Assembly (NCBI RefSeq): GCF_029635795.1
Contig: NZ_CP114280.1
Location: 2,666,001 to 2,730,000, forward strand
DNA length: 64,000 nt
Direction of reading: 5' to 3'
From: Dickeya lacustris
GTDB taxonomy: Bacteria; Pseudomonadota; Gammaproteobacteria; Enterobacterales; Enterobacteriaceae
Below the pieces are notes generated by a model. The model was not told the DNA's origin. It saw only the letters and a list, made by a program, of their open reading frames with translations, and made no database searches. The position numbers and the translations under genes were made by a program. This document shows, piece by piece, positions 1-64,000 of the stretch. Numbering within the stretch: position 1 is the first letter of the stretch; each line of letters begins with the position of its first letter.

Positions 1-2
1 AG

Positions 3-866
3 TATGGGCTGGCGGCGTACAAAACCACCGGGGATTTTGCCCAAAAAGAGATTGCCTGGCTGCTGTCGGTCGGCGGGATTGAGCTGCGCCTTGGGCAACG
101 GCTGGGCCAGAGCATCACCCTTGAGGGGCTGCGTGCCGAGTATGACGCCGTGTTTCTCGGCATGGGGCTGGCGGGGGTCAATGCGCTGGAGATAGCCAGC
201 CCGCCGCTTGCGGGGGTCGAGGATGCGGTGGCGTTTATTGCCGCGCTGCGCCAGGCCGCCGACATGAGCGAGGTGGCAGTGGGCCGTCAGGTGGTGGTGA
301 TAGGCGGCGGCATGACGGCGGTGGATGCCGCTGTGCAGGCGAAAAAACTGGGCGCGCGTGAAGTCACCATCGTGTATCGCCGGGGTGAAGCGCAGATGAG
401 CGCCTCGCACAAAGAGGTGCAATGGGCGCAGCACAACGGCGTACTGATTCGCCACTGGGCGGTGGTGCAGGCGTTGCACGGCGAAGAGGGCAAGCTTAAC
501 GCCGTCACCTTTGCGGTGATGCAGCCCCATGAGGGTGCGCTCGTGGCCAGCGGGGAAACCTTTACGCTCCCGGCCGATATGGTGCTGATGGCTATCGGCC
601 AGCATTACGACCCGCACCCCGCAGGCCCGTTGCTGGCGCTGAAAAATGGCCGCCTGCGGGTGGATGACGCCGGGCGCACGTCACTGCCGGGCGTGTGGGC
701 GGGCGGCGATTGCTGCGATGGCGGGCTGGATTTAACGGTTGATGCGGTACGTCAGGGCAAGCTGGCGGCGAAATCCATCGAACTGGCGTTAAGCGTGGAT
801 GGCCGGGTCGCGGCCAACGATACCTTATCACTCTCACTGACGGGGCAGGAGCGTTCTCATGGCTGA
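3..866 (+). CDS. preT: NAD-dependent dihydropyrimidine dehydrogenase subunit PreT, 5'-truncated by window edge
   Basis: The small, flavin-containing subunit of bacterial dihydropyrimidine dehydrogenase passes electrons between NAD(P)H and PreA, which reduces uracil and thymine. The frame is open from base 3, so only the C-terminal 287 residues are here; E. coli PreT is about 412. Visible are the second dinucleotide-binding motif (VIGGGMTAVDAA) and the terminal FAD motif (GVWAGGDC), as in the glutamate-synthase small-subunit family. An internal ATG at 150 lies mid-domain and is not the start. The stop overlaps the preA start by 8 bases, so the two are translationally coupled. First gene of a pyrimidine-degradation operon as far as the window shows. 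Confidence 0.86.
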   Translation, partial: YGLAAYKTTGDFAQKEIAWLLSVGGIELRLGQRLGQSITLEGLRAEYDAVFLGMGLAGVNALEIASPPLAGVEDAVAFIAALRQAADMSEVAVGRQVVVIGGGMTAVDAAVQAKKLGAREVTIVYRRGEAQMSASHKEVQWAQHNGVLIRHWAVVQALHGEEGKLNAVTFAVMQPHEGALVASGETFTLPADMVLMAIGQHYDPHPAGPLLALKNGRLRVDDAGRTSLPGVWAGGDCCDGGLDLTVDAVRQGKLAAKSIELALSVDGRVAANDTLSLSLTGQERSHG

Positions 867-2172
867 TTTACGCACGGAATTTCTGGGCATCAAAAGCCCT
901 AACCCTTTCTGGCTGGCCTCTGCGCCGCCGACGGATAAAGAGTACAACGTGGTGCGCGCGTTTGAAGCGGGCTGGGGCGGCGTGGTGTGGAAAACCCTCG
1001 GGCTTGACCCGCACGTCGTCAATGTCAGCGGGCCGCGCTACGGCACGCTGCTGGGGGCCGATCGCCGGGTGCTGGGGTTAAATAACATTGAGCTCATCAC
1101 TGACCGGCCACTGCATGTCAACCTGGAAGAGATTGCGCGCGTCAAACGCAACTGGCCCGATCGCGCCGTGATTGTCTCGCTGATGGTGCCGTGCGAAGAG
1201 GCGGCGTGGCAGTACATTTTGCCGCTGGTCGAGCAGACAGGTGCAGATGGCATTGAGCTGAATTTTGGCTGCCCGCATGGTATGAGCGAGCGTGGCATGG
1301 GCGCAGCCGTCGGCCAGGTGCCGGAGTATATCGAGCGGGTGACGCGCTGGTGCAAGCAGTATTCTCGCCTGCCGGTCATGGTCAAACTGACGCCGAACAT
1401 TACCGATATTCGCTACCCGGCGCGGGCGGCAAAGCGCGGCGGCGCGGATGCGGTGTCGCTGATTAACACCATCAACTCGGTGATGGGGGTGGATTTAAAC
1501 CACATGCGCATGACGCCGCATACCGGCGACAAAGGCTCTCACGGCGGTTACTGCGGCCCGGCGGTAAAACCGATTGCGCTCAATATGGTGTCGGAAATCG
1601 CCCGTGATAGGCAGACGGCAGATTTGCCGATGTCCGGCATCGGCGGCATTTCTACCTGGCGCGATGCGGCGGAATTTATCGCGCTGGGCTGCACCACCGT
1701 GCAGGTGTGTACGGCGGCGATGGTACACGGCTTCCCTATCGTGCGGGACATGATAAGCGGCCTGTCCAATTTTATGGATGAACAGGGCTACCGTTCCCTA
1801 GAGGAGTTGCGCGGGCGCGCCGTCGCCAGCGTGACCGACTGGCGCTATCTAAACCTTAACCACGTCGAAAAAGCAGTTATCGATCAGGAATTGTGCATCA
1901 AATGCGGGCGTTGCTACCTCGCCTGTGAAGATACCTCCCATCAGGCGATTAGCCATGAAAAACAGGGGGAGCGCCACTTTGAAGTCAAAGAAGAGGAGTG
2001 CGTGGGGTGCAACCTGTGCGCGTCCATCTGCCCGGTAGCAAACTGCATCACCATGCGCCACCTGCAACCCGGCGAGGTGGATTTACGCACCGGAAACAGC
2101 GTCAGCGGCGAATACGCCAACTGGACGACGCACCCCAATAATCCGCTCGCCACCGCCGCTGGTGCGGCCTGA
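859..2172 (+). CDS. preA: NAD-dependent dihydropyrimidine dehydrogenase subunit PreA
   Basis: Catalytic subunit that reduces uracil/thymine to 5,6-dihydropyrimidines, the first step of reductive pyrimidine catabolism. The 437-residue protein has an FMN-binding TIM barrel of the dihydroorotate-dehydrogenase type (about residues 1-320), followed near residues 338-395 by a two-cluster ferredoxin domain with the cysteine sets CIKCGRCYLAC and CVGCNLCASICP. E. coli PreA is 411 residues, so the length fits with a short C-terminal extension. The ATG at 859 is preceded by GGAG and overlaps preT. Dihydropyrimidinase follows after 27 bases, giving the pathway order reductase, ring opening, hydrolysis. 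Confidence 0.93.
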   Translation: MADLRTEFLGIKSPNPFWLASAPPTDKEYNVVRAFEAGWGGVVWKTLGLDPHVVNVSGPRYGTLLGADRRVLGLNNIELITDRPLHVNLEEIARVKRNWPDRAVIVSLMVPCEEAAWQYILPLVEQTGADGIELNFGCPHGMSERGMGAAVGQVPEYIERVTRWCKQYSRLPVMVKLTPNITDIRYPARAAKRGGADAVSLINTINSVMGVDLNHMRMTPHTGDKGSHGGYCGPAVKPIALNMVSEIARDRQTADLPMSGIGGISTWRDAAEFIALGCTTVQVCTAAMVHGFPIVRDMISGLSNFMDEQGYRSLEELRGRAVASVTDWRYLNLNHVEKAVIDQELCIKCGRCYLACEDTSHQAISHEKQGERHFEVKEEECVGCNLCASICPVANCITMRHLQPGEVDLRTGNSVSGEYANWTTHPNNPLATAAGAA

Positions 2173-2190
2173 ACGGTCACGTGTGAATAA

Positions 2191-3651
<1,461 letters not shown>

Positions 3652-3742
3652 TCCTAAACGGTGGCGCGAATCCAACGCGGTCGCGCGAATAATGTCGGCA
3701 CGGCGTGATGCACGCCGGGGTTCACTTGATGAGGAAGACAAC

Positions 3743-5032
3743 ATGATGAGCGATGTACTGAGCGAGGCATCAGGCGTTATCGACACCCGCGATGTGCGGG
3801 TAAACGGCGAACGCCTGTGGCAATCCCTGATGACACTGGCGCAAATTGGCGCGACGCCCAAAGGCGGCGTGTGTCGCCTGACGCTGACTGACCTTGACCG
3901 ACAGGGCCGTGACTGCGTGGTGGACTGGGGCAAAGCCGCCGGATTAACGGTAACGATTGACCAAATCGGCAATGTTTTCCTGCGCCGCGCCGGGCGCAAC
4001 AACGCGCTGCCGCCGATTGTCGCTGGCAGCCATATTGATACCCAGCCCACCGGCGGCAAGTTCGATGGTAATTTTGGCGTGCTGGCGGCGCTGGAGGTGA
4101 TACGCACCCTGAACGATTGCCAGATAGAGACGCAGGCCCCGCTGGAGATGGTGTTTTGGACCAATGAAGAGGGCTCCCGTTTTGTGCCGGTCATGATGGG
4201 TTCCGGCGTGTTTGCCGGGGTCTTCTCACTTGAGCACGCCTATGCTGCTACCGATGTGGACGGTAAAACGGTGCGCGAAGAGCTGACGCGCATCGGTTAC
4301 GTCGGGCCACAGACACCGGGCGATCACCCTATCGGCGCTTATTTTGAAGCCCATATCGAACAAGGGCCGATTCTGGAAGACGAAGGCATTGAGATTGGTG
4401 TGGTGCAGGCGGTGCTGGGCATCCGCTGGTATGACTGTGTTGTGACCGGGCAGGAGTCTCACGCTGGGCCGACGCCGATGGCGCTGCGTAAAGATGCGCT
4501 ACAGGTGGCGGCGCGCATCATGCAGGAAGTGGTGGCGATAGCCGGGCGCTTTGCTCCGCACGGTCGCGGCACGGTGGGCATGGTGCAGGTACACCCGAAC
4601 AGCCGCAACGTGGTGCCGGGCGCGGTGAAATTCTCTGTCGATTTTCGCAACATCAGCGATGCGCAGGTTGATGCGATGGACGCCGCATTGAAGGGGTATC
4701 TGCAACAACTTGAGCAGGAAACCGGCCTTGGTATTAGCCTGACGCAGGTCTCGCACTACCCGGCGGCCCCTTTTCACCCGGACTGCCAGGCGGCGGTGCG
4801 GCGCGCGGCGCAACAGCTTGGCTACTCGCACCGCGATATTGTCTCCGGTGCCGGTCACGATGCTGTCTACACCAGCCTGCTGGCCCCGACCGGCATGATC
4901 TTCATCCCCTGTAAAGACGGGATCAGCCACAATGAAATCGAATACGCCGCGCCCGAACAGGTAGCGGCGGGGGCTAACGTGCTGCTACATGCGATGCTGG
5001 AGCGCGCCGGTGTGGTCGCGCGCGGGCAGTAA
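3743..5032 (+). CDS. N-carbamoyl-beta-alanine amidohydrolase (M20 family, AllC/HyuC-like)
   Basis: Binuclear-metal hydrolase that would release beta-alanine (or beta-aminoisobutyrate), CO2 and ammonia from the dihydropyrimidinase product, ending reductive pyrimidine catabolism. The 429-residue protein shows the M20 metal ligands GSHIDT, the Asp-Gly in GGKFDG, the Glu pair in TNEEGSRF and a late histidine in GAGHDA. The open frame extends upstream into hydA, but the first ATG with a good site (GAGGA, seven bases upstream) is at 3743; a second ATG follows at once. A short hairpin (CGGCGTG-ATG-CACGCCG, 3701-3717) lies in the 91-base gap after hydA. Allantoate amidohydrolase or L-carbamoylase activity is possible from sequence alone. 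Confidence 0.84.
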   Translation: MMSDVLSEASGVIDTRDVRVNGERLWQSLMTLAQIGATPKGGVCRLTLTDLDRQGRDCVVDWGKAAGLTVTIDQIGNVFLRRAGRNNALPPIVAGSHIDTQPTGGKFDGNFGVLAALEVIRTLNDCQIETQAPLEMVFWTNEEGSRFVPVMMGSGVFAGVFSLEHAYAATDVDGKTVREELTRIGYVGPQTPGDHPIGAYFEAHIEQGPILEDEGIEIGVVQAVLGIRWYDCVVTGQESHAGPTPMALRKDALQVAARIMQEVVAIAGRFAPHGRGTVGMVQVHPNSRNVVPGAVKFSVDFRNISDAQVDAMDAALKGYLQQLEQETGLGISLTQVSHYPAAPFHPDCQAAVRRAAQQLGYSHRDIVSGAGHDAVYTSLLAPTGMIFIPCKDGISHNEIEYAAPEQVAAGANVLLHAMLERAGVVARGQ

Positions 5033-5058
5033 GCGTCTGATGCGCTACACAGTTCTGA

Positions 5059-5080
5059 CAGGGCAGCGGCGGCTGCCCTG
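5059..5080 (+). terminator. Hairpin at end of pyrimidine catabolism operon
   Basis: Perfect 9-bp stem CAGGGCAGC / GCTGCCCTG with a GGCG loop, 27 bases after the amidohydrolase stop. It has no T-run on either side, but lies between convergent genes and could stop transcription from both directions. Confidence 0.5.
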
Positions 5081-5112
5081 TGCCGTGATGATGCGTTGTC
5101 GCGTGAGTGGCT

Positions 5113-6282
5113 TTAGCGGTCATTGGCGGTGATGCGATGAATGGAATGCATCATTTTTTCCATACATTCATCAGCAATCGGCCCCATCAGCGCGTGCAGG
5201 CCAAGGGTATGGCCAACCCCTTCCAGCAGAGATATTTCAATATTCGGGAAATCATGGCGGTGCTCGATAAAAAAAGCATACTGCTTTTGATTATCTAATT
5301 GCGTATCCATGGTGCCGAGGAAAATGGATACGGGAAATGTGGTGTTTTTTAAATTGAACAGTTCCGGGGTAGCATCCGGCGCGAATAATTGTTTCCACCA
5401 TGCATAAGCGTATTGGGTGAACGGTGCGGGCGCGGGCCAGGGGTCATCGTCGTGTTGGGCCATTGCTGCTGCGCTTTGCTCTGTAAAATTTTTCATGCCT
5501 TCTGCGCGGGCGTTCTCCAGGTCGTGATAATCCCAGAACCCTTTATATGGAATAATTTTACTGATAGTGCTGATAAATGCGTGCGGGCTATTTCCATAGC
5601 CTTTTTTTATATCGTCGAATGTAATGATGCCGTTAGAGTGGGGGATATTTTTAAGCCACGTTATCTCTCTTTCATACAACTGCCATTGCATGATATCTGG
5701 CATGGAAAGCAGCGGCGGTGAGATTAACACCACGCCCTGTGGACGGATGCGGTAATGTTTAATCAGCCGGGAAATATTCATGCACCCTTCCGAGTGGCCG
5801 AGAAGAAGGATATTTGTGGTATCACCAGCGGCTGTATATTGCGTCAGATAATCATAAATTGTGAAAATATCATCGTATTGGCTAAGTGGGGTGACGGTGC
5901 CTCGAATATCAGCATCGATAAAATGTTCAAGAAAAGCCAGGTCTTTTTTTACAATAAATTCGGGTTGATTGAGTCTGGCATCGCGCCGGTGGCTGCTGAC
6001 GCCACGGCAGTCATAGCGGGCAACGGCGAGCCCTGACTCCAGCAGTTCCTGCGCCAGAGTTAAAAAAACAAAATCACTGTTGCTATGACTTTCACCCACA
6101 AGATAATCGCGATTATGAAGCCCGGAACCAGGGCACATCAATACGATGGATGGGCTGTGTTTATCGGTATTCGGCCAGTTAATTTGGCCATTAAGAGTGG
6201 CTTTTTTATCGCGACTCGGCAGCGAAAATGCGTCTACGGGGTAGGTTTTATTAAGTTCATCAATAGACAAGTAATCTTTCAT
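5113..6282 (-). CDS. Alpha/beta-hydrolase family protein
   Basis: A 389-residue alpha/beta-hydrolase. The nucleophile elbow is GHSEG (about residue 185), an oxyanion-hole region MCPGSG lies near residue 50, and a late histidine sits in GVGHTLG near residue 366, making a Ser-Asp-His triad plausible. No signal peptide is seen, so it is probably cytoplasmic. Codon use is more AT-rich than that of the upstream operon. It stands alone, convergent with the pyrimidine genes, and the substrate cannot be inferred; peptidase, esterase or lactonase roles all occur in this family. Confidence 0.75.
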   Translation of the reverse strand: MKDYLSIDELNKTYPVDAFSLPSRDKKATLNGQINWPNTDKHSPSIVLMCPGSGLHNRDYLVGESHSNSDFVFLTLAQELLESGLAVARYDCRGVSSHRRDARLNQPEFIVKKDLAFLEHFIDADIRGTVTPLSQYDDIFTIYDYLTQYTAAGDTTNILLLGHSEGCMNISRLIKHYRIRPQGVVLISPPLLSMPDIMQWQLYEREITWLKNIPHSNGIITFDDIKKGYGNSPHAFISTISKIIPYKGFWDYHDLENARAEGMKNFTEQSAAAMAQHDDDPWPAPAPFTQYAYAWWKQLFAPDATPELFNLKNTTFPVSIFLGTMDTQLDNQKQYAFFIEHRHDFPNIEISLLEGVGHTLGLHALMGPIADECMEKMMHSIHRITANDR

Positions 6283-6444
6283 AACGTGCCGCCTTTGGCG
6301 TAATTGATAAATGATTTTAACACTCGCACTCAGCGTTTTTAATGAATTTTTTTGTTCGGTTTTTATGGCGGTTTTTTGATAAAGGTGTTTTTCGCCGGAC
6401 GCGTTATTCCGGCGATGCTGGTTATAGAAAAGTTATGCTGAGGT

Positions 6445-6615
6445 TTATTTCTTTAAGCGATTTGAATTTCTCAGTGCGAATATCAGGCAAAAAAGGAGGG
6501 TGATATGTAAATAAGAGAGTGATTTTGTATAAAGATCATCAGCTATTCCAATGATGACAAGAAGGATTCCTGCATATATCAGAAAGCGGACTTTATCTTG
6601 CCTGAGAATTTTCAT
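6445..6615 (-). CDS. Small two-helix membrane protein, unknown function
   Basis: A 56-residue reading frame starting MKILRQDKVRF and ending RNSNRLKK. A GGAG ribosome site lies 5 bases before its ATG. Two hydrophobic stretches (about residues 11-24 and 33-47) are separated by a short polar turn (DDLYTKS), and both ends are basic, giving a plausible hairpin inner-membrane protein. I do not recognise a family. It lies between the alpha/beta-hydrolase and avtA, on the same strand as both, and fills what would otherwise be an empty 500-base gap. Confidence 0.6.
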   Translation of the reverse strand: MKILRQDKVRFLIYAGILLVIIGIADDLYTKSLSYLHITLLFCLIFALRNSNRLKK

Positions 6616-6738
6616 TCTTACTCCACAGAATATTTATGCCATGCCTTATTTACGCCGGGTAAACGGGCGTGGCGGTTGCATGAATGGGTAAAGAATAGAG
6701 CATATTGGCTGGATCGGCTCTCTGTGCTGTCTCTACTG

Positions 6739-6790
6739 CGGCCCTTTTCTGCGTGCGGCGACAAGCGACAACCGACAAGGAAAAGGGCCG
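6739..6790 (-). terminator. Inverted repeat after avtA, possible terminator
   Basis: An 11-bp perfect inverted repeat (CGGCCCTTTTC / GAAAAGGGCCG) separated by 30 bases begins 6 bases after the avtA stop on the minus strand. The stem is long but the loop is large and no T-run follows, so termination is only likely. Confidence 0.4.
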
Positions 6791-6796
6791 TTGTGT

Positions 6797-8056
6797 TTAG
6801 CGCGGGCTGGCTTCACGCCGCGCCCGGGCTATCTCGTCGGCCAGAATAGCGACGCCCTGCTCGATTTTCTCCGGCTCCGGCACATAGTTCATGCGCAGGC
6901 ACTGGTGGGCGTGTTCCCACTCTTGCTCCAGGCCGGGGAAGAAATAGTGGCCGGGCACCATCAGTACGCCGCGTTTTTTCAGGCGCTGGTACAGTTCATC
7001 GGTGGTGATGGGCAACTCTTTTAACCACAGCCACAGGAAAATCGCCCCTTCGGGTTTGTGGATAAGGCACACCTCCGGCGGCAGATAGCGGCGGATTATC
7101 GCAATGGTGTGTTCTACGCGCTGGCGGTAGAACGGGCGCACCACGTCGTTTGAGAGCCGCAGCAGGTCGCCGCGCCGGATCATCTCGTGGGCCAGCGCCG
7201 GGCCAATCGAGCCGGGTGCCAGGCTGACAATGCCGTTCATGTTGCCAAGGGCGTCGATAACGCTTTCTGCGGCAATCACAATACCGCAGCGCGCCCCCGG
7301 CAGCCCCAGTTTGGACAGGCTCATGCACAGAATGGTGTTCGGGTTCCACAGCGGTGTGGCATCGCTGAAAATAATGCCGGGAAAGGGCACGCCGTAAGCA
7401 TTGTCGATAACCAGCGGGATCTGGTGTTCGCGCGCCAGCGCATCCAGATGCTGCACCTCGTCGTCGGTCAGCACGTTGCCGGTCGGGTTGGTCGGGCGGG
7501 AGACGCAGATCATGCCGATGTCATCGGTAATGTTCAGCTTTTCAAAATCAACGTGATATTTGAACTGCCCTTCAGGTAGCAGTTCAATCTGCGGGCGCAC
7601 GGAGACAAACATCTCCTCATCGAGCCCCGAATCGGCATAACCGATGTATTCCGGGGCCAGCGGGAACAGCACGCGCTTGAGCTGCCCGGCGTCATTGCGC
7701 CCGGCGAACAGGTTAAACAGGTAGAAAAAGGCGCTCTGGCTGCCGTTGGTCAGGGCGATATTCTGCGGGCCAATCTCCCAGCCCAACTCTTCGCGCAACA
7801 GCGTTGCCAGCGAGTGCAGCAGGGCGTCTTTTCCCTGCGGGCCGTCGTAATTGCACAAGGCGTCTGTCAGCGTGCCTTGCGCCAGCAGGTCGCCGCACAG
7901 TTGCTGAAAATAGTCATCCATCGCGGGAATGTGCGCCGGGTTGCCGCCGCCGAGCATGATGGCTCCGGGGGTACGCAGCCCGTCGTTGAGGTCAGCCATT
8001 AACTGGGTAATACCGGAATGGCGGGTAAATTTGTTGCCGAAACGAGAGAAATTCAT
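6797..8056 (-). CDS. avtA: Valine-pyruvate aminotransferase AvtA
   Basis: PLP-dependent transaminase (aminotransferase C) that makes L-valine from 2-ketoisovalerate with alanine as donor. The 419 residues match E. coli AvtA (417) almost end to end from the start (FGNKFTRHSGIT), including the MLGGGNPA segment, the NPTGNVLTDDE substrate loop, and the PLP lysine in CMSLSKLGLPG. The start codon has no strong ribosome site but is fixed by homology. It lies downstream of the LepA paralogue on the same strand, separated by a 135-base gap with a hairpin, so is probably transcribed separately. Confidence 0.95.
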   Translation of the reverse strand: MNFSRFGNKFTRHSGITQLMADLNDGLRTPGAIMLGGGNPAHIPAMDDYFQQLCGDLLAQGTLTDALCNYDGPQGKDALLHSLATLLREELGWEIGPQNIALTNGSQSAFFYLFNLFAGRNDAGQLKRVLFPLAPEYIGYADSGLDEEMFVSVRPQIELLPEGQFKYHVDFEKLNITDDIGMICVSRPTNPTGNVLTDDEVQHLDALAREHQIPLVIDNAYGVPFPGIIFSDATPLWNPNTILCMSLSKLGLPGARCGIVIAAESVIDALGNMNGIVSLAPGSIGPALAHEMIRRGDLLRLSNDVVRPFYRQRVEHTIAIIRRYLPPEVCLIHKPEGAIFLWLWLKELPITTDELYQRLKKRGVLMVPGHYFFPGLEQEWEHAHQCLRMNYVPEPEKIEQGVAILADEIARARREASPR

Positions 8057-8144
8057 AAGGTGTCATTAATTATTGGTCGGTCGCAGGTAAGGCGCAACCT
8101 TAACGCGAGCGCAGATCCGGTGCAATCGGAACTGTTGCTGTTAA

Positions 8145-8171
8145 GCGGGTAACTCAAGTGGCGTTACCCGC
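8145..8171 (-). terminator. Stem-loop between the LepA paralogue and avtA
   Basis: A 9-bp perfect stem GCGGGTAAC / GTTACCCGC with a 9-base loop, 20 bases past the stop of the LepA-like gene. It is followed on the minus strand by TTAACAG rather than a clear T-run, so it is a weak intrinsic terminator or an mRNA 3' structure. Confidence 0.45.
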
Positions 8172-8190
8172 AATTGGCACGCGTTCGGCG

Positions 8191-9990
8191 TTAAACCTCA
8201 ATGGCCAGAATCGCCATAAACGCCTCGCGCGGGATATCCCGTTTGGAAAAGCCGATATTATGTTTCTTGTTCTCGCGCTGCTTGCGAATAAGCCGCTGTT
8301 TCTGCGACAGGCTGCCCTGAAACCCTTGCGCCAGCGCGCTTTTGCGCAGCGGCGGGATATCTTCACGGGCAATCACGCGGTTGCCCACTTTGGCTTGCGC
8401 CGGGACGGGGTACAGCTTGCGCGGGAGCACCTGCTTTAGCGTGTTGACGATCTGCGTGGCCCGCGCCCAGGCGTTTTGCCGGGCGATGATAAACGAAAAA
8501 GCATCAATTATTTGATTATCAAGGTAAATGTCGCAGCGCACCAGGTCGGCGCGCCGATAGCCAATAAAGGCGTAATCGAGCGTGGCGTAGCCCTGCGTCA
8601 GGGATTTCAGCTTATCGAAAAAGCCGAACACCATGTCGTACAGCGGCACATCCCAGTTCAGCGCCACCTGCCCGTTATCGAGATAGTGCATGTCGATAAA
8701 CTCCCCGCGCCGCGCGGCGCAAAAGGTCATCAGCGCGCCAACATAGTCATCGGGCGTGTGCAGCGTGCAGCGCACATAAGGCTCTTCTACCCATTTCAGC
8801 GTCTCTTCGCCGGGAAAGTGCGCCGGGTTATCAATCGTCAGGCACTGCCCGTTATGCAGCGTGACCCGGTATTCCACGCTCGGTGAGGTGACGATGACGG
8901 AAATGCCGTATTCCCGCTTTAACCGCTCCCGGATAATGTCCAGATGCAACATGCCGAGAAAACCGCAGCGAAAGCCCGCGCCGAGGGACGCGGAAACCTC
9001 GGGCGTGATGTGCAGCGCGGCATCGTTAAGCGAGAGTTTGCCGATGGCGTTGCGCAGGCCCTTGAGGTCGTCATCGGCGTCGGGATACAGGCCGGAAAAC
9101 ACCATCGGTTTCATCTCCTGATAGCGTGCAACGGGCGCTGTCGCCGGGGCATCGGCCAGGGTGAGCGTATCGCCGACCCGAATGGCCGCCGCCTCTTTCA
9201 GGCCAGCGGTGAGATAGCCGACTTCGCCGTCTCGCAACCGGGTAAGCGGCTGGCGCTGGGGGAAAAAGGCCCCGGTTTCACTGACGTCAACGCGCTGCCC
9301 TGAGGACATAAAACAGAGCGTGTCGCCGGGGCGGATAACGCCATCGACTACACGCACATGCATGATGGCACCCTGATAGACATCGTAGTGCGAATCAAAC
9401 ACCAGCGCGCGTAGCGGGGCGTCGTTCCGGCCTTGCGGCGCGGGAAAATGGCGGGCGATAAACGCCAGCACCTCGGCCACGCCTTGCCCGGTTTTTGCCG
9501 ACACCGCCAGCAGGTTGCTGATATCCAGTTCAGGGATTGCCGCCAGCTGGCGGGTGGTGCTGACGACATCCGCCTGCGGGCTGTCGATTTTATTGAGTAC
9601 CGGCAGGATAGTCAGACCATGCTGGCGCGCCAGACTGAGGTGCGCCAGCGTCTGTGCCTGTACCCCTTGGGTGGCATCGACCAGCAGTATTGCCCCTTCG
9701 CAAGCCGCCAGGCTGCGCGAGACTTCGGCGGAGAAATCGACGTGCCCGGGGGTGTCCACCAAATTGAACTGATAATGCTGGCCACGCGCATCCTGATAGT
9801 TCATGCGCACGGTTTGCAGCTTGATGGTGATGCCGCGCTCGCGCTCGATATCCATGCTATCCAGCAGCAGCTCACGCATGTCGCGTTTGGCCACCGTCGC
9901 GGTCAGCTCGATAATCCGGTCAGCCAGCGTCGATTTGCCGTGATCAATGTGGGCGATAATACAGAAGTTACGAATCAGAGAAGTGTGCAT
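8191..9990 (-). CDS. LepA/EF4-like translational GTPase, divergent paralogue
   Basis: A 599-residue protein collinear with LepA (elongation factor 4), a ribosome-associated GTPase. All G motifs are visible: P-loop AHIDHGKST, switch RERGITI, DTPGHVDF, NKID and SAK. The middle and C-terminal EF4 domains are recognisable (LGKLSLNDA-like, GFRCGFLGMLHLDII, KLKSLTQGYATLDY). Its sequence is well diverged from the near-invariant enterobacterial LepA, and it is not beside lepB, where the housekeeping copy sits. I infer a second EF4-type GTPase rather than the canonical gene. The upstream AAAGG site supports the start at 9990. Confidence 0.82.
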   Translation of the reverse strand: MHTSLIRNFCIIAHIDHGKSTLADRIIELTATVAKRDMRELLLDSMDIERERGITIKLQTVRMNYQDARGQHYQFNLVDTPGHVDFSAEVSRSLAACEGAILLVDATQGVQAQTLAHLSLARQHGLTILPVLNKIDSPQADVVSTTRQLAAIPELDISNLLAVSAKTGQGVAEVLAFIARHFPAPQGRNDAPLRALVFDSHYDVYQGAIMHVRVVDGVIRPGDTLCFMSSGQRVDVSETGAFFPQRQPLTRLRDGEVGYLTAGLKEAAAIRVGDTLTLADAPATAPVARYQEMKPMVFSGLYPDADDDLKGLRNAIGKLSLNDAALHITPEVSASLGAGFRCGFLGMLHLDIIRERLKREYGISVIVTSPSVEYRVTLHNGQCLTIDNPAHFPGEETLKWVEEPYVRCTLHTPDDYVGALMTFCAARRGEFIDMHYLDNGQVALNWDVPLYDMVFGFFDKLKSLTQGYATLDYAFIGYRRADLVRCDIYLDNQIIDAFSFIIARQNAWARATQIVNTLKQVLPRKLYPVPAQAKVGNRVIAREDIPPLRKSALAQGFQGSLSQKQRLIRKQRENKKHNIGFSKRDIPREAFMAILAIEV

Positions 9991-10493
9991 ACCGAAGACC
10001 TTTTACATCATGGTTTGCCTTTCTCGGCGCACGAACCGTGCAGGAAACGGCAAACAACAGGAAACGACGCTGAAGATTCAGCGTGCGAAACAACCAAACG
10101 ATGTAAAAGTAAATAGCCGGGGCTGATGATAGAGCATGGGCGTCGGGGCTGGCAAGTCAGCGGTGCCGGGGTGCCGATGGGCTATGATGCAATAATCTGT
10201 TTTTTCTCGTTTTTTATCTGTTTCTTGTAGCTGAAGTTTTTCAGCTTCTCTCTCAGGGCTGGCGTCGCCTGAATCCACATGAGCTGAAATTCGTCAGCTA
10301 ATGATGCCGTTTACCGTTATTTTTGCTGAAAATCGTCAATGATTTTTGTGCTTTCTGTGATTTGAGCGACAGATTTAGCGCAAAAAACACCCATTTCTAT
10401 CGTCTGGTGAGGGAAGTCACAGTCTCTCTGCTGTTGGGTTTGTAGTCTTGGTCTTCGCAAGCTTAATCAATTCAGCTTAAAAGGGTGCAACGG
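9991..10493. other. Divergent intergenic region with two related stem-loops
   Basis: About 500 bases between the LepA-like gene and the exported DUF4432 protein, both transcribed outward. Two short stem-loops share the arms AGCTGA/TCAGCT: 10229-10246 (AGCTGAA, loop GTTT) and 10282-10299 (loop AATTCG). They could be operator half-sites or mRNA structures. I see no gene and no clear promoter hexamers that I would defend. Confidence 0.4.
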
Positions 10494-11702
10494 ATGAAAA
10501 AACAACTGGCAATAGGTATCGCACTGGCGCTGGCTTCCTGGCAGTTGGGGGCGCAGACCTTCGTGCTGACGGACGTGGAAAGCAGCACCGAGAAAGGTAA
10601 CTGGCAGGTCAGCAGCGAGTCGCTGAAAATAAAAGATGCACACTTCAGCATTGAGCAAAAGGTATTGCACGGCGGCCGTCAGGAAGGCAGCAAAGTCGTT
10701 ACCATTACCAGCCCGAACGGGTTGCAAATTGCCCTGAGCCCGACGCGCGGCATGGATTTGCTGCATGTTACGGGCAAAAACATTCGCCTGGGGTGGGATT
10801 CACCGGTCGATGAAGTGGTAAACCCGAATACCATCACGCTGGAAGGGCGCAACGGACTGGGCTGGCTGGAAGGCTTTAATGAAATGATGGTGCGCTGTGG
10901 CTACGAATGGACAGGCCACCCGGTGACCAGCGACGGCATGATCTACACCCTGCATGGCCGCGCCGGGAATACGCCTGCGTCCAAAGTGGTGGTGGACGTG
11001 AGCGACAAAGCGCCCTACACCATCACCGTGCGCGGCTTGCTGAAAGAAAACAGCTTCAAGAAATCCAACCTCGAAACCTGGACGGAACTGCGCTATGTGC
11101 CGGGCAGCGAGTCGTTTACCGTTCATGATGTGCTGACCAACAAAGCCGACTACCCGCGCGACTACCAGATTATCTATCACAGCAACTTCGGCACCCCGAT
11201 TCTGGAAGAGGGCGCGCGCTTCCTGGCACCGGTAAAAGAGATTTCACCGTTTAACGACTATGCCAAAGCAGGCCTGAAAAGCTGGCAAAGCTATAAAGGG
11301 CCAACGAAAGGCTTCGACGAAATGGTATTCAACATGACGCCGTACGCGGATAAAGCCGGTAAAACGCTGGCTGCGCTGGTTAACCGTGCGGGTGATAAAG
11401 GCGTTTCTATCGCGTTTGATACCCAGCAGTTGCCGTTGCTGACGCTGTGGAAAAACACCGACACCGAGAAGCAAGGCTATGTCACCGGCATTGAACCCGG
11501 CACCAGCTACGCCTACCCGGTCACGATTGAGCGCCAGCAAGGGCGGGTGAAGAAACTGCAACCCGGCCAGAGCACCACGTTTGAGCTGACCTACAGCCTG
11601 TTAAGCAGCCCGGCGGCGGTGCAGCAAACCGAAGAAAAAGTGAAATCGATTCAGGGCGACCGCCCCACCACGCTGACGGAAAAACCGATCGCGGTGGAAT
11701 AA
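10494..11702 (+). CDS. Exported DUF4432 (aldose-epimerase-like) protein
   Basis: A 402-residue protein with an N-terminal signal peptide (MKKQLAIGIALALASWQLGAQ, probable cleavage after the GAQ region), so likely periplasmic. The body resembles DUF4432, whose members have a galactose-mutarotase-like fold; the stretch SPTRGMDLLHV and the GYEWTGHPVT and LHGRAGNTPA segments are typical. The substrate is unknown; a role in handling plant-derived sugars is only a guess. An upstream GTG at 10485 keeps the frame open, but the ATG at 10494 has AAGGG at eight bases and starts the signal peptide, so I chose it. Confidence 0.75.
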   Translation: MKKQLAIGIALALASWQLGAQTFVLTDVESSTEKGNWQVSSESLKIKDAHFSIEQKVLHGGRQEGSKVVTITSPNGLQIALSPTRGMDLLHVTGKNIRLGWDSPVDEVVNPNTITLEGRNGLGWLEGFNEMMVRCGYEWTGHPVTSDGMIYTLHGRAGNTPASKVVVDVSDKAPYTITVRGLLKENSFKKSNLETWTELRYVPGSESFTVHDVLTNKADYPRDYQIIYHSNFGTPILEEGARFLAPVKEISPFNDYAKAGLKSWQSYKGPTKGFDEMVFNMTPYADKAGKTLAALVNRAGDKGVSIAFDTQQLPLLTLWKNTDTEKQGYVTGIEPGTSYAYPVTIERQQGRVKKLQPGQSTTFELTYSLLSSPAAVQQTEEKVKSIQGDRPTTLTEKPIAVE

Positions 11703-11725
11703 GAGTTACCCCTCACCGGGAGCGT

Positions 11726-11754
11726 CAGGCTGGCGGGTGTTCAGCGCCAGCCTG
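11726..11754. terminator. Bidirectional hairpin between convergent genes
   Basis: A perfect 10-bp stem CAGGCTGGCG / CGCCAGCCTG with a 9-base loop lies between the DUF4432 gene (plus) and the rhodanese gene (minus), 17 bases from the latter's stop. No strong T-run; the position suggests a shared terminator. Confidence 0.55.
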
Positions 11755-11770
11755 TATACGCATCGCCAGC

Positions 11771-12169
11771 TTAAGAGGCGCTCGCGAAGGCGAAGCCTTC
11801 GTCAGCCCAGCCGGTGATCCCGCCTATCATCACTTTTACCGGAAAACCGAGACGGGCGATTTTATACGCCGCCTGATCCGCACCATTGCAATGCGGCCCG
11901 GCGCAGTAGACCACGAACAGTTTACCTTGATGCAGGGCCGCCAGCTTTTCGTGGGTTATCTCACGATGAGGCAGATGGATGGCACCGGGCAGATGTTTGT
12001 GGTTGAAGGTGTCGCGGCTGCCAACGACATGCAGCAACACAAAATCCACTTCCCCCGTGGTGATGGCGTGATGCACATCGGCGCAGTCGGTTTCCAGCGC
12101 CAGTTTGTTCTGGAAATACAGCGCGGTTTCTTCGCAGGGTAAAGCGGGTGTCTCAGTTACGTAGCTCAT
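11771..12169 (-). CDS. Rhodanese-like domain protein
   Basis: A single rhodanese domain of 132 residues with no signal peptide, probably a cytoplasmic sulfurtransferase. The active-site cysteine is Cys89 in the loop VVYCAGPHCNGA, with a second cysteine five residues later; the CH2A-like segment HLPGAIHLPH is present. An AGGAGC ribosome site precedes the ATG. It follows ghrB on the same strand after 60 bases and may share its transcript. Sulfur donor and acceptor cannot be inferred. Confidence 0.82.
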   Translation of the reverse strand: MSYVTETPALPCEETALYFQNKLALETDCADVHHAITTGEVDFVLLHVVGSRDTFNHKHLPGAIHLPHREITHEKLAALHQGKLFVVYCAGPHCNGADQAAYKIARLGFPVKVMIGGITGWADEGFAFASAS

Positions 12170-12229
12170 CGGTGCTCCTGATTTTTATGTCGGTATGATT
12201 TATCCGTGTCGTGTATCCAGAATCGTGTA

Positions 12230-13192
12230 TCAATGCTGCACAGCGGGATTCACGCAATTCTCCGTCACCGTGCCGGTCAGGGCGGCTATCAGGTTATCTA
12301 CCGCGCAGGCCGCCATGTTGTAGCGGGTTTCGTGGGTGGCGGAGCCGATGTGCGGCAGCGCGACCACATTGGGCAGCGCCAGCAGCGGTGAGTCCACCGG
12401 GAGCGGCTCTTGCTCAAACACATCCAGCCCGGCGGCGTGCAGCGTGCCGTCGGTCAAGGCTTCAATCAGCGCCTGCTCATCCACCACCGGGCCACGCCCG
12501 ATGTTGATGAGGATCGCGCCAGGCTTCATCTTCGCCAGTTGCGCTTTGCCAATCAGGTGGCGGGTTTGCGGCGTCAATGGCAGGGTAATACACAGAAAAT
12601 CCGATTCGGCCAGCAGGGTATCAAGATCGCAGTAACGGGCGTTAAAGCGGGTCTCTGCCGCCTCATGGTGGCGGCGCGCATGATAAAGCACCGGCATGCC
12701 AAAGCCGAAATGTGCGCGCTGCGCCACCGCAAGCCCGATACGCCCCATGCCCAAAATACCGAGGGTTTTGTGGTGGACATCCACGCCGAACCAGCTTTCA
12801 CCGATGTTACCCGTCCACTCACCGGCTTTGACGCGCTCGGCGGATTCCAGCGCCCGGCGCGCGGTCATCAGCATCAGGGTCAGCACGGTATCGGCGACGG
12901 TTTCGGTCAGCACCGTCGGGGTGTGCATCAGTAGCGCTTTCTTTTCATTGAGCGCCTCGACATCGATATTGTCGTAACCGACCGACACGGTAGACACTGC
13001 GCGTAATTGCGGCAGGTGAGACAGGTACTCGCGGCTGACGGTATAGCCAGCCCCAATAAGCCCCTCGGCGCGGGCCAGTAGCGGGTGGCCGACCGGCGGC
13101 AGCCCGTCAAATACGGAAACGGTAAAATGCTGTTCAAGTTTGCGCTGTAGCGCTTCAGGAATGTGCTTGTAGAGAATGACGTCAGGTTTCAT
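12230..13192 (-). CDS. ghrB: Glyoxylate/hydroxypyruvate reductase B (2-ketogluconate reductase)
   Basis: NADPH-dependent D-2-hydroxyacid dehydrogenase reducing glyoxylate, hydroxypyruvate and 2-keto-aldonates. The 320 residues align with E. coli GhrB (324) throughout: NAD(P)-binding [16 protein letters not shown], catalytic Arg in [10 protein letters not shown], Glu in [15 protein letters not shown] and His in [16 protein letters not shown] site lies before the ATG. In E. coli ghrB is close to yiaC, tag and yiaF; here the island at 13.24-19.86 kb separates ghrB from yiaC. Confidence 0.94.
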
Positions 13193-13237
13193 CGTTCACT
13201 CCGGCTGAGGGGGATAAAGGCGAAATGGCATCATGAG

Positions 13238-13261
13238 CAACCTGCGCCAAGACTGCAAGCC
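13238..13261. repeat. Left 24-bp direct repeat bounding the AT-rich island
   Basis: The 24 bases begin CAACCTGCGCC and end GCAAGCC; an identical copy is at 19838-19861, and the bases on either side of each copy differ. It lies 46 bases upstream of the ghrB start, where base composition changes sharply to AT-rich. Likely an att-like or duplicated target sequence from island insertion. Confidence 0.85.
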
Positions 13262-13385
13262 TGTTATCTCTTGATGAAAATAACGAATGATATTTTTATT
13301 AATGAATCACGATGTAATACATTGATTAATTTTTAATTAAATACTGAGCTATGTTTTTATAGAGTAATAAATTTAATTTTTTACG

Positions 13386-14288
13386 TTAGCTAAGATAATT
13401 TTCACTTAAAATAAGTTCTTGACTAATGAAGTCAGCAAAAGCTCTGACTTTTGGTGACAGATGTCGATTAGATGGCCAAATTAAGGACATTGCTCCTAAT
13501 GGCACCATGAATTCTTCCAGGATTGGACGAAGTAAACCGGCGTTAATAGCCTGCTTGGCAACGTAGACAGGTAGATGGGCAATACCTAATCCGTCTGTAG
13601 CAGCTCTTAGCCCAGCATGAGTATTATTAAAAATAAGATTTCTGGGGAGTTCTAAATTTGTATATGGTGATTTAAAAGACCATGTCGCAATACGCCCGTT
13701 TGATGGATATTTGAAATGTATACAGTGGTGATTCAATAAGTCGATTGGTGTATTTGGCAGCCCATGGTGTTTAAAATAATTCTTATCGCCGCAAACAACA
13801 AAATGCTGCTCACCGATTTTACGGCCAACCAAACGACTGTCCGCAAGTTCGCCACTCCTCACTGCGACATCAATGCCTTCTGCAATAATATCAACCACAC
13901 GATCTTCAAAATCGATATCAAGTTCAATATCAGGAAATTTTTGCAAAAATTTTGGTAATAACGGCATCAGGAGGCTATGACCGAAAATCTGTGGCACATT
14001 AACCCGGAGCTTTCCTTTTGGATGTGATCTGATCTCAGAGATCACTGCTCTGGCATCGCAAATTTCATCCAGTATATGCTTACAGCGCTCGTAGAAAACG
14101 CTTCCCTCCTCCGTTAACCCGATACTGCGAGTTGTACGGTGGAAGAGCCTGACACCTAGCTCATCTTCGAGTCTGGCTACACTTTTGGCGATAGCTGATG
14201 ATGAAACGCCAAGAACCCTGCCAGCGGCTGCATAGCTGCGAAGTTCAGCGGCGTAAACGAAGATGTTTATCGCCCTCAAACTCTCCAT
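13386..14288 (-). CDS. LysR-family transcriptional regulator of the island
   Basis: A 300-residue LysR regulator with an N-terminal winged helix-turn-helix (residues about 1-60, including SYAAAGRVLGVSSSAIAKSVARLEDELGVRLFHRTTR) and a C-terminal effector-binding domain. It is transcribed away from the biosynthetic genes across a 283-base AT-rich spacer, the usual LysR arrangement, so it probably controls that operon and itself. The inducer is unknown. Composition is AT-rich like the rest of the island. Confidence 0.88.
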   Translation of the reverse strand: MESLRAINIFVYAAELRSYAAAGRVLGVSSSAIAKSVARLEDELGVRLFHRTTRSIGLTEEGSVFYERCKHILDEICDARAVISEIRSHPKGKLRVNVPQIFGHSLLMPLLPKFLQKFPDIELDIDFEDRVVDIIAEGIDVAVRSGELADSRLVGRKIGEQHFVVCGDKNYFKHHGLPNTPIDLLNHHCIHFKYPSNGRIATWSFKSPYTNLELPRNLIFNNTHAGLRAATDGLGIAHLPVYVAKQAINAGLLRPILEEFMVPLGAMSLIWPSNRHLSPKVRAFADFISQELILSENYLS

Positions 14289-14320
14289 ATTCCCCCACGT
14301 ATTGAAGACAAATTTTCCTC

Positions 14321-14338
14321 AGTGTAAGTACATACACT
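14321..14338. promoter_or_regulatory. Inverted repeat, candidate LysR operator
   Basis: Perfect inverted repeat AGTGTA-AGTACA-TACACT, 33 bases upstream of the LysR start and in the shared divergent promoter region. Size and dyad symmetry suit a LysR site; the assignment is by position only. Confidence 0.45.
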
Positions 14339-14571
14339 TATATTTACAATCTTACATCCAGTATTTAATCTTAAAGAAAATAAACGTTTGAGTATTCTAT
14401 TTTTATTGCCTTATTTTACCTTAAAAGTTTTTTATGAAAATGTTCACATTATAAAATCCCGATTTATGGGCTTTTTCTAACAGTGGGTATTAATTATATC
14501 CCATGTGAGTTTACCAATTCTTTAAGAATCAGTTATCGCAATGTTATATATTAGGAGATGTTGATATCTAT

Positions 14572-15057
14572 ATGGGCGAAGTCATACATACGATTTCATC
14601 AGATAATTCTGATGAATCATTAATAATTTATTTTGCAGGATCAATTCGGGCCGGTCGAGATGATGTTCCAATTTACGCCAAGTTGATAGATAAACTTAAA
14701 AAATACGGAGTTGTTATTACTGAGCATGTTGGTGATTATAAGTTATCGGTGAATGGGCAATCATTTTTGAGTGATAAATTTATTCACGATAGAGATTTAC
14801 ATTGGCTTAGACATTCTCATGTGGTGGTAGCAGAGGTTACAACACCAAGCCTTGGTGTTGGGTATGAAATTGCTACAGCGATCGGTTGGCGTATACCGGT
14901 CATTACTCTGTACAGGAAAAATAATAATAGTGTATCTGCGATGATCTCGGGGAGTGATGGCTGTCGCCATTTTGAATACGAAGAAGTATCAGATGCTTAT
15001 AATATCATTGAAGATGAATTTAAAAAAATGGGATTTGATTTAAGTGATGAATCGTAA
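14572..15057 (+). CDS. DNPH1/MilB-like nucleoside monophosphate N-glycosidase
   Basis: A 161-residue member of the nucleoside 2-deoxyribosyltransferase superfamily, closest in pattern to 2'-deoxynucleoside 5'-monophosphate N-hydrolase (human DNPH1/RCL). Matching segments are YFAGSIRAGRDD (residues 20-31), YGVVITEHVG, IHDRDLHWL (71-79) and VVVAEVTTPSLGVGYE (84-99), which hold the catalytic Glu and phosphate-binding Ser. MilB and BcmB, which cleave hydroxymethyl-CMP to free 5-hydroxymethylcytosine, belong to this superfamily and are paired with a hydroxymethylase, as here. AGGAG lies 14 bases before the ATG, a long spacing. First gene of the operon; it overlaps the next by 11 bases. Confidence 0.8.
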   Translation: MGEVIHTISSDNSDESLIIYFAGSIRAGRDDVPIYAKLIDKLKKYGVVITEHVGDYKLSVNGQSFLSDKFIHDRDLHWLRHSHVVVAEVTTPSLGVGYEIATAIGWRIPVITLYRKNNNSVSAMISGSDGCRHFEYEEVSDAYNIIEDEFKKMGFDLSDES

Positions 15058-16129
15058 TATTACTACAGCACTAGTTAGTACACTGAATAATATTCTTAAA
15101 AATGGGTCACATGTTGGCTCTCGCGATCAAGAGCAGATAGAAGTTCTTTCAACGCTAACTAAAATTACCAAGCCATCGGAACGTTTTCTTGTTATTCCCG
15201 GGAGAAATAATAATGTTTTTGCCCAAGTTGCAGAAACAATGTGGGTTTTAGCGGGAAGAAACGATCTTGAATTTTTAGATAATTATCTTCCTCGTGCAAT
15301 TGAATTTTCTGATGATTTGAAAACATGGCGCGCGGCCTATGGACCGCGTTTGAGAAAGTGGAATGGGACTGTTGATCAGCTACAAGGTGTCATTAAACGG
15401 TTTCAAGAAGACCCTCTAACCAAGCGTGCAGTCATAAGTATTTTTGACCCTGAAAGTGATTACCGGGAAACAAAAGATGTACCGTGTAATAACTGGCTTC
15501 ATTTCATTCAACGCAACGGTTGTTTAGATTTACATGTCACAGTTCGTGCAAATGATGCCATCTGGGGATTCAGTGGCATTAACTTTTTTGAATGGAGTGT
15601 GCTCCATGAGATTATTGCTAAAACTATGGGGTGGCGTGTTGGTAATATCTCATGGTATGTAGGGACATTTCATATCTATAGTCGTCATTATTCTACAGCG
15701 AAAAAAATATCTCAGATAGAAAAGCCTATTAGTATGTATGAGTGTGGTGTACACCCAACAGTTATAACGACGACTGTGGATGAACTGGATAATGTTCTCG
15801 AACTGTTTTTTAAATCTGAGGAGTTATCCAGAAGTGGAGAGTTTAATAAAGCTTCTATAATTGCCAAAGAAATATCAGATCCATTTTTTAGAAATTCAGC
15901 GATATTGATGAAAATATATAATGCTATAAAATTAAATATAGATAAAGATATTACAAGCAGCTATCTCAATGAGTTGGGTCAATCTGATTTTCGTATAGCT
16001 GCAATTGAATATCTTAGCCGAAAATGGAAATCACCGATGGTTTTTGATGGGGTGAAAGATATATCACCAGACTTTTATCAAGCGTTTCATTCCATGAATT
16101 CTTGCATTAATAATTATGTAATCAGCTAA
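15047..16129 (+). CDS. Thymidylate-synthase-fold enzyme, candidate pyrimidine nucleotide hydroxymethylase (MilA/BcmA-like)
   Basis: A 360-residue protein with a thymidylate synthase fold. Seen: ETMWVLAGRNDLEFLDNY (folate/dimer region), AYGPRLRKW, TKRAVISIFDPE (the Arg pair region), the catalytic cysteine in PCNNWLHF (Cys147), and VRANDAIWGFSGINFFEW replacing the RSxDxxLGxPFN motif of true ThyA. Such changes are typical of dCMP/CMP hydroxymethylases. ThyA is about 264 residues; roughly 100 extra C-terminal residues here match nothing I know. It overlaps the N-glycosidase gene, so the two products probably act in sequence: hydroxymethylate a nucleotide, then release the base. A GTG three bases upstream is an alternative start. 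Not a housekeeping thyA. Confidence 0.75.
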   Translation: MNRNITTALVSTLNNILKNGSHVGSRDQEQIEVLSTLTKITKPSERFLVIPGRNNNVFAQVAETMWVLAGRNDLEFLDNYLPRAIEFSDDLKTWRAAYGPRLRKWNGTVDQLQGVIKRFQEDPLTKRAVISIFDPESDYRETKDVPCNNWLHFIQRNGCLDLHVTVRANDAIWGFSGINFFEWSVLHEIIAKTMGWRVGNISWYVGTFHIYSRHYSTAKKISQIEKPISMYECGVHPTVITTTVDELDNVLELFFKSEELSRSGEFNKASIIAKEISDPFFRNSAILMKIYNAIKLNIDKDITSSYLNELGQSDFRIAAIEYLSRKWKSPMVFDGVKDISPDFYQAFHSMNSCINNYVIS

Positions 16130-16147
16130 TCTAACTTGGGTCTTTGT

Positions 16148-17371
16148 GTGAAAAAAATATTAAACATCTCCGTTCCAAATATTAATCGGTCAAAGCTTTT
16201 TGTTACGTCAACCATTTTCAACGCAACAGGTAGCGGACTGGTTATGGCCTTCATGATGGTGTATTTCAATAGAACAACAAATCTTAGTTTGTCAGCGATT
16301 GGATTTTCTATTGCAATGGGGAGAGCACTGTCATCGATTGTACCAGTATTTATTGGTCGATTACTGGATAAAATAGGCCCTAAAAAAATATCCATATTAG
16401 GAGATTTTATTAGTGGATGCGGATTTATATTATGTATTTTCGCCAAAGACCCCTTAACTATCATGTTGACACAGTTTTTTACTCAGGCTGGTGCTCATAT
16501 TTTTTGGACCTGTAATAGAGGGCTTGTGTCCCTTGCATCAAAAGGTGAGGGTATTCATATATGGTTTGGACTTATCTCATCCATCAGGAATGTGGGATTG
16601 GGATTAGGAACGATAATTAGTTCTCTTGCATTTTCTAACGATTCTATAGATAACTTATTCTTTATTATTTTTGCCTCAGCATCACTCTATTTTCTTTCAT
16701 GTATTACATTATTGGTCTGGAGGCCTGATGGAAGCGTTTTTAATGGTAATAATGTCGAAAAAAACAACACAACTATTAAAAGTGTTTTATTTGATAGAAA
16801 ATATAGAAGTTTGCTTTTTGTGAACTTAGGTTTGGTTCTTTCGGCAATGGTTATACCTCTTGTTATTGTTATTTACTCTACCCAGCAGCTTGGTTTACCA
16901 CCTTTTTTTTCAGGGTTTTTGATTTTTCTAAATACGGCAATGGTTTCAATATTAAGTGCCCACGTTGCTTCATGGACAAAAAATCATGATTCAATATTAA
17001 ATATAAAATGGTCTTATGTTTTGAATATTTTATCATTCATGATTTTTTGGGGCGCTGGATTTATTATAAATCAGCATCAGGTGCTGGTGTTTTCAATTAT
17101 GGTTTTGGCTATGGTTATTTACAGCATAGCAGAAATGATCTCTTCACCTTCAGCAAATTTTCTGAGTATTGATCTGGCACCAAAGGTTAATAACGGTAGT
17201 TATATGGCCGCTTTTCAGATGACGTGGTCGATAGGAATGACTGTGACACCAGCTATTATTGGTTGGCTTATGGATATAAATAAGCACGCTACATGGAGTG
17301 CTCTTATTTTAGTCATGGTGTTTATTTTTTTATTCGGTTTTAAAGTATTTAAGAGAGATATAAATGGATAG
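16148..17371 (+). CDS. MFS transporter, probable product exporter
   Basis: About 407 residues with a dozen hydrophobic segments and the MFS loop motif between helices 2 and 3 (GRLLDKIGPKK). MFS efflux pumps beside small-molecule biosynthetic genes commonly export the product and protect the producer; that role is inferred from position. No ATG exists near the N-terminus: GTG at 16148 gives MKKILNIS, while a TTG at 16136 would add four residues. Neither has a strong ribosome site. It starts 18 bases after the TS-like gene and overlaps the following ATP-grasp gene by 8 bases. Confidence 0.8.
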   Translation: MKKILNISVPNINRSKLFVTSTIFNATGSGLVMAFMMVYFNRTTNLSLSAIGFSIAMGRALSSIVPVFIGRLLDKIGPKKISILGDFISGCGFILCIFAKDPLTIMLTQFFTQAGAHIFWTCNRGLVSLASKGEGIHIWFGLISSIRNVGLGLGTIISSLAFSNDSIDNLFFIIFASASLYFLSCITLLVWRPDGSVFNGNNVEKNNTTIKSVLFDRKYRSLLFVNLGLVLSAMVIPLVIVIYSTQQLGLPPFFSGFLIFLNTAMVSILSAHVASWTKNHDSILNIKWSYVLNILSFMIFWGAGFIINQHQVLVFSIMVLAMVIYSIAEMISSPSANFLSIDLAPKVNNGSYMAAFQMTWSIGMTVTPAIIGWLMDINKHATWSALILVMVFIFLFGFKVFKRDING

Positions 17372-18633
17372 TTCGTTTTTTAATGAAAAAATTAAAGTAT
17401 TAATAATTGAGCCGATTGGGATGGGGGGGGAGTTACTATTAAATGCTACCTGTGCTCTCGGATATCACTCTATTGTCGTAACAACTGAAAATGTATATAA
17501 ATCAACGTTAATAAAAAACACTCATCTTATAGATGAAGTAATATTTGCGGATTTTTCTGACACTAAAAAAGCGATAGATTTTTTAGTTAAGGAAGTAGCT
17601 GATTTAGGTATTTCAGGGGTGGTTGTTGCTTGGGAGTTTTTGACGGATGTTGCTGCTGAAATAGCAGAAAAACTAAATGTTTGTGGGCCAGATGCATCAC
17701 TCTCTAAAGCGAGAAGAAATAAACACACGATGTATAGGGTATTAGCTAAGGAGACTTGTCCGCTACCCGAATTACAGGCTGTTCTTACAACAGACAGTAA
17801 TTTTACTCATATTCCCTATGAGGAACTAGATTATCCTCTTGTTGTAAAACCAGCAGAAAATGCAGCATCTTTTGGTGTTTCCGTTGTGAATTTCTTGCGA
17901 AGAGTTTTCACAGGCTTTTAAAGATGCATCACAATGGACCCATGAATATCCACATGGGATACCTTTTAGTAATGAAATTCTTGTTCAAGAATATATCCCT
18001 GGGCAAGAATTTAGTGTAGAGGCGCTGTCTATTTCTGGTCGATATTTTCCTTGGGGTGTGACAATGAAATTTACCACATCAGGTAAGGCTCGTGCCGAAA
18101 CTGGACATATTTTTCCTGCGCCAATTTCAGATATACTTCGGGATAAAATATTAGGCATAGCAGAAAAAGCAGCTTTGGCTCTGGGTATTACAAATGGAAT
18201 TAGTCATACGGAAATTAAGCTAGACAAAAATGGGGAGCCTCGAGTTATTGAGAGTTGTTCACGCCCGGCTGGCGATTATATTCCTCGCTTGGTTAAATTA
18301 TCGACCGGTGAGGATCCTTTGGAAATCTATGTAAAACAGGCTGTTGGTGAATTGCATACAGATTTCTCTCCGGCTAAACCGTATTGTTTTTCCGCTATTC
18401 AGTTTATTCGGCCAAATATCGATGGGAAATTCGTCTCAATTAATATCCCTTCAGTTTTAAGTAGCGCTAAGATAGTTGATTCGCGGATTACAGTGGTCGA
18501 AAATTCACATGTCCAACCGGGAACAACAAATATTGAACGTTTAGGATGGACTATTATATCTGCTGACACAGCAGATGCGATTGTTGGCGCGATGGAAGAA
18601 TTAGAAAATAGTACAAGGATTTTTATCGAATGA
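17364..18633 (+). pseudogene. ATP-grasp carboxylate-amine ligase, interrupted by a one-base frameshift
   Basis: The N-terminal half (17364-17921) and C-terminal half (read from about 17893; next ATG 18064) form one ATP-grasp ligase of about 422 residues if one T of the run 17891-17893 is removed. The junction then reads GVSVVNSCEEF, the normal ATP-grasp pattern. Other motifs: nucleotide-binding YPLVVKPAENAASFGVS, EYIPGQEFSVEAL, and the metal-binding end VIESCSRPAGDYIP. Such enzymes form amide bonds from an acyl phosphate, as in BacD-type dipeptide synthesis. As written, the protein lacks half its active site. Either the pathway is disabled or the base is a sequence error; all neighbours are intact. 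Confidence 0.75.
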
Positions 18634-19796
18634 ACTCATTTTCTCAGCTTTGCTTGAGGTCTCTTGATATTTCTCAAGCATCTCCTTTTCTTGAAATGGC
18701 GTGGGATAGAATAAAAAGAGAACATCCAGACTCTGTCCTTATTCTTCAAGATCAATCAAGGGGCGAAAGCCCCTGTGGAAAAAGATCAATTGATAGTATT
18801 CTTAAAGTTAATGAGCAGAACGATGCTGATTTTCATAGCATCTTGTCATGGTCTATTCCTAATGAACGTACGATAGAAGATATAACGCTATTTCCTAAAA
18901 TAAAATCTATCCCGGGCCCTCTTAATTCTGTATATAAACTTTCAGATAAACGAGCCACTAAGATATTATTTGAGCAATTTTTACTTCCTACGCCTAAATG
19001 GGAAGTTCTTGATCGTGAATTTACAAGGGGAGAATTATTAAGAAATGAGGTGAAGGAAAAGATAGAGTGTAATCTTCTAAATCACATTCCTTTCCCTATT
19101 GTCATTAAACCTCTCTGGGATTGTATGGGGCATGGCGTTGAAATTATTAATAATTTAAATGAACTGGTTGAAGTGCTATCTTTAAATAATAAAAGAACAA
19201 TTCTCGCTGAATCGTTCATAGATGGTGATCTTGGCTGTGTTGAAATAATAGGTGTGCCTGGATGTTATTTTTTTCAGCCACCTTGTCTCACAGGAAAGAG
19301 CCGGGATGGCGTTCGCTCTAACTTTGATACTGTTAGAATATGTCATCCCAATTTTTTCAGTAGGCAATTAAGCGCTTCTATTAAAGAAAAAATTGTTAAT
19401 GTTCTTGAGTGCTTAGATTTTTCAGGTGCTTGTTGTGTCGATTTTATTACTACTAAGGATGATATTTACTTTTTAGAGATAAATCCGCGTATCAGTGGTA
19501 TTAGTTGCCTTAGTTCTGCTGCAAGTGGGGTTAACTCATTTGAGGCTACTTATTTAATTTCTTCTAATCAATGGGGTGGGCATATATTTGAAAATAGAAA
19601 AAGTAATTTTTCTGCTATTCAGATAGGAGGTACTCATGTCGAAAAATATATATCGCTATTGGAGTCAAATAACGATCTGAAAATTGTCAGAAATAATATT
19701 ATCTCTGTTGATGGTAATGAATCACGTAATGTAATAGTTTCGGGTGCTTCTGTATCTATTGATGATTTTTTAAAGTTTGCAGATTTAACACCTTAA
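18630..19796 (+). CDS. Second ATP-grasp ligase
   Basis: A 388-residue ATP-grasp protein distinct from the preceding one. Seen are the central nucleotide-binding segment PFPIVIKPLWDCMGHGVEI (about residues 153-172), the lid-side acidic segment AESFIDGDLGCVEI and the Mg-binding motif FLEINPRISGIS near residue 290. It overlaps the previous gene by the four bases ATGA, so translation is coupled. Two different ATP-grasp enzymes suggest two amide bonds, for example joining a base or amino sugar to amino acids. Substrate unknown. Last gene of the island; the right 24-bp repeat starts 41 bases after its stop. Confidence 0.78.
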   Translation: MNSFSQLCLRSLDISQASPFLEMAWDRIKREHPDSVLILQDQSRGESPCGKRSIDSILKVNEQNDADFHSILSWSIPNERTIEDITLFPKIKSIPGPLNSVYKLSDKRATKILFEQFLLPTPKWEVLDREFTRGELLRNEVKEKIECNLLNHIPFPIVIKPLWDCMGHGVEIINNLNELVEVLSLNNKRTILAESFIDGDLGCVEIIGVPGCYFFQPPCLTGKSRDGVRSNFDTVRICHPNFFSRQLSASIKEKIVNVLECLDFSGACCVDFITTKDDIYFLEINPRISGISCLSSAASGVNSFEATYLISSNQWGGHIFENRKSNFSAIQIGGTHVEKYISLLESNNDLKIVRNNIISVDGNESRNVIVSGASVSIDDFLKFADLTP

Positions 19797-19837
19797 CTTT
19801 GCAATCAATATATTTAATTTCTGAGTTAGAAAACAGA

Positions 19838-19861
19838 CAACCTGCGCCAAGACTGCAAGCC
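19838..19861. repeat. Right 24-bp direct repeat bounding the AT-rich island
   Basis: Identical to 13238-13261. It ends 6 bases before the yiaC stop codon (reading from the left), and base composition returns to GC-rich immediately after it. Confidence 0.85.
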
Positions 19862-19867
19862 GTTGCG

Positions 19868-20320
19868 TTAGCGCGCAGGGAAAAGCAGGTTGCTATCCTG
19901 CCAGTGCATCATCAGTAAGCAAGCCTGAGTGTCGGCCTGTTGGCTCTCCTGTACCGTCATAAAACCGTGTTTGCGGTAAAAGGCGCAGGCGCGATGGTTT
20001 TGCTGGTAAACCTCCAGGCTCAGTACCGGAAAACGCTGTTGAACATGGGCCATCAGCGCTGCCCCGGCACCGTGGCCATACAGCGAGTGGTGGACAAACA
20101 GCGCCCCGATAAAACGTTGATCCATCACGCTGATAAACCCGCCGATGCCCTGCTGAGTTTCATATACCCAGGTTTGCGCGCGCGGCAAATAGTGGTTGCG
20201 CACCAGTTCCTCGCTCTCTTGCCAGTAACCGGGGGCGATAAACGGGTGCGCGCGCGTGGTGCTCTCCAGCCACAGTGGCACCAGCGTGTCGAGGTCTTCG
20301 GTGTGATAGGCGCGGATCAT
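19868..20320 (-). CDS. yiaC: GNAT-family N-acetyltransferase YiaC
   Basis: A 150-residue GNAT acetyltransferase aligning with E. coli YiaC, a protein lysine acetyltransferase (LWLESTTRAHPFI, MDQRFIGALFV, LSLEVYQQNHRACAFYRKHGF). Acetyl-CoA-binding residues lie in HHSLYGHGAGAALM. The ATG at 20320 overlaps the tag stop as ATGA, so I prefer it to the ATG six codons upstream inside tag. Tag-yiaC adjacency matches E. coli. The island's right repeat begins 6 bases beyond the stop. Confidence 0.85.
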   Translation of the reverse strand: MIRAYHTEDLDTLVPLWLESTTRAHPFIAPGYWQESEELVRNHYLPRAQTWVYETQQGIGGFISVMDQRFIGALFVHHSLYGHGAGAALMAHVQQRFPVLSLEVYQQNHRACAFYRKHGFMTVQESQQADTQACLLMMHWQDSNLLFPAR

Positions 20321-20877
20321 GCGGTTTCGGCATGGCAAAAGCAGGTGGTGACATGGTCGTTAACCAGCCCGGCGGCCTGCATAAACGCATAACAGATGGT
20401 CGAGCCGATGAAGGTGAAACCGCGCTTTTTCAGCGCTTTTGACATCGCATCAGACACGGCGGTTTTTGCTGGCACCTCCGCAAGCGTGGCCGGGTGGTTC
20501 ACCTGCGGCTGGCCCTGCACAAACGACCAGATAAAGGTGACAAAATCCTCACCTTGCTGCTGCATCGCCAGCAGAGCGCGGGCGTTACGAATAATCGCCG
20601 TTATCTTTCCTCGATGGCGAATGATACCGGCGTCGTGCACCAGACGGTCGATATCCGCTTCGGTCATGGCGGCGACGCGCTGAGGGTCAAAGTCGTGAAA
20701 GCAGTGACGGTAGTGCTGGCGTTTTTTCAGCACCGTTAGCCAGGATAATCCGGCCTGTTGCCCTTCCAGGCACAGGAGTTCGAACAGCGCCCGCCCATCG
20801 GTACAGGGTTTGCCCCACTCGTGGTCATGATAGTCAAGGTAAAGGGCATCCTGCGTTACCCAGCCACAGCGTGTCAT
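20317..20877 (-). CDS. tag: DNA-3-methyladenine glycosylase I
   Basis: Base-excision repair glycosylase removing 3-methyladenine from alkylated DNA. The 186 residues match E. coli Tag (187): MTRCGWVTQDALYLDYHDHEWG at the start, CLEGQQAGLSW, and the C-terminal zinc ligands (Cys and His in the N-terminal and HVTTCFCH regions). The open frame extends 30 codons upstream through a tandem repeat, but homology and a GGGAGG site fix the start at 20877. Confidence 0.95.
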   Translation of the reverse strand: MTRCGWVTQDALYLDYHDHEWGKPCTDGRALFELLCLEGQQAGLSWLTVLKKRQHYRHCFHDFDPQRVAAMTEADIDRLVHDAGIIRHRGKITAIIRNARALLAMQQQGEDFVTFIWSFVQGQPQVNHPATLAEVPAKTAVSDAMSKALKKRGFTFIGSTICYAFMQAAGLVNDHVTTCFCHAETA

Positions 20878-20919
20878 GGTTCCTCCCGTGACGACAGCAT
20901 GATTGTTATCTAACAACAT

Positions 20920-20943
20920 TGTTGATATTGATGTTGATATTGA
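20920..20943. repeat. 12-bp direct repeat x2 upstream of tag
   Basis: Two perfect adjacent copies of TGTTGATATTGA, with a third partial TGA next to them, in the promoter region of tag. Possible slippage product or regulatory repeat. Confidence 0.6.
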
Positions 20944-21102
20944 TGAAGACAAGCGATATTGACGCACGCGGTGGTTGCGACAGCGCCATCGGCGGGGAAA
21001 TCATCCCCCCGGATGGCCTGTGATGCAACTGGCGATGGCACAAGCCTGCGCGTTCACGCTGATTGAAATAAAAAATAGAGATAACTGACAGGGGATTAGC
21101 AC

Positions 21103-21909
21103 ATGGGGATGGAGTGGGTTCTGGCTTATCTGGCGTTGGGCGCTGTGGTGGGGTTTATGGCCGGGTTATTGGGCATTGGCGGCGGTGGCATTATGGTGCC
21201 GGTGCTGACGGCGCTGTTTGCCGCGCAGGGCGTGGAAAAGGCGCATCTGGTGCATTTGGCGCTCGGCACCTCGATGGCGGCGATAGTGATGACGGCGGTT
21301 TCCAGCCTGCGCACCCACCATCAACATCAGGCGGTGCTGTGGCCGGTGGTCTGGCGTATCACCCCGGCGATTCTGGTCGGTACGTTTATCGCCACCTGGC
21401 TTGCCGCCCTGCTGCCGACCCGGGCGCTGGCGATTTTCTTTTCCTGCTTTATGGCCTACGTCTCGCTGCAAATGGTGCTGAACATTAAACCGAAGCCGAA
21501 CCGCCAGTTACCGGGCGTGGCCGGGCTGTCGCTGGCCGGGTTGACCATTGGCAGTATTTCGGCGCTGGTGGCGATTGGCGGCGGCTCGCTCACCGTGCCG
21601 TTTTTGAGCTGGTGTAACGTGCGCATTCAGCAGGCGATTGGCACCTCGGCGGCGGTCGGCTTGCCGATCGCACTCGCTGGTGCGCTGGGCTATATGATGA
21701 ATGGCTGGTCGGCGAGCGGGCTGCCTGCGTTTAGTCTCGGTTATGTGTCGCTGCCTGCGGTGGTGCTGATTTCCGGCGTCAGCTTTTTTACTGCGCCGGT
21801 GGGCGCGCGGCTGGCGCATCGTCTGCCGGTTGCCACGCTGAAAAAAGCCTTTGCCGGGCTGTTGTTGCTGTTAAGCCTGAAAATGCTGCAAACCGTGTTC
21901 GCCGAGTAA
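21103..21909 (+). CDS. TauE/SafE family permease (sulfite/organosulfonate exporter-like)
   Basis: A 268-residue inner-membrane protein with about eight transmembrane helices and the duplicated TauE motif: LLGIGGGGIMVPVL near residue 23 and SALVAIGGGSLTVPFLSW near residue 150. Members move sulfite, sulfoacetate or related anions; no neighbour here indicates which. AGGGG precedes the ATG; a second ATG two codons on is an alternative. It is followed by glyQ on the same strand after 112 bases but probably has its own transcript. Confidence 0.86.
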   Translation: MGMEWVLAYLALGAVVGFMAGLLGIGGGGIMVPVLTALFAAQGVEKAHLVHLALGTSMAAIVMTAVSSLRTHHQHQAVLWPVVWRITPAILVGTFIATWLAALLPTRALAIFFSCFMAYVSLQMVLNIKPKPNRQLPGVAGLSLAGLTIGSISALVAIGGGSLTVPFLSWCNVRIQQAIGTSAAVGLPIALAGALGYMMNGWSASGLPAFSLGYVSLPAVVLISGVSFFTAPVGARLAHRLPVATLKKAFAGLLLLLSLKMLQTVFAE

Positions 21910-22021
21910 TCATCCGCCGGGCGGCTGAAGTTGTTGCCGCATTCTGGCTGTATATCTTGCACTCAGAGGGTATACTGACGCCCTCATTGTAAAAACCACT
22001 TGTATCGCGTGCGAATCCAAC

Positions 22022-22936
22022 ATGCAAAAGTTTGATACCAAGACCTTTCAGGGACTGATCCTGACGTTACAGGATTACTGGGCGCGTCAGGGCTGCACCA
22101 TCGTCCAACCGCTGGATATGGAAGTCGGTGCTGGCACCTCTCACCCTATGACGTGCCTGCGCGCGCTCGGCCCGGAGCCGATTGCCGCCGCTTACGTTCA
22201 GCCGTCACGCCGTCCGACCGATGGCCGCTACGGTGAAAACCCCAACCGCCTGCAACACTATTACCAGTTTCAGGTGATCATCAAGCCGTCGCCGGACAAC
22301 ATTCAGGAGCTGTACCTCGGCTCATTAAAAGAACTGGGCATGGACCCGACCATTCACGACATTCGTTTCGTGGAAGATAACTGGGAAAACCCGACGCTGG
22401 GTGCCTGGGGTCTGGGCTGGGAAGTGTGGCTGAACGGCATGGAAGTCACCCAGTTCACCTACTTCCAGCAGGTCGGGGGTCTGGAATGTAAACCGGTGAC
22501 GGGCGAGATAACCTACGGCCTGGAACGTCTGGCGATGTACATTCAGGGCGTGGATAGCGTTTACGACCTGGTATGGAGCGACGGCCCGCTGGGTAAAACC
22601 ACCTACGGCGACGTGTTCCATCAAAACGAAGTGGAGCAGTCCACCTACAACTTCGAATACGCTGACGTGGATTTCCTGTTCACCTGCTTTGAGCAGTATG
22701 AAAAAGAAGCCCAGCAGTTGCTGGCGCTGGAAAAACCGCTGCCGCTGCCTGCCTACGAGCGCATTCTGAAAGCCGCCCACAGCTTTAACCTGCTGGATGC
22801 GCGCAAAGCCATTTCCGTAACCGAACGTCAGCGCTACATCCTGCGGATACGTACCCTGACCAAAGCGGTGGCGGAAGCCTACTATGCCTCCCGCGAGGCG
22901 CTGGGCTTCCCGATGTGCAACCGTAAACAGAGCTGA
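22022..22936 (+). CDS. glyQ: Glycyl-tRNA synthetase alpha subunit
   Basis: Catalytic alpha chain of the bacterial alpha2-beta2 glycyl-tRNA synthetase. The 304 residues are nearly identical to E. coli GlyQ (303) from [13 protein letters not shown] to ALGFPMCN, including the class II motifs around [13 protein letters not shown] and [22 protein letters not shown]. It is followed by glyS after 9 bases, the conserved operon. Confidence 0.98.
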
Positions 22937-22945
22937 GAGGCCGCG

Positions 22946-25015
22946 ATGACAGACAAAACATTTTTGGTGGAAATCGGCACCGAAGAGCTGCCGCCGAAGG
23001 CTTTGCGTACCCTGGCACAGGCGTTTGCCGCCAACTTTACCGCTGAACTGGACGCCGCCGGGCTCGGTTATCAGTCGGTCAACTGGTTCGCCGCGCCGCG
23101 CCGTCTGGCGCTGAAAGTGGCCGGTTTAAGTGCCTCCCAGCCGGACAGAGAAGTAGAAAAACGCGGCCCGGCCATCGCGCAGGCGTTTGATGCCGAAGGC
23201 AACGCGACCAAAGCGGCCGAAGGCTGGGCGCGCGGTTGCGGCATCACCGTCGCGCAGGCTGAACGCCTGACCACCGACAAAGGCGAATGGCTGCTGTTCC
23301 GTGCGCAGGTGAAAGGCGAAGCGGCGCAAACGCTGCTGCCGGGCATGGTCAGCACCGCGCTGGCGAAGCTGCCTATCCCGAAACTGATGCGCTGGGGCGA
23401 CAAAGAGACCCAGTTTGTGCGCCCGGTACACACCGTGACGCTGCTGCTGGGCGATGAACTGATCCCCGGCACCGTGCTGGGCATTGATTCCGCCCGCGTG
23501 ATTCGTGGCCACCGCTTTATGGGCGAGCCGGAATTCACCATCGATAACGCCGACCAGTACCCGCAGATTCTGCTGGAGCGCGGCAAGGTGCTCGCTGATT
23601 ACGAGGCGCGTAAAGCCAAAATCAAAGCCGATGCCGAAGACGCGGCGCGCAAGATTGGCGGCAATGCCGATTTGAGCGACAGCCTGCTGGAAGAAGTCAC
23701 CTCGCTGGTGGAATGGCCGGTGGTGCTGACGGCAAAATTCGAAGAGAAATTCCTGGCTGTACCGGCGCAAGCGCTGGTGTACACCATGAAAGGCGACCAG
23801 AAATACTTCCCGGTTTACGACAACAGCGGCAAGCTGCTGCCGAACTTCATCTTTGTTGCCAACATCGAGTCGAAAGACCCGCAGCAGATTATCTCCGGCA
23901 ACGAAAAGGTCGTGCGCCCGCGTCTGGCGGATGCCGAATTCTTTTTCAATACCGACCGCAAAAAACGCCTGGAAGATCATCTGCCGCGTCTGGAAACCGT
24001 GCTGTTCCAGCAACAGCTCGGCACGCTGCGCAATAAAACCGACCGTATCGCGGCACTGACCGGCTGGGTCGCCGGGCAGATAGGCGCTGATGTCAATCAC
24101 GCCAAACGCGCGGGCCTGCTCTCCAAGTGTGACCTGATGACCAACATGGTGTTTGAATTCACCGACACCCAGGGTGTGATGGGGATGCACTACGCCCGTC
24201 ACGACGGCGAAGCCGAAGACGTGGCCATTGCGCTAAACGAGCAGTATCAGCCGCGTTTTGCCGGTGATGAACTGCCGTCTTCACCGGTGGCTTGTGCGCT
24301 GGCGATCGCCGACAAGATGGACACGCTGGCGGGGATTTTCGGCATCGGCCAGCACCCGAAAGGCGATAAAGACCCGTTCGCGCTGCGCCGTGCCGCGCTC
24401 GGCGTACTGCGCATTATCGTGGAAAAACGCCTGCCGCTGGACTTGCAAACCCTGACCGAAGAAGCGGTACGTTTGTACGGCGACAAGCTGACGAACGCCA
24501 ATGTGGTAGACGATGTGATTGAATTCATGCTGGGCCGCTTCCGCGCCTGGTATCAGGAAGAAGGTCACAGCGTGGATACCATTCAGGCGGTGCTGGCGCG
24601 TCGTCCGACCCGCCCGGCGGATTTCGATGCCCGCGTGAAAGCAGTCAGCCATTTCCGCACGCTGGAACAAGCCGCTGCGCTGGCGGCCGCCAACAAGCGC
24701 GTCTCCAATATTCTGGCCAAATCCACCGAAACGCTGAACGACAGCGTGCAGGCGGCGTTGCTCAAAGAGAACGAGGAGATCCAACTGGCGACCTACGTCA
24801 CTGCGCTCACCAGCAAGCTGGCACCGTGGTTTGCCGAAGGCCGTTATCAGGAAGCGCTGGGTGAACTGGCGCAACTGCGCGAGCCGGTAGACAACTTCTT
24901 CGATAAGGTGATGGTTAACGCCGATGATGAACCGGTGCGCATCAACCGTCTGACGCTGCTCAACGAACTGCGCAACCTGTTCCTGAAAGTGGCGGATATT
25001 TCGGTGTTGCAGTAA
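22946..25015 (+). CDS. glyS: Glycyl-tRNA synthetase beta subunit
   Basis: The tRNA-binding beta chain, 689 residues, the same length as E. coli GlyS. The start ([18 protein letters not shown]), the HD-like region around [23 protein letters not shown] and the C-terminal anticodon-binding end ([22 protein letters not shown]) are all conserved. GAGAGG precedes the ATG. An intrinsic terminator follows 112 bases downstream. Confidence 0.98.
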
Positions 25016-25061
25016 TCCTCCGGTCAGCCGGGTGGTATTGCGCCGCCCGGTGCCGATGACG

Positions 25062-25085
25062 GTGATTGTGACTGTGATTGTGACT
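25062..25085. repeat. 12-bp direct repeat x2 after glyS
   Basis: Two perfect tandem copies of GTGATTGTGACT in the glyS 3' untranslated region, set in a longer GTGA/TGAC-rich stretch (about 25055-25105). Non-coding. Confidence 0.6.
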
Positions 25086-25126
25086 GTAACGGTGATGATG
25101 ACATTGCGATGTTAAGCATCACACTG

Positions 25127-25149
25127 ACGGGGCTGCGGCCCCGTTTTTT
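25127..25149 (+). terminator. Rho-independent terminator of glyQS
   Basis: A 7-bp perfect GC-rich stem ACGGGGC / GCCCCGT with TGCG loop, followed directly by six T. It overlaps the stop end of the convergent AEC transporter gene. Confidence 0.88.
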
Positions 25150-26032
25150 ATGCAAGCTGGCGCAGCCACAGCACCACTGCCGCATACACCCCGATGGCGA
25201 CAATACTCAGGCACGTGCCGCAGGCAATCAGGCTGGCGGAGCGGCCGCTTTTTAAGTAATGCGTTTCCAGCACGATGATGTTTGCCGCCGGTGGCAGTAA
25301 GCACAGCAGATAGAGCGTCGGCATATTCTCCATCACCAGGCTGATGCCAAGAGGCTTGCAGAGCGCAATCAAGGCGCTGACCAGCATGAAAACCACACCG
25401 GCCCGGCAGGCAAAAGGCCACAGCGCCCGGCGAAAATCGGCGGCGCGAATTGTGGTGGCAGATAGCCAGATGCCCAAAATCGCCATACCGAGAAAGCTCA
25501 TCAGAAATTTCAGCACGTCGTAGGCCGGTTTGCCGTACACCTCAAGCTGGGGGGCCAGTGGCATCGCCGCTAACCCGACGGCCAGCGCCCACACTGGCGG
25601 AGCCTGAAGTGTCTGGCGTACCCGGGTTTGCCAGCGTTGGCCTTGCGCCATCAACCCCACGCCAACCGAATTACCAAACAGCGAGCTGCCGACATACGCG
25701 GCAATGATAACCATCGCCGCGCCGTCGCCAAACAGTGACCCGGCTACCGGCAAGCCCAGCCAGCCAATATTCAGGTAGCAAAAACAGAGGTTTTGCACCG
25801 GGTCGCGGGTCTGGAGACGGCTGACCAGCAACATCACCCCCATCATGATTATCATGCCCAGCATAATCACGAACACCCCGGCGCGGTGGGTGGCAATATT
25901 AAAAATGATCACCAGCGGAATAACGATTTTTGTCAGCAACGCCGATGCGCGCCCTTTAATATCAAGCGGCGTATGCCCGGCAAGAAACCCTATCAGCAGA
26001 TAAAGCAGCGGAGAGAAAATGGCTATCGACAT
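25148..26032 (-). CDS. AEC-family (auxin efflux carrier) transporter
   Basis: A 294-residue integral membrane protein with about ten helices in two halves, the pattern of the AEC/malonate carrier family. Typical segments are FSPLLYLLIGFLAGH at the N-terminus and LNIGWLGLPVAGSLFG in the middle. Members move carboxylates or amino-acid-like anions; the substrate here is unknown. GGAG precedes the ATG. Convergent with glyS. Confidence 0.78.
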   Translation of the reverse strand: MSIAIFSPLLYLLIGFLAGHTPLDIKGRASALLTKIVIPLVIIFNIATHRAGVFVIMLGMIIMMGVMLLVSRLQTRDPVQNLCFCYLNIGWLGLPVAGSLFGDGAAMVIIAAYVGSSLFGNSVGVGLMAQGQRWQTRVRQTLQAPPVWALAVGLAAMPLAPQLEVYGKPAYDVLKFLMSFLGMAILGIWLSATTIRAADFRRALWPFACRAGVVFMLVSALIALCKPLGISLVMENMPTLYLLCLLPPAANIIVLETHYLKSGRSASLIACGTCLSIVAIGVYAAVVLWLRQLA

Positions 26033-26123
26033 GGGGAGGCTCCGTGGGTGGGGCGCACCGCCGCCCGTGACTGGCGGTGTAATCCTGGTGGTGTGATGTT
26101 GTCGGTATAATAACAGCGCGGCG

Positions 26124-27011
26124 TCAGGTTGCTGCCTTCAGCCAGCCTGTCAGCACGCTCTTTTCTTTTAAAAACAGGCTCAAGTCCGGGTGGCTGCGCA
26201 TGTGTTCATGGTTCGGCTGTTGGGCATGGCATTCAATGCAGAGCGCTTGCAGGTTGCTGTGCTGATTCTCGTTTTTCTGCCCATTACGGTGGTGGACATG
26301 CAAAAAGCGCCGCAGCCGCGTTGCGCTGAGGTCGGCATGACAGGCTTCACAGTGCCAGTTTTTCGCCTCCCGAAATTGGCTCGATATCAGATGAAAATCT
26401 GATGAATAGGTATTGGTTGGTGCGTCTTTATCGGTATATTGAGGTCTGTATGTAGTAGCCGAGTTGGGATATTTTTCAAAGAATTCTTTTAAATCAAAAT
26501 GCTCAAAAATATGATTCTTTTCCTGGTAAGACTTTGACGCATATCCTTTCCAGTTGAGTGTATTAAGACAAAGTTTACAAACATCCAGTCTTGCCTCCTC
26601 TGCGTTCCATTCCTTTCCTGATGAATTCGCGCGTTTTATGGTAAAAATACCATCGCTTCTTGTGGCGACAACATATCGATTACTGTGGTTCTTTTGCCAC
26701 ATTTCTTGCAGCTTACTGCAATTGGCTAAATGATATTTAGGCAGGCTGACTCTGTCACCGTATGATGCAATGTCCCGAATATGCAGAATGACTTTTTTAT
26801 TGTGATAATCGATGGTGCCGTTTTTATTAAAAATAATATCGTCTATGGTGACATCCATACCGACGGTGGCAAGAATTTCATCAATATCGAGTTTTTTTAT
26901 TTTCAACTCAGCGATAGGTGGCACCAGCTCTGCCTGCATAGCAGAGCGTAGTTGATTAAAATTATCCACCAGCAAAAAATCGGTCAGGCCGGAAATCAGA
27001 AACTGGCTCAT
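26124..27011 (-). CDS. zorE: HNH endonuclease, Zorya type II effector ZorE
   Basis: A 295-residue protein with a C-terminal HNH nuclease: CEACHADL and CIECHAQQ provide the zinc cysteines and LHVHHRNGQKNENQHSNLQALC the catalytic His pair and Asn (about residues 222-270). The N-terminal 200 residues carry no motif I know. It is the last gene of a three-gene operon, 2 bases after the MotB-like gene; MotA-like + MotB-like + HNH protein is the definition of Zorya type II. ZorE is the nuclease thought to degrade or nick invading phage DNA once ZorAB signals. More AT-rich than neighbouring backbone genes. Confidence 0.85.
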   Translation of the reverse strand: MSQFLISGLTDFLLVDNFNQLRSAMQAELVPPIAELKIKKLDIDEILATVGMDVTIDDIIFNKNGTIDYHNKKVILHIRDIASYGDRVSLPKYHLANCSKLQEMWQKNHSNRYVVATRSDGIFTIKRANSSGKEWNAEEARLDVCKLCLNTLNWKGYASKSYQEKNHIFEHFDLKEFFEKYPNSATTYRPQYTDKDAPTNTYSSDFHLISSQFREAKNWHCEACHADLSATRLRRFLHVHHRNGQKNENQHSNLQALCIECHAQQPNHEHMRSHPDLSLFLKEKSVLTGWLKAAT

Positions 27012-27013
27012 CG

Positions 27014-27775
27014 TTATTTCCCGCCTTTTTCCACGATATTTTTTTCTACAATGTTTTTTTCTACGATATTAGCAACCTGGCGCTCAACATTGGTTCTGAC
27101 CCGAAATTCCACCCGCTGGGAACGGGCCTGATCTTCCGTTTGGTCGGGGGAGGTAATCACTTTTCCGTCGGCATCCACCGGGCGGGCGGAAGAAAAACCG
27201 ATGGCGCGCACATGGGTTTTAAACCAGCTAAAAGAAGGCTTCGACTGGGAAACCACTGGCATATTCATAATATATTCCAGCGTTGAACGGGTACGGGACT
27301 GGGATAATTCCATATTATGAAAATAGGCGTCTTTATCGTTTACGCCGGTGCGCCACACCGTTGAAGTATGGCCTTCAATGCGAATCTCTTCGATATTTTC
27401 GATGTATTTCGGGTCGGTCATTATTTTCAGGTAGCGCGGAATAAATTCATCAAGAATGGTTTTAAATTCAGGCTTCAGTTCCGCCGAGCTGGTGGTAAAC
27501 AGAATATTCGGTTCCTGAAATCGCACGGTGAGATCCTGGTCAATGGTGGCATGCCAGCGTTTTAAATCATCTTTAAACTCATGCTGCAACGCTTGCCCTA
27601 ACCCCTGTAGCGTATTTTTATACACCGACGGGATTTTCACCATGTCTTGAACTTTTATCATGTAGATCAGCGAGATGAGCAGGAAAATCATCATCAGTGA
27701 TGTCATTAAATCGCTCAGGCTTATCCAGAAATCTTCTTTGGTCTGTTTTGGTCGAGCTAACAGGGGGTTGGCCAT
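27014..27775 (-). CDS. zorB: ZorB, MotB/OmpA-like subunit of the Zorya motor
   Basis: A 253-residue inner-membrane protein with one N-terminal helix (about residues 17-40) that carries the MotB-type proton-binding aspartate (Asp22 in SLSDLMTS), then a periplasmic OmpA-like peptidoglycan-binding domain (IRIEGHTSTVWR, then SQSRTRSTLEYI and the Arg-rich QARSQRVEFRVR). In Zorya it forms a proton-driven motor with ZorA. The C-terminus has three tandem NIVEK units. The start lies 4 bases after the zorA stop. Confidence 0.87.
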   Translation of the reverse strand: MANPLLARPKQTKEDFWISLSDLMTSLMMIFLLISLIYMIKVQDMVKIPSVYKNTLQGLGQALQHEFKDDLKRWHATIDQDLTVRFQEPNILFTTSSAELKPEFKTILDEFIPRYLKIMTDPKYIENIEEIRIEGHTSTVWRTGVNDKDAYFHNMELSQSRTRSTLEYIMNMPVVSQSKPSFSWFKTHVRAIGFSSARPVDADGKVITSPDQTEDQARSQRVEFRVRTNVERQVANIVEKNIVEKNIVEKGGK

Positions 27776-27779
27776 CGTT

Positions 27780-29159
27780 TTATGCCCTCAGCGCTTCAGA
27801 TAACCGCACCACCTCTTTTAAACGCTCGGTAAGCGGGGTGTAATCCTGCGCGAATTTGTTAGAGAGCGAGGCCAATTGCTGCCCTAACGAATCGAGCGAT
27901 TTTTTCAGCGCATCGGATAAGGCCGCATCCAGTGCCGTGACCTGTTTTTTCGTATTTTCAGTCATGTCGGTGATATTCGTGGTAATGGATTCATTATGGC
28001 GTTGAATATATTGCGTCATCTCTTGTGACATGCTGGTCATTAATTGCTGTAACTGAGTGCTGGCTTTTTGTATTGTCTCGTTGGTTTTTATATTCTGCTC
28101 ATTGACGTTATGCGCCATATTTTCCGCACTGAGCGTCATCTGCGCAGTGAAATGGCCGACGGAAGATTGCAAGGTTTGAGTGGCACCCTGTAAATGCTCG
28201 GTTATGATATTTGCTGACGCCTGCGCGCCGTGCTGAATATGGGTAATCATCTCCGAAACCCTGCTTTCGATTTCAGGAATGCCGCTTTTCGTCACATCAA
28301 TAACGCCCGCCAGCTCGCTGAGGTTCGCTTCTAATGCCTGCTCAAGCGCAGAAAATGCACCAATGGTGCGTTCAATATTTGCCGCTGTCTGGCTAAAAGA
28401 CTGCGCATGTTCAACAACCTGTGAGAAGCTTTCGCCCGCCTGCTGCATATTGGCGGTGGTCTGGGTTTGTTGGGCGATCATTTCCTGCATTTGCTGGCGA
28501 TACTGCTCTTGCCAGTCATTAATTTTCCCCACGGCGGCGTTGAGTTGTTTAAAGTTTTCGCCAAACTGGTCGCTGATTTTTTCATTGAAATCACGAATCA
28601 CTGCTTTTAGTGCATCGATCAGTGCATTAGAGTTATTTTCCGCCTGCGTGTTGGCAAATTCGACAAACGCTTTATGCAAATGGCTTAATTGATCGTTTTG
28701 GTCGCTACGAATTAATTTAAGTTGGGTTAACAATGAGGCTTCTTCATGACCGACCAGCGAGTAATGTAGTTTATCCAGCGATTTGCCGGAGAGTTGCAGT
28801 TGCCTGACGATATCGTCAATAGTGGCATCTTGCACCGGTGTATCGGTAGCGGGAGCTTTAGCGCCCCAAAAGGTATAGCGGAATTTTATTGTCAAAGCGG
28901 AAAGTACGCCGAGGGCAGAGGCCAAAAACGCCGTTTTTATACCATTAATCAGATTTGGCAGGCTATTTTCAACATCGTTCATATTGAAATCCAGCAGCCC
29001 TAATGTAATACCCAGGAATGTTGCAAATATGCCAATGGTAATTAACATTCCGGGAGCTTCATGCGCATTCTTTTCTGTAAATTTGACATGAAAGATGACG
29101 CAGAAAGCAAAAATAATAAAAGCAAATAACACCGTATCGTATGGGTGAATATAATTCAT
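27780..29159 (-). CDS. zorA: ZorA, MotA/ExbB-like motor subunit with long coiled-coil tail
   Basis: A 459-residue protein whose first 130 residues hold transmembrane helices of the MotA/TolQ/ExbB type (FATFLGITLGLLDF and GIKTAFLASALGVLSALTIKF). The remaining 300 residues are Gln/Ala/Thr-rich and almost entirely predicted coiled coil, like the cytoplasmic tail of ZorA that transmits the infection signal. The frame is open from a GTG at 29201, but ATG at 29159 (MNYIHPYDTVLFAF) begins just before the first helix. First gene of the Zorya operon. Confidence 0.86.
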   Translation of the reverse strand: MNYIHPYDTVLFAFIIFAFCVIFHVKFTEKNAHEAPGMLITIGIFATFLGITLGLLDFNMNDVENSLPNLINGIKTAFLASALGVLSALTIKFRYTFWGAKAPATDTPVQDATIDDIVRQLQLSGKSLDKLHYSLVGHEEASLLTQLKLIRSDQNDQLSHLHKAFVEFANTQAENNSNALIDALKAVIRDFNEKISDQFGENFKQLNAAVGKINDWQEQYRQQMQEMIAQQTQTTANMQQAGESFSQVVEHAQSFSQTAANIERTIGAFSALEQALEANLSELAGVIDVTKSGIPEIESRVSEMITHIQHGAQASANIITEHLQGATQTLQSSVGHFTAQMTLSAENMAHNVNEQNIKTNETIQKASTQLQQLMTSMSQEMTQYIQRHNESITTNITDMTENTKKQVTALDAALSDALKKSLDSLGQQLASLSNKFAQDYTPLTERLKEVVRLSEALRA

Positions 29160-29329
29160 AGTATTACACGCTGTGTTAAAGGATAAGCCAATTGCCAGCA
29201 CGGGGCTGAGTATAAAAACAGCAGAATACCGTATCCTGAAAAAATTAAAAAAACTTAATTCTTTAATTATTAAAGAGAAAACAATTGCGTATCGTCACTA
29301 TCAATCCGCGTTCGTCTGTGGGGTGTTAA

Positions 29330-29351
29330 CCGGCAGGCCAGTGCCTGCCGG
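29330..29351 (-). terminator. Hairpin at end of guanidine operon
   Basis: A perfect 9-bp stem CCGGCAGGC / GCCTGCCGG with a 4-base loop, 10 bases past the carboxylase stop on the minus strand, followed by TTAAC. Probable terminator separating this operon from zorA downstream on the same strand. Confidence 0.6.
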
Positions 29352-29361
29352 TGAAGGGGAA

Positions 29362-32300
29362 TTACGCTTCAGCGGGGGTGATAACCATCAGTCGTTGCCC
29401 GGCCTGAACCTGTTGCCCGGCATGCCGCAACTGGCTATGCAGGGTGCCCGCGACAGGGGCGAGGATCGGAATTTCCATTTTCATCGACTCCAGAATCCCG
29501 ACCACTTGCCCGGCGCTGACGCGCTCGCCGGGCGCTATCAGCCATTGCCACACGCTGCCCGCCACCTGGCTTTCCACCGCGTGGCCGCCCTCCGGCACGG
29601 CGTCATCAGGTTCGGGTTCGTCTTGCAGGCGACTGTCAAAGGTGAATTGGCCGTCGGCGCGCCAGCGAGCCAGCTCGGTTTCAAACGCGTGCTGGCGCTG
29701 GCGTTCAAACGCGGCAATCTCCGCATGTTGTTCGGTGAGCATCTGCTGATACTGCGCCAGACTAAACTCGCCCTCCTCAATACGCAGCGGGTAATCTCCC
29801 CACGGAAAACGCTCACGAATGGTCAGCAGTTCCTCTGCGCTGACCGGGTAAAAGCGAAGCTGATCGAAGAAACGCAGCAGCCAGGGTTGCTGGAATGCAT
29901 CGGTTTGTCGATCGCGGTTCCACATCTGCAAGGTGCGGCCAACAAACTGATAGCCGCCCGGCCCTTCCATACCGTATACACACAGATACGCGCCGCCGAT
30001 GCCGACGGAGTTCTCCGCCGTCCAGGTGCGGGCCGGGTTGTATTTGGTGGTGACTAAACGGTGGCGGGGGTCAATCGGGGTGGCGACCGGTGCGCCCAGA
30101 TAGACATCCCCCAGTCCCATCACCAGATAGCGGGCATTAAAGACGATGTCTTTAACCTGCGCCACATCATCCAGCCCGTTGATACGGCGGATGAATTCGA
30201 TATTGCTGGGGCACCAGGGCGCGCCGGGGCGCACCGACTGAGTATAGCGGGTGATGGCTTCGCGGCAGGCCGCATCATCCCAGCTTAACGGCAGCCACAG
30301 GGTGCGAGAGGGCACGGTGGCGTGTTGCAGGTTGCCGAGCGCATCATCGGCGTGCCGCAGGTGCGCCAGCAACGGCTCGCGCGGGCATTGCAGGCTGTCA
30401 AAGTGCACTTGCAGCGAGCGGATGCCCGGCGTGAGCTCCTGTATGCCGGGCAGCGGGTGGCGCTCCAGCCACTGCATTAAGGCGTGGACGCGAAAACGCA
30501 GGGCGATATCGAGCCGGTGCTCGCCATATTCCAGCAGGACAAAGCTGTCACCGGCGGCGCGGCAGGTAACGGCGGGGCGATCGTCACTGGCGGGGCGCTG
30601 ATACAGCACCGGTGAGGTAATCGTGGCTGGTGTGCTGGTGCTGGTGCTCGGGCAGGCGGCAAGGTCGGCTTCGGCGGCCCGTGCCAGTGCATCCGCCTGC
30701 GCCAGGGTGACGGGCACAAAACGCAGGCTGTCACCGGCTTTGAGTTGGCCGAGTTGCCATAAATCGGCCTGGATGACGGTAGCCGGGCAGACGAAACCGC
30801 CCAGCGATGGGCCGTCCGGCCCCAAAATAACCGGCATATCGCCGGTGAAGTCCACCGTGCCGAAGGCGTAGGCATTGTCGTGAATGTTAGACGGGTGCAT
30901 CCCCGCTTCCCCGCCGTCGGTGCGCGCCCACTGCGGTTTCGGGCCAATCAGCCGCACCCCGGTGCGGCTGGAGTTGTAGTGTACCTGCCAGTCGGCGGCA
31001 AAGAAGGTGTCGATGTCGTCCGGGGTGAAGTAGTCCGGCGCGCCGTGCGGGCCATAGATAACGCGGATTTGCCAGTGGTTGTGCCAGTCCGGTTGCGGCA
31101 GCGCTGCATCAAGGTGCGTGAGCGCAGGGGCGGCCAGATGCAATACATCGCCTGCGCGCAGCGCGCGACCGGCATGGCCGCCGAATTTGCCAAGCGTAAA
31201 GGTGCTGCGGCTGCCGAGGTAGGTCGGGCAAGCCAGCCCGCCTGCCAGCAGCAGGTAACTGCGGCAACCGGCCCCGTCAATGGCGCCGAGGGTCAGGGTT
31301 TGCCCGGAGCGGGCGGCATACACCTGCCAGCCGGTCAGCGGGGTGTCATCCAGCTGCGCTGCGATGGCCGCACCGGTAATCACAAAGGCGCAGTCGTGGT
31401 TAAAACGCAGCGTCGGGCCGCGCAGGGTAATTTCGAGCCCGGCGGCGTCCGGCGTGTTGCCCAGCAACTGGTTGCCAAGGCGAAAAGAGCGGGTATCGAA
31501 CGGGCCGGAAGGCGGCACGCCGACATGCCAGTATCCGGTGCGGCCTGGGGCATCCTGCACGGTGGTGAGCGTGCCGCCGCCAAGGACATCCAGCGTTGCC
31601 GGTTGCCATGCCACGCTGCCCAGCGTCGCGGTGATGATGGCTCCGCGTCTGACCGTTGGCAGGGTCAGCAGGTGGCGCAGCCAGGCAAGATTGGTTTCGA
31701 TGCCGTACAACGATGTGGCGTCCAGCGCTCGCGTCATACCGTCGAGGGCGGCGTCGCGGCTGTCGCTGTGTACGATAATTTTTGCCAGCATGGGGTCATA
31801 GAACGGCGACACTTCGCTGCCGCTGTCCAGCCAGTGGTCGATGCGCAGCGTCAGACCAGGCAGCGCCTCTGGAAACGCGACCTGACTGAGCAAGCCTGCG
31901 CAGGGCTGGAACTGTTTGGCCGGGTCTTCGGCATAAACGCGCACCTGAATAGCGTGGCCGTGCGGGGTGGTGACAAGCTGTGGCAGCGGCGGCAGGCAGC
32001 CTGCGCCCAGCTCCACCATCCACTGCACGATATCCACGCCGTACACCATTTCGGTGACGCCATGCTCAACCTGCAAGCGGGTGTTGACCTCTAAAAACCA
32101 GAACTGTTTGGCGTTTTCGTCATAGACGTACTCCACGGTGCCTGCGCTGCGATACCCCACCGCCTGGCACAGCCGGATGGCGGTGGCGTGCAGCTCGGCG
32201 CGTACCGCGTCGCTCAGGCCGGGGGCGGGCGTCTCTTCCAGCACTTTCTGGTTGCGACGCTGGGCGGAGCAGTCGCGCTCGCCAAGGGCGATGACGTTGC

Positions 32301-32952
32301 CCTGGCCGTCGCCGAAAACCTGTACTTCGATGTGGCGGGCGCAGGCGATGAATTTTTCCACGAACACGCCATCATCGGCAAAGTTGTTGCCCGCCAGCCG
32401 TTTAACGCGGGTAAAGGCCTCGGTCAGTTGCGGTTCGTCATCGCAGCGCTGCATCCCGATGCCGCCGCCCCCGGCGGTGCTCTTTAACATCACGGGATAA
32501 CCGATGTGGCGCGCCTGCTCGCAGGCGGCGTCCAGCGAGGTGAGCAGGCCGCTGCCCGGTAACAGCGGAACGGCATTCTGCTGTGCCAGTGCGCGGGCGC
32601 GATGTTTCAGGCCAAAGGCGGCCATGTGTGCGACGGTCGGGCCAAGAAACACCAGCCCCGCCTGTTCGCAGCGGGTAACGAACTGGCTGTTTTCGCTGAG
32701 AAAACCGTAGCCGGGATGAACAGCCTGCGCGCCGCTGGCGGCGGCGATGCGCAGCAATTTCTCCTGATCCAGATAGGTGTCGCGCACCGGGCCGTCGCCC
32801 AGCGACCAGGCTTCATCGGCCTGACGCACATGCAGCGAATGGCGGTCGGCTTCGGCATACACGGCAATGGCTTTAACGCCCATTTTCTTCAGGGTGCGGA
32901 TAATACGCACCGCAATTGCGCCACGGTTGGCAATCAGTACGCGCTCAAACAT
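29362..32952 (-). CDS. Biotin-dependent guanidine (urea-type) carboxylase
   Basis: A 1,196-residue single-chain carboxylase annotated in most genomes as urea carboxylase. In order: biotin carboxylase (about 1-450; FERVLIANRGAIAVRI, ATP loop STAGGGGIGMQ), two carboxyltransferase domains of the KipA/AHS2 and KipI/AHS1 types (about 500-1000), and a C-terminal biotinyl domain with the lysine in ESMKMEI (about residue 1158). There is no N-terminal amidase, so it is not a urea amidolyase fusion. Members under a guanidine-I riboswitch and beside DUF1989 pairs carboxylate guanidine. The frame is open 66 codons further, but homology and an AGAGAGC site fix the start. Last gene of the operon. Confidence 0.88.
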   Translation of the reverse strand: MFERVLIANRGAIAVRIIRTLKKMGVKAIAVYAEADRHSLHVRQADEAWSLGDGPVRDTYLDQEKLLRIAAASGAQAVHPGYGFLSENSQFVTRCEQAGLVFLGPTVAHMAAFGLKHRARALAQQNAVPLLPGSGLLTSLDAACEQARHIGYPVMLKSTAGGGGIGMQRCDDEPQLTEAFTRVKRLAGNNFADDGVFVEKFIACARHIEVQVFGDGQGNVIALGERDCSAQRRNQKVLEETPAPGLSDAVRAELHATAIRLCQAVGYRSAGTVEYVYDENAKQFWFLEVNTRLQVEHGVTEMVYGVDIVQWMVELGAGCLPPLPQLVTTPHGHAIQVRVYAEDPAKQFQPCAGLLSQVAFPEALPGLTLRIDHWLDSGSEVSPFYDPMLAKIIVHSDSRDAALDGMTRALDATSLYGIETNLAWLRHLLTLPTVRRGAIITATLGSVAWQPATLDVLGGGTLTTVQDAPGRTGYWHVGVPPSGPFDTRSFRLGNQLLGNTPDAAGLEITLRGPTLRFNHDCAFVITGAAIAAQLDDTPLTGWQVYAARSGQTLTLGAIDGAGCRSYLLLAGGLACPTYLGSRSTFTLGKFGGHAGRALRAGDVLHLAAPALTHLDAALPQPDWHNHWQIRVIYGPHGAPDYFTPDDIDTFFAADWQVHYNSSRTGVRLIGPKPQWARTDGGEAGMHPSNIHDNAYAFGTVDFTGDMPVILGPDGPSLGGFVCPATVIQADLWQLGQLKAGDSLRFVPVTLAQADALARAAEADLAACPSTSTSTPATITSPVLYQRPASDDRPAVTCRAAGDSFVLLEYGEHRLDIALRFRVHALMQWLERHPLPGIQELTPGIRSLQVHFDSLQCPREPLLAHLRHADDALGNLQHATVPSRTLWLPLSWDDAACREAITRYTQSVRPGAPWCPSNIEFIRRINGLDDVAQVKDIVFNARYLVMGLGDVYLGAPVATPIDPRHRLVTTKYNPARTWTAENSVGIGGAYLCVYGMEGPGGYQFVGRTLQMWNRDRQTDAFQQPWLLRFFDQLRFYPVSAEELLTIRERFPWGDYPLRIEEGEFSLAQYQQMLTEQHAEIAAFERQRQHAFETELARWRADGQFTFDSRLQDEPEPDDAVPEGGHAVESQVAGSVWQWLIAPGERVSAGQVVGILESMKMEIPILAPVAGTLHSQLRHAGQQVQAGQRLMVITPAEA

Positions 32953-33079
32953 GACAAGCTCTCTTGCGGGCAGGTCGTCCTGCGGGGTGTTGGACGCATG
33001 GTGCGGGTCGTCCCGCGCGTCGCGCTTGCGCCGGGTGGCGTTTCCGGTCTGGTGTTCTGGGGGAGTCCGGCGTGGGGGC

Positions 33080-33745
33080 TTATTGTGTGCGTTGGCCGGT
33101 GTCCCCGTCCTGCCAAATGGCAATCTCCACCGGCGTTGGGTTGTAGCCATTGCACGGGTTATTTAACTGCGGGCAGTTGGAGATAAGCACCAGCACGTTC
33201 ATTTTCGCCACCATTTCCACATATTTGCCCGGGGCGGAAATGCCATCGGCGAAGGTCAGCCCGCCGTCGCGCGTCACCGGTACGTTCATGAAAAAATTGA
33301 TGTTGTGGGTGATGTCGCGCTTGGTCAGGTTAAATTGCGGATGTTGGGCGATAGCCAGCATCCAGCTATCACGGCAGGCGTGCATATGGCGCTTTTCCAG
33401 ATCATAACGCACGGTGTTGCTCTCGGTGGCGCAGGCCCCGCCGAGGGTGTCATGCCGTCCGCAGGTATCGGCGACGATTTCCAGCATTGGCCGGTCTTCG
33501 TTAGAGCGCAGAATGCTGCCGGTGGTGAGAAACACTTTGCGCTGGCCGCGCAGGGTATCGGTGACGCTATAGCGCTCGGCGGTGTCGTCGGCGTTATAAA
33601 ACAGCGTATCCGCCGCCTGATTGCCTTCAAGATCGGTAATGCGCAGCGTCTGGCCAGCGTCCAGCCGGTGCAGCCAGTAGTCGCCAGCCTCAATGGTGGA
33701 GCGATAGACCGCCGTGGCCGGGTCGCGGGGACTGGTTGTTATCAT
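33080..33745 (-). CDS. DUF1989 protein, carboxyguanidine deiminase subunit (UAAP2-type)
   Basis: A 221-residue DUF1989 protein, formerly urea-carboxylase-associated protein 2. Paired DUF1989 proteins form carboxyguanidine deiminase (CgdAB), which converts the carboxylase product to allophanate and ammonia. Typical segments: [32 protein letters not shown], and the conserved Cys/His residues in [11 protein letters not shown] and NFFMNVPV. Two adjacent ATGs are possible; the one at 33745 lies 7 bases from AAGGAG, against 4 for 33748, which overlaps the upstream stop. Which subunit is CgdA or CgdB I leave open. Confidence 0.84.
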
Positions 33746-33747
33746 CA

Positions 33748-34482
33748 TCAGACTCCTTGTGGTTGTTCAGCCAGATAGTAGAGCGTGTTGTTGCGCAGCC
33801 CGCGCTGGTTTTCCGGGCGCTCCAGGCAGTGTGCGGGCAGCGGTGCGCGCCGGTGGTCAATGGCTATCGACACCGGATGGCGCGGATAGGTGCGGGCATC
33901 GCTCAGTGGGTGCGGGCAGGTGTGCAGAATCACCAGCGTGTCCATGGCAAAACGCAGCGTGACGCTGGCCCCGGCCTGACCCTGACGCGCCAGCGTCAGG
34001 TTGCCGTCGTCATCGCTGGCAACCTGGGCGAAAAAGTTAACGCAGGCGGCCATGTCGCGCTTGCCAAGGCCGTATTTCGCCAGCTCGACCAGAAAACTGT
34101 CGTAACCGTTCTGATGACGATCGTTACGCGCCTGTTGGTAGTTCAGCTCGCCGAACTGGTGTGCGACCTGCTGTGCGTGACTCGCGCCGCAGACGGTTTC
34201 ATGCCAGCCGAAGCTGTCGGCTTCAATGGCGCAGAAAATGCGCCCCATATCGGAATAAAGGCAATGGCCGCTGGTTAGCCTAAAGGTGTGCTGACATTTC
34301 AGGCTGTCTGGCGCGTTGTAGCGCTCCAGCGGGTTTTCCGGGTTATAAAACAGCATGCCGACGTTGGCTCCGCCGCTGGTATCGGTCAGCGTCAGCGCGG
34401 TGCCCCGGCGCATAATCAGCGACCAGTGCGACCCGGCGGGCAGCTCGGTCTGGTAACACGCGTTCATGTCAAAATCGTTCAT
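33748..34482 (-). CDS. DUF1989 protein, carboxyguanidine deiminase subunit (UAAP1-type)
   Basis: The partner of the preceding protein: 244 residues, DUF1989, the former urea-carboxylase-associated protein 1. Conserved pieces include [35 protein letters not shown], and [10 protein letters not shown] with the His/Cys thought to bind metal. AGGAGA precedes the ATG, 12 bases after the ABC ATPase stop; its own stop overlaps the next gene's first ATG. Two consecutive DUF1989 genes next to a carboxylase is the signature of guanidine assimilation. Confidence 0.84.
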
Positions 34483-34494
34483 GATGTTCTCCTC

Positions 34495-35274
34495 TCAGGC
34501 GACGTGACGCCGCCCGTTCATCAATTCGCCCACCGAGGCGCGCACACCGGCAGGGGCGCGATCGAGCGGCAGGTCGTAGGTAATACTGGCTCCCCAGGCA
34601 TCGGGGGCGTGCGTATCCTGACGGAGCTTGTCGAACACCCACAGCCGGGTGCCGAGCGAGAACCCCTCTTTCAGGTCGTGGGTTATCATAAAAATGGTCA
34701 GACGGTGTTCCTGCCATAACTGGCTGATGAGCTGGTGCATTTCGCCGCGAATGCCCGGGTCGAGCGCACCGAACGGTTCATCGAGCAGCAAAATGCGCGG
34801 GCGTTTGAGCAGCGCCTGTGCCAGCGCCAGCCGCTGTTGCATCCCGCCGGATAGCTGGTGCGGGTATTTTTCGGCGGCTTGCGCCAGACCGACCTGATGC
34901 AACATCGCCATCGCTTCATCGCGGATGGCCTGACGCCTGGCTCCCCACACCCGGCCTAACCAGCGGGCTTTGGCAAACTCCGCGCCGAGCATCACGTTCT
35001 CCACCACGCTGAGGTGGGGGAAGACCGAATAGCGCTGAAACACCACACCCCGGTGTTCATCCGGTTCTTGCGGCATCGGCTTGCCATCCAGCAGTAACTG
35101 GCCGCTGCTGGGGTGCTCCGTGCCCAGTAACATGTTGAGAAAGGTGGTTTTGCCACAGCCGGAGGCGCCGACAATCGACACGAACTCCCCTTCGTCAACC
35201 GAAACGTTAAGCCGCTCCAGCACCACCTGGCTGCCGTACTCTTTGCGAATGTTTTTTAGCGTTAATAACGACAT
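34495..35274 (-). CDS. ABC transporter ATP-binding protein, guanidine uptake
   Basis: A 259-residue ATPase of the NitT/TauT family with Walker A GASGCGKTT (about 37-45), signature LSGGMQQRLALAQ (about 141-153), Walker B ILLLDEPFGALD and the switch His in ITHDLKEG. It powers the permease encoded 30 bases upstream. Substrate assignment to guanidine or a derivative follows from the riboswitch and the enzymes in the same operon, not from the ATPase itself. Confidence 0.88.
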   Translation of the reverse strand: MSLLTLKNIRKEYGSQVVLERLNVSVDEGEFVSIVGASGCGKTTFLNMLLGTEHPSSGQLLLDGKPMPQEPDEHRGVVFQRYSVFPHLSVVENVMLGAEFAKARWLGRVWGARRQAIRDEAMAMLHQVGLAQAAEKYPHQLSGGMQQRLALAQALLKRPRILLLDEPFGALDPGIRGEMHQLISQLWQEHRLTIFMITHDLKEGFSLGTRLWVFDKLRQDTHAPDAWGASITYDLPLDRAPAGVRASVGELMNGRRHVA

Positions 35275-35304
35275 AGCTTCTCTGGCTCTCTTGTTGTCGG
35301 CGGC

Positions 35305-36117
35305 TTATTTCGAGTAATACCAGGGCCAGCCGCGACGGCTGATAAGTTTGAGCAGCGCATCGAGCAGGAAGGCCAGCAGCGTTATCCAGGCGACGTAAGG
35401 CAAAATCACGTCCATCGCCAGATAACGGCGCATCAGGAATATGCGGTATCCCAGCCCGTCGGTGGCGGCAATCGCTTCAGCGGCAATTAAAAACAGCCAG
35501 GCAGAACTGAGTGACAGACGCACGGCATCAAGCAGGCGCGGCATCAGCTGCGGCAGGATCACCCGCCAGAGGATCTGGCCGCTGTGGCCGCCGAGCGTTT
35601 GCGCTTTCACCAGTTGCTCGCGCGGCAGCGTTTGAATGTAGAGCTGTAAATCGCGGATAATAAATGGCGTGATGCCGATGGTTATCAGCACCACTTTGGC
35701 GACTTCACCCAAACCAAAGCAGATAAACAAAATCGGCAGCACCGCCAGCGGCGGCACCAGCGCGAACAGCGTTATCAGCGGTGAGAGCGTGGCGCGCACC
35801 ACCGGCAGCGCGCCGCACAGCAGGCCAAACACCAGCGCCAGCAGGGCGCTTAAGCCAACGCTCGTTAACAGGCGCAGCAGGCTGGCGGCGGTATCGCTCC
35901 ACAGCAGGTATTCGCCCGTGCGCTCGTTGGGCTCCAGCGCCATGCGGTGAATGGCATCGCTCATGGCACTGAAGCCCGGCAGCAGTTTGTCGGCGGCGTT
36001 GAGCGACAGCCTGGCGTCGGATGCCATCAGGTAGACCAGCAACAGCGCCAGTAATGGCAGAAACCCCATCATGCCGCGTGTCAGCGGGAGCGGCTGGTAG
36101 TTGATCAGTTTACGCAT
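35305..36117 (-). CDS. ABC transporter permease, guanidine uptake
   Basis: A 270-residue inner-membrane permease of the NitT/TauT type, about six helices, with the ATPase-contact loop EAA-like region EQLVKAQTLGGHSGQILWRVILPQLMPRL near residues 165-195. It lies between the substrate-binding protein (17 bases upstream) and the ATPase (30 bases downstream), completing the importer. Confidence 0.88.
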   Translation of the reverse strand: MRKLINYQPLPLTRGMMGFLPLLALLLVYLMASDARLSLNAADKLLPGFSAMSDAIHRMALEPNERTGEYLLWSDTAASLLRLLTSVGLSALLALVFGLLCGALPVVRATLSPLITLFALVPPLAVLPILFICFGLGEVAKVVLITIGITPFIIRDLQLYIQTLPREQLVKAQTLGGHSGQILWRVILPQLMPRLLDAVRLSLSSAWLFLIAAEAIAATDGLGYRIFLMRRYLAMDVILPYVAWITLLAFLLDALLKLISRRGWPWYYSK

Positions 36118-36134
36118 CCGACATTCCCCTCTGT

Positions 36135-37190
36135 TTACAGCTTGTGGTCAGCGGCAAGTTTCAGGAACTCATCGCTAAAGCGCAGCTTGATGTTGCCCGT
36201 GTTGCCCCACACACCGGAGGGGGTGCTGACCCCGACGACCGTTGCGCCCGGCGCGTTGTCGCCAAGCAAGCCGTGACGAAACGAGAACTCGGCCACTGAC
36301 TGCATGGTGGTTTTGAGCTGGGCGCTTTCGACAAAGCTCAGGGCCAGTGGTGGCGTAGCAAACAAGTGGGTGGCGGCGAGCTGCTCATCAAAGCCGGGCA
36401 GGTCGGTTCCGGCGGCCTGACCCATCGCGGTGCGGGCCTGACGGGCGCTGTCACTGTCGCCGGACATCGCTTGCAGCGTTTCATACCAGGCACCGGTCAG
36501 CGCTTTGCCAAGCTCCGGGTGCTTTTGCAGCGTGGCGGTGTTGACGACCAGCAAATCGAGGATTTCGCCGGGGATCTGCGCTGATGAGAAGGCCAACTGG
36601 CTACCCGGTTGTTGTTTGGCGGCTGCCAGCAGTGGGTTCCAGGTGACGATGGCGTGTACATCCGGCGTACCGAAGGCGGCGACCAAATCGGCATCCGCCG
36701 TGTTCACCACTTTGATGTCTTTCTCACTCATGCCGTTTTTTTCCAGCGCGCGCGCCAGCAGGTAGTGAGAGACCGATAGCTGCACCAGATTAATCGGCTT
36801 GCCTTTCAGGGCGGTGAGGTTATTGGTGCCTTTAATCAGAATACCGTCGTTGCCGTTTGAGTAATCACCGACAATCAGTGCGGTGCTGTCTACGCCGCCT
36901 GCCGCCGGGATGGTGAGCGCGTCCATGTTGGTCATGGCGCAGCCATCGAAGCCGCCAGCGGTGTATTGATTAACGGATTCGATATAGTCGTTCACTTGCA
37001 CGAACTGGATGGCGATACCGTATTTATCGGCCCATTTTTTGATGATGCCCTGTTGCTGGGCGTAGTCCCAGGGCATCCACCCGGCATAAATAGACCAGCA
37101 CAGTTTGAAGGCCGGTTTGCCTTCGGCCTGTACGCCAAGGCTACACAGCGCCAGGGCGCAAAGAAGTAAGACGCGTTGAAGGGTTTTCAT
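36135..37190 (-). CDS. ABC transporter periplasmic substrate-binding protein, guanidine uptake
   Basis: A 351-residue periplasmic protein with a clear signal peptide (MKTLQRVLLLCALALCSLGVQA). The mature part is a NitT/TauT-type binding protein (WSIYAGWMPWDYAQQQGIIKKWADKYGI; GGFDGCAMTNMDALTIPA; YLLARALEKNG). The frame is open 14 codons upstream, but the ATG at 37190 has AGAGGA at seven bases and starts the signal peptide. It is the first gene after the guanidine-I riboswitch, so it probably captures guanidine or a close analogue. Confidence 0.86.
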   Translation of the reverse strand: MKTLQRVLLLCALALCSLGVQAEGKPAFKLCWSIYAGWMPWDYAQQQGIIKKWADKYGIAIQFVQVNDYIESVNQYTAGGFDGCAMTNMDALTIPAAGGVDSTALIVGDYSNGNDGILIKGTNNLTALKGKPINLVQLSVSHYLLARALEKNGMSEKDIKVVNTADADLVAAFGTPDVHAIVTWNPLLAAAKQQPGSQLAFSSAQIPGEILDLLVVNTATLQKHPELGKALTGAWYETLQAMSGDSDSARQARTAMGQAAGTDLPGFDEQLAATHLFATPPLALSFVESAQLKTTMQSVAEFSFRHGLLGDNAPGATVVGVSTPSGVWGNTGNIKLRFSDEFLKLAADHKL

Positions 37191-37261
37191 GGTGAGATGT
37201 CCTCTGACGTTGGGCGCAAGCATAAACAGCAAAACAGCAGGAGGGCGGCGAGCATCGACTC

Positions 37262-37360
37262 GCTGTATCCTCCCGGGCTTTTATCCCGCCGTGTAACCGC
37301 CAGAGGGCGGTCGGTAACTCTCGGACCTGCGCCATCACAGCCGGAACCCTAGTTACCCAT
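37262..37360 (-). promoter_or_regulatory. Guanidine-I riboswitch (ykkC class)
   Basis: On the minus strand the leader contains the diagnostic ykkC/guanidine-I elements in order: CTAGGGTTCCGG (37352-37341), GGTCCGAGAG (37327-37318), and ACACGGCGGGATAAAAGCC followed by CGGGAG (about 37293-37269). These are the near-invariant positions of the aptamer. It lies about 70 bases upstream of the substrate-binding-protein start and reads into the whole uptake/degradation operon. Guanidine binding is expected to turn expression on. The short distance to the gene leaves room for an expression platform near 37230-37262 (GC-rich GAGCATCGACTCG segment). Confidence 0.93.
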
Positions 37361-37413
37361 TTCCAAATTGTCTGGCGACACCGGTTGCCCGCTATCGCTC
37401 CTGCCTGAGGATG

Positions 37414-37442
37414 TATTAAGCAAGAAGCCTGCCACATTGCAA
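37414..37442 (-). promoter_or_regulatory. Sigma-70-like promoter of the guanidine operon
   Basis: On the minus strand TTGCAA (37442-37437), a 17-base spacer, then TTAATA (37419-37414). This puts a start site near 37405, about 45 bases before the first conserved riboswitch element. Confidence 0.6.
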
Positions 37443-37896
37443 ACTGACTATCGACGTGCGCTGGTTATCGAGGTGCCTGGCGAGTCAGGCCGGTTTGTTG
37501 TTTATTAATCAACGTGTTATTTTTTTATCCGCTGTGGCCTCAACACGCAGGCCGGTTGTATGAGTCAGCGCCGCTGCACCTTTTACGTGCAAATTACGTG
37601 CAAAATCGGAAGGGTGTGCGATGTTGTTGGGCAAGGTCGGCGGCCTGCCAAAGGCTCGTGGTTGAGGGCAGGCGCGGCAGATTTCGGCAAAAGGGAGGAT
37701 TCTGTACGTCGTCTGTACCGATCCGGCGTAGAATAGAGCGCCCGCTCGCCTCCTTTGGCAAGGTCTTAGCGAGAAACCGCCCGGATGCCGCGTTCGTCAA
37801 GGTGCGCGGTGCAGGGCCTCGGGTTTGAATAACAGTGATAACCTGCTAACACGGGGTGTGGCCGGGTTATGGTGGTGAAATAAAACAGGAGTCGTA
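37443..37896. other. Intergenic region before yiaF, no gene recognised
   Basis: About 450 bases between the guanidine operon promoter and yiaF, transcribed outward. Open frames exist on both strands (37514-37828 plus; 37594-37800 minus) but neither has a ribosome site or a recognisable product. A repeated ACGTGCAAA motif occurs near 37587-37602. It presumably holds the yiaF promoter. Confidence 0.4.
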
Positions 37897-38607
37897 ATGA
37901 TGTTGGCGGATTACCGTTCGCGCTGGCTGCTGCCAGTGATTATGTTGGTAGCGGCGTTGCAATTGTCAGCCTGTGGCGACAAAGATAAAGAAGCGCGTCA
38001 GGCGTTTACCACCTTCTTACAGGGCATTTCACAGCAGGAAGGACGTCAATTACCGGTGTTGTCTGAACAGCAAAAACAAAGCTTTGGTCGTTTTACTCAG
38101 GATTACGCCGTGATGACGTCGTTTAATCAGCAGTTGGATCAAGCGTTGGCTGGCAGCCTGATTCCGGTGTTGGAGGTGGTTTCACGCATTCGTGTTCCGC
38201 AAGATTATATGACCCAGCGCGATAATTTACGCCAGTCACTCGGGGCGCTGAACATGTTGAGCCCGCAGGTGCAAAGCGCCAAAACCCAGGCTGACTCGGC
38301 ACGCCATGCGCTGAAACAAAGCGAGGAATTGCAGGCCGTTTACGACAAGGTTTATAACCGCGCCGTTTCGTTGCCAGCCAACGCCATGGTAACGGTGGTG
38401 CCTGCCAGCACGGCTTTCGCCCAGAGTGTGATGCAAGTGGGGGATTACCTTCAGGCTCAAGGCAATCAGGCCGTGTTTGGCAACACCGGTGTGCAATTCC
38501 ACACGCCGCAGCAGGTGGAGCAGTACAACGGCATGATGACCGATATTGCTAACCAGCAGCAAAAATTGTACGCCGCGCTGAAAGCACAGAACTTTCTTCC
38601 TCACTGA
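37897..38607 (+). CDS. yiaF: DUF3053 lipoprotein YiaF
   Basis: A 236-residue lipoprotein: an N-terminal hydrophobic segment ends in the lipobox LSAC (Cys26), then a helical body. It aligns with E. coli YiaF (FLQGISQQEGRQLPVLSEQQKQSFGRF, SRIRVPQDYMTQRDNLR, VGDYLQAQGNQ), a DUF3053 protein of unknown function, likely anchored in the envelope. CAGGAG lies before the ATG pair. In E. coli yiaF is next to ghrB; here the two are 25 kb apart. Confidence 0.84.
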   Translation: MMLADYRSRWLLPVIMLVAALQLSACGDKDKEARQAFTTFLQGISQQEGRQLPVLSEQQKQSFGRFTQDYAVMTSFNQQLDQALAGSLIPVLEVVSRIRVPQDYMTQRDNLRQSLGALNMLSPQVQSAKTQADSARHALKQSEELQAVYDKVYNRAVSLPANAMVTVVPASTAFAQSVMQVGDYLQAQGNQAVFGNTGVQFHTPQQVEQYNGMMTDIANQQQKLYAALKAQNFLPH

Positions 38608-38641
38608 GTGAGTCAATGTGGTCGGCACTAACGGCTGTAAT

Positions 38642-38673
38642 AAGGGCAACCTGTTGGTTGCCCTTGTTTTTTT
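38642..38673 (+). terminator. Rho-independent terminator of yiaF
   Basis: A 10-bp perfect stem AAGGGCAACC / GGTTGCCCTT with TGTT loop, then G and seven T. Strong intrinsic terminator between convergent yiaF and the chemoreceptor gene. Confidence 0.93.
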
Positions 38674-38695
38674 AGCTTATCGGCTTACGCCCTGA

Positions 38696-40582
38696 TTACT
38701 TTCTGTAGGGTAATGAGGTGTGGTGGCTGGCAAACGGTAAGCCGTGGCTGGCTGAAGGCAGCTCATGCGTTGAAGAGAGGCGGAATGCCGAAACGGTGTT
38801 GGAAAGGATAACGGCTTGTTCTTCCAGCGAGTTGGCTGCCGCAGATGATTGCTGAACCAGCGCCGCATTTTGTTGCGTGGTGCTATCCATCTCGACAATC
38901 GCCTGATTAACCTGTGCAATTCCTCGGCTTTGTTCATCGGATGCGACGGTGATTTCGCCCATAATGTCATGCACGTGTGTGACGGCAGTGACAATTTCCT
39001 GCATGGTTTTCCCGGCGGTATGTACCAGATGAGCACCTTTTGTCACCTGATTGACCGAGGTGGAGATCAGCCCTTCAATCTCTTTCGCCGCCTGAGAGCT
39101 GCGCTGCGCCAGGTTGCGCACTTCGTTCGCCACAACAGCAAAACCACGGCCTTGTTCACCGGCACGCGCGGCTTCTACGGCTGCGTTAAGCGCCAGAATG
39201 TTGGTCTGGAAAGCGATGCCATTGATAACAGACGTGATTTCTGCAATGCGTTTGGAACTGCCTTCAATGTCGGCCATGGTTTGTACGACGTCAGCGACCA
39301 ATTTACCGCCCTCTTGCGCGGTTTGGGTGGCATCCAGCACCAGTTTATTGGCCTGATGCGCGTTGGCGGCGTTTTGTTTCACCGTAGAGGTCAGCTCCTC
39401 CATGCTGGCCGCTGTCTGCTCGACGGATGCTGCCTGTGATTCCGTGCGGGCGGCGAGATCGTTATTACCGGTGACTATCTCGCTGGCGGCGGTGGTTATC
39501 TGGCTGACCCCCATGCGAATGTCATCAATCATGTTGTGCAGATTCGCTTTCATTTTGGCCATGGCGTCAAATAGCATGCCCAGTTCGTCACGGCGGGTGG
39601 TTTCAATATTGACGGTTAAATCGCCGGTGGCAATGCTCTCCGCAATCGCCACGGTGTTATTGAGCGGATGGGTAATCTGGCGCGAAATATACCAGGCTAT
39701 CAAAATGCCCAGCACCAGTGTGATCAATGCCGTCGCAGCAATTTGCCATTCCGCGTCGCTGATGTCTTGTTGGGTCGCGCGGGTTTCATCGTTCACCATT
39801 TTATTCGCGGTGTCGATGAGCAAATTGGCGGTGTCGCCCAACAGCTTTCCCTGCTCCAGTTCTATCTGATAGGCAGGAAGGTAGGCGATCACCTGCGTTT
39901 TATAGGTAGAGAGCGTAGACACAACGGGAGCCATAATGGCCTGTTGTTCAGGACTAAGGGCTTGAATAAATTGATTTAATGCCGTTTGCGCATCATCCAG
40001 TGCGGTAATGAGCGGTTTTTCTGCATCACTGTTAAGCGACAGCAGCAGGCCGCGCACCAGGTAACGTACGTTAACCAGTTTTTGATGCAGAGCGGTCAGT
40101 TGCAGTTGTAGCGTAAGATTACCGGCAACCTGTTGCTCTATTTGTTTGAGTGGTTTCTCTGAGTCAGAAAGATTCCAGCTTTTACGCACGTCATCTTTTT
40201 TGGCGACGGCATCGGTGTAGTTTTTACGGCGTTCTTTATACTGATTAATCAACTTGCTGATATTATCCAGCCGATCGTTATAATCGCCGCGCCAGGATTT
40301 ATCTTGCGTTGAAGATATCAGTGTAATGATGTTATCAATATGTTTGCTGTTTTCTTTCAGGCTCTCGGCATTATAACCACTGGCATAAACTGCGCGATAA
40401 TAACGGGCTTCACTAACTTCGCTATTAATCTGATTACTGAAAATAACTTTTTCAAAACGGCCTTTCAATGTTTCAATGTACCGGACGCTAACGGCAGCAA
40501 TAATAACGGTCAGTAACAGAACCAGAGCGAACCCGAGCCCCAATTTCCTACCGACTTTGATATTTTCGAGTTTTATAGCCAT
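38696..40582 (-). CDS. Methyl-accepting chemotaxis protein
   Basis: A 628-residue transmembrane chemoreceptor. Order: transmembrane helix 1 (about 13-34), a periplasmic helical sensor of about 250 residues (longer than the Tar/Tsr four-helix bundle, possibly bimodular), transmembrane helix 2 (about 285-305), HAMP, and a cytoplasmic signalling domain with the conserved tip [48 protein letters not shown]. The C-terminus (HTSLPYRK) lacks the NWETF-type CheR tether. Ligand unknown. It stands alone, convergent with yiaF; soft-rot bacteria carry many such receptors. Confidence 0.92.
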
Positions 40583-41036
40583 TGATTTTCTTCCATCATT
40601 AATAGGCTGAGTAAGTAAGGTTTCAGGTTGAATCCCTGAGGTAATATATCCTACTGGTGAGCGCTACTCAGGCCTGACGCTCATCAGACTTTAAAAATCC
40701 CCGTTGGTGAGCGGTATCGGTACGGGTATATACCGAACTGACGCCTTCCTGCGTCTTGAAATCTAATTAAATTAGAGTATGGATGAGATATTGCCATGCT
40801 GATGGTCGCTTACAGACAATGACAAGAGCACGCAGAGTCTATCGGCGAGCCAGACGGAAACTTTATATATTCATTGTCATAGCTTTTATGAATTTTATGG
40901 GTTTTATGGTTTTTATAAATACCCCCTTCATCGCTGGCGGATATTTGGGCCCTATACGATGGTTTCACTGTAATGTCATGAAAGCTATTTAGGCGATAAT
41001 TGATGTTGTCGCTGTGATCTGGAAAACAAAGTAGAA
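40583..41036. other. Intergenic region between chemoreceptor and sodA, no gene supported
   Basis: About 450 bases holding the chemoreceptor promoter side. Overlapping open frames (40783-40992 plus, 40810-41079 minus) have no ribosome site; the plus one is hydrophobic only because of a run of TTTATGG-like repeats. I see no clear flagellar-class promoter. Confidence 0.4.
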
Positions 41037-41070
41037 AAAACCCGGCATAACGAGCGTTATTCCGGGTTTT
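41037..41070 (-). terminator. Rho-independent terminator of sodA
   Basis: On the minus strand a 14-bp stem with one mismatch (arms 41038-41051 and 41056-41069, core AACCCGG/CCGGGTT) and a 4-base loop, followed by six T. 46 bases past the sodA stop. Confidence 0.9.
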
Positions 41071-41115
41071 GAGCATCAATCATTTTTCATTGAAAAATAG
41101 ATTGTTACGAGTTAT

Positions 41116-41742
41116 TTATTTTTTCGCTTCGGCAAAGCGTTTGGCGGCTTCGTCCCAGTTTACGACGCTCCAGAAGGCTTTGATGTAGTCCGGGCGGCGG
41201 TTCTGGTATTTCAGGTAGTAAGCATGTTCCCACACGTCCAGTGCCACAAGCGGATAACCGCTCGCGCCAGAAACGGCTTCACCCATCAGAGGGCTGTCCT
41301 GGTTGGCGGTAGAAACCACAGCCAGTTTACCGTCGTCTTTTAATACCAGCCACGCCCAGCCTGAACCGAAACGGGTTGCGGCAGCCTGCTCGAATTTTGC
41401 TTTGAACTCGTCAACGCTGCCGAAATCACGCTCAATCGCGGCTTTCAGTTCGCCTTCCAGCGTGGTGCCGAGTTTCAGGCCTTTCCAGAACAGGCTGTGG
41501 TTGGCATGGCCACCGGCGTTATTACGCAGCGGGCCTTTCTTGTCAGCAGGCAGTTGATCCAGCTTGGTGATCAGCTCTTCGGCAGACAGAGCGGCGAATT
41601 CCGGCAGAGACTCCAGCGCTGCGTTAGCGTTATTGACATAAGCCTGGTGGTGTTTGGAGTGATGGATTTCCATCGTCTGCTTGTCAAAATGCGGCTCCAG
41701 GGCGTCATAAGCATAAGGCAGGGATGGCAGTGAATAACTCAT
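41116..41742 (-). CDS. sodA: Manganese superoxide dismutase SodA
   Basis: Cytoplasmic Mn-dependent dismutase of superoxide. The 208 residues align with E. coli SodA (206). Metal ligands are His in [13 protein letters not shown], His in [10 protein letters not shown], and Asp/His in [28 protein letters not shown] favours Mn over Fe. The ATG at 41742 has GGAG upstream and starts [15 protein letters not shown], so the five extra codons upstream are not used. The AT-rich 260 bases upstream contain an imperfect Fur-like stretch around 41868-41893 (AATGATCTTGAAAATGATTAA), consistent with the known iron control of sodA but weak. Confidence 0.96.
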
Positions 41743-42001
41743 GTTTAGCATCTCCATTGTTGTCGTGTCGTGCGCAAATTGTCATCGCGCGCAAATCGTT
41801 ATCGTGCACAGTGTGCGGCACATCACTTTGTTAGCACCGCGTAAGCGTTAAGTTCATTATAGTTAATTAAATGATCTTGAAAATGATTAATTCGTAGCGG
41901 TGCATGCTCATTTTCTTATGATTGTTATTAAATTACAAAAACTTATAACAAATTTAACCAACTTAACAATAAATCGTTCTAAGTTATTTCCAGGCCGCCG
42001 C

Positions 42002-42829
42002 TTACTCTGTCAGCCGTTCTGGGTGGGTGTACACCGTGGCGCGCCCGGGGCGACAGAAGCCAACCAGCGTCAGGTTACAGCGCTCGGCAACATCGACCGC
42101 CAGCGAGGTAGCTGCGGAAACGGCAAAGACTATCTCAACGCCACACATAGCGGATTTTTGTACCATTTCATAGCTGGCGCGGCTTGATAGCAATGCTGCG
42201 CCTTGTTGCCAGGGCTGGCGGGCACGCACGCCCAGCAGCTTATCCAGGGCGACATGGCGGCCCACATCTTCACAGCCACCCAGCAACTCACCTTCAGGTG
42301 ACAGCCAGGCCGCAGCGTGCGTAGAACCCGTTAATTGCCCGGCCTGCTGAACATTTTTGAGCGCGCGTAACGCCGGTTCCAGCCGTGACAGGGAGAATGT
42401 TTGCGTGAAGGGCAGCGGCGTGACGGGCTTGCCTATCTCCGCTAACTGTTCCACCCCGCAGACGCCGCAGCCGGTGCGCCCATCCATGGCTCTGCGCCGC
42501 GCCTTAAGGCCGACAAAACGGCGACTGGAGAGCTCTATTTGCACTTCAATGCCGTTGCAGGCTGACGTGACATCAATACCGTAAATGTCCTGCGGTGATT
42601 GAATAATGCCTTCTGACAGGGAAAACCCCAGCGCAAATGCTTCCAGATCCTTTGGCGATGCCATCATGACGACGTGTGAAATGCCGTTGTAAACCAGCGC
42701 TACCGGAACTTCCTCTGCCAGCCAGTCTGGTTGCGACCTGCTCAATGTACCCTGATGCCAGACGATGCGCTGACTGGCGCCGACGGGACTCTGCACGTCG
42801 GCTGCGTCTTGAATATCATCACTGTTCAC
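42002..42829 (-). CDS. fdhD: Formate dehydrogenase accessory sulfurtransferase FdhD
   Basis: Sulfur carrier that passes sulfur from IscS to the molybdenum cofactor of formate dehydrogenases. The 275 residues fit E. coli FdhD (277), with the catalytic CxxC loop GRTGCGVCG at Cys121 and Cys124, the same positions as in E. coli. Start is a GTG. No formate dehydrogenase gene is in the window. Divergent from aldB. Confidence 0.94.
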
Positions 42830-43228
42830 TGCGTGTGCCTGCTGCTTTATAAGTCTGTGCCAACATTATTTCACCGTCATAATTTCACCGCCATAGCGCT
42901 GATGCGAACTTTTATCCCGCAGGAGAGTCTGTTACCACCTTGTTTTGCCAGGATTGCGTAACGCTACGCATAACTCATGGTCAGGGTATTTATCGGTTAA
43001 TAACAAACTGTGCGCTGCGTCGAAGAGTGGCATTTTTCATCGCAGGCGGGCTTTTACAATGTGATAACGCTGTATACGATTTAATCATCTCTTTCTGTCA
43101 GGACTTATCTGTTACTCAAGGTATATGGCCGAATGCTCCTGCTTAAGGGCTTAGGCCACGGCAAGGCGGGCATGCATATCGGTATCGTGAACGGCGGCCT
43201 GCCATGACTCTCATAAAAGGAGACAGAA
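42830..43228. other. Divergent fdhD-aldB intergenic region
   Basis: About 400 bases with the fdhD and aldB promoters on opposite ends. I find no gene, no strong hairpin and no operator I can name. Confidence 0.35.
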
Positions 43229-44767
43229 ATGGCCATAGATACAACAGGAAATCGTGTGCAGCCAGGAGAATTCGGGCCCGCACTGGCGCTCAAAGCGCGT
43301 TACGACAATTTTATTGGCGGTGCCTGGGTACCGCCATCCGGCGGCGAATACTATGTCAATCTCACCCCTGTAACCGGTCTGCCTTTATGTGAGGTGGCCA
43401 GCTCCAGTAATCGGGATGTAGACCATGCGTTAGATGCCGCACATAAAGCCAGCGCGGAGTGGGGGGCATTATCAACACGTGAACGCGCGCAAATCCTTAA
43501 CCGCATCGCCGATCGCATGGAGGCGAATCTGGAATTACTGGCCAGTGCCGAAACCTGGGATAACGGTAAGCCGATTCGTGAAACTCGCAATGCCGATGTG
43601 CCGCTTGGCATCGATCACTTTCGCTATTTTGCCGCCTGTATCCGTGCTCAGGAAGGCGCTATCAGCGAGATTGACCATGACACGGTTGCCTACCATTTCC
43701 ATGAACCGTTGGGGGTGGTCGGGCAGATTATCCCCTGGAACTTTCCTCTGTTGATGGCGTGCTGGAAGCTGGCGCCTGCGCTGGCGGCAGGCAACTGTGT
43801 GGTGCTAAAACCGGCCAAATTGACGCCGCTGTCAGTGTTGTTGTTGATGGAGCTGATTCAGGATGTGCTGCCGCCCGGCGTCATCAATGTGGTGAATGGC
43901 GCAGGCGGAAAAATTGGCGAATATCTGGCAACGTCGCCGCGTATCGCAAAAGTGGCCTTTACCGGGTCTACCGAAGTCGGCCAGCAGATCATGGGCTATG
44001 CCGCGCAAAATGTGATTCCTGTTACGTTGGAATTGGGCGGGAAATCGCCAAATATTTTCTTTGCCGATGTTATGGAAAGGGAGGACAGCTTCTTTGATAA
44101 GGTGCTGGAGGGCTTTACGCTGTTTGCGTTTAATCAGGGCGAGGTTTGCACCTGCCCAAGCCGCGCACTGGTTCAGGAGTCCATTTATGAGCGTTTCATG
44201 GAGCGCGCTATCAAACGGGTAGAGGCGATTCGCGTCGGTAATCCGCTGGATAATCAGACCATGATGGGCGCGCAAGTGTCGTCAGGTCAGTTGGATACCA
44301 TCCTTAACTACATTGATATCGGCAAGAAAGAAGGGGCTGAGGTACTCACCGGCGGCCACCGTAAAGTGCTGCCAGGCGATTTGGCGCAGGGGTACTATCT
44401 TGAGCCGACCATTCTGTTTGGTCAGAACAGTATGCGGGTGTTCCAGGAGGAGATTTTTGGCCCGGTGCTGGCGGTGACGACCTTTAAAACGCCGGAAGAG
44501 GCACTGGCTATCGCCAATGATACCCCCTACGGTTTGGGGGCCGGGGTGTGGAGCCGGAATACCAATATTGCCTATCGCATGGGGCGCGGTATTCAGGCGG
44601 GCCGCGTCTGGACTAACTGCTACCATGCTTATCCGGCACATGCAGCCTTCGGTGGTTATAAACAGTCAGGCATCGGGCGTGAAACCCATAAAATGATGCT
44701 TGAACACTACCAGCAAACCAAATGCCTGCTGGTGAGTTACTCGGATAAACCGCTTGGCTTGTTCTAA
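43229..44767 (+). CDS. aldB: NADP-dependent aldehyde dehydrogenase AldB
   Basis: Oxidises acetaldehyde and related small aldehydes. The 512 residues equal E. coli AldB in length and align throughout. Visible are the NAD(P)-binding [12 protein letters not shown], the general base Glu in [11 protein letters not shown], and the catalytic Cys in [24 protein letters not shown] precedes the ATG. Monocistronic, with a strong hairpin downstream. Confidence 0.95.
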
Positions 44768-44813
44768 CTGACTACGCCGTTGGCCCGCTTTTTCGATGGC
44801 CGATACGATAAAC

Positions 44814-44848
44814 ACCAGAGTGACGGTGGCTTGCACCGGCACTCTGGT
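44814..44848. terminator. Nested hairpin between aldB and the DJ-1-like gene
   Basis: Outer 9-bp stem ACCAGAGTG / CACTCTGGT enclosing an inner GGTG-GCTTG-CACC stem. It lies between convergent genes and is a likely bidirectional terminator, though without a T-run. Confidence 0.55.
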
Positions 44849-44861
44849 ATTCGGGGTGCTG

Positions 44862-45437
44862 TCAGGCGGGCACTCGCCAGGAATCGTAGTAAATGTGTTC
44901 AACCTGGAAGTTGACGTCATCCTTGTCGTCGCTCAGGCGGTTGGCGATGGTAAAGGCGAAATCGAAAGCCACGCCCAGCCCTTTACCGCTAATCAGGTTG
45001 CCGTCTTCTACCACTTTTTGGTCAACATACACGCCGTCGGTGACATCTTGCCATAAGTCACCGGAGCAGACGTAATTGCGCCCTTTGAGCAACTGATTGC
45101 CGCCGAGCACTCTGGCTGCGGCCGAACACAGTGGGCAAATGAGCTTGCCTGCTTCATCGTGACGGCGGATAAATTCTGTCACCATCGGATTGGCGGCGAG
45201 ATTTACCGTACCTTGCGGGCCGCCTGGGATCACGACAGCATCGAATAACTGGTCCATTTTTCGTTCCAGCAGCGCATCTGCGAACATACGAATATTGTGG
45301 TAGCTGTGTAGCTCCAGTCGGTCGTGGCAGGAAAGCAGCGTGACATTCAGCTTGGTACGATGCAAAACGTCAATCACCATAATCGCTTCTGCTTCTTCAA
45401 ACCCAGGAGCCAACAGAATGGCAACATTCTTGGCCAT
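44862..45437 (-). CDS. DJ-1/PfpI family protein
   Basis: A 191-residue DJ-1/PfpI superfamily protein (class I glutamine amidotransferase-like fold). Seen: APGFEEAEAIMVIDVL (the Glu of the active site), VVIPGGPQGTVNL, and the nucleophile region KLICPLCSAAARVLGG, where the second cysteine aligns with the reactive DJ-1 cysteine. Closest in layout to YajL/ThiJ-type deglycase/chaperone proteins. The ATG at 45437 has GGAG upstream, so seven upstream codons in the open frame are not used. Function in this organism unknown. Confidence 0.82.
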   Translation of the reverse strand: MAKNVAILLAPGFEEAEAIMVIDVLHRTKLNVTLLSCHDRLELHSYHNIRMFADALLERKMDQLFDAVVIPGGPQGTVNLAANPMVTEFIRRHDEAGKLICPLCSAAARVLGGNQLLKGRNYVCSGDLWQDVTDGVYVDQKVVEDGNLISGKGLGVAFDFAFTIANRLSDDKDDVNFQVEHIYYDSWRVPA

Positions 45438-45614
45438 AATATCTCCAGCAATCATCAAGAAAAGGAAGTGGCGCGTTGTGCCGCCAAGGATAGCAAAGAA
45501 ACGAATTTCAAATGAAACGTTGTTTTAATATTGGGCGATGGGTCGCGTAATCAAAGTTTCCTCATCCCCATGAAGGAGAGATAGCGCTATACTTACTCCC
45601 TTATTGCCCGCGAT

Positions 45615-45640
45615 GCGCCCGCTGGTTTCCTTGCGGGCGC
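45615..45640. terminator. GC-rich hairpin after rcnR
   Basis: Perfect 8-bp stem GCGCCCGC / GCGGGCGC with a 10-base loop, 45 bases past the rcnR stop on the minus strand. No T-run; possible terminator. Confidence 0.45.
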
Positions 45641-45684
45641 AGGCGATAAACGTCACTTCCGATAGCTTCTATTAAACGCGTTCT

Positions 45685-45963
45685 TTATTTCATATAAGAG
45701 CGAATAACGCTGACAATCGCTTCTAAATCGGCGCTGCGCTCGCTTGGATCAGCCTCTTCATTCATCAGATGGCTGCGGATATGCCCTTCTAAAACTTCAC
45801 CCATCAGGCCGTTGACCGCTCCCCGAATAGCCGCGATTTGTTGCAGGATGTCCAGACAAGAACGTTCCCCGCTATCCAGCGCTTTTTCCAATGCTTCAGC
45901 CTGACCTTTGATGCGTCTGACGCGCGTGAGCAGTTTTTTCTTGTCATGAATGGTATGTGGCAT
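45685..45963 (-). CDS. rcnR: Ni(II)/Co(II)-responsive repressor RcnR (CsoR/RcnR family)
   Basis: A 92-residue four-helix metal-sensing repressor. Overall sequence (KKLLTRVRRIKGQAEALEKAL, LQQIAAIRGAVNGLM) is as close to FrmR as to E. coli RcnR. However, it has the RcnR metal set: His3, Cys36, His61 and His65, equivalent to His3, Cys35, His60 and His64 with one residue inserted before the cysteine. It is divergent from the rcnA exporter across a 100-base spacer containing a G-tract palindrome. The frame is open eight codons further, but MPHTIHDKK is the family start. Confidence 0.87.
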   Translation of the reverse strand: MPHTIHDKKKLLTRVRRIKGQAEALEKALDSGERSCLDILQQIAAIRGAVNGLMGEVLEGHIRSHLMNEEADPSERSADLEAIVSVIRSYMK

Positions 45964-45985
45964 ACCGTCTCCCATCTTGTCTGGC

Positions 45986-46003
45986 ACTATACTGGGGTAT
46001 AGT
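45986..46003. promoter_or_regulatory. RcnR operator upstream of rcnA
   Basis: Palindrome ACTATAC-TGGG-GTATAGT, a TACT/G-tract/AGTA-like site as used by RcnR and FrmR type regulators. It lies between the divergent rcnR and rcnA starts, 22 bases from the former and 60 from the latter. Repression of both is expected until Ni or Co binds. Confidence 0.8.
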
Positions 46004-46063
46004 ATATTTCATCATTTCACTTTCAGACGGCCACCGCGTGACCGACTGCTTCGGACGCTAACT

Positions 46064-46924
46064 ATGACGGATTTTTCCTTACTTTTGCAGCAGGGTATCG
46101 CAAACGCCTGGTTATTTATTCCCAGTGCCGTGTTATTAGGCGCATTACACGGCCTGGAGCCCGGGCATTCCAAGACGATGATGGCGGCGTTTATTGTGGC
46201 TATCCGAGGAACGGTGCGACAAGCGGTGATGCTGGGGCTGGCGGCCACTTTATCTCATACCGCCGTTGTGTGGTTGATTGCGCTTGGCGGTATGTACCTC
46301 AGTCAGCGTTTTACCGCTCAGAGTGCGGAGCCTTGGCTGCAACTGGTGTCTGGTATTATTATTTTAGTCACGGCGTTGTGGATGGCGTGGCGCACCTGGC
46401 GTGAAGAGTGGTTGTGGCGGCACCATCAGCATGATCATCATCACGACCATCACGACCATCACGACCATCACGACCATCACGACCATCACGACCATCACGA
46501 CCATCACGACCATGATTCCCCCCGCACACCGGCCGATGCGCAGTATCAGGATGCGCATGAACGAGCGCATGCGAATGAAATACGTCGGCGCTTTGCAAAT
46601 CAAGAAGCGAGCAACCTTCAGATTGTGTTATTTGGTTTAACCGGTGGTTTGATTCCGTGTCCGGCAGCGATTACCGTGTTGCTGTTGTGTATTCAGGTGA
46701 AGGCTTTTACGCTGGGCGCAGCGTTGGTGGTGTGCTTTAGTATTGGCCTTGCCCTAACGCTGGTTGCCGTTGGTGTGGGGGCCGCATTAAGTGTTCGCCA
46801 TGCCAGCCGCCGCTGGCCGGGGTTTGCTGCGCTGGCGCGCCGAGCGCCTTATTTTTCCAGCCTGCTGATTGCATTGGTTGGCGTGTATATGTTGCTGCAT
46901 GGCTGGGCTCGCTTGCCACTCTAG
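46064..46924 (+). CDS. rcnA: Nickel/cobalt efflux protein RcnA
   Basis: A 286-residue NiCoT-superfamily exporter of the inner membrane. Helix 2 holds HGLEPGHSKTMM, the metal-binding signature, and a later helix has GGLIPCPAAITVLLL. Between helices 3 and 4 is a histidine-rich cytoplasmic loop with eight perfect His-His-Asp units, longer and more regular than the E. coli loop. The frame is open 38 codons upstream across the operator; the ATG at 46064 is the start by homology. Confidence 0.9.
   Translation: MTDFSLLLQQGIANAWLFIPSAVLLGALHGLEPGHSKTMMAAFIVAIRGTVRQAVMLGLAATLSHTAVVWLIALGGMYLSQRFTAQSAEPWLQLVSGIIILVTALWMAWRTWREEWLWRHHQHDHHHDHHDHHDHHDHHDHHDHHDHHDHDSPRTPADAQYQDAHERAHANEIRRRFANQEASNLQIVLFGLTGGLIPCPAAITVLLLCIQVKAFTLGAALVVCFSIGLALTLVAVGVGAALSVRHASRRWPGFAALARRAPYFSSLLIALVGVYMLLHGWARLPL
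46439..46510 (+). repeat. 9-bp tandem repeat x8 inside rcnA
   Basis: Eight perfect copies of CATCACGAC, in frame, encoding (His-His-Asp)8. Perfect at the DNA level, so copy number is likely to vary between strains by slippage without breaking the frame. Confidence 0.95.
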
Positions 46925-48575
<1,651 letters not shown>

Positions 48576-48594
48576 CGTGCTCAGGTTCTGGAAT

Positions 48595-48621
48595 AAGGGC
48601 ATCAATATGGTGCCCTTTTTT
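48595..48621 (+). terminator. Rho-independent terminator of argG
   Basis: Stem AAGGGCA / TGCCCTT, extended by TC/GG pairs, then a run of T to 48621. Located 20 bases after the argG stop and shared with the convergent pecS end. Confidence 0.88.
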
Positions 48622-48640
48622 GCATATTGGCAGTCTGCGT

Positions 48641-49141
48641 TTAGTGATGATTGAGCAGATGCTTTTCAAATCGTCCTAGCAGGCCGCGCAGCAGGTTTTT
48701 CTCTTCTTCGCTGAATGGCGATAAAATCTCGCGCTCATTGGCCACATGCTCTTCAACCACGCGGTTAATCAGGGCGAAACCTTCATCGGTGAGCTGAATA
48801 TTAACGGAGCGGCGGTCGCCCTCAATCGGCATTCTGCGTAACCAGCCTGCTTGCTCCAGCCTATCTAACCTGCTGGTTAAGGTGCTGTTATTAATCATCA
48901 GCGCATTAACAATTTGCGATGGGCTGATGGCATAAGGTGCCCCATGTCTTCTTAGCGTCGCCAGAATGTCGAATTCCCTGGCGCTGAGTTTGTATTTGCT
49001 AAAAACTTTATCCAGAGCGCGATCGATAAGCAGGCTAACGCGAGACAGTGAGCCAATCACTAACATCGGTTCTACATTGAGGTCTGGGCGTTCATTACGC
49101 CATTGTTGAACAATATCAGAGACTTCAAGATAACGAGCCAT
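48641..49141 (-). CDS. pecS: MarR-family virulence regulator PecS
   Basis: A 166-residue MarR-family repressor, the same length and sequence pattern as Dickeya PecS (MARYLEVSDIVQQWRNERPDLNVEPML at the N-terminus, SPSQIVNALMINNSTLTSRLDRLEQAGW in the winged helix, GDRRSVNIQLTDEG in the wing). In Dickeya it represses pectate lyase, cellulase and indigoidine genes and its own promoter, and is relieved by oxidants or urate-like ligands. It is divergent from pecM with a consensus operator in the spacer. Confidence 0.94.
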   Translation of the reverse strand: MARYLEVSDIVQQWRNERPDLNVEPMLVIGSLSRVSLLIDRALDKVFSKYKLSAREFDILATLRRHGAPYAISPSQIVNALMINNSTLTSRLDRLEQAGWLRRMPIEGDRRSVNIQLTDEGFALINRVVEEHVANEREILSPFSEEEKNLLRGLLGRFEKHLLNHH

Positions 49142-49270
49142 TGTGTTTATATCCTTGAATAGTAATAAAAATATTCCTTTTTATTAAAGGTCGCAGATGG
49201 GCTGCGGCGTAGCTACTGTAATATTGCAGGAAAAAATATTCAATGTGATATGTTGTTGACATGTTAATTA

Positions 49271-49293
49271 CGAATGCGTATATTACGAAATCG
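49271..49293. promoter_or_regulatory. PecS operator between pecS and pecM
   Basis: Begins CGAATGCGTATATTACGA and ends ATCG. It matches the reported PecS consensus (CGANWTCGTATATTACGA, then NNNCG) at all fixed positions but one. Lies 130 bases from each start, in the divergent promoter region. Confidence 0.85.
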
Positions 49294-49422
49294 TAATATA
49301 CAGTGTTGTTTACCCATAGCACAGGGATGTGCGCCTCCGGTCGGTTGCTGTGGCTGCCTGTGGGCAGCCGTTTGCACGCTGATTCTTGCCGTGGACAGGA
49401 ACATTTAAGGAAGGTTTGTCTC

Positions 49423-50307
49423 GTGAAGATCAAGGATTTTGCTTTCTACGCTCCCTGTGTCTGGGGAACGACATATTTTGTGACCACGCAATTTCTTCCC
49501 GCAGATAAACCCCTGTTAGCTGCGCTGATGCGTGCATTACCCGCCGGTATTATTCTTATTTTCGGCAAAGCGCTTCCACCGGCCAGTTGGTTATGGCGGC
49601 TGCTCGTTTTAGGTGCGCTAAATATTGGTATTTTCTTTGTGATGTTGTTTTTTGCCGCTTACCGCCTGCCAGGGGGCGTGGTGGCGTTAGTGGGTGCATT
49701 GCAACCATTGGTTGTGATTCTGCTCTCTTTTCTCTTACTCACCCAACCGGTGTTGAAAAAGCACATTTTTGCCGCTGTAGCGGGAGGGATAGGGATTGTG
49801 CTGCTGATTTCATTACCGAGCTCCCCGCTTAACCACGCCGGATTAATCGCGGCGGCTTTAGCAACCTTCAGTATGGCATCGGGCCTTGTGTTGACGAAAA
49901 AGTGGGGGCGGCCAGCGGGTATGACGATGCTGACTTTTACCGGCTGGCAGCTATTTTGCGGAGGGCTGGTCATTTTGCCAATCCACATGCTGACCGAGCC
50001 TTTGCCGGATATTATTACCCTGAGCAATATTGCGGGCTATGTCTATTTGGCTATTCCAGGCTCGTTACTGGCCTATTTTATGTGGTTTTCCGGCGTTGAG
50101 GCCAATGCGCCGGTTATCATGTCGATGCTGACTTTTCTTAGCCCGCTGGTGGCGCTTTTGCTGGGTTTTTTCTTTCTCCATCAGGAGTTATCAACGGCGC
50201 AATGGATTGGTGTGGCATTTATCTTTTTTGGCATTGTGATTGTTCAGGATGTGCGTTTACCGGGTAAAAATAAAACAGTGCTGAAAAAGCCAGGCTATTT
50301 TTCGTAG
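49423..50307 (+). CDS. pecM: EamA-family exporter PecM
   Basis: A 294-residue, ten-helix DMT/EamA transporter matching PecM, the membrane partner of PecS, known for indigoidine export and for effects on PecS activity. The start is a GTG at 49423 with AAGGAAGG at seven bases; the frame is open 40 codons upstream but that part has no helix. Unlike Dickeya dadantii, where the ind genes follow pecM, the next gene here is the KAS-like enzyme 430 bases on. Confidence 0.92.
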   Translation: MKIKDFAFYAPCVWGTTYFVTTQFLPADKPLLAALMRALPAGIILIFGKALPPASWLWRLLVLGALNIGIFFVMLFFAAYRLPGGVVALVGALQPLVVILLSFLLLTQPVLKKHIFAAVAGGIGIVLLISLPSSPLNHAGLIAAALATFSMASGLVLTKKWGRPAGMTMLTFTGWQLFCGGLVILPIHMLTEPLPDIITLSNIAGYVYLAIPGSLLAYFMWFSGVEANAPVIMSMLTFLSPLVALLLGFFFLHQELSTAQWIGVAFIFFGIVIVQDVRLPGKNKTVLKKPGYFS

Positions 50308-50423
50308 CAATAAAACGACACTCAAAATATCTTTTATAAAAAAATGGGCCGTGAGTTAAATAAAACGCGATAGCCACCGGTTAAATGCTGTGACCCATCA
50401 TCCTGCACGGCATCAGTGAACCT

Positions 50424-50468
50424 ATCGACAAAGAAGAAATCGACAAAGAAAAAATTGACAAAGAAGAA
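50424..50468. repeat. 15-bp tandem repeat x3
   Basis: Three near-identical copies of ATCGACAAAGAAGAA (copy 2 has one change, copy 3 one change). Each would encode IDKEE or IDKEK in the one open frame, which lacks a start. Confidence 0.8.
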
Positions 50469-50496
50469 TATGCAGGACGTATTGCATATCTGCCGT

Positions 50497-50517
50497 GCCC
50501 CTCGCGTTGTGAGGGGC
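50497..50517. terminator. GC-rich hairpin downstream of pecM
   Basis: Perfect 7-bp stem GCCCCTC / GAGGGGC with a 7-base loop, about 190 bases after pecM. No T-run beyond GCATTT; possible terminator. Confidence 0.45.
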
Positions 50518-50737
50518 CGCATTTCAGCTCTTTCCCGCTATCTTTGCGCCGTCGTCCCACTATTGAGCCGATTTTTTGGCTGTTTTTACCACCCAATCCC
50601 ATATTTCGCTAGCATAATCCCATTTTTGAAACGAAAAGCGTGCTGAAAAAACCGCTTCGGCAATTGCGGATAAAAACAAAATCTGGGTGTTGGCAAAGTG
50701 TCGTGAAATGTCAGATATAGGCGTAATTGAGGCATAA

Positions 50738-51697
50738 ATGGTGGGAAGTTCATCGCAAACTGATTTGTTTTGCCTGAATGCTATTCATCATGCCGCACCG
50801 GATCAAATTCAGCGCATACCGTTAGAGGCGCTTGGCGAATCTCATCAATTGCGTGACGGGCAGCGGCGAGTGATGGAGAAGCTCTACCAGTTGCGCACGG
50901 TGCCGATGCACCCGGCCAGCCATCAGTGCATGCTGGAAGAGACGCTTGCCGGGCTGCTTGCCGACAGGCCTTCGCTGCGCGAACAGCGTGGGTTGCTGGT
51001 GTATGCGAAAACGCAAACGCATAACACGCTGTTTGACAGCACCTGGCTTGATGACATGCTCAATCGCCAGCAGTTAGCGCAGTGGGAGGCGGTCACATTC
51101 AGTTTGAATCATTGTGCATCGGCGTTATCGGCCTTGCATTTGTTCAGGCAGAGCAGGCGTTACCGACAGCAGCCATTGCTGTTATTAACCGGTGAGAAAG
51201 CATTCCACCCTGAAATTAACCGCTTCTCGGTTGGGCTTCAGGGTGAATTACCGGTTGCGGCGCTGTTTAATGCGAGCCCTGGTTCTTATCGGGTGACGTT
51301 TACGGCCGTCAGGCATTTGAGCCAGTTCTATCAGAATCCAGGCAAGATGAGCCGCCAGGAAAAGGCGCAACTCAATGCGTGCCTGCTCGATGCGTTATGT
51401 CTTTTTGTGGCCGAGGCCGTAAGCGAAAGCGGCCTTAACATGGATGCAATCGATTATTTTGTTCCCTGCAATCTTAATGTGCCGTTGTTAAACCAGATGG
51501 CGCTGCGTCTGAATATGGGTGAACGGTTATTCAGCCAGCAGGTTTCTGATTACGGGCATCTGTATTGTTCGGACGTATTGTTTAATTTTTCTTCACTAAT
51601 GAAAAAGACCACCGGTAGCGCAAAAAACTATTTCTGTTTTTCTATGGGGATGGGTGTCACGCTCTCCTGCGCACTGATACAGCAAATTGACAGTTAA
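50738..51697 (+). CDS. Ketoacyl-ACP synthase III-like protein (Vfm-like cluster)
   Basis: A 319-residue thiolase-fold protein with the layout of KAS III. The nucleophile is Cys126 in FSLNHCASALSALHLF. Where KAS III has the catalytic His (PHQAN) this protein has PCNLN (Cys244), and the position of the catalytic Asn (GNTSA) reads GHLYC (His274). It may therefore transfer an acyl group rather than condense. GAGG precedes the ATG. It leads an operon with an acyl carrier protein 12 bases downstream. By order it would be vfmA of the Dickeya Vfm locus; I infer the letter from position only. Confidence 0.72.
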   Translation: MVGSSSQTDLFCLNAIHHAAPDQIQRIPLEALGESHQLRDGQRRVMEKLYQLRTVPMHPASHQCMLEETLAGLLADRPSLREQRGLLVYAKTQTHNTLFDSTWLDDMLNRQQLAQWEAVTFSLNHCASALSALHLFRQSRRYRQQPLLLLTGEKAFHPEINRFSVGLQGELPVAALFNASPGSYRVTFTAVRHLSQFYQNPGKMSRQEKAQLNACLLDALCLFVAEAVSESGLNMDAIDYFVPCNLNVPLLNQMALRLNMGERLFSQQVSDYGHLYCSDVLFNFSSLMKKTTGSAKNYFCFSMGMGVTLSCALIQQIDS

Positions 51698-51709
51698 CAG
51701 GAGACAGGT

Positions 51710-51976
51710 ATGTCTGCGGTATTTACGACTATTCAACAGGCGTTACGCGAAGTGATGGAAAACGACACGCTGGAGATTAATGAGAATACGGATTTTGATA
51801 ACGATCTCGACCTGGATTCCGTGATGTTCGTGCAATTTCTACTCACGCTCGAGGATAAAATCGACGGGCTGTTGTTCGACCCGGATCAAATCAACATGGA
51901 TGCGTTTACCACCGTTGGCAGCTTGATAGGTTGGCTTAACGCCAATGTGTTGCAGGAGGTGCGGCATGTCAGCTGA
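51710..51976 (+). CDS. Acyl carrier protein (Vfm-like cluster)
   Basis: An 88-residue acidic acyl carrier protein. The phosphopantetheine serine is Ser37 in DLDLDSVMFVQFLL (a DSV variant of DSL). Helices 2 and 3 are recognisable. A phosphopantetheinyl transferase at the end of the same locus (62.2 kb) could activate it. An AACAGGAG site precedes the ATG. Overlaps the next gene by 11 bases. By order it would be vfmZ. Confidence 0.85.
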   Translation: MSAVFTTIQQALREVMENDTLEINENTDFDNDLDLDSVMFVQFLLTLEDKIDGLLFDPDQINMDAFTTVGSLIGWLNANVLQEVRHVS

Positions 51977-52580
51977 ACAGCTCACCCAGGTTTGGCAGGC
52001 CTTTAAAGATAATACGCTGGCGCAAGCGCTGGCCTGCCTGTTACAGCCTGAGGCTGCGTCTGCCGACGGTTATGTTCATCCGCTCGACTATCACCTTAAG
52101 GCTATCGAGGCATCCGCGCCGCAGGGCCAGCAACAGCCAGTGTTTGACCGCGTACTTAACCACCTCGGTTTTGAGGTGGTGCAACGTCGTGAAACGCTGA
52201 CGCTGCCCGCCGCTTTTCCCGTGCTGGTGTGTGCCGCCCGCCTTGGCCTGCTGGCCCGGATGCAGACAATGAGCTGGCAGCATTTATCCCAGCGCAGCAG
52301 TTTCGGTACTAAAACCACCCGACATCAACTGATTAAAGCCAGTTTCGCTGATGTTGCCGGGAAAGCGGCCCTGTTGCTGGAGCAGCAGCATTTGCGTTTA
52401 CAACAGGCTGACTGGGCTGGCCTTGAAGATGATCACTACCAGATAACTCAGCTAAACAATGAGGCGGAAAAAATGATGGGCGGGCATGGTTTCCTGCTCG
52501 GCAACACCCACAGCCTGTCTTATCTCTCCATGATGCTCTATAGCGTCTATGGCAAGGCGAGTTGCCTGACGGCAGTCTGA
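51966..52580 (+). CDS. Acyl-CoA-dehydrogenase C-terminal-like protein (Vfm-like cluster)
   Basis: A 204-residue protein. Its C-terminal 100 residues resemble the C-terminal helical domain of acyl-CoA dehydrogenases (FGTKTTRHQLIKASFADVAGKAALLLEQQ, then EAEKMMGGHGFLLGNTHSLSYLSMML, compare the GGxG FAD segment). The N-terminal catalytic and beta domains are absent, so it is half the normal size and may act on an ACP-bound chain or only bind one. AGGAGG precedes the ATG at 51966; the upstream TTG is not needed. By order it would be vfmB. Function uncertain. Confidence 0.6.
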   Translation: MSAEQLTQVWQAFKDNTLAQALACLLQPEAASADGYVHPLDYHLKAIEASAPQGQQQPVFDRVLNHLGFEVVQRRETLTLPAAFPVLVCAARLGLLARMQTMSWQHLSQRSSFGTKTTRHQLIKASFADVAGKAALLLEQQHLRLQQADWAGLEDDHYQITQLNNEAEKMMGGHGFLLGNTHSLSYLSMMLYSVYGKASCLTAV

Positions 52581-52603
52581 ACATCACACAAGGATAGGGA
52601 ACG

Positions 52604-53959
52604 ATGAGTTTGATTTCTCGCGTAGTATCCCGTGCTGCGCCGACGGCTAACGGGGATATCCGGCATATTTTAGCGCTGGCCTGGCCGATGATGATCACTG
52701 CCGTGGTGGTGTCATTGTCGCAAAACCTGCAAATTGCCATTCTGGGTAATGGCGTACAGAGCCAGACGCTGCTCACGCTCTCTTTTTTACAGCCTTTCAA
52801 CTTTCTGTTTATCGCCATTATGGAGTGTCTGGCGATTACCAATCAGGTATTTAGCGCCCGATCGCGCCATGACTGGCCGCGTCAGCGTATCCGCCAGAGC
52901 AGTTTTTTACTGGCCGTCGCCGGGGTGGTGGCAACGCTGTTGGTTGCGGCGCTGTGCTGGTTGCTGGCGACACCGCTGGCGCGCTGGATGAATAGTGACG
53001 ATCTCTCGCTGATGCGCAGCGCCGCGCCAGGCTATCTTCTCTCTATGGCACCGTTTCTGGCGCTTGAGGTCGTTAATGCGGCGTTACGCGGCCAGGGGCG
53101 GACAGTGCAGGCCATGAGCCTGATGTGTAGCTATGTGTTGTTCAATGCCGCCGGGTGCTACCTCGGGTTTCATGTCTATCAGTTAGGATTTGATGCGGTA
53201 TTGCTGGCAAACAGCATACCGGCATTGCTGCTGTTGCCGTGGGCGGTGATGGCGCTTGGTCGGGTGACGACACCGGTGCCGGATGATCGCCCCGGAGCCT
53301 TTATCCCACGCCTGTTAGCGCTACTGGCAGATGCGGGCATTCCGGTGTTTTTCTCCATGCTGGTGGTGTTTTTTAGCTCAATGGCGCTGTTTCCATTGGT
53401 GGCCAAATTGGGCGAAGGCTACCTGCCCGCGTTCTTGATTGTGATTAAGCTGCGCGCCTTTTTTATCATTCCGGCGGTGGCAATCGGCTCTGCGATCGCC
53501 ATTTTGTTTAACCAGCGTCTAAAAACCCATGTACTGGCGCAGCAGGTGCGGCTGCTCAATAGCGGCGTCGGGATGATTGCACTGGTTTATTTTTTACTGA
53601 CGCTTGCGTTGTGCTGGAGCGGCGGCGGCATTGTGGCGGGGTTTTCCAATGATGCGACCATTCGCCAGGCAAGTCAGACGCTGCTTGTTTTGCTGTTACC
53701 GACCTTTTTTCTCACCTCGCTGGTTGCGGCATTGCAGACGCTGTTAGAACAGCTAGAGCGCGGTAAGCGAGTGCTGCTTTTTACCGTGTTGCTGGAGCTG
53801 TTAATGGTTGCGGTGGCGCTGGCGGCGGCACGTTATTTCGATAATATTCGTATGATTGCGGTGCTGATCGTGTTGTTTAATCTGTTGTATGCCACGGTAT
53901 TTTTGCGTGAATACCGGCTGCTGGCCAAAGCGCTGGGAGAGCGGGATGCTGCTGTATAA
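52604..53959 (+). CDS. MATE-family efflux protein (Vfm-like cluster)
   Basis: A 451-residue membrane protein with twelve helices in two homologous halves, as in MATE transporters (LALAWPMMITAVVVSLSQNLQIAILG at helix 1; GRGQ-like NAALRGQGRTVQAM after helix 4). The location between biosynthetic-type genes and a hydrolase suggests export of the locus product, perhaps the quorum signal. It overlaps the following gene by 14 bases. By order it would be vfmC. Confidence 0.85.
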   Translation: MSLISRVVSRAAPTANGDIRHILALAWPMMITAVVVSLSQNLQIAILGNGVQSQTLLTLSFLQPFNFLFIAIMECLAITNQVFSARSRHDWPRQRIRQSSFLLAVAGVVATLLVAALCWLLATPLARWMNSDDLSLMRSAAPGYLLSMAPFLALEVVNAALRGQGRTVQAMSLMCSYVLFNAAGCYLGFHVYQLGFDAVLLANSIPALLLLPWAVMALGRVTTPVPDDRPGAFIPRLLALLADAGIPVFFSMLVVFFSSMALFPLVAKLGEGYLPAFLIVIKLRAFFIIPAVAIGSAIAILFNQRLKTHVLAQQVRLLNSGVGMIALVYFLLTLALCWSGGGIVAGFSNDATIRQASQTLLVLLLPTFFLTSLVAALQTLLEQLERGKRVLLFTVLLELLMVAVALAAARYFDNIRMIAVLIVLFNLLYATVFLREYRLLAKALGERDAAV

Positions 53960-54983
53960 CCTGTGCTATCCGCTGATGTGGCTGGCAACGGTCATTCACT
54001 ACACCTATTACCGGCTGCTGGTAAAAATGAAGCGCCGCCCGTCGCTGTTACTGAAAGTGAAGATTACGCCGGAGACTCACTATATTCGTCTGTGCCGCGC
54101 GCTACGGCTGGCCGACCTGTGGTTGCTGGAGCGTTGCTCATTGCAGTTGGCCGCGCGCTACTTGTTGCGCCTGTTTGAAACGACCCGTTATATCTCCTAC
54201 AAGCAGATGGACAGAGATTATCTGGCCGGATTTGTGCAAACCACGCTGCGTTTTCAGCGCAAGAACGTGTGTGTGTTTCACTGGGCTCCCGTTGTCGATA
54301 AACCGCTAAAAACCGTGTTGCTGGTTCATGGCTGGGAAGGGCGCGGCATCATGTTTCGCCCGCTCTGTGAGGCGTTAAAAGCGCAGGGATACGCGGTGGT
54401 GATGCCTGACCTGTTGGCTCACGGCTTGTCCGAAGGAAAGCGGGTGTCTAATTATGAGTTGGCGTCGTTATTAACGGTGTTAGGGCAGCACTACGGACCG
54501 TTTGAGGCGGTTATTGGCCATTCCAGCGGCGGCCTAGTATGCAGCCTGGCACTGGCGCAGGGCCTGGCGGCCAGGCGACTGGTGCTGCTGGCAAGCCCGG
54601 ATAATTTCGGCAAGATGATTGACCGTTTTTTGGCGGGCGCATCGGTCTCGTCGGCATTAGCGATACCGATGAAAGCGCTGTATGCACGGCGCTTTGGTGT
54701 ACATCCCGATAATGTCGGCGTTGCACTGTACCGCACGCTCCGATGCCCGGTGCTTATCTGCCATGACAAGCAAGATGCCCGCGTCCACCCTGATATGGCC
54801 CACGTGATTTATCAGGCGTTTGCCGATAGTGAAGTGTTCTATACCGAAGGATTGGGGCATCTCGGTATTTTGCGCAGTACCGAAGTACATCAGCGTATTT
54901 TAGCGTTTCTGGCACGCGACAATGGAACTGCCGCCGCATTGAAGCAACCTATTTATCAAGGCAATAGCGCTGCGCTTTGCTAG
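53946..54983 (+). CDS. Alpha/beta-hydrolase (Vfm-like cluster)
   Basis: A 345-residue protein with an N-terminal hydrophobic segment (LLYNLCYPLMWLATVIHYTYYRLL), which may anchor it, followed by an alpha/beta-hydrolase domain. The oxyanion segment LLVHGWEGRG, nucleophile GHSSGG, acid in CHDKQDAR and His in GLGHLGILR are all present. The ATG at 53946 overlaps the MATE stop; the upstream open frame lies within that gene. A thioesterase or processing role for an ACP-bound product is plausible. By order it would be vfmD. Confidence 0.8.
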   Translation: MLLYNLCYPLMWLATVIHYTYYRLLVKMKRRPSLLLKVKITPETHYIRLCRALRLADLWLLERCSLQLAARYLLRLFETTRYISYKQMDRDYLAGFVQTTLRFQRKNVCVFHWAPVVDKPLKTVLLVHGWEGRGIMFRPLCEALKAQGYAVVMPDLLAHGLSEGKRVSNYELASLLTVLGQHYGPFEAVIGHSSGGLVCSLALAQGLAARRLVLLASPDNFGKMIDRFLAGASVSSALAIPMKALYARRFGVHPDNVGVALYRTLRCPVLICHDKQDARVHPDMAHVIYQAFADSEVFYTEGLGHLGILRSTEVHQRILAFLARDNGTAAALKQPIYQGNSAALC

Positions 54984-54985
54984 CC

Positions 54986-55014
54986 CCACACGGCGACATC
55001 AGGCGACCGTGTGG
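54986..55014. terminator. Hairpin between convergent hydrolase and AraC genes
   Basis: Perfect 8-bp stem CCACACGG / CCGTGTGG with a 13-base loop, 2 bases after the hydrolase stop; suited to bidirectional termination. No T-run. Confidence 0.5.
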
Positions 55015-55036
55015 CTGACATTGTCGCTATCAACGC

Positions 55037-55600
55037 TCAGTTACACAGGTTCTGGATATTATCCAGCAGTACATGGCGAGAGAACAGGTGACGCTGTTTG
55101 CCGAAGATGATATCGAAACTCATGTTGCTCAGGGTGCGAGGGAGTTCGTTTTCTCTTTCCTGAGAGACGGCTTTGCGGTATTTCAGCGGTGGGATGTTGT
55201 AGGTTTTGGTAAAGCAGCGTGAAAAATGCGGCAGGGATGAAAAACCGCAGGCGTAGCAAATATCGGTCAGTGACCAGTTTGGCGAGATGTGGATAATTTC
55301 TTTTGCCAGCGTCAGGCGTACCCGCCAGATCCAGCGCATAGGCGTGATGTTGTAGACCTGATTGAATAGACGGCAAATATCGAACTTTGATTTACCGCTG
55401 ACTGCTTCCAGATCTTCCAGTGTGATGTTATTGCCAATATTGTCGATGATGTAGTCAATAATACTTGCCAGACTGGTTGCTTTATTGTTCGCAGCCAGCG
55501 TTTTGCGCAAGTTAGGGTGACGGCGGTACATATCCTGAATGAGATTATTATTGAATATGTCGTTATCCAGCGTATGGGCGTAAGTCGTTTGCAGGCTCAT
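55037..55600 (-). CDS. vfmE: AraC-family transcriptional regulator (VfmE-like)
   Basis: A 187-residue AraC-type protein: two helix-turn-helix motifs in the C-terminal half (TLEDLEAVSGKSKFDICRLFNQVYNITP and SLTDICYACGFSSLPHFSRCFTKTYNIPPLKYR) and only a short N-terminal part, so no sugar-binding cupin. In Dickeya, VfmE is the AraC regulator that drives plant cell-wall-degrading enzyme genes in response to the Vfm signal. Identification rests on family plus gene order (AraC, ABC pair, NtrC/NtrY pair). The ATG at 55600 is preceded by GGGGA; 14 upstream codons are open. Confidence 0.68.
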   Translation of the reverse strand: MSLQTTYAHTLDNDIFNNNLIQDMYRRHPNLRKTLAANNKATSLASIIDYIIDNIGNNITLEDLEAVSGKSKFDICRLFNQVYNITPMRWIWRVRLTLAKEIIHISPNWSLTDICYACGFSSLPHFSRCFTKTYNIPPLKYRKAVSQERENELPRTLSNMSFDIIFGKQRHLFSRHVLLDNIQNLCN

Positions 55601-56180
55601 GGTGTCATCCCCAAAATAAATTCCCCGTGTCTGGTCCAGCACAGTCCAACAGTCCGTACAGCGGCGAGGTCGATGGTTAGTTATTGTCCCTTGTCAGATG
55701 TGTCGCCCGTTTCATTGACGATCGACACATGCCTTCTTTCGCAAATAACGTGCCATTTTTTATGGTGTTGTTTTTAAACATAAATGATTACGGATATACG
55801 TAACTCGTCCCATTATTGGGACGGGTGCATATCGGATATGGGATTTTCTGTCTCGTAAATGGCAGGCGGGATAACTGCGCCGGGGCTGGGCGTCACCTGA
55901 ACATGTGGCCGCAATCGGTGATTTGCTCGGTGTTTGGGGCATTTACTGCGAAATGCTGCCGGTATCTGGCCTGAAGCGGCGGTCTGGCATGATTTGTGCT
56001 GTGATTCTGCGCCCCTCGCTGCATGATAGGGGCCGAGACCCGATAAAATCATCGGCCAGGCGATATTTTTAATGTTAGTGAGCGATTTTTAAAACCAGAG
56101 ATAAATGTGGGTGCGCAGCGACCTGTAAAATACCCTCGGCCTCAGGAAGGCTGACTCTATTTATACACTGAGGATTTCCC
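55601..56180. other. Divergent AraC-ABC intergenic region
   Basis: About 580 bases between the vfmE-like and vfmF-like genes, transcribed outward. It contains a perfect hairpin CGTCCCA-TTAT-TGGGACG (55806-55823). I see no gene. A region this long upstream of a regulator suggests several binding sites. Confidence 0.45.
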
Positions 56181-56888
56181 ATGACGGTGCTGGTGCAACT
56201 TGATAATGTGCATAAAATTTTTCTTACCGATGAAATCGAAACGCATGCCCTTAGCAAGATAAACCTTTCTATTCACACGGGTGAATATGTCTCTATCGCG
56301 GGGCCGTCCGGCTGTGGGAAATCGACGCTGTTGTCGATAATGGGGCTGCTCGATACCCCAACAGAGGGTCAGTACCGATTGAATGGCACGGATGTTGAGC
56401 GCATTAGCCGCCGGGAAATGGCTCGGTTGCGTAATAGAGAAATTGGTTTCATTTTTCAGTCATTTAACCTTATCAGCGATCTGACTATTGCTGAAAATGT
56501 CGCGCTGCCGTTGACCTACCGTAATGACTTGTCCCGCGCCGAGCAAAAAGAGCGAGTGATTCAAGCGCTCGAGAAGGTCAATATGTCCCATCGGGTGAGG
56601 CATTACCCCTCACAGCTCTCTGGCGGCCAGCAACAGCGCGTCGCTGTCGCGCGTGCGATTGTCGGCAGGCCTTCACTGCTGCTGGCGGATGAACCGACCG
56701 GTAATTTGGATTCCGCCAATGCTGAAGCGGTCATGAATATTCTGGACGAATTACATCAGGATGGCGCCACCATCTGTATTGTGACGCATGACCCGCGTTC
56801 GGCGATGCGTGCCCAGCGAACCATCGTGCTCTCTGACGGTCAGGTGGTGGCCGATGGTGAAAACGGACAGCTACGACAGGCGGTATAA
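56181..56888 (+). CDS. vfmF: ABC transporter ATP-binding protein (MacB/LolD type; VfmF-like)
   Basis: A 235-residue ATPase of the MacB/LolD subclass: Walker [10 protein letters not shown] (about 38-46), FQSFNLI Q-loop, signature [14 protein letters not shown], Walker [13 protein letters not shown] and the switch THD. It pairs with the FtsX/MacB-like permease 3 bases downstream; MacB-type systems move peptides or lipids across the outer layers rather than through the inner membrane. GAGGA lies before the ATG. The letter F follows from the order after the AraC gene. Confidence 0.78.
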
Positions 56889-56891
56889 CCC

Positions 56892-59334
56892 ATGAATTTC
56901 TGGTTCGATATTCGTTACGCCCTGCGCCTGCTGCTGAAAAGCCCAGGATTTAGCGTACTGACCATCACGGTGATGGCCTGTGGGCTTGGGCTGGCGTTGT
57001 ATATGTATTCGGTGATTAACACCATTATGTATAAAACCCTGCCTTATCCAAAAGGTGAGGGGATGGTGATGGTAACGCCGAAAATAGACAGTGAGGCGTT
57101 AAATGATGCGGGAATGAACTTTCTTGATTATCAGTATATTCGGCAGAAAACGACCAAATTAACGGATGTCAGTTATTTTCATGCCGAATATGTTGATATA
57201 AAAGATAGTGAAAAATCAGCTCGCTATATTGCAGTCTATAATACGCCAGAAATGTTCAGTTATACGGGTGTGTCACCATTTATTGGTCGCCCATTTTCTG
57301 CGCAGGATATGCAACCAGATGCAGAGCGTGTAGTCGTAATCAGCTATTTATTGTGGCAGAGTTATTTTAATGGTCGGGGTGATATTCTTAATCAGATTAT
57401 TAAAATTAATGGCACCGCGACCCGCATTATCGGCGTGATGCCTAAAGGATTTGCCTTCCCGTTTTACCATGATCTCTGGCTACCTTCTCACCTGGAGCCA
57501 GTGACCATATTAGAGAGGGAGCAGGCACCAGAGGTGTTTGTATTTGCTCATCTGGCAAAAGGCGTTAATACTGAAGTTGCTAATATTGAACTGGATAGCT
57601 TGATGCAGGACATTGCACATCAATATCCTACGGTTAATAAAGGCATTTCAGCTAAAACGCTTACCTTTCAAGAGAATTTTACCGGGGAAGAAACTGCACA
57701 GACGTTTTTTGTCATGCTTTCTGCTGTAGGGTTTATTCTGCTATTAGCCTGTTTTAACGTCGGTAATTTATTATTGGCGCGCTCAAATCAACGGTCGCGA
57801 GAAATTGCTATTCGTGTCGCACTGGGCTCCCCAACATTCCGGCTGGTAATGCAAATGCTATGGGAGAGTTTGATTATTAGCTCAGTTGCCGGTGTGATAG
57901 GTGTGTTATTAGCATCATGGGGACTTGAGATTACTAATTATATATTCCCTAAGTTTGTACCGAATAAAGTACCCGTCTGGTGGCATTTGTCTTTAGATAG
58001 CAATGTAATTTTAGATGCAGTCATTTTGATCATTGCAACCTCTCTTATGACCAGCGCATTACCTGCATGGAAAATTGCTAACGGTAAATTTGCTTATGCT
58101 TTACGTGATGGTGCGAATAGCGATCAAGGGCGCAGAGTGGGACGTTTTAGCCGAACGTTGGTTATCGTTGAGGTGGCGCTGTCTTGTTCAATACTCTGTA
58201 TTAGCGTGCTGTTATTGTTATTAGTGATGCGTGCTACCCGGGCGGATTATGGTGTACCGATAGATCCTTTCTTAGTGGCCAAAATAACGCTTGATAAAGA
58301 GAGTTATCCCGACGATCCCAGCCGCCAGAGATTGTACGTGAACCTGATGAGTCAGATTGGTGCTATCTCAGGAGTTCAGGCAGCCGCATTAAACCTCTAG
58401 CGCACCTGGACAATTTACTCTGCCCCATCAAGTGGTGACTGAAGATAGAGTGGCATCCGGTCAGGAAACATTGGCTTATTCGCTCGTTAATGATGTGCGG
58501 TTAATGCCGGGTAGCCTGACAGCGATTGGCGTCAAAATAGTCAATGGGCGTGAATTTGCCCAGACCGATGCTGATGACACCTTACCGGTTGCAGTTGTCA
58601 GTGATTCATTTGCCAATAAATATTGGCCACAAGAGAAAAATGTCATTGGTAAGCGACTGCGTTTTCGTGATGGTGATGACTACCGCTGGTTTACTGTTGT
58701 TGGGGTGGTTTCCCATGTCATTCATGGTCGTCCTTTCAGTGAGTTTAAAACTCGCCCGACGGTGTATCGTTCATTGCTGCAATTGCGCCAGGCCAACCAA
58801 CCGCTGACAGTGATGCTTAAAGCATCACAACCGTTACGGTTTTCATCATCGCTTGCAGATACGTTAAATCAGATAGGGCCGATGATGGATCATTCTCAGC
58901 CTCAAACCTTAAGTGATCAGCTCACCCGTAATACGGTGGGTGTCCAATTTGTGACTAACCTCTTTTTACTCTTTGGTGCCGCAGCTATGGTACTGGCCGC
59001 GAGCGGGATTTATGGTGTAACACAGCATGCAATCAATCAGAGGACTCAGGAAATTGGTATTCGTCAGGCGCTAGGTGCTACGCCAACCCGGTTGCTTCGC
59101 ATGTTGATGTTTTCAGGTCTCAGACAATTGTTTGCGGGATTGGCACTTGGGCTACCGCTGGCAATCTTTGCTGCGCCTAAAATTAACCGGGTGTATGGCG
59201 ATGGTGGAGGTAATTTTATATTACTGTTTGTTGGCGTTGCGCTGTTCATCGTTGTTATCGTCGCACTGGCCACCTGGATTCCCTCACGGCGCGTCATCAT
59301 GATGAAGCCTGGAGATGCGATCCGCTACGAATAA
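56892..59334 (+). pseudogene. vfmG: MacB/FtsX-like ABC permease (ADOP type), one-base frameshift (VfmG-like)
   Basis: Two adjacent open frames (56892-58400 and about 58393-59334, next ATG 58432) form one ADOP-type permease of about 813 residues if one A of 58391-58393 is removed; the join then reads GVQAAALTSSAPGQF. Each half has a MacB periplasmic core and FtsX helices: LLLACFNVGNLLLARSNQRSREIAIRVALG in the first, and ASGIYGVTQHAINQRTQEIGIRQALGATP in the second. ADOP proteins are normally about 800 residues, so both pieces are needed. As written, the last four helices are lost. More AT-rich than its neighbours. Either inactivation or sequence error. Confidence 0.75.
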
Positions 59335-59536
59335 TCGGGCGTTAACGTATTCTGTCAGTAGCGTTGGCGCAGGCGCTCATGGCAGGATACCGCCGGATGC
59401 TCCAGTTTGCCGCCGCCAGGCCGTTAACTGTTACCACGAATCGATTATGCTGTAAGGTGAGCCGGTTAGCCGACGTGGTCTGCTCAGGCTCTCTTGGCAT
59501 AAAAGTCAGTATGAATTAGCGCAATTAAGGACCCAC

Positions 59537-60937
59537 ATGACGGATAAGCAACATATCCTCATTGTCGATGATGACGCACACATTCTGGCCAGCTTACAGA
59601 TGCTGCTGTCCATGGAAGGGTATCAGGTGACGCTCTCTTCTTCAGTTGATCAGGTTCCTGTTCAATTATCCCAGCATGATTTTGATTTAATCCTGATGGA
59701 TATGAATTACCAGCGTGATACCACCTCGGGTCAGGAAGGATTGGTATTGCTTGAAGAGATTAGGCGCTACGACGAATACCTGCCGGTGGTGGCAATGACC
59801 GGCTGGGGCAGTGTGGATATTGCCGTCAGTGCGATGCAGGCAGGTGCGGTGGATTTCATTCAGAAACCCTGGGACAACGAGCGTTTATTGAATGTGATTC
59901 GTCAGCAAATCTCGTTTAGCCGTAGTCAGCGTTCCGGTAAACGGCTACAAGAGGAGAATGCGCTGCTCAAGCTGGAGCTGGAAGATACCTTTAACGGCGA
60001 ATGGGTGGTGGAGTCTGCCCCGATGAAGCAGTTGATGCGCATTGTTGAGCAAGTCGCGGCGACGGAAACCAATATTCTTATTTTGGGCGAGAACGGTACC
60101 GGGAAAAGCCTGCTGGCGCGCATCATTCATCAGCTCTCGCCACGCCGTGAAGAGAGCATGGTGTCGGTAAATATGGGGTGCATCAACGAGAATTTGTTTG
60201 AGAGCGAGATGTTCGGCCATGTAAAAGGGGCGTTTACCGATGCGCGGGAAAGCCGGGTCGGGCGCTTTGAACTGGCGGATAAAGGCACGCTGTTTCTTGA
60301 TGAAATTGGCAACCTGCCGTTGACTCAGCAAAGTAAATTGCTGCGGATTCTGGAAGAGCGCAGCTTTGAGCGCGTGGGCTCATCGCGTACGCTGAAAACC
60401 CATTGCCGTATTATTGCCGCCACCAATGCGGATTTGGCGGCCAGAGTGGCGGAGGGGGTTTTCCGGCAAGATTTATACTACCGGCTTAATACCATTGAGC
60501 TGCGGGTGCCGTCGCTGGTGGAGCGGCGTGATGACATCCTGCCGCTGGCGTTGAACTTCATTGAGCGTTATGCCAAAAAATACAATAAACCGGCACCCGC
60601 ACTCGGTGCGTCAGGGCAGTCCGCTTTGTATGGTTATCACTGGCCTGGAAATATCCGCGAACTCAGCCATTTACTGGAGCGCGCGGTATTATTGTGCGGC
60701 GCTGCTCGTTTAAACAGCGATGATATTTTCCCTTCGCTGCCAGCCGCATCGCCTAAAGTGGCGAGGGTGGCACTGGAATTGTCGGCTGATGCTACGCTTG
60801 CTGATATTGAAGAGCGGCTATTGTGCCAGCGTATGGCGAAATTTGATGGTAATGCTATCAAAGCCGCCCATTCGCTGGGGCTAAGTCGCAGCGCGTTTTA
60901 CCGACGACTGGAAAAATACAAAATTAACCATGAGTAA
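59537..60937 (+). CDS. vfmH: NtrC-family response regulator (VfmH-like)
   Basis: A 466-residue three-domain regulator: receiver with phosphoacceptor Asp55 (LILMDMNY) and acidic pair at 11-12, AAA+ sigma-54-type domain with Walker A GENGTGKS (184-191) and Walker B TLFLDEIG, and a C-terminal Fis-type helix-turn-helix (NAIKAAHSLGLSRSAFYRRLEKY). The sigma-54 contact loop is GAFTDA (231-236), not GAFTGA. Its stop overlaps the kinase start by 8 bases. In Dickeya, VfmH is the response regulator of the Vfm system; identification is by order and partner. Confidence 0.75.
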   Translation: MTDKQHILIVDDDAHILASLQMLLSMEGYQVTLSSSVDQVPVQLSQHDFDLILMDMNYQRDTTSGQEGLVLLEEIRRYDEYLPVVAMTGWGSVDIAVSAMQAGAVDFIQKPWDNERLLNVIRQQISFSRSQRSGKRLQEENALLKLELEDTFNGEWVVESAPMKQLMRIVEQVAATETNILILGENGTGKSLLARIIHQLSPRREESMVSVNMGCINENLFESEMFGHVKGAFTDARESRVGRFELADKGTLFLDEIGNLPLTQQSKLLRILEERSFERVGSSRTLKTHCRIIAATNADLAARVAEGVFRQDLYYRLNTIELRVPSLVERRDDILPLALNFIERYAKKYNKPAPALGASGQSALYGYHWPGNIRELSHLLERAVLLCGAARLNSDDIFPSLPAASPKVARVALELSADATLADIEERLLCQRMAKFDGNAIKAAHSLGLSRSAFYRRLEKYKINHE

Positions 60938-62249
60938 ACTCGACTCCTCTTTTGAGCCACCTCACCTGTTGTCATTCAATGTTGCGGCGATCGCAGGCTT
61001 GCTGGGGTATTTTCTGCTCTGGTTGTTCCCCGATCAGTCGGTATACCTAAAATTATTGACGGTATTTATTATTTTTCTGTGCCTTATCTACAGCAGCTTC
61101 ACCTTTTCCGAGCGGCTCAACGCGAAAATTCATGTGGTGTCTAACCTGTTGGAAGCGCTGGAGCAGGAAAATTTTAGCCTGCGTGGGGTAACGAAGGGCA
61201 AAGGGGCATTTGATAACCTGATTCGACAAATTAACCAGCTTTCTGGCGCGATGGCGCGCAGTCGTCAGCAACAAAAAGAAACCTACTATGTGCTGCACAA
61301 GGTCATTTCCAATATCAATATCAGTGTGTTCGCGCTGGATGCACAGCGGAATATCATCTGGTGCAACGAGGCGGCGGCAGCGCTGGTAAATAAACCGCTG
61401 TCGCTGTTGGTGGGGCAACCGTCGGCGGAGTTTGGTCTGGAGGGACTGTTGCAGCAATCATCCGGTGCGGAACCGGTGGATTGGCGTTTCCCCGGTACGC
61501 GCGGCATGTTCCAGATTCGCCACGATTCATTTATTGAAGACGGGCGGCAAAATCATCTGTTGTTTATTAGCGATGTCAGCAAGCTGTTACGCAATGAAGA
61601 GCAGAAAACCTGGCAAAACCTGTTGCGGGTGATTAGCCATGAAATCAATAACTCGCTGACGCCCATCGCCTCTCTCAGCCAGACACTGTTACATATGTTC
61701 CGTAAGGACAATCAACATCCGGCAGCAGCGGATTTGATTAATGGCATGGAGATTATCAATAACCGTGCCCGCGAGCTGATCACCTTTGTCGGCAGCTATC
61801 GCCAGTTAAACCGGTTGCCGCCCGCTAACAAACAGCCGTGCGATATGACGGCGCTGATTATGCAAATGGCTTCGCTGTTTCCGCAGCGCCCATTGGTTTT
61901 TCATGGCGAGTCACCGCTGATCGTGCCGATAGATGCCAACCAGATGCAGCAAATGCTGATTAATTTGCTTAAGAATGCGGATGAAGCGATGGAACCCGGC
62001 CACGGTGAAATCCAACTGCGCTGGAAGGTGATGGCCCGTCAATTGCACCTTGAAATTATCGATCAAGGCAAAGGGGTGGCAAACATTGAGAATTTGTTTG
62101 TGCCGTTCTATACCACCAAGACACATGGCAGCGGTATCGGACTGATTCTGTGTCGTCAGATTGTTGAGGGGCATGATGGCCACCTGACGCTGGAGAATCG
62201 TAAAGATGCAGAAGGTTGCGTCGTTAATATCTTCTTGCCACTGGCATGA
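60930..62249 (+). CDS. vfmI: NtrY-like sensor histidine kinase (VfmI-like)
   Basis: A 439-residue membrane kinase: two N-terminal helices (about 14-33 and 38-58) with almost no periplasmic loop, a PAS domain (about 120-215), H-box with His237 in RVISHEINNSLTPI (NtrY type), N-box LINLLKNADEAM, and ATP-lid motifs DQGKGVAN and GSGIGLILC. The small periplasmic part suggests it senses its signal in or through the membrane. Translationally coupled to the response regulator upstream. In Dickeya, VfmI perceives the Vfm signal; the name here is by order. Confidence 0.75.
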   Translation: MSKLDSSFEPPHLLSFNVAAIAGLLGYFLLWLFPDQSVYLKLLTVFIIFLCLIYSSFTFSERLNAKIHVVSNLLEALEQENFSLRGVTKGKGAFDNLIRQINQLSGAMARSRQQQKETYYVLHKVISNINISVFALDAQRNIIWCNEAAAALVNKPLSLLVGQPSAEFGLEGLLQQSSGAEPVDWRFPGTRGMFQIRHDSFIEDGRQNHLLFISDVSKLLRNEEQKTWQNLLRVISHEINNSLTPIASLSQTLLHMFRKDNQHPAAADLINGMEIINNRARELITFVGSYRQLNRLPPANKQPCDMTALIMQMASLFPQRPLVFHGESPLIVPIDANQMQQMLINLLKNADEAMEPGHGEIQLRWKVMARQLHLEIIDQGKGVANIENLFVPFYTTKTHGSGIGLILCRQIVEGHDGHLTLENRKDAEGCVVNIFLPLA

Positions 62250-63042
62250 GTTGACCGTGCGCTCATGGCCTGATGCGCACTGTATCATTCTCTCCCAGCC
62301 GCAGTTGGAACAGCCGCTGATGGCCCAGCGCGCACGGGCGGCGCTACAGCGCTCTGATGAGGCGGCGTTGACCTTGCGAGAGTTGGCGCATGGGGTGCTA
62401 TTGTGGCTGCTGGCGCCCTTATGCCAACGGTCGCCTCAGTCGCTGGAAATCGCCCGCGATCGTTACGGCAAGCCGTTCTTACCCCACTACCCGCATATTC
62501 AGTTTAACCTGTCGCACACACAGGGGGCCGTGGCGTTTGCCTTCGCTGAGGGTATCCCGGTCGGTGTCGATGTTGAACGTTGTCAGGGGCAGGTTGCACG
62601 TAAGCGCGCCATTGCCCAGCGTTTTTTCCACCCGGATGAGCAGCATGAGCTGGCCACGCTGGATGACCGCGCCTTTTTGCCTGCGTTTATTCAACTCTGG
62701 AGCCATAAAGAAGCCTATCTCAAGGCGCTGGGGATGGGGTTACGTAAGCCTCTCTCGTCGTTTCGCTGTTTGCGTGACCCTCACGGCGAGCTCTGTGTGT
62801 GGGATAACGACGAGCGTATCGATTGTGTGCTGACCGATCGATGGGTTTACCCCGGTGGCGTCACTGAGACGTTTGATGAGGCGTTATCGCATCGGTCTGC
62901 GGCAAATTTGTCTGCGGCAAGTGAAAATACACCAGCGTCATGGGTGCCGATTGCCCTGACGTGTTGCCTGTCTGGGCAACAGGTTCCATCATCGGCGCGC
63001 TGGCGTCTGGTAACGGTAACAGATACCGGCTGGGTGGGTTAG
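62206..63042 (+). CDS. Sfp-type 4'-phosphopantetheinyl transferase (Vfm-like cluster)
   Basis: A 278-residue Sfp-type transferase that would load the phosphopantetheine arm on carrier proteins. Motifs: HIQFNLSHTQGAVAFAF, Mg-binding GVDVE, FFHPDEQ and WSHKEAYLKALGMGL (about 168-182). The ATG at 62206 lies inside the kinase gene (44-base overlap); TTG at 62251, one base after the kinase stop, is an alternative giving a more family-like N-terminus. The likely client in the window is the acyl carrier protein at 51.7 kb. By order it would be vfmJ. Its end overlaps the convergent lipoprotein gene by 4 bases. Confidence 0.82.
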   Translation: MQKVASLISSCHWHELTVRSWPDAHCIILSQPQLEQPLMAQRARAALQRSDEAALTLRELAHGVLLWLLAPLCQRSPQSLEIARDRYGKPFLPHYPHIQFNLSHTQGAVAFAFAEGIPVGVDVERCQGQVARKRAIAQRFFHPDEQHELATLDDRAFLPAFIQLWSHKEAYLKALGMGLRKPLSSFRCLRDPHGELCVWDNDERIDCVLTDRWVYPGGVTETFDEALSHRSAANLSAASENTPASWVPIALTCCLSGQQVPSSARWRLVTVTDTGWVG

Positions 63043-63704
63043 CAACCCGAGCGTTCTATCACGCTGGCAATGTCGCTGCTGGTTTGAACATGCGTTTGTG
63101 GCGCAACGCGCACACGGGCACCGGTGGTGACTGTGCCGCTCAGTTGGTCGACGTGGCACAGCCTGGCATCCACGCCCATGGCGATATTCACCACGGCGTT
63201 CTGTGCCGAGAAAGCGGTTTGGCTGGATGAGGCTTTCTCTGCGGTATTGAACGAGGCCCCCATTGCCAGCGACAGGTCAAGTTGCTGCGTTTTGCCCGCC
63301 ACATCCACGGCGGCGCCCATGCTGCCTTTGACGGCGAGTTTTTCTGGCGAAACAGCACAGGCCGGAACAGTGACTTTTACCCCTGCTTGCGCAATCAGGG
63401 TATCAATCGGGGCATTGAGCGTGATGGTGACATCGGCGCTGTGGCTACGCAGGATGCTGTCATCGCTGGAGCGATTTTCAATAACCAGGCTTTGTCCCTG
63501 AGAGCGGATGACCAGCTTTTCCAGCACATCCTGTCTGGCGCTGGCCTCCACGCGGTTTCCTTTTCCGCAAACCAGAGTGACGCTTAAGCCTCGGCTGACA
63601 TCCAGTGTCGTAAAGGAGGGCACATCCACATTTTGCTGATTCGTTGGCGAACAGGCCACCGTCAATGGCAGCAGCGCTAACGCGGAACAAAGCAACGCTC
63701 TCAT
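63039..63704 (-). CDS. DUF2807 (GIN-domain) lipoprotein
   Basis: A 221-residue lipoprotein with signal peptide ending in the lipobox TVAC (Cys18). The body is a DUF2807/GIN-domain beta-helix-like repeat (SFTTLDVSRGLSVTLVCGKGNRVEA, and repeated G/A-x-V/L-x-V stretches), typical of putative adhesion or envelope proteins of unknown function. Convergent with the transferase gene, with a 4-base overlap of the 3' ends. It marks the end of the Vfm-like cluster in this window. Confidence 0.78.
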   Translation of the reverse strand: MRALLCSALALLPLTVACSPTNQQNVDVPSFTTLDVSRGLSVTLVCGKGNRVEASARQDVLEKLVIRSQGQSLVIENRSSDDSILRSHSADVTITLNAPIDTLIAQAGVKVTVPACAVSPEKLAVKGSMGAAVDVAGKTQQLDLSLAMGASFNTAEKASSSQTAFSAQNAVVNIAMGVDARLCHVDQLSGTVTTGARVRVAPQTHVQTSSDIASVIERSGC

Positions 63705-64000
63705 TCCTCTCTCCTTTTTCCTTTCATTATCCTTGTCATGTCAGCCTGACATCCCGTGTCAGGAGGAACCAGCGGCCAGTCGGGTCCTTGTCTGGCCGAA
63801 TCTACCTGAGCGTGCTTCCCTGTTTTCAGGCAGAAGGTTCATTACATCCTTGTCGCTTTGTTGGCAAGCCCGCAAAGCCTTCCCTGATTGCTATTATGCA
63901 TAACGTAATTATTCATTGTTGTCTGAAATTGAATATTGCTCTGATAAATAATTTTTAACAAAGTCTCTTGGGTGAGCCGGTGTCAATGGCGGGGCCCGGC
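63705..64000. other. Window end, no gene recognised
   Basis: About 300 bases upstream of the DUF2807 gene. Contains a short inverted repeat TGTCAG-CC-TGACA (about 63738-63750) and an AT-rich stretch near 63930-63960. The open frame 63644-63958 is a shadow with no support. Confidence 0.35.

What the first reader, a model, noticed from the sequence alone, without database searches (positions are those of the whole stretch)
14289..19796. Candidate undescribed hydroxymethyl-pyrimidine antimetabolite cluster
A TS-fold enzyme overlaps a DNPH1/MilB-type N-glycosidase. This pairing is known from mildiomycin (MilA/MilB) and bacimethrin (BcmA/BcmB), where CMP is hydroxymethylated and the base released. 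Here the pair is joined not to sugar-nucleoside or thiamin-antivitamin genes but to two different ATP-grasp ligases, an MFS pump and a LysR regulator. That suggests 5-hydroxymethyl-cytosine or a similar base, or its released sugar phosphate, coupled to amino acids: an exported peptide-like antimetabolite from a plant pathogen. I know of no described cluster with this set.
Basis: partly seen in the sequence, partly recalled or inferred. Interest (0 to 1): 0.93.

Follow-up and report, generated by a model that had tools for sequence, protein, structure and literature searches.

The report
Acquired hydroxymethyl-uracil antimetabolite gene cassette
A bacterium related to soft-rot plant pathogens carries a recently acquired six-gene cassette, with relatives in bacteria of three phyla, that probably makes a modified uracil, joins it to amino acids and exports it, although one of the joining genes is broken here.

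The parts
13238..13261 (+). left copy of the 24-bp direct repeat (att-like / target duplication)
   Evidence: perfect copy at 19838-19861; mean 0.00 expected in 100 shuffles of the window; one perfect copy at the empty site in the closest same-genus genome
13386..14288 (-). LysR-family regulator, divergent to the operon
   Evidence: PF00126/PF03466; 72-78% identical in L001, L002, L004
14321..14350 (.). conserved 30-bp operator-like block in the LysR/glycosidase intergenic region
   Evidence: alignment of 5 intergenic regions; a 26-mer of the window region is matched at 21 or more of 26 in each of 4 relatives against at most 16 in 40 mononucleotide shuffles. The regulatory role is inferred
14572..15057 (+). 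DNPH1-type nucleotide N-glycosidase; predicted to release 5-hydroxymethyl-uracil
   Evidence: PF05014; best PDB matches Rcl/DNPH1, E 1e-32, no MilB among the 12 hits at E<=1e-3; DNPH1 residues conserved
15044..16129 (+). TS-fold nucleotide hydroxymethylase (Lys127/Ala169/Asn180 type); GTG listed, likely start ATG 15047
16136..17371 (+). MFS exporter (homologues start about 4 codons later)
   Evidence: PF07690; 60-64% identical in L001, L002, L004
17364..17921 (+). LigA, N-terminal piece (broken gene): L-amino-acid-ligase-like ATP-grasp
   Evidence: PF18130; matches residues 1-176 of intact homologues at 61-63% (L001, L002, L004)
18058..18633 (+). LigA, C-terminal piece, another frame
   Evidence: LAL_C2 match below Pfam's cut-off (25.1 against 29.4 bits); matches residues 231-422 of intact homologues at 64-66%
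18630..19796 (+). LigB, second ATP-grasp ligase, intact
19838..19861 (+). right copy of the 24-bp direct repeat

Best explanation
This is a horizontally acquired 6.6-kb natural-product cassette. Proposed order of steps: (1) the TS-fold enzyme adds a hydroxymethyl group from methylene-tetrahydrofolate to C5 of a uracil nucleotide (UMP by its ribose residues; dUMP not excluded); (2) the DNPH1-type glycosidase cleaves the product to free 5-hydroxymethyl-uracil and a sugar phosphate, which would also keep the odd nucleotide out of nucleic acids; (3) the two ATP-grasp ligases join amino acids to each other and/or to the base or its hydroxymethyl group; (4) the MFS pump exports the conjugate; (5) LysR controls the operon from the shared promoter. 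In this genome LigA is interrupted, so the finished product is probably not made here. Shown by computation: gene content, recurrence, insertion, predicted fold class and residue identities. Inferred: substrates, order, conjugation, export and any toxic role.
Against: The sugar signals conflict: Lys127/Ala169 point to ribose (PMC5175136, passages), but the glycosidase has Tyr at the DNPH1 Tyr24 place, which favours deoxyribose. No ligase substrate can be read from sequence, and how hydroxymethyl-uracil, which has no amine or carboxyl group, would enter an ATP-grasp reaction is open (ester, or N-acylation). In Yersinia (L005) the enzyme occurs without the glycosidase, beside a PLP decarboxylase and an aminotransferase. 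The A. kunkeei pump is an MFS protein by Pfam but shows no significant pairwise match to the window's (E 6.5), so that part of the set may be only analogous. LigA is broken here. I saw no product or activity reported for any member.
Confidence: 0.58

Rival explanations
1. Hydroxymethyl-cytosine pathway: CMP is hydroxymethylated, the base is released and joined to amino acids.
For: MilA is the best-matching solved structure by sequence and by fold; Lys127 and Ala169 match MilA (register, residue roles).
Against: Asn at the Asp186 place in 120 of 120 listed homologues; His at the MilB Glu62 place, and the MilB motif's Pro-Phe is Ser-Ile here; the tree keeps this clade apart from the MilA clade.
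Confidence: 0.1
2. The TS-fold enzyme is a reductive methylase, giving 5-methyl-(d)UMP and free thymine.
For: Annotated thymidylate synthase in databases; catalytic Cys148, Glu64, His210 and Tyr212 kept.
Against: MilA-like C-terminal helical domain; the place of a ThyA tryptophan is Ala85 in the alignment (that this is E. coli Trp80 and that it steers reduction is recalled); ThyA-like enzyme elsewhere in the genome; the partner glycosidase has DNPH1's Ser128 region, which positions the hydroxymethyl group.
Confidence: 0.09
3. The useful product is the (deoxy)ribose 5-phosphate, or the sugar is passed to another acceptor; the base is waste.
Against: A dedicated hydroxymethylase would be pointless if only the sugar mattered; sugar phosphates are available by ordinary routes (general knowledge).
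Confidence: 0.07
4. A nucleotide-pool or anti-phage module that makes or destroys hydroxymethyl-uracil nucleotides.
For: Related enzymes occur in 498 phage records at E<=1e-15 (that several of these phages carry modified thymine is recalled), and Arg/Ser/Asn ones in plasmid islands with uracil-DNA glycosylase; DNPH1 is a pool sanitiser (PMC10603095).
Against: A pump and ligases recur with the pair, and NRPS genes stand in their place in L007/L008.
Confidence: 0.08
5. A TS-fold flavin-dependent pyrimidine hydroxylase, like the phage dCMP hydroxylase structures.
Against: MilA is 14 Z units higher and covers the C-terminal domain as well.
Confidence: 0.03

Closest known systems
MilA/MilB pair of mildiomycin (and BcmA/BcmB of bacimethrin)
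   Same: TS-fold hydroxymethylase plus nucleotide N-glycosidase releasing a hydroxymethyl-pyrimidine base; MilA fold including the C-terminal helical domain; Lys and Ala at the ribose positions
   Different: Asn for Asp at the base-selecting position; the glycosidase is DNPH1-type, not MilB-type; separate clade; ATP-grasp ligases, and no sugar-nucleoside or thiamin-type genes among the six
Human/rat DNPH1 (Rcl), 5-hydroxymethyl-dUMP N-hydrolase
   Same: Catalytic and base-reading residues and overall sequence (E about 1e-30)
   Different: Here genetically coupled to a hydroxymethylase and exporter, so probably biosynthetic rather than only sanitising
Phage dUMP hydroxymethylases (SPO1 gp29)
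   Same: Asn at the uracil position; 30% identity over 90% of the query; related lineage in the tree
   Different: Arg/Ser at the deoxyribose positions; the 10 viral-contig loci searched have no such glycosidase
L-amino-acid ligases BL00235, BacD, DdaF
   Same: LigA family (BL00235 E 2e-19 for the intact L002 homologue; DdaF) and LigB fold
   Different: Substrates unknown; LigB has 19 listed relatives besides the window's own, a search that missed the 25%-identical A. kunkeei protein
PolB of polyoxin (UMP/dUMP C5 methylase)
   Same: C5 modification of UMP for a natural product; its authors propose 5-hydroxymethyl-UMP as a later intermediate (PMC5003785, passages)
   Different: Flavin-dependent ThyX family; methylates; the hydroxymethyl group is proposed to come by oxidation of 5-methyl-UMP
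A. kunkeei pPKS plasmid cluster
   Same: Three ATP-grasp genes, DNPH1-like and Lys/Ala/Asn TS-like genes and an MFS gene in one run
   Different: Beside a type II polyketide set; gene order differs; no LysR; MFS not demonstrably orthologous; published as a putative polyketide antibiotic (PMC9648514, passages)

Membership tests
CMP 5-hydroxymethylase (MilA/BcmA) | Asp at position 186 (cytosine) | tested here: not met
   Asn180; register, residue role PMC5175136
CMP 5-hydroxymethylase (MilA/BcmA) | Lys133 and Ala176 (ribose) | tested here: met
   Lys127, Ala169
CMP 5-hydroxymethylase (MilA/BcmA) | TS core plus C-terminal helical domain | tested here: met
CMP 5-hydroxymethylase (MilA/BcmA) | groups with MilA in a tree | tested here: not met
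   KAN clade 97/92, KAD clade 99/98, separate (50 rows; MilA as a 199-residue fragment)
Phage-type dUMP hydroxymethylase | Asn (uracil) with Arg and Ser (deoxyribose) | tested here: not met
   Asn met, Arg/Ser not met: Lys/Ala
Plain thymidylate synthase ThyA | NCBIfam equivalog cut-off | tested here: not met
   best 76 bits against cut-off 174.55
DNPH1 hydroxymethyl-dUMP hydrolase | Tyr24, Glu55-His56, Asp80, Ser98, Glu104, Ser128 | tested here: met
   alignment with rat Rcl; roles from PMC10603095
DNPH1 hydroxymethyl-dUMP hydrolase | hydrolysis of 5-hydroxymethyl-dUMP | not testable with these tools
   needs purified enzyme
MilB | motif F-L-(G/A)-(G/A)-P-F-(R/K)-X-L | tested here: not met
   window reads Y-F-A-G-S-I-R-A-G; the Arg is shared, Pro-Phe is not
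L-amino-acid ligase (ATP-grasp) | family match of the intact LigA homologue | tested here: met
   BL00235 E 2.2e-19, BacD 1.4e-16 (L002)
L-amino-acid ligase (ATP-grasp) | LigB membership | tested here: inconclusive
   fold tied between 3vot and PurK/biotin-carboxylase chains; weak sequence matches
Mildiomycin or bacimethrin cluster | base-to-sugar or thiamin-antivitamin genes in the unit (defining set recalled) | tested here: not met
   none among the six genes

The most novel reading that the evidence does not exclude
The Lys/Ala/Asn clade is a UMP 5-hydroxymethylase family, filling the empty corner of the CMP/dCMP/dUMP/UMP set. It arose in parallel to MilA from dUMP-hydroxymethylase-like ancestors and was paired with a DNPH1-type glycosidase. 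The pair feeds a mobile, multi-phylum class of 5-hydroxymethyl-uracil-amino-acid antimetabolites, made with ATP-grasp ligases in some hosts and with NRPS modules in others.
Probability: 0.33. Interest if true: 0.86.

Novelty: new variant of a known kind. Interest (0 to 1): 0.72.

Why it matters
If right, it adds a second, independently evolved hydroxymethylase/glycosidase pair for nucleobase natural products, with uracil in place of cytosine. It predicts an enzyme specificity that my searches of the library did not show described, and points to an unassigned cluster family scattered over Enterobacterales, actinomycetes and honeybee lactobacilli. It also suggests that DNPH1, known as a human nucleotide-pool sanitiser and drug-target candidate, has biosynthetic relatives. 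The enzyme claims rest on small proteins that can be assayed directly.

Tried and rejected
Hydroxymethyl-cytosine: rejected as the first choice on Asn180 and the DNPH1-type partner. Membership in a known Pantoea antibiotic cluster: the text of PMC11350110, which surveys 12 clusters, has no occurrence of thymidylate, ATP-grasp, glycosidase or deoxyribosyltransferase (passages also), and the PNP-4 paper PMC7744662 none of thymidylate, ATP-grasp or N-glycosidase; gene lists of the other clusters were not read. E. coli genomes: no DNA match to 15044-18600. Literature: nine searches. I saw the listed titles and abstract openings only, not all matching papers, and among these no described cluster with this set and no described UMP hydroxymethylase; the library lacks most subscription journals. 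LigB against solved structures by sequence was weak. The ligases' substrates and the adenylation-domain specificity of the NRPS variant could not be derived (one search gave no substrate assignment).

Limits of counts. L031 lies on a contig of the same length as L001's and is the same locus, L002 and L003 are near-identical, L030-L032 hold about 1.5 kb of flank, and L007 starts near a contig end, so the Fisher value overstates independence; the MilA-type and Asp-type plasmid loci (L038-L043) and the phage records were left out of that count. Of the three plasmid or genomic Lys/Ala/Asp rows with context, L038 and L042 have a MilB-type glycosidase and L039 has none listed. Only the best 120 of 761 TS homologues were examined for residues. 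In one search the LigA, LigB and MFS profiles were built from some of the same loci, so those hits are partly by construction; the independent evidence is. In one search the operator pattern failed on two of six regions (one is the window); the 30-bp block rests on the alignment and the shuffle control.
Full report
Observation. Matches of the LigA pieces to intact homologues cover residues 1-176 and 231-422 at 61-66% identity in L001, L002 and L004, much like the unbroken genes (55-78%), so the break looks recent or is a sequencing error.

Mobility. The island has 36.3% GC against 54.8% for the rest of the window. A perfect 24-bp direct repeat lies at 13238-13261 and 19838-19861, start to start 6600 bp; no further copy with up to 3 mismatches occurs in the window or the own genome. 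The closest same-genus genome (GhrB 99%) has one perfect copy, at the empty site between ghrB and the GNAT gene, and a 3-mismatch copy elsewhere. Of 9 same-genus genomes, own included, 8 had ghrB; in the 7 besides the own one, ghrB lies next to GNAT and tag, with no match to an island gene in the 4-kb locus. No recombinase match was seen among the island's genes; the only other island ORF of 69 aa or more (16126-16464, minus strand) matched no Pfam family. How the island moved is open. Nearest named homologues of the neighbour 10485-11702 are from Dickeya (93%) and Musicola (92%).

Recurrence. A genome-contig scan gave 13 loci. LysR, glycosidase, TS, MFS, LigA and LigB, intact and in the same order, are in L001 Tenebrionibacter, L002 Pantoea gossypiicola, L003 P. 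anthophila and L004, an uncultured enterobacterium. Glycosidase, TS, MFS, LigA and LigB, without a LysR match, are in L006 Glycomyces and L009, an actinomycete MAG whose TS is in two overlapping frames. The A. kunkeei plasmid carries three ATP-grasp genes, glycosidase, TS and an MFS gene in another order. Against the window, its glycosidase is 45%, TS 48%, LigA 32-33% and LigB 25% (E 7e-21) identical, while the MFS proteins show no significant pairwise match (E 6.5). Censuses: of 58 relatives, 45 had a TS-family match at E<=0.001, but only own and one other (the L004 genome) were stronger than 1e-100; the rest were no stronger than 5.7e-16. At 1e-50 the enzyme was in 3 of 392 family genomes, own included, and in 2 of 398 of a phylum draw: own, and one Arg/Ser/Asn relative. 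A protein search lists 20 LigB homologues, one the window's own; it did not list the A. kunkeei protein, so it is not exhaustive. In L007 (Lachnospiraceae) and L008 (Rhizobium rhizogenes) the pair is followed by NRPS condensation and adenylation-carrier proteins and a UDP-glycosyltransferase-like protein; L008 also has LysR and MFS genes. In L005 (Yersinia) the enzyme has no glycosidase in the 21-kb locus and lies by a pyridoxal-dependent decarboxylase and an aminotransferase.

Chemistry of the glycosidase. It matches Rcl/DNPH1 (E 1e-32) and no MilB among its 12 PDB hits. Passages of PMC10603095 give the roles: Tyr24 (deoxyribose; Phe17 in MilB), His56 (uracil; Glu62 in MilB), Glu55, Asp80, Glu104, Ser98, and Ser128 on the segment that positions the hydroxymethyl group. 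All are present in the 9 glycosidases aligned from Lys/Ala/Asn loci (those of L003, L031 and L032 were not aligned). Glycosidase adjacency: 12 of 13 Lys/Ala/Asn loci, window included, against 0 of 7 others (Fisher 1e-4; partly redundant, see Tried and rejected). A natural fusion, P0095, joins the two. So both enzymes point to hydroxymethyl-uracil. They disagree on the sugar: ribose by the hydroxymethylase rule, deoxyribose by the glycosidase rule. MilA itself takes dCMP at one fifth of its CMP efficiency, so hmdUMP remains possible.

Judgement. Works like: MilA/MilB. Member of: not the MilA or MilB families, since defining residues were tested and not met; DNPH1-like for the glycosidase. A ThyA-like match of 266 aa lies elsewhere in the genome, so this enzyme is not the only thymidylate-synthase-family member. 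5-hydroxymethyl-UMP is not a new idea as a metabolite: the PolB authors propose it in polyoxin biosynthesis by oxidation of 5-methyl-UMP (PMC5003785, passages). New would be its direct formation by a folate-dependent enzyme, and its use for a released base.

Noticed in passing
13238-13261 and 19838-19861: A 24-bp perfect repeat bounds an insertion of 6600 bp with no recombinase match among its genes; the sister genome has the empty site and a 3-mismatch copy elsewhere.
   Followed up: partly
L024:15905-22243 (A. kunkeei 32.9-kb plasmid): Honeybee symbiont plasmid carries three ATP-grasp genes with the glycosidase/TS pair and an MFS gene beside a type II polyketide set; the passages of the paper that I saw name the ATP-grasp genes but do not interpret the pair.
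   Followed up: partly
L007:668-6678 and L008:2989-12201: The same enzyme pair followed by NRPS condensation and adenylation-carrier genes and a glycosyltransferase-like gene (Pfam); a second unassigned cluster type.
   Followed up: partly
L025:8986-14345 and L026:9079-14348: Rhizobial plasmid islands with an Arg/Ser/Asn TS-fold enzyme beside metallophosphoesterase, NTP pyrophosphohydrolase, uracil-DNA glycosylase and, further on, caspase-family genes; possible modified-uracil defence or DNA-modification module.
   Followed up: no
L040:4995-7991, L041:4980-7953, L043:4938-8053: A recurring trio in Agrobacterium, Pantoea and Rhizobium plasmids: TS-fold enzyme with Asp at the base position, a hypothetical protein and an ImmA/IrrE-family peptidase.
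   Followed up: no
L042:5001-10690: Streptomyces plasmid with MilA-type TS, MilB-type glycosidase, hydroxymethylpyrimidine kinase, FAD oxidoreductase and P450: a possible further hydroxymethyl-pyrimidine cluster.
   Followed up: no
L005:10001-14736: Yersinia massiliensis: Lys/Ala/Asn enzyme without the glycosidase, upstream of a pyridoxal-dependent decarboxylase and an aminotransferase.
   Followed up: no
window 8191-9990: A LepA/EF4-like GTPase gene (judged by eye) close to the island; whether it is a second copy in the genome was not checked.
   Followed up: no
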